Below, in pieces: positions 1 through 11,618 of a stretch of DNA of 11,618 nucleotides (the first letter of the stretch is position 1; each line of letters starts with the position of its first letter). The position numbers and the translations under genes were made by a program. Origin of the DNA: a bacterium (GTDB lineage Bacteria; Spirochaetota; UBA4802; UBA5550). The notes under the pieces were generated by a model. The model was given only the letters and a program-made list of their open reading frames with translations, was not told the DNA's origin and searched no databases. Location of the stretch: positions 1-11,618 of the forward strand of contig JAAENB010000375.1 in the NCBI GenBank assembly GCA_024224995.1, in the 5' to 3' direction.

Positions 1-787
1 CAGTATCATAACCTCCGGCTGTGGGAATAAACTGGAACTCAACAAAGGAGCAGCCGTTCCATTTATAGATCACCGAGTCTGTGAGGTAATCGGAATCGTC
101 ACGACAATTTGCCGCAGCCAGGTAGGTCTCCCCTCCAATGGTGAACGATTCCCAATCACGAGCTCCGTTTGTGGCAATGGGCTGAAATTCCTCAAATGAA
201 CTGCCGTTCCAGCGGTAGACCATGGAATCTATCTCATGCGAAGAGTCATTATGATAATTGGCAACTGCTAAAAAATGCGTTCCGTCAACAGTAAAAAATT
301 CAAAATCAAAGGCTCCGTTTGTAGCCAGAGATTGTTCCGATTCAAAAGAATTACCGTCCCATTTAAAAATCCGGGAACTAATATTCCTTGATGAACCATT
401 GTGATAATTCGCAACTGCAATGTAATTCTCATTATCAATAGTAAAGAATTCACAATCCCGTGCCCCTGTAGAGGAAAGAGCCTGAAGACTCTCAAAAGTG
501 CTCCCGTTCCATTTATAAACCTCAGAGTCTACCCCGTATGTGGAATCATTATGATAATTCGCCACTGCAAGATAATGCTCATTGTTCATGGTAAAATGCT
601 CCCAGTCTATTGCTCCGTTGGTTTCAATATCCTGAATACCCTTATCGTTGAACCCTTTCAGGGAAGGGGCCGGGCCAACTCCATCTCCCCCACCACCATC
701 AAACCCTGCTCCACACGCCATAAAAAATAACGCCATCACCATTACGCCAATGCCAGGAACTCGAAAAAATCTCTTTGTTTTATTCAT
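1..787 (-). CDS. EPTP/EAR-repeat lipoprotein, partial (C-terminus outside window)
   Basis: Open from an ATG at 787 to the left edge with no stop: 262 codons are visible. The start has AGAGGT six bases upstream. Residues 1-25 are a lipoprotein signal peptide (basic N-terminus, hydrophobic core, FFMAC with the lipidated Cys at 25). A Gly/Asp-rich linker follows. From about residue 53 there are four tandem repeats of exactly 50 residues (53-102, 103-152, 153-202, 203-252) and the start of a fifth. Each repeat has an Asp/aromatic opening, FT(I/V/M), LAVANYHND and a (Y/F)KWNG block near its end. This is the pattern of EPTP (epitempin/EAR) repeats, known from LGI1, which form beta-propeller blades; a seven-bladed propeller would continue beyond the window. 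Likely role: surface-anchored binding or adhesion protein. No catalytic residues are seen. The repeat family is confident; the ligand is unknown. Confidence 0.88.
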   Translation of the reverse strand, partial: MNKTKRFFRVPGIGVMVMALFFMACGAGFDGGGGDGVGPAPSLKGFNDKGIQDIETNGAIDWEHFTMNNEHYLAVANYHNDSTYGVDSEVYKWNGSTFESLQALSSTGARDCEFFTIDNENYIAVANYHNGSSRNISSRIFKWDGNSFESEQSLATNGAFDFEFFTVDGTHFLAVANYHNDSSHEIDSMVYRWNGSSFEEFQPIATNGARDWESFTIGGETYLAAANCRDDSDYLTDSVIYKWNGCSFVEFQFIPTAGGYDT

Positions 788-965
788 AGATTACCTCTTT
801 TAATAAATTATATTTTTTCGGCACCGGAAAAATAAGGGGGGCTTGATTCCCCGGGACTGCCGATTTTACGCGCGTTTTGTGCCGGAAGGAATGAAATATG
901 GAGTTTTTTTAGAATTGTTGATATTTTTAAAATTTGGTTAGCATGCTAACCATAATGCAGATCCA
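788..965. promoter_or_regulatory. Intergenic region with a TATAAT box and an 18-bp palindrome
   Basis: The region separates the lipoprotein start from the stop of the next gene upstream. On the minus strand TATAAT lies at 812-807, about 20 bases before the lipoprotein start codon, but no good -35 box is seen at normal spacing. At 935-952 there is a perfect 18-bp palindrome, TGGTTAGCATGCTAACCA. It is not followed by a T-run on either strand, so it looks more like a binding site for a dimeric regulator than an intrinsic terminator. It lies 14 bases past the stop of the gene at 966-1874 and about 120 bases upstream of the TATAAT box. Confidence 0.4.
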
Positions 966-1874
966 TTAATGCAAATTATTAAGAACCGTATTGGGATCTA
1001 ATCCCCTGGACCGGCATTTTTCTTCGAAGTTAGTATCCGCTGTATTAAGACTCATCATTAGTTCGTTGATTGATCCAAGTCCAAATAATGATGCCCCGGA
1101 ATTGTTCTCTCCCGCGGCTACAAAATCCTGGTGTCCAACTCCTATACCGCTGATCCCTAAAGAATTCTGTATTCCCAGGTGAGCTATAAACCCCGTAAAT
1201 GAACCATCCTTGTAGAATTCTTTTCCTGTTTGGTGAGAGATGCCGTATAAGAGGGGCGTCAAAAAGACTTCCTCTTCCCGGCCGTATTCAAAAAATATTT
1301 TTACCATTCGCAATAAGGAATTATTAGCAAAAATCGCTCCCCGTATGGTATCAAATGGTATGAATTCAATTTCTACAGGCATAAAATCTTCATCAACTTT
1401 GAAAACTTCCAGGCTTCCCAGGTGCGTAATTGAGGCATTAAGAAATTGTCCTTCAATATCATGCTCCCGGTCCTGTGATCCCGGCGAATTCTGCCAGATC
1501 GCGGCATGGTGCACTCGAAAAGGGCTTTGTGGTTCCAGAAGCCGTTCTACCAGCTCAGTGCAAAACGTTTTAACTTCTCCATCGGGGAGTTCCGATTCAT
1601 CATCCGGGGAATCGGAGTTTAACTGTTTTTGTACTTCCGGCAGCGCCAGCAGTTCCATACAGGCCAGGTGATGGAGGCGTATGGTTTCACTCCATGAAAT
1701 TCCTGTTGGATAATTTTTTAGCAAATTCTCTTTCTCCTGAACATTAAAAGTCCAGTATTCTTCCTGGAGCGCTACTGACTTCTCCCATATAACACGGGCT
1801 TTATCGTCATCAGATCCGGTATCCTGTGCTTGTGCTGTATTCTCGTTTTTTTTCTTCTTGAACCTTTCAAACAT
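966..1874 (-). CDS. Hypothetical protein with ImpE/TagJ-like C-terminal half
   Basis: A 302-residue soluble protein. The ATG is preceded by AGGAG with a seven-base spacer. Residues 1-28 are a charged, low-complexity tail (FKKKK, then DDD). Residues 29-115 look helical. Residues about 155-275 contain LEVF, IPFDTIR, EEVFLTPLLYG and GIGVGHQDFV in order. From memory this spacing matches the C-terminal domain of ImpE/TagJ (SciE-type) accessory proteins of type VI secretion, which read roughly EVF...I..L...GEVFLP.LY...G.GQ..F. No signal peptide or TM segment is visible. No other secretion gene lies in the window, so if the match is right the gene is either an orphan or has been repurposed. The downstream neighbour is the EPTP lipoprotein, on the same strand but 178 bases away. 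Confidence 0.6.
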   Translation of the reverse strand: MFERFKKKKNENTAQAQDTGSDDDKARVIWEKSVALQEEYWTFNVQEKENLLKNYPTGISWSETIRLHHLACMELLALPEVQKQLNSDSPDDESELPDGEVKTFCTELVERLLEPQSPFRVHHAAIWQNSPGSQDREHDIEGQFLNASITHLGSLEVFKVDEDFMPVEIEFIPFDTIRGAIFANNSLLRMVKIFFEYGREEEVFLTPLLYGISHQTGKEFYKDGSFTGFIAHLGIQNSLGISGIGVGHQDFVAAGENNSGASLFGLGSINELMMSLNTADTNFEEKCRSRGLDPNTVLNNLH

Positions 1875-1916
1875 CGCGGCGCTCCTGCTTTAACATTAAA
1901 AACAACTAAAGAACGT

Positions 1917-1945
1917 ACTCTAAATAGCGCTCAATTATTCGTCAA
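1917..1945 (-). promoter_or_regulatory. Predicted sigma-70-type promoter for the 966-1874 gene
   Basis: On the minus strand TTGACG (1945-1940) and TAGAGT (1922-1917) are separated by 17 bases. Transcription would start about 35 bases before the ATG at 1874. The -35 box matches 5 of 6 consensus positions and the -10 box 4 of 6. Confidence 0.45.
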
Positions 1946-1966
1946 GATTATTTTTTTGTTTAAACA

Positions 1967-2269
1967 CTACTCTTCATCATGTTCCAGGATAAGGCCTATA
2001 ACCCTGCCGCAGCCGCCGCACTTATACCGCACTACGGGCTTCTTCCCTCCCTTCCGGTACAGGTCATTTAAGCGTTCCCAATTATGGGCATTGCATTTGG
2101 AACAGCCTGTCAGTTTAATCATCTTCCCGCACCTGGTACACTTAAACCGCATGGTTTGCTCTTCATCGCCAAAGGCGATCCTGTCGTTCCAGGATTTCGA
2201 TTTACATCCGGGACAGACCGCGAAGTCTATTGGTCCGTGGTTTATTTCGCCATTTGTTTTTACCGTCAT
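1967..2269 (-). CDS. Double zinc-ribbon protein
   Basis: A 100-residue protein with eight cysteines as four CxxC knuckles: C19/C22, C44/C47, C56/C59 and C84/C87. They form two tandem zinc ribbons. The halves resemble each other (CPGCKSKSWNDR...RFKCTRCGK and CSKCNAHNWERL...RYKCGGCGR), so the protein arose by internal duplication. Such small ribbon proteins usually bind nucleic acid or proteins; no catalytic domain is present. The ATG has GAGAGGA upstream at good spacing. That SD lies in a leader shared with the gene at 10724-11290 (see 2277-2291). A dispersed repeat begins immediately upstream of the leader. The target is not predictable from sequence. Confidence 0.8.
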   Translation of the reverse strand: MTVKTNGEINHGPIDFAVCPGCKSKSWNDRIAFGDEEQTMRFKCTRCGKMIKLTGCSKCNAHNWERLNDLYRKGGKKPVVRYKCGGCGRVIGLILEHDEE

Positions 2270-2276
2270 TTGTTTA

Positions 2277-2291
2277 TCCTCTCAAGAAACT
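2277..2291 (-). promoter_or_regulatory. Shared leader/SD motif, copy 1
   Basis: The 15-mer AGTTTCTTGAGAGGA (minus strand) contains the SD of the zinc-ribbon gene. It recurs exactly at 11301-11315, before another gene. A close relative lies at 10587-10598 before a third. Similarity between the first two copies continues weakly for about 13 bases upstream (CC..TTTTAA.T). Confidence 0.5.
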
Positions 2292-2343
2292 TAATTAAAA
2301 ATGGATCTGTTTTCGGAGATGTTGCCCGGGGGGGTTGGTTTTG

Positions 2344-2552
2344 GAGACGTTGCAGTGCAACGCCTCTACGGGCCTTTTCCCGAAGATATTGCCCGAAGCA
2401 TCTTTGCAAAACGTCCCCCCTCGCAGGGTCGCGCCCCTTCCCGGAATCTCCATAGCCCTGGCCTGAAACCAGCCAGTAAAGGCGTTGCACTGCAACGTCT
2501 CTCAGAACCAAACCTTTGCCCGGAGCATCTTAGCAAAACAGACCCCGGTATC
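2344..2552. repeat. Dispersed inverted-repeat element, copy 1
   Basis: The core at 2344-2501 is bounded by exact 22-bp inverted repeats at 2344-2365 and 2480-2501. Each begins or ends in GAGACGTTGCAGTGCAACG or its complement, and each arm is itself nearly palindromic, so it can form its own hairpin. The inside holds a Cys-free, GC-rich variable part and a conserved block (GGAATCTCCATAGCCCTGG). Similarity to the copy at 6810-7014, in inverted orientation, continues past the core to 2552 (GACCCCGGTATC). No transposase is present, so it is non-autonomous, MITE- or REP-like. Short reading frames inside it are not treated as genes. Confidence 0.85.
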
Positions 2553-3384
2553 ACCGCAGCAAAAAACCCAGCATACGGTCCGTAACCGTCTCAGGGTTTT
2601 CCTCCGGTAAAAAGTGGCCGCACTCCGGAACGAATTCAAGCGTAGAATTTGGCAGATCGGAAGCAAGCTTTTTCGCCGGTTCCGTTCCCATCATACCGTC
2701 ATTTTCCGCCCAGAGAATAAGCGTTGGAGCACTAATGTTTGATAACTTACTTCGGGGCTGGACCGTGATAGCTTCCGGCGGAGCGCACAACACTTGCGAA
2801 AACGCTTTCCGGCTTGTTTTATTTTCAACCCAGCTCGCGTGAAAGAGCCCCGACGTTTCGGCCGATATGGTCCCCGGTGCATATACCATGTCCCGGTCAC
2901 GAAACGTGGTGTAATAAAAGACGGACTTCAGCAGCAGGAGCCGGGACCAAAAAGGGGAGCTGCACAAAGCCGTGCCTTTTTCCAGTTTCCGGGAAACTTC
3001 TTTATACGGCGCCGTATTCATTACTATGAACCGGTCTGTTTTTTCAGGGAACCGGGACACGAATCCAAGTCCGGCCTGGGCTCCAACATCGTGAACGGCC
3101 AGGTGAGCGCGTTCCAGGCCCAGTGCGGAATAATATTCAAGCAGGAACGCCGTAAAAAAATCAAGGTCATAGGACGCGTCCAGGGGCTTGTCCGATTTGC
3201 CGTAGCCCGGCAGATCGGGAGCGTATACCCGGAAATGCTCTGCCAGGCGCGGAATACAGTTCCGCCATAAATACGCGTTCGTGGGATAGCCGTGAAGCAG
3301 AACAAGGGGCGGTAAAGCGGGATCTCCAGCCGTGAGAGAATGTATTTTTAAACCGTTTTTAAGTGTATCATATTGACTTTTCAT
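2551..3384 (-). CDS. Alpha/beta hydrolase, haloalkane dehalogenase/epoxide hydrolase-like
   Basis: A 277-residue cytosolic alpha/beta-hydrolase. The ATG at 3384 has GGTGGAGG upstream. The oxyanion-hole region is HGYPTNAYLWRN (31-42), and PDLPGYGKSDKP (56-67) is the usual next block. The nucleophile elbow is HDVGAQAG (98-105), with Asp99 in the nucleophile place, as in haloalkane dehalogenases and epoxide hydrolases rather than Ser esterases. The acid is probably Asp229 (WAENDGM) and the base His257 (CGHFLPEENPE). A cap domain fits residues 130-210. In DhaA/LinB-type dehalogenases the halide is held by Asn in HGNP and Trp in HDWG. Here these are Tyr33 and Val100, so dehalogenation is doubtful. 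Length is normal for the family. The stop codon touches the end of the dispersed repeat. Fold and triad are confident; the substrate is not. Confidence 0.88.
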   Translation of the reverse strand: MKSQYDTLKNGLKIHSLTAGDPALPPLVLLHGYPTNAYLWRNCIPRLAEHFRVYAPDLPGYGKSDKPLDASYDLDFFTAFLLEYYSALGLERAHLAVHDVGAQAGLGFVSRFPEKTDRFIVMNTAPYKEVSRKLEKGTALCSSPFWSRLLLLKSVFYYTTFRDRDMVYAPGTISAETSGLFHASWVENKTSRKAFSQVLCAPPEAITVQPRSKLSNISAPTLILWAENDGMMGTEPAKKLASDLPNSTLEFVPECGHFLPEENPETVTDRMLGFLLR

Positions 3385-3432
3385 ATTGAGCCTCCACCAG
3401 TTAAGATGGGAAAAATCATAAAAAGTTGGAAT

Positions 3433-3461
3433 ATTTTAAAAAAAAATTGATTATTTGCCAA
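3433..3461 (-). promoter_or_regulatory. Predicted promoter of the hydrolase gene
   Basis: On the minus strand TTGGCA (3461-3456), a 17-base A/T-rich spacer and TAAAAT (3438-3433) are present. Both boxes match 5 of 6 sigma-70 consensus positions. The start point would be near 3426, giving a leader of about 40 bases with a GGAGG SD. Confidence 0.6.
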
Positions 3462-3553
3462 AAAATTCCTTTCGAACGTCTCCCGCAGGGGTAAAATTAG
3501 CCTATTAAAAGAAACAGTATCTGACCTGTTTTTTCCCGGCTCTGCCGGTACTC

Positions 3554-4159
3554 TTACTGCTTTATAGTTAACCGGACCCCTTCCGGAGTCCTCTCCACCC
3601 GGATACGTTCTTCCTCAATCATCACATAACACTCATGGATCACCCGGTACTGAGCGTCCTTAACCTCGAGTCCATATGGCGTCACATCCATGATGTCGCT
3701 CACCCACTCATCTCTGAGCGTATTGGGCACCAATTGCAGCACATGCGTTCTCACCTGGGGCGACGTATTGGCAAGCGCTGTTTTAAGGATCTCGTGATCT
3801 ACCCGGTCAAACAGAAGCTGTAAAGCGTCACGATCCAACAGGAGAATATCTTCAAAAATAAAAATATTCTGTTTAAGCGTTTCCGCGAAGTCCGGGTCAT
3901 TATTTTCAAGCTCACCAAAAACTCGAAACGCCGTATTATTATCAACATAGGTTAGAATATTCACCACTTCGGGCAGTGTTAAGCGGGCATTGTACCGGGT
4001 CAGGAAATCAACCCCGCCTGCGATCTTATTGATACCGGCAAGGAGCGATTCATTGAATGTGCTACCGGACTGAACGGACTTACAAAGAGCAAGCTGCTCA
4101 TATAATGAGAGCCGTTCAAAAACGTACGCCCCGTTACTGATGTTTTCTATCGATTTCAT
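3554..4159 (-). CDS. Possible separately translated FliG-like protein (internal start of the fused gene)
   Basis: Within the sigma-FliG gene and in the same frame, ATG at 4159 (residue 201 of the long protein) follows AAAGGAGG by five bases, the strongest SD in the operon. Initiation there would give a 201-residue protein holding all of the FliG-like part and none of the sigma factor. The position is just where a normal ECF protein would end. The out-of-frame pair TAA TGA sits just before the SD, as it would at the end of an ancestral upstream gene. The fused reading frame could therefore be a recent fusion, or a fusion plus a free second product. Whether initiation occurs here cannot be told from sequence. 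Confidence 0.45.
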   Translation of the reverse strand: MKSIENISNGAYVFERLSLYEQLALCKSVQSGSTFNESLLAGINKIAGGVDFLTRYNARLTLPEVVNILTYVDNNTAFRVFGELENNDPDFAETLKQNIFIFEDILLLDRDALQLLFDRVDHEILKTALANTSPQVRTHVLQLVPNTLRDEWVSDIMDVTPYGLEVKDAQYRVIHECYVMIEEERIRVERTPEGVRLTIKQ

Positions 4160-4759
4160 GATTTCCTCCTTTGTGTCATTAAGCTGCTGATAATCATATT
4201 CAAGGCCCTGGTACAAATGCGGGATCTGCTGCTTTATTTTTTGACGGGCTTCATATAAGCGGCTTTTAACCCGTTTCTCATCAACACCGCAGGCTGCCGA
4301 TATTTCCTGGTAAGAAAGCCCTGCGAAATATTTTAACTGGATAACGTCCCTCAATTCCTGCTTGAGCAGGGCAATAGCCACCCGCAGGGAATCGAAATAA
4401 TTTTCCCACTCCGACTCAACCTGCTCATGAGCCATAACAATTCCCGATACTTCCTCTGAAATCTCATGCTCATTGAGCTTTTTTTTATCTCCCTGGTAAG
4501 CATAGACGCAGTTTTTGCAAATGGCATATAACCATTGACTGAAATTCTCCGGAGAGTTAAGGGCATGGAGGTTTAACCAGGCTTTTAAAAAAGTCTCCTG
4601 TACAATATCGCCCGCGTCTGCCTGAGACTCTGCCCGGGGCATAACATATCCATACATCCGGCGCTGGTAGCGGATAAGCAGTTTTTCAAAAGCAGGCTGG
4701 CTGCCCTGCCCTGCGGCAATGACCAGGGCAATTTCTTTTTCTTTTGATTCGCTTTTCAT
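3554..4759 (-). CDS. ECF sigma factor fused to a FliG-like C-terminal domain
   Basis: 401 residues, about twice the length of a normal ECF sigma factor. Residues 24-65 are sigma region 2 (FEKLLIRYQRRMYGYV, then DAGDIVQETFLKAWLNL). Residues 125-176 are region 4 with its helix-turn-helix (LSYQEISAACGVDEKRVKSRLYEARQ, 148-173). An ordinary ECF protein would end near residue 190. Instead, residues about 240-386 resemble the FliG middle-end and C-terminal domains: VVNILTYVDNNTAFRVF, ELENNDPDFAETLKQ, IFIFED (299-304, the MFVF hinge of FliG), then LLLDRDALQLLFDRVDHEIL and a DAQ...I helix. In an ungapped comparison from memory with E. coli FliG, torque residues K264, R281, D288 and R297 fall on A330, T347, S354 and G363, so it is probably not a motor part. 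Only 12 bases follow the PAP2 stop and the SD is weak, so translation is likely coupled. An internal SD/ATG lies at residue 201. Confidence 0.88.
   Translation of the reverse strand: MKSESKEKEIALVIAAGQGSQPAFEKLLIRYQRRMYGYVMPRAESQADAGDIVQETFLKAWLNLHALNSPENFSQWLYAICKNCVYAYQGDKKKLNEHEISEEVSGIVMAHEQVESEWENYFDSLRVAIALLKQELRDVIQLKYFAGLSYQEISAACGVDEKRVKSRLYEARQKIKQQIPHLYQGLEYDYQQLNDTKEEIMKSIENISNGAYVFERLSLYEQLALCKSVQSGSTFNESLLAGINKIAGGVDFLTRYNARLTLPEVVNILTYVDNNTAFRVFGELENNDPDFAETLKQNIFIFEDILLLDRDALQLLFDRVDHEILKTALANTSPQVRTHVLQLVPNTLRDEWVSDIMDVTPYGLEVKDAQYRVIHECYVMIEEERIRVERTPEGVRLTIKQ
4165..4172 (-). promoter_or_regulatory. Internal Shine-Dalgarno sequence, AAAGGAGG
   Basis: An eight-base match to the anti-SD, five bases before an in-frame ATG, lies inside the coding sequence at the sigma/FliG domain boundary. 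In the long protein these bases encode part of TKEEI, so coding constraint alone does not require such a strong match. Confidence 0.6.
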
Positions 4760-4771
4760 ATTACAGCATCA

Positions 4772-5482
4772 CTACCACGGCGCGAACGGTCCAAAAATAT
4801 ACGGATCAAGAAAACGGATATCACGGAACAAGACGGACATCTCCACGAGAAATCCCATAAACAGCATCTCTCCCACCCAGTGATACCCGATCATTGACTG
4901 TACAGTACTAAGAATCTTACTAAAAAAATTCCGTTTCAGCAAGGAAAATATCAACAAATGCGCCAGGAATCCAATCAAAATTCCCGCAGCGATATCGGAT
5001 ACATAGTGCAAGCCCGTTGCGATACGAAAAAAACCATTACAGAGAACAGCCAGGAAAAACGCGGAAAGACCAATCTTTTTGTTCAGCGAAAAAAGCCCCA
5101 GGGAAAAGGCCGTAAGAAAGGCGGCATGATCCGAAGGGAACGAGCCCCATTGAAGATAAACCGGCTTGCTTGCGAAATAATGAAAAAAAACCTGAGACAT
5201 TTTCAAGGAAGCCGAATCCGGGTGTATGGGCTTTGGCACCGGCCAGGTACTGCTAATAATCCACACCGGGATTAAGGCAGCAGCGCAGGAGACTATGGCG
5301 GCTAAAATCTTTATCCGCGCCCTGTCATCCTGCCGGAACCAGGCGTAAATAAAAAACGGGGTAAACAAAAGCGCTTTGGTAAAATTGCTCTCTGCAAGTC
5401 CAACAAGAAAAGCCTGAAGCCGGGTGAAGTCTCCCAGGAAAGCGGCGATTTTTTCCGCCAGAAATATATCAAACTGCGTCAT
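4772..5482 (-). CDS. PAP2-family membrane phosphatase
   Basis: A 236-residue multi-pass membrane protein from ATG at 5482, with AGGA eight bases upstream. A TTG at 5512 would add ten residues (LLARNRTEE...) but has a poorer context. PAP2 phosphatases cleave lipid phosphates such as undecaprenyl diphosphate or phosphatidic acid, with the active site facing out. Motif 2 is FPSDHAAF (Pro116-His119; PSDH replaces the commoner PSGH). Motif 3 is FRIATGLHYVSDIAAG with Arg153, His159 (nucleophile) and Asp163. Motif 1 (KxxxxxxRP) is poorly conserved; only PVPKPIHP near residue 84 is in the right place. About five or six TM segments are visible. The gene overlaps the methyltransferase by 14 bases and is followed 12 bases later by the sigma-FliG gene. 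Fold is confident; the lipid substrate is not known. Confidence 0.85.
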   Translation of the reverse strand: MTQFDIFLAEKIAAFLGDFTRLQAFLVGLAESNFTKALLFTPFFIYAWFRQDDRARIKILAAIVSCAAALIPVWIISSTWPVPKPIHPDSASLKMSQVFFHYFASKPVYLQWGSFPSDHAAFLTAFSLGLFSLNKKIGLSAFFLAVLCNGFFRIATGLHYVSDIAAGILIGFLAHLLIFSLLKRNFFSKILSTVQSMIGYHWVGEMLFMGFLVEMSVLFRDIRFLDPYIFGPFAPW

Positions 5483-6251
5483 TTCTTCTGTCCTGTTTCG
5501 CGCTAATAACAAACCGCCTGCTCCAGGGATAACAACGCCCGCCCTTAAAGGAGCCGTGAATTTCCTGAAGAGAAAAACCGTTTTCCCTGAGTAGGGTTTT
5601 AAGTTTGCGAAGCGGAAGAAATTTTAAGCGGTCTTGAAAACGCAGCACAGAACCTTCCGGGTCTTTCAGCTCAAAGTTTTCCAAAACACAGCCCTCTTCC
5701 CTATCCCACCGGAGAGAGCTCTTTAAACCGGCGCCGGTTTTGCCAAGACTTCCCGAGAGTCCGGGCAGGTATCGCAATAAACGGAGCAGAAGGGAGCCCC
5801 GGGCAAAGTCAAGGAGCAGCAGGCCGTCTGGAACAAGAAGACGGGCGATATTTTTCAGAAGAAGGGTTTTATCTTCATGGGAAACGGCATAGCCAATGGA
5901 GCTCCAGGCAAGGATTATTCCGTGAAACCTGTTATCACCCTGCGGCGCGTCAGGGATCGCGCAAACCTCAAATGAACAATTGGAAATATTTTTATTATCA
6001 AAAAAACTTTCTGCCGCTTTAACTCTTTCAGAGGAAGCGTCTGTTCCGTGAACGGGAATTCCCGATCGCGCCAGGTCTAAAAGGAGACGGCCGTATCCGC
6101 AGGCCAGCTCACAGACAGGCCCATCCACGTGCTTTAATTTATTCGTATACCAATTCCGCGTTTCATCAAGGAGCCGCGCCCGAGTAACGGAAAGACCGGC
6201 CCAGTTCAGTTCGAGATAAGGGGCCAGATCATAGATGCCGGGATTCCCCAT
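5469..6251 (-). CDS. Class I SAM-dependent methyltransferase
   Basis: A 260-residue Rossmann-fold methyltransferase. Motif I is VCELACGYG (46-54), the acidic residue at the end of strand 2 is Asp71 (HGTDASSERV), motif IV is FHGIILAWSS (109-118), and the post-motif strand is LLVPDGLLLLDFA (138-150). The C-terminal half (160-260) holds a beta-rich part, FELKDPEGSVLRFQDRLKFL, often seen in small-molecule methyltransferases. The ATG has no clear SD. It overlaps the stop of the upstream 47-aa gene as TGATG, so it is probably translated by coupling. The C-terminus overlaps the PAP2 start. The operon suggests a lipid or envelope substrate, but nothing in the protein identifies it. Confidence 0.85.
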   Translation of the reverse strand: MGNPGIYDLAPYLELNWAGLSVTRARLLDETRNWYTNKLKHVDGPVCELACGYGRLLLDLARSGIPVHGTDASSERVKAAESFFDNKNISNCSFEVCAIPDAPQGDNRFHGIILAWSSIGYAVSHEDKTLLLKNIARLLVPDGLLLLDFARGSLLLRLLRYLPGLSGSLGKTGAGLKSSLRWDREEGCVLENFELKDPEGSVLRFQDRLKFLPLRKLKTLLRENGFSLQEIHGSFKGGRCYPWSRRFVISAKQDRRNDAV

Positions 6252-6394
6252 CAGGCGATTAAACTATAGATGATATACCCTGCTCCGCCGATTGTTGCGG
6301 AAATTCCAATGAGGGTAACCAGGCATGTTGCTCGAATTCGAGGTGTTTTTTCTATTCTTTCTATTTTTTCTTCTTTATTTTTTTCATCTTTCAT
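6251..6394 (-). CDS. Small single-TM protein, 47 aa
   Basis: ATG at 6394 has AAGGA seven bases upstream. The product begins with a highly charged helix (MKDEKNKEEKIERIEKTPRI, residues 1-20) and ends with a hydrophobic segment, about 23-47 (LVTLIGISATIGGAGYIIYS). A single membrane anchor with the N-terminus in the cytoplasm fits the positive-inside rule, with R19/R21 next to the membrane. Its TGA stop overlaps the methyltransferase ATG (TGATG). The combined evidence of SD, coupling and amphipathic/TM layout supports a real gene despite its size. It may tether or regulate an operon partner. No family is recognised. Confidence 0.72.
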   Translation of the reverse strand: MKDEKNKEEKIERIEKTPRIRATCLVTLIGISATIGGAGYIIYSLIA

Positions 6395-6415
6395 TGTATT
6401 ATCCTTTTTGTTGAA

Positions 6416-6443
6416 AAACTATCAAAAAGTTTCATAGTGTCAA
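6416..6443 (-). promoter_or_regulatory. Candidate operon promoter
   Basis: A perfect -35, TTGACA, lies at 6443-6438 on the minus strand. The best -10 at 16 bases is TAGTTT (6421-6416), a 3 of 6 match. It is the only likely promoter upstream of the 47-aa gene and would give a leader of about 15 bases. Confidence 0.4.
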
Positions 6444-6517
6444 TAACTTTTTAATCATGGTCCCGGACGGTTCCAAATCTTTTTTCCGAAAAAAATAATT
6501 TTTTTTCACTCAAAGAC

Positions 6518-6546
6518 TTGACGATAGGAGAAATTTTATATATATT
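6518..6546 (+). promoter_or_regulatory. Promoter of the predicted structured RNA
   Basis: TTGACG (6518-6523), a spacer of exactly 17 bases, and TATATT (6541-6546). Both boxes match 5 of 6 consensus positions. The start point would be about 6552-6554, the first base of the closing helix of the RNA downstream. Confidence 0.65.
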
Positions 6547-6551
6547 ATTAT

Positions 6552-6721
6552 TTAATACGGGAACTGAGTAAGGTAATTATTTGACTGTTGATGCCAGATC
6601 AGTAACGAACGTCTTACAGACGTCTATGTTCAATAAACACGCTTACCGCCTGTCCCGTGTTATTAACAACCTCAAATTAAGATATTCATAAAAGGGAGCT
6701 TTTAAAAGAGTTCCCTTTTTT
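6552..6721 (+). ncRNA. Predicted free-standing structured RNA, about 170 nt
   Basis: A transcription unit with no reading frame. From the predicted start, TTAATA (6552-6557) pairs with TATTAA (6661-6666), and CGGGA (6558-6562) with TCCCG (6653-6657) across a three-base bulge. GTAAG (6568-6572) pairs with CTTAC (6642-6646). Inside are a hairpin around 6584-6603 (GAT/ATC with ACT/AGT) and a perfect six-bp hairpin at 6609-6623 (ACGTCT, loop TAC, AGACGT). Together this is a multi-helix junction. A 20-odd-base single-stranded stretch follows (with ACCTC, complementary to an SD core), then an intrinsic terminator. No plus-strand gene follows for over 1.2 kb, so it is not a riboswitch leader. Length and long closing helix are compatible with 6S RNA, but no diagnostic motif was recognised, so it is left unnamed. 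Confidence 0.6.
6690..6721 (+). terminator. Intrinsic terminator of the structured RNA
   Basis: AAAAGGGA and TCCCTTTTTT bracket an A/T-rich inner stem (CTTTT/AAAAG), ending in six to seven Ts. It lies just before the repeat region. Confidence 0.7.
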
Positions 6722-6809
6722 AATGCCCTCACCCTGCGAACGCCGGGTCTTCGGCTCCGCTCAGACACCGGCCTGGCCGTGAAAAACAGGTCAGAAACTG
6801 TGTCGATAC

Positions 6810-7014
6810 CGGGGTCTGTTTTGCGAAGATGCTCCGGCCAGGGTTTCGTTCTGAGAGACGTTGCAGTGCAACGCCTTTACTGGCTGGTTTCTGGCCAGGG
6901 CTATGGAGATTCCGGGAAGGGTGCGACCCTGCGAGGGTGCGACCCTGCGAGGGTGCGGCCCCGGGACAACATCCCCGGGAACAGGCCCGTAGAGGCGTTG
7001 CACTGCAACGTCTC
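6810..7014. repeat. Dispersed inverted-repeat element, copy 2 (opposite orientation)
   Basis: The 22-bp inverted repeats at 6855-6876 and 6993-7014 are identical to those of copy 1. The conserved flank (GATACCGGGGTCTG...) extends left to about 6810. The element reads as the reverse complement of the copy at 2344-2552, with a different middle. It contains a 16-bp tandem repeat GGGTGCGACCCTGCGA at 6919-6934 and 6935-6950, plus a third partial copy, which copy 1 lacks. A related array follows the inverted repeat at the right end of the window. Confidence 0.85.
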
Positions 7015-7039
7015 TGAAACCAACCCCCCGGACAAAAAA

Positions 7040-7067
7040 CCTCGAACCTCGAACCTCGAACCTTGAA
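7040..7067. repeat. Heptamer tandem repeat, CCTCGAA x4
   Basis: Four tandem units of seven bases; the last is CCTTGAA. The array starts 26 bases after the inverted repeat of copy 2 and ends 13 bases from the stop of the gene at 7081-7776. Similar in style to the short tandemly repeated repetitive (STRR) heptamers described in cyanobacteria. Confidence 0.85.
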
Positions 7068-7080
7068 CGTTCTTGAGAGT

Positions 7081-7776
7081 CTAATCCTGCAGCGATTGCA
7101 AAATAACAATCTTCTGCCAGATCTTACGGGAAAGTCCCGTAGTAAGATTCTCAACGTCATTAACAGCGGCAATAGTGGCGGGGTCATTAAAACTCTGCAC
7201 ATAGAGGGCCGAGATCTTTCCAATGAGAGAGAGAAGCTCGGAACAATAATGAAGATAGCGGTTTACTTCAAACATGCTCATTTCCCGCTTTGGAGAAGAG
7301 GCAGTGAGTGTATAATTGGCAACAATTCCCTTAGGATCTTTCGTAAGCTGGTGCATGTCAATAACATGGGCAAAAGACCTGAGCTCATGGATGAGCTTAA
7401 GCGCCCTGCTCCGCTTGATCCGCGCCTCAAACGTTACCAGGAAAAAAATCGCCGCGCTCACAAGAATAATATCATTGATCCCGGCTTCCAGCACCTGGAT
7501 AAACTCCGTATAATTCAACGCCTTCCCAATAAGATTCAATTTGCTAATGCCCAGCGCCAGGAACACAATCATAAGGAAGATAACAATCCCCGCCCCCACC
7601 CGCAGCCAGGTATTGGGCTTATTTATCCAGTGCGACCGTTCACTGGCCTCTTTGCCAATAGCAAGCAGTTCCCCACTCACCTTTGAAAGCCCACTGCCCG
7701 GAAACCGCTCCTTAATACGCCTGTTCAGCAGGCCCAGGGTCTCCACAATCTTTCCGGGATCAAGATTTCGATACAT
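7081..7776 (-). CDS. Conserved two-TM membrane protein of unknown function
   Basis: 231 residues; AAGGAG lies five bases before the ATG. Residues 1-50 form a soluble N-terminus (LDPGKIVETLGLLNRRIKER, then FPGSGL). Two hydrophobic segments follow at about 58-76 (VGAGIVIFLMIVFLALGI) and 95-116 (LEAGINDIILVSAAIFFLV), with a short loop. The remainder is cytoplasmic and helical, with RALKLIHELRSFAHVIDMHQLTKDP (about 123-147) as the most distinctive stretch. I have an impression of similar conserved hypothetical proteins opening with LDP.KI..TL..L..RI..RFPG, but cannot name a family. A TTGACA lies upstream at 7849-7844 on the minus strand. Its position suggests its own transcript. Confidence 0.75.
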   Translation of the reverse strand: MYRNLDPGKIVETLGLLNRRIKERFPGSGLSKVSGELLAIGKEASERSHWINKPNTWLRVGAGIVIFLMIVFLALGISKLNLIGKALNYTEFIQVLEAGINDIILVSAAIFFLVTFEARIKRSRALKLIHELRSFAHVIDMHQLTKDPKGIVANYTLTASSPKREMSMFEVNRYLHYCSELLSLIGKISALYVQSFNDPATIAAVNDVENLTTGLSRKIWQKIVILQSLQD

Positions 7777-7827
7777 ACGTGCTCCTTCTTGAAAAAAAAT
7801 AAAGAAATTCAGGGTGATAATAGACTA

Positions 7828-7849
7828 TAAGGAGTACTCTTTTTGTCAA
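7828..7849 (-). promoter_or_regulatory. Candidate promoter of the two-TM protein gene
   Basis: A perfect TTGACA is at 7849-7844 on the minus strand. The matching -10 is poor (TAGTCT at 16 bases; TATAGT only at 14). The -35 box overlaps the possible TTG start of the divergent gene. Confidence 0.3.
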
Positions 7850-7932
7850 GGATTAACTCACTCCGGAGATCCCTCCTGCTAATTTTGAAAATATATATTT
7901 ACAAAATTAATTATATCTCTTATTGTGGAGCC

Positions 7933-8724
7933 ATGATTGAACTTCAAGTTCCAACTAAAAAAATAATGATTGATATCCTGGACGGTCTCATTGAGAAGCG
8001 GTATTCCCGTGAAGAAGCCGTTCAATGGAGACATGATGTTATAAAAAAGTATAATTATACAGATTCATCTGTGAATCCTGTCCCGCTCAAGGTTCAAGAC
8101 GGGTACTGGGAATTTGCTTCATTTACGATTCTAACGAAAAGGGGGGTTCCCGAGGATAATAACGATTATTTTGTTAGAGATGAAGATCTTATTGAATATT
8201 CGAATGTTTTAAAACAAATCGATTGCACTGAATCAAACGGCGAAATTAAAAGAATCCGGCCTCATCAAATACAATCCAACATTGATCATCTCTTTTTAAT
8301 TGAATATATTGATATCGATCAAGATACTATACGAAAAGCAGGTGTTCTTTTTAATAGAGGTATTTTTGAAAATTTTGGACTCTGTTTAGAGTCTGCCATT
8401 ATTGAATTTCAGGGATCAACCTATATTTTTAGTTTTTACCATGACCACATTAAAGGACATATGTATATTGAAGGAATCCCGGAGAATAAAGAGAATCTCG
8501 CGAGTTTATTATGCCATATCGGGGTTACCTCATCATCGATCACCTGGGTTAATGAACTGGTTGATACTGAAAAATGTGAACTCTACCGCATTGATGATAA
8601 TGGGAATAATTTTCCCATGGGGTTTTACGACTCATATATTAAAGCCGAAACCATGAAATTTAAATTTGAGAGCAAAAAGCACAAACAAACCTATTTTTTA
8701 AAAAGAAACCTCACAAACAGTTAA
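7933..8724 (+). CDS. Hypothetical protein, immunity-protein-like N-terminus
   Basis: 263 residues from ATG at 7933; GGAG is only two bases upstream. A TTG at 7843 with AAGGAG eight bases upstream would add 30 residues, a hydrophobic/basic stretch (SLLLILKIYIYKINYISYC). The ATG is preferred because the domain starts there. Residues 1-95 (IMIDILDGLIEKRYSREEAVQW, GYWEFASFTILTKRG, YFVRDEDLIEYSNVLKQI) follow the pattern of small proteins annotated as toxin immunity-type: helix, SREE.W, aromatic core, then DED...W/Y. The remaining part (100-263) is alpha/beta mixed without a recognised motif. Base composition is clearly more AT-rich than the flanking genes, with many ATT/AAT/GAT codons, which suggests acquisition. 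No toxin gene is next to it. The family link is from memory and weak. Confidence 0.7.
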   Translation: MIELQVPTKKIMIDILDGLIEKRYSREEAVQWRHDVIKKYNYTDSSVNPVPLKVQDGYWEFASFTILTKRGVPEDNNDYFVRDEDLIEYSNVLKQIDCTESNGEIKRIRPHQIQSNIDHLFLIEYIDIDQDTIRKAGVLFNRGIFENFGLCLESAIIEFQGSTYIFSFYHDHIKGHMYIEGIPENKENLASLLCHIGVTSSSITWVNELVDTEKCELYRIDDNGNNFPMGFYDSYIKAETMKFKFESKKHKQTYFLKRNLTNS

Positions 8725-8847
8725 TTCTTCTTTTTTCACAAAATTTCCACAAAATTCCCAAAAAATCTATTTTTTTTTGACCGGTTTCTTTGCCGCGGTT
8801 GTATTACTATACAATGAAACAGGATAGCTCCTGTTAAGGCTGAAACC
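8725..8847 (+). promoter_or_regulatory. Promoter region of the chitobiase-domain lipoprotein
   Basis: The region is rich in A/T tracts. TTGACC is at 8777-8782, but its spacing to TATTAC (8802-8807) is 19 bases. TACAAT at 8810-8815 is a better -10 but lacks a good -35. AAGG at 8836-8839 is the SD of the lipoprotein. No other feature was seen here. Confidence 0.35.
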
Positions 8848-9519
8848 ATGCAAAAAAGATTAATTGTACTATTTTTTATCACACTGCTTATTCCCCTCTC
8901 CTTTATGGGGTGTGACCGGGAATCATTATATGACCTCACATCAAGCAGCGAAACCAGCGATGACTCCTCAGATGAATCCTGCACAATCAGTTTCAGCCTT
9001 GAAGAGGGTGTTTACAACAGCGATATTTCCATAGAACTCTCCACAGAAACGGAAGACGCTGAGATACGATATACCATAAACGAGAGTGAACCAACAACGG
9101 AGTCAACGGTATACAGTGGTCCCATTACGGTTAGCCCGGGAACAATATACTCGTTAACAATGATCAAGGCTATCGTTGTTTTATCCGGCGAGATATGCGG
9201 TGAGGCGGCGGAAGCGTCCTATGAAACCAGCGGTACTACGGTGATGGCTCCCTTTGTTATTTTTGAAGATGACCCGGACAATGAAAATCTATTCCAGGTA
9301 AAACTGCTAACAGCGCCGGAAGACGGCACAATATATTATACCACTGACGGAACTGATCCCTCAACAAGTTCAACTGAATACTCGGATGTATTCCCCATGG
9401 GAACAGGCTCATCGTTTACGATCAAAACCTATGCGGTTTATTCCGGCATGGCGGACAGCAGCACAACAACAGCGGAATATGACGCCGACACAGGAGAGTA
9501 TTCCGTTGTAACAGAATAA
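8848..9519 (+). CDS. Lipoprotein with two chitobiase/hexosaminidase C-terminal-type domains
   Basis: 223 residues. The lipoprotein signal peptide is LIVLFFITLLIPLSFMGC, with Cys22 as the lipidation site, followed by a Ser/Asp/Glu-rich tether (23-46). Two Ig-like beta domains follow at about 48-127 and 134-211. Each has the hallmark (I)RYT/YYT, a short turn, then (E/D)PT/PST..S..Y: IRYTINESEPTTESTVYSG at 73-91 and IYYTTDGTDPSTSSTEYS at 162-179. This is the CHB_HEX_C-type domain found in tandem in many secreted and outer-membrane proteins, where it acts as a spacer or carbohydrate-associated module. No catalytic domain is present. The protein is acidic. The SD is AAGG, eight bases upstream. Transcription probably ends at the terminator at 9607-9651. 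Confidence 0.9.
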   Translation: MQKRLIVLFFITLLIPLSFMGCDRESLYDLTSSSETSDDSSDESCTISFSLEEGVYNSDISIELSTETEDAEIRYTINESEPTTESTVYSGPITVSPGTIYSLTMIKAIVVLSGEICGEAAEASYETSGTTVMAPFVIFEDDPDNENLFQVKLLTAPEDGTIYYTTDGTDPSTSSTEYSDVFPMGTGSSFTIKTYAVYSGMADSSTTTAEYDADTGEYSVVTE

Positions 9520-9581
9520 GCATACTCTTTTTCAACCTTTCAAATGCCTTTGGTACGTTGAAGGGTTAAAAGAGGATATGC
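9520..9581 (+). repeat. Long imperfect hairpin directly after the lipoprotein stop
   Basis: Arms 9520-9543 and 9558-9581, 24 bases each, are nearly complementary (GCATA, CTCTTTT, AACC, TTCAA shared with small shifts), with a 14-base loop. The left arm begins at the first base after TAA. No T-run follows, so it does not look like the terminator, which lies 26 bases further on. It could protect the mRNA 3' end or be a small mobile repeat. Confidence 0.7.
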
Positions 9582-9606
9582 CTCTTACCTATGTTATTTC
9601 TACTCC

Positions 9607-9651
9607 GTGTGAGGTGGCGGGTGCCTCCGCCGCCTCACACTTCCTTTTTTT
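9607..9651 (+). terminator. Strong intrinsic terminator
   Basis: GTGTGAGGTGGCGG (9607-9620) pairs with CCGCCGCCTCACAC (9627-9640) over 14 positions with one U-G wobble. The loop is six bases. TTCCTTTTTTT follows. It serves the lipoprotein gene and ends at the stop codon of the convergent gene, whose last codons overlap the T-run. Confidence 0.88.
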
Positions 9652-10573
9652 AAACTCCTTTCAAACTCTTATTAAAATATTCCCCATCGTAATCGCGGAG
9701 CACTGTTGAAATAATTTTCCGTATTACCGGCAGGGTTCCGTCGATTTTTCTTCTTAAAATAAAACCCAGCAGTACATGGTCATTATCCAGGTCAAAGTCC
9801 TTAAGCGCGTTTATTGCAAAATCACGGCCGTTAAACTCATTGCCCACCATGGCTGCATAATATTCATCTGCCTTTTTATTTAAAAGTTTTTTCTTCGATA
9901 CTATTTTTATAATTGTTGATACCTTTTTTCTTACGAATTTTTTAAATACCGTAGTATAGATTTCCCCGTAGGTAAATCCCCTGTTAAACCGTTCCCCGGG
10001 CTTGACATATATCTTTTGAAAAGCCTTATATATCCCCTCTTTATCGTAATAATAAAACAGGTTATTATTGTGTCCCGACGCGTCACTTCCCTTGCGAAGA
10101 ACTTTCACTGCATCAAGGAGCCTGCTTCCAAAATATTTATTAAAGCTCCTTCCATCCTCTTCTATAATATCATCGGTCATGGTATACCGGTACTCGATTA
10201 GCGATACATAGTGTTTCCTGGTATATTTTAACAGGGAATTAATCGTATCAAAAAAATCTATTCGGATAAACGTGTGAAGGTTTGTTGTATAGCCGGTGAT
10301 TCCGTGTTTCACGGTTTTTCGAATTGACCGGGACCCGGTTTTTTTATCATAGAAGTGCTCAAAATACGTAAAAGCCAGAATAGCTTTCCTGCTTGTATCC
10401 TCAGAACACCGGTCTTTTTTCATGCAATTTTTAAACATATTCTCAAACAGCGTTGTATAAAAAATACGTTTTTGTCCGGCTGTAAAAGGACTGCTTTTTG
10501 CTGCCGCAAGACTGCTCAGTCCTATCGCTGCGATAAGCAGGCATGGTATTATGCGGTTACCGGGAAGTTTCAG
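9650..10573 (-). CDS. Exported protein of unknown function, apparent CTG start
   Basis: 307 residues if read from CTG at 10573. The first ATG in frame, at 10438 (residue 46), has no good SD. CTG has AAAGGAGG five bases upstream, and codons 1-25 from it encode a classical signal peptide (KLPGNR, then IIPCLLIAAIGLSSLAAA) with a likely cleavage after AAA25. The mature part has many Lys and aromatic residues: YFEHFYDKKTGSRS, RKHYVSLIEYRYTM, LFYYYDKEGIYKAFQKIYV, FVRKKVSTIIKIVSKKKLL and YDGEYFNKSLKGV. No TM helix or cysteine pattern is seen after the signal, and no family is recognised. Upstream is a heptamer array and then the 10724-11290 gene, also exported, on the same strand. A base change in an original ATG, or an assembly error, is the alternative to true CUG initiation. 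Confidence 0.75.
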   Translation of the reverse strand: MKLPGNRIIPCLLIAAIGLSSLAAAKSSPFTAGQKRIFYTTLFENMFKNCMKKDRCSEDTSRKAILAFTYFEHFYDKKTGSRSIRKTVKHGITGYTTNLHTFIRIDFFDTINSLLKYTRKHYVSLIEYRYTMTDDIIEEDGRSFNKYFGSRLLDAVKVLRKGSDASGHNNNLFYYYDKEGIYKAFQKIYVKPGERFNRGFTYGEIYTTVFKKFVRKKVSTIIKIVSKKKLLNKKADEYYAAMVGNEFNGRDFAINALKDFDLDNDHVLLGFILRRKIDGTLPVIRKIISTVLRDYDGEYFNKSLKGV

Positions 10574-10598
10574 ATTATCCTCCTTTCTCTTAAGAAAC
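10571..10598 (-). promoter_or_regulatory. SD and CTG start region; leader motif, variant copy
   Basis: AAAGGAGG at 10586-10579 is followed by ATAAT and CTG (10573-10571). Just before it, GTTTCTTAAGAG (10598-10587) differs by one base from the leader motif at 2277-2291 and 11301-11315. Confidence 0.6.
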
Positions 10599-10604
10599 CA
10601 AGAT

Positions 10605-10632
10605 CAGTTGACGGTTGGCAGTTGACAGTTGA
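10605..10632. repeat. Heptamer tandem repeat, CAGTTGA x4
   Basis: Units at 10605-10611, 10612-10618 (variant CGGTTGG), 10619-10625 and 10626-10632. The array lies just upstream of the leader of the CTG-started gene and 11 bases from a hairpin repeat. It resembles the array at 7040-7067 in unit length and in its position next to the same palindrome family. Confidence 0.85.
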
Positions 10633-10643
10633 CAGAGGGAAGA

Positions 10644-10664
10644 GAGACGTTGCGTGCAACGTCT
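10644..10664. repeat. Solo palindromic hairpin related to the inverted-repeat ends
   Basis: AGACGTTGC and GCAACGTCT pair over nine bases with a GT centre. It is the same family as the ends of the dispersed element, but only one end is present; the flank TTTACGGGC also matches that of copy 1 (CTCTACGGGCC). The rest of the 10633-10723 stretch is pyrimidine-rich and shows no gene. Confidence 0.75.
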
Positions 10665-10723
10665 TTACGGGCTTCTTCCTTTTTCTTTCTTTCACCTTTC
10701 ACCTTTTCCCTTGCACCTGTTTT

Positions 10724-11290
10724 TCATTTCACTACAATAACCAGTTCATTACTGATTGGTAATTTCATTTCATCTGCCGTTATAATATACAACCGGAATT
10801 TGACTTTTCCTTTGCTGCTGAATAATCCTGTGGCGTATGTTGCGGGTAATTTGGTAAAATCAAGTACCGACGTAAGTTTCTGCCCTCTTTTTAATTGAAC
10901 CCTGCTTCCCGGTTCATAGGTATTGCTGGTACGGAATTTCATCTCTCCCGTTGTTTCTACGGAACCGCCGGCGTCACTAATGAGCATTACATTTCCCTCC
11001 CATAAGACGCGGCCGAAATTCTTGTCCCAGTTTATGGTTAAGCTTTTTGGTCCTTTGTATGTTAGTACAACTTTTATTTTCGGATATTTATCTGACCCGG
11101 GTTTGGCGTATTTTATATCGGAAGAAATTTCGCAGGTGCTGTTCCCGGCGATCATTTTCCATTCAGGGCTGCTTTCCGATGTAAGGCCCAGCCCCGGCTG
11201 GGGGAACCCGTTTGTTGAGAACGCAAGAAATAGCGCTATTAAAAACAATACCTGTTTGGACTTTTTTTCTTTCAAAAATATTTCATACAT
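10724..11290 (-). CDS. Exported beta-rich protein of unknown function
   Basis: 188 residues; the start ATG at 11290 has GGAGG eight bases upstream. Basic residues 7-12 and the hydrophobic stretch VLFLIALFLAF (14-24) form a signal peptide, with cleavage probably near NGFPQ. No lipobox Cys is present, so the mature protein is likely periplasmic or secreted. It has a single Cys (C53). Alternating hydrophobic strands (KIKVVLTYKG, VMLISDAGG, KVKFRLYIITA, NELVIVVK) point to one or two Ig-like beta sandwiches. The last strand ends at the C-terminus, which suggests a complete domain. No family is recognised. It precedes the CTG-started exported gene by 150 bases of repeat-containing DNA. Confidence 0.8.
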   Translation of the reverse strand: MYEIFLKEKKSKQVLFLIALFLAFSTNGFPQPGLGLTSESSPEWKMIAGNSTCEISSDIKYAKPGSDKYPKIKVVLTYKGPKSLTINWDKNFGRVLWEGNVMLISDAGGSVETTGEMKFRTSNTYEPGSRVQLKRGQKLTSVLDFTKLPATYATGLFSSKGKVKFRLYIITADEMKLPISNELVIVVK

Positions 11291-11300
11291 TGCCGCTGCC

Positions 11301-11315
11301 TCCTCTCAAGAAACT
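11301..11315 (-). promoter_or_regulatory. Shared leader/SD motif, copy 2
   Basis: Exact copy of the 15-mer AGTTTCTTGAGAGGA seen before the zinc-ribbon gene, extended here to GAGAGGAGG as the SD of the 10724-11290 gene. Confidence 0.5.
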
Positions 11316-11618
11316 ACATTTAAAACCGGGGCTTCCTTCATCATAACGAGGGGCTGGAAGCCCCACGTTATGAGAAAACCCATCACCCTGGTGAACTTAT
11401 TTATAAACAGAGCCTGTTCCCGGAAGATTTTATCCGGGGTTATGCTCTGCTGCCCCTTGGGGTTAAAACCCCGGGCTAAAATTGAATCAAATACAAAAAC
11501 TTTTGCGCCCCTTCCGGAATCCCCATAGCCCTGGCCAGAAACCAGCCAGTAAAGGCGTTGCACTGCAACGTCTCTCAGAACCAAACCCCTCGCAGGGATC
11601 GCACCCCTCGCAGGGGTC
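11316..11618. repeat. Repeat-rich non-coding region with dispersed element copy 3 (partial)
   Basis: No gene is supported here. A 31-base hairpin lies at 11342-11372 (CATAACG/CGTTATG and GGGGCT/AGCCCC with an A-A mismatch and loop GGA). GGGGTTAAAACCCC at 11459-11472 is a second dyad. From about 11505 the block GGAATCCCCATAGCCCTGG and the inverted repeat at 11553-11574 match copy 1 in the same orientation. After it, a CCCCTCGCAGGG-type tandem array runs off the right edge, while no left inverted repeat was found upstream. Short open frames crossing this DNA are repeat-derived. Confidence 0.75.

Follow-up and report, generated by a model that had tools for sequence, protein, structure and literature searches.

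A predicted ECF sigma factor with a FliG-derived C-terminal domain that may act as a built-in regulator

The window, as we call the whole stretch of 11,618 nt analysed here, carries on its minus strand an open reading frame in which a predicted ECF sigma factor continues into a domain related to FliG. The features of this gene and of the three frames next to it are listed below.

3554..4759, minus strand: P0001, 401 aa, predicted ECF sigma factor fused to module M and FliG_CN/hinge/FliG_CC (open frame, Pfam, PDB sequences)
4496..4672, minus strand: sigma region 2, residues 30–88 (Pfam PF04542; VIA-align rows to ECF region 2 structures)
4235..4390, minus strand: sigma region 4, residues 124–175 (Pfam PF08281)
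4385..4411, minus strand: motif EWENYFDSL, residues 117–125, where the region 4 helix begins (pattern EW[ED]xYFDxL)
3977..4174, minus strand: module M, residues 196–261, helical in the model, common to VOC-type ECF factors
4157..4171, minus strand: candidate internal start, AAGGAGG (4165–4171) five bases ahead of the Met201 ATG (4157–4159)
3866..3976, minus strand: FliG_CN (ARM_C) homologue, residues 262–298 (hhalign 99.4%, 2.9e-21 against 14 FliGs)
3848..3865, minus strand: hinge IFIFED, residues 299–304, counterpart of the MFxF hinge of FliG
3599..3847, minus strand: FliG_CC homologue, residues 305–387, without the torque charges
4772..5482, minus strand: PAP2-family membrane phosphatase with an ATG start (a TTG start would lie at 5512), 12 bases from the ECF gene (Pfam PF01569, 7.2e-11)
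5469..6251, minus strand: SAM methyltransferase overlapping the PAP2 gene (Pfam PF13649, 7.3e-14)
6251..6394, minus strand: frame of 47 aa, likely with a single membrane helix, a sequence reading without homology support; its stop overlaps the methyltransferase start (TGATG)

These genes share a strand and either overlap or lie 12 bases apart, which suggests that the 47-aa frame, the methyltransferase, the PAP2 phosphatase and the ECF gene form one operon, possibly with the 47-aa frame as its first gene. An alpha/beta hydrolase follows the ECF gene after 169 bases. A sigma70-like match at 6425–6398 lies just three bases from the start codon of the 47-aa frame, a distance at which the site as placed could not serve that frame; the scan for such sites found 10 where 4.6 were expected. 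The ECF-type promoter pattern GGAAC-N15-19-CGTC had no match in the window, and a looser pattern had five against 4.55 by chance; autoregulation is therefore unsupported. The original prediction had tentatively linked the sigma factor to a lipid or envelope operon. This link is one of position only, through the tight spacing with the phosphatase and methyltransferase genes; no target promoter rose above chance. In the 10 other window proteins scanned by Pfam, a set that leaves aside the 47-aa peptide, neither an anti-sigma nor a flagellar family turned up, and for the neighbours NCBIfam also gave no anti-sigma family. Scans of the window with Rfam and for tRNA genes found nothing.

The window also holds a dispersed repeat of about 85 nt in both orientations. 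Three of its copies are 94–95% alike (2435–2520, 6836–6924 and 11505–11588) and a further pair is 82% alike (2312–2394 and 6964–7046); with its near-palindromic core, GTTGCAGTGCAAC, it looks mobile or REP-like. Four 40-nt repeats at 136–625, spaced at exactly 150 nt and 63–73% alike to the first, are perhaps a decayed coding repeat. On the plus strand, 8848–9519 encodes a lipoprotein-like protein with matches to CHB_HEX_C and Fn3_assoc, two stretches each.

That a single frame joins ECF regions 2 and 4 to a FliG-derived domain was borne out by sequence and profile searches. Pfam assigned Sigma70_r2 to residues 30–88 (1e-10), Sigma70_r4_2 to residues 124–175 (1e-12) and FliG_C to residues 283–387 (2.3e-14, 54 bits against a cut-off of 23.3), all above the curated cut-offs, and the ECF superfamily model TIGR02937 of NCBIfam matched the front half at 3.4e-27 (95.1 bits, cut-off 42.9). 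Among PDB sequences, P0001 retrieved ECF factors over residues 11–181 and several FliG structures over residues 264–376, while its last 140 residues alone retrieved FliG 1lkv at 4.6e-9. Profile-profile comparison of the stretch claimed to be FliG-like matched residues 262–396 to FliG (hhalign). We thus consider the fusion confirmed at the sequence level: P0001 is a predicted sigma factor with a true FliG_C domain.

The borders of the FliG part needed revision. FliG_CN, the hinge and FliG_CC are all present, but homology starts at about residue 262 and not at 240, and the stretch 200–261, which had been taken for the FliG middle domain, is instead a separate module common to VOC-type factors (see below). 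At E≤1, Pfam found neither FliG_N nor FliG_M in P0001, in agreement with the predicted absence of the FliF-binding N-terminal domain. SnoaL and TPR domains likewise had no match in the extension at E≤1, FliG_C being found there instead. Just before sigma region 4, the pattern EW[ED]xYFDxL occurs in five of the six FliG-type factors described next and in none of 220 other proteins compared. It may serve for docking, given that a linker contact is described for ECF41 (PMC8999054, available portion).

A first search for relatives with residues 190–401 as query returned two among 770 candidates, both full fusions. An alignment of these three fusions then brought in P0004 (109 matches from 7,997 scored candidates), and P0163 and P0164 came from a third search, among the matches listed (best 120 of 613). 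There are hence at least six fusions (P0001–P0004, P0163 and P0164), each with sigma region 2, sigma region 4 and FliG_C above the cut-offs; the five others listed are 29–66% identical to P0001. With at least five further end-to-end fusions, it is excluded that relatives consistently encode the two parts as separate genes. In this organism the fusion is known from one contig, but the idea that a frameshift or a chimeric assembly joined two genes is already refuted, because at least five other proteins, each a cluster of its own and encoded on other contigs, show this architecture from end to end. When the six fusions were placed on a FliG_C tree with 15 further FliG_C rows, a branch with support 92/94, at which long branches meet, set the fusions apart from the rest.

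Other collections gave little. A search of genome contigs for relatives found one locus, matching sigma region 2 only. Viral contigs had no FliG-type locus and four loci with the VOC-type query, matching its sigma part only, and no plasmid record covered 80% of P0001, P0005, P0127 or P0114. By frame length and score, a sigma-type FliG_C fusion was absent from 296 genomes of a phylum sample for a Bacteroidetes metagenome-assembled genome (MAG), in which L002–L020 were the loci looked at more closely.

FliG_C also ends other proteins. In the Bacteroidetes MAG, L002 (154–1755) encodes a GH57 glycoside hydrolase domain followed by a C-terminal FliG_C. Three other loci (L015, 431–2257; L017, 402–2471; L018, 200–2023) encode proteins of 608–690 aa with FliG_M and FliG_C that are the sole FliG_C match of their genomes; L017 also has a FliF match just under the cut-off. 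Like P0001, these Bacteroidota proteins (the GH57 type and those of about 610–690 aa) carry FliG_C at the end of another protein. Unlike P0001, the four scanned by Pfam (L002, L015, L017 and L018) have no sigma domain, and a search for module M, run without a positive control, gave nothing in 395 genomes of a Bacteroidota phylum sample. A further protein, P0097 (605 aa), combines FliM, FliG_M and FliG_C and has three of five torque positions changed.

Module M, about 66 residues between the sigma and FliG parts, equals the sigma domains in conservation among the fusions (mean pair identity 0.45 versus 0.46–0.47). Pieces covering residues 190–285 of 18 proteins had no counterpart among PDB sequences, where the best E was 0.36, or in Pfam, where the best was 0.028 and came from 1 of 18 rows. 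The module is also present in at least 55 ECF factors whose C-terminus aligns to a VOC/glyoxalase-type domain (P0005, P0006 and P0110–P0162), and the M of these VOC-type factors matches that of the FliG type with an hhalign probability of 99.6% (2.1e-24). Among the 55 VOC-type rows, Pfam at E≤0.01 recognized the end domain as Glyoxalase in 23 and as a bleomycin-resistance family in 16, two sets that may overlap; P0006 matched the latter at 8.5e-13. The remaining assignments are by alignment to P0005 over 97–100% of its length (87% for P0162). Three of the 55 rows carry a taxon name, one being a member of the Oscillospiraceae and two of the Defluviitaleaceae.

Because module M recurs with a VOC-type end instead of FliG_C, the end domains are, as far as sequence comparison goes, exchanged between the two types behind a shared module. 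With the same M before two different C-termini, the build is modular: sigma, a proposed coupler M and a swappable end domain. A quick tree of sigma plus M, for which 14 plain ECF factors served as outgroup, places the VOC type on one side of a branch (SH-aLRT 93), and the FliG type takes two label changes, owing to the unsettled placement of P0164; no order of origin of the two end domains can be read from this tree.

The FliG middle domain itself was unsupported as an identity for residues 196–261. Against 14 FliGs, hhalign of residues 196–283 gave probabilities of 7.5 for the FliG-type and 2.5 for the VOC-type set. When hmmsearch profiles of the same stretch were run against the 14 FliGs and 1,400 shuffled decoys, one of the 14 stood out for the FliG-type set and none for the VOC-type set. 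That lone FliG, P0056, scored 17.7 bits, with no decoy as high, but it had no match at E<1 to a profile of residues 196–262 and 0.0067 to one of residues 196–283, so its match seems to rest on overlap into FliG_CN. The VIA rows of 4fhr (204–389) and 3ajc (198–388) reach into module M, and together with the P0056 score they leave room for a distant structural relation between M and FliG_M.

Within the FliG-derived part, conservation is very uneven. Across the six fusions, the FliG-conserved cells are kept in 20/36 cases for FliG_CN and 22/24 for the hinge, as against 13/48 and 25/102 for FliG_CC. The predicted IFIFED hinge counterpart is thus well founded, and mean pair identity follows the same course, with 0.79 for the hinge and 0.30 for FliG_CC, the least conserved large domain of the fusions. 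At the torque positions K264, R281, D288, D289 and R297, as named in the available text of PMC6079164, the FliG residue is present in 0, 0, 0, 2 and 0 of six fusions. With two of 30 cells retained, the torque residues are largely replaced, as had been anticipated. For comparison, P0056 keeps four of the five, P0098 and P0100 keep three, and the FliM-FliG fusion P0097 keeps two. The domain, borrowed from FliG, has lost its motor contacts and may now serve as a built-in regulator.

For a structure model of P0001 we used a 64-row alignment from which the 55 VOC-type rows were omitted to keep the FliG part undisturbed by their different end domain; an earlier four-sequence model (pLDDT 57.5) was not used for structure search. 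The model (pLDDT 88.5, pTM 0.48) contains one helix from residue 161 to 216, and its residues 301–386 fit solved FliG at 1.9 Å. End to end, the modelled sigma part fits anti-sigma-bound CnrH (4cxf) at 2.7 Å over 151 residues and SigW (5wur) at 3.9 Å over 157 residues, compared with 27 Å for RNA polymerase-bound sigmaE (6jbq). The fit was poorer for further anti-sigma complexes, namely 1or7 and 6in7 (region 2 only) and 4nqw (8.9 Å). AlphaFold may favour closed sigma forms in general, and such models are often closed. The likeness to CnrH fits a closed resting form, but given this possible bias, and a pTM of 0.48 at which the extension is loosely placed, it is weak evidence.

Several ECF groups, ECF41 and ECF42 among them, have C-terminal extensions that act as regulators (PMC8999054 and PMC3426412, available portions); according to the former, the ECF42 extension is essential and part of the ECF41 extension is needed. 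P0001 resembles these factors, as far as the accessible text describes them, in its complete regions 2 and 4, in an extension of similar length (about 200 residues in ECF42) and in having no anti-sigma gene seen nearby. It differs from ECF41 and ECF56 (SnoaL), ECF42 (TPR) and the cysteine-rich types in that its extension consists of module M and FliG_C. With FliG it shares homologous FliG_CN, MFxF hinge and FliG_CC of the same fold, but it is fused behind a sigma factor, has no FliG_N and no demonstrable FliG_M, and has lost the torque charges. With the VOC-type ECF factors it has the sigma architecture and module M in common and differs in the domain at its end. By the ECF41/ECF42 precedent, it is most likely that the extension sets sigma activity.

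On balance, we think it probable that P0001 is a one-component ECF factor in which a fused regulator, made up of M and the FliG-derived C-terminus, takes the place of a separate anti-sigma factor. That the FliG part might be a built-in anti-sigma or sensor module had been proposed from the sequence; the proposal is strengthened by the VOC-type domain in the same place of related ECF factors, and it is here still something we infer. Regions 2 and 4 would provide the output. At rest, the extension, kept near the sigma part by the helix 161–216, would hold regions 2 and 4 closed. A partner protein or ligand binding to FliG_CN-hinge-FliG_CC would then turn the hinge, as in FliG switching; the turn would move module M, with the helix passing the movement on to sigma region 4, and sigma would become free to bind RNA polymerase. 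Module M would be the conserved coupler and the last domain an interchangeable sensor, FliG_C here and the VOC type in relatives. We infer the inhibition, the role of the hinge as switch, the partner and the signal; by analogy with ECF41 and ECF42, the extension could also activate instead of inhibit.

The same gene might also make two products. According to this tentative and, in our view, rather unlikely reading, an internal start at Met201 would yield, besides the fusion, a free protein of 201 aa (M+FliG_C) able to compete with the fused copy or to pair with it. Ahead of ATG201 lies AAAGGAGGAAATC, which by anti-Shine-Dalgarno energy ranks 7th of 935 candidate starts, while the gene's own start ranks 23rd. 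Met201, at the head of module M, is invariant in 6/6 FliG-type and 55/55 VOC-type factors (61/61 aligned). The residues before this Met could encode GGAGG in 5/6 and 49/55 (54/61), as compared with 2/40 and 31/342 (33/382) at other internal Mets of the same proteins and 84/801 in other proteins. However, this compatibility was read from residues, not codons, the rows are related, and the Arg-Arg before the Met may persist for protein reasons. Stricter six-base motifs are compatible with three of six FliG-type rows. Within the window, AGGAGG-N4-9-ATG occurs twice against 0.55 expected, a number that 22 of 200 shuffles reach. AAG and GAG are the rarer codon choices in the window (0.34 and 0.37), but their succession still has a chance of 0.12 under its codon use. 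As the relatives were read as protein and are related to one another, the internal start is suggestive only. The two-product reading is compatible with a one-component ECF factor. Combining both, a new family of one-gene two-product ECF systems, with sigma, M and a swappable sensor, and with a conserved internal start that gives a free regulator at a set ratio, is a slightly more tentative idea still.

Could the FliG part retain a tie to the flagellum? Its FliG_CN portion might dock on rotor FliG_M, so that the sigma factor would be held at, or would sense, the assembled C-ring. The parts best kept, FliG_CN and the hinge, would suit this function, and there is a precedent for the docking, since FliG_CN rests on FliG_M of the prior protomer (PMC11528121, available text). 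On the other hand, FliG_N and FliG_M were not found, the torque positions are lost and no flagellar family occurs among the 10 window proteins mentioned above. In 14 of the 296 genomes of the Bacteroidetes-MAG phylum sample, FliG_C matches occur but none is better than about 1e-19 (genome completeness not given). Perhaps these 14 genomes lack a motor FliG, and for this reason FliG_C need not imply a flagellum. We consider such a flagellar checkpoint improbable. Less probable again is that the FliG part takes no part in regulation and serves only for oligomerisation or stability: the low conservation of FliG_CC would agree with this, but the hinge is far better conserved than the sequence around it and a VOC-type domain occupies the equivalent place in relatives.

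An ECF-FliG fusion was not reported among the literature matches listed, which were drawn from a coverage without the 2021 ECF classification, and the word FliG occurs 0 times in the available text of the review PMC8999054. A search for ECF, sigma factor, glyoxalase and C-terminal extension together returned no paper. C-terminal regulators on ECF factors are already known; judged by the text available from these sources, FliG_C as such an extension is a new variant.

What we describe is a flagellar switch domain reused as a likely control part of a transcription factor, in which the hinge was kept and the motor contacts were dropped. The unnamed coupler module occurs with two unrelated end domains, and domain swaps between them could be used to probe how extensions control ECF factors. 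If the internal start is true, the arrangement would be a compact way for one gene to make both a sigma factor and its regulator.
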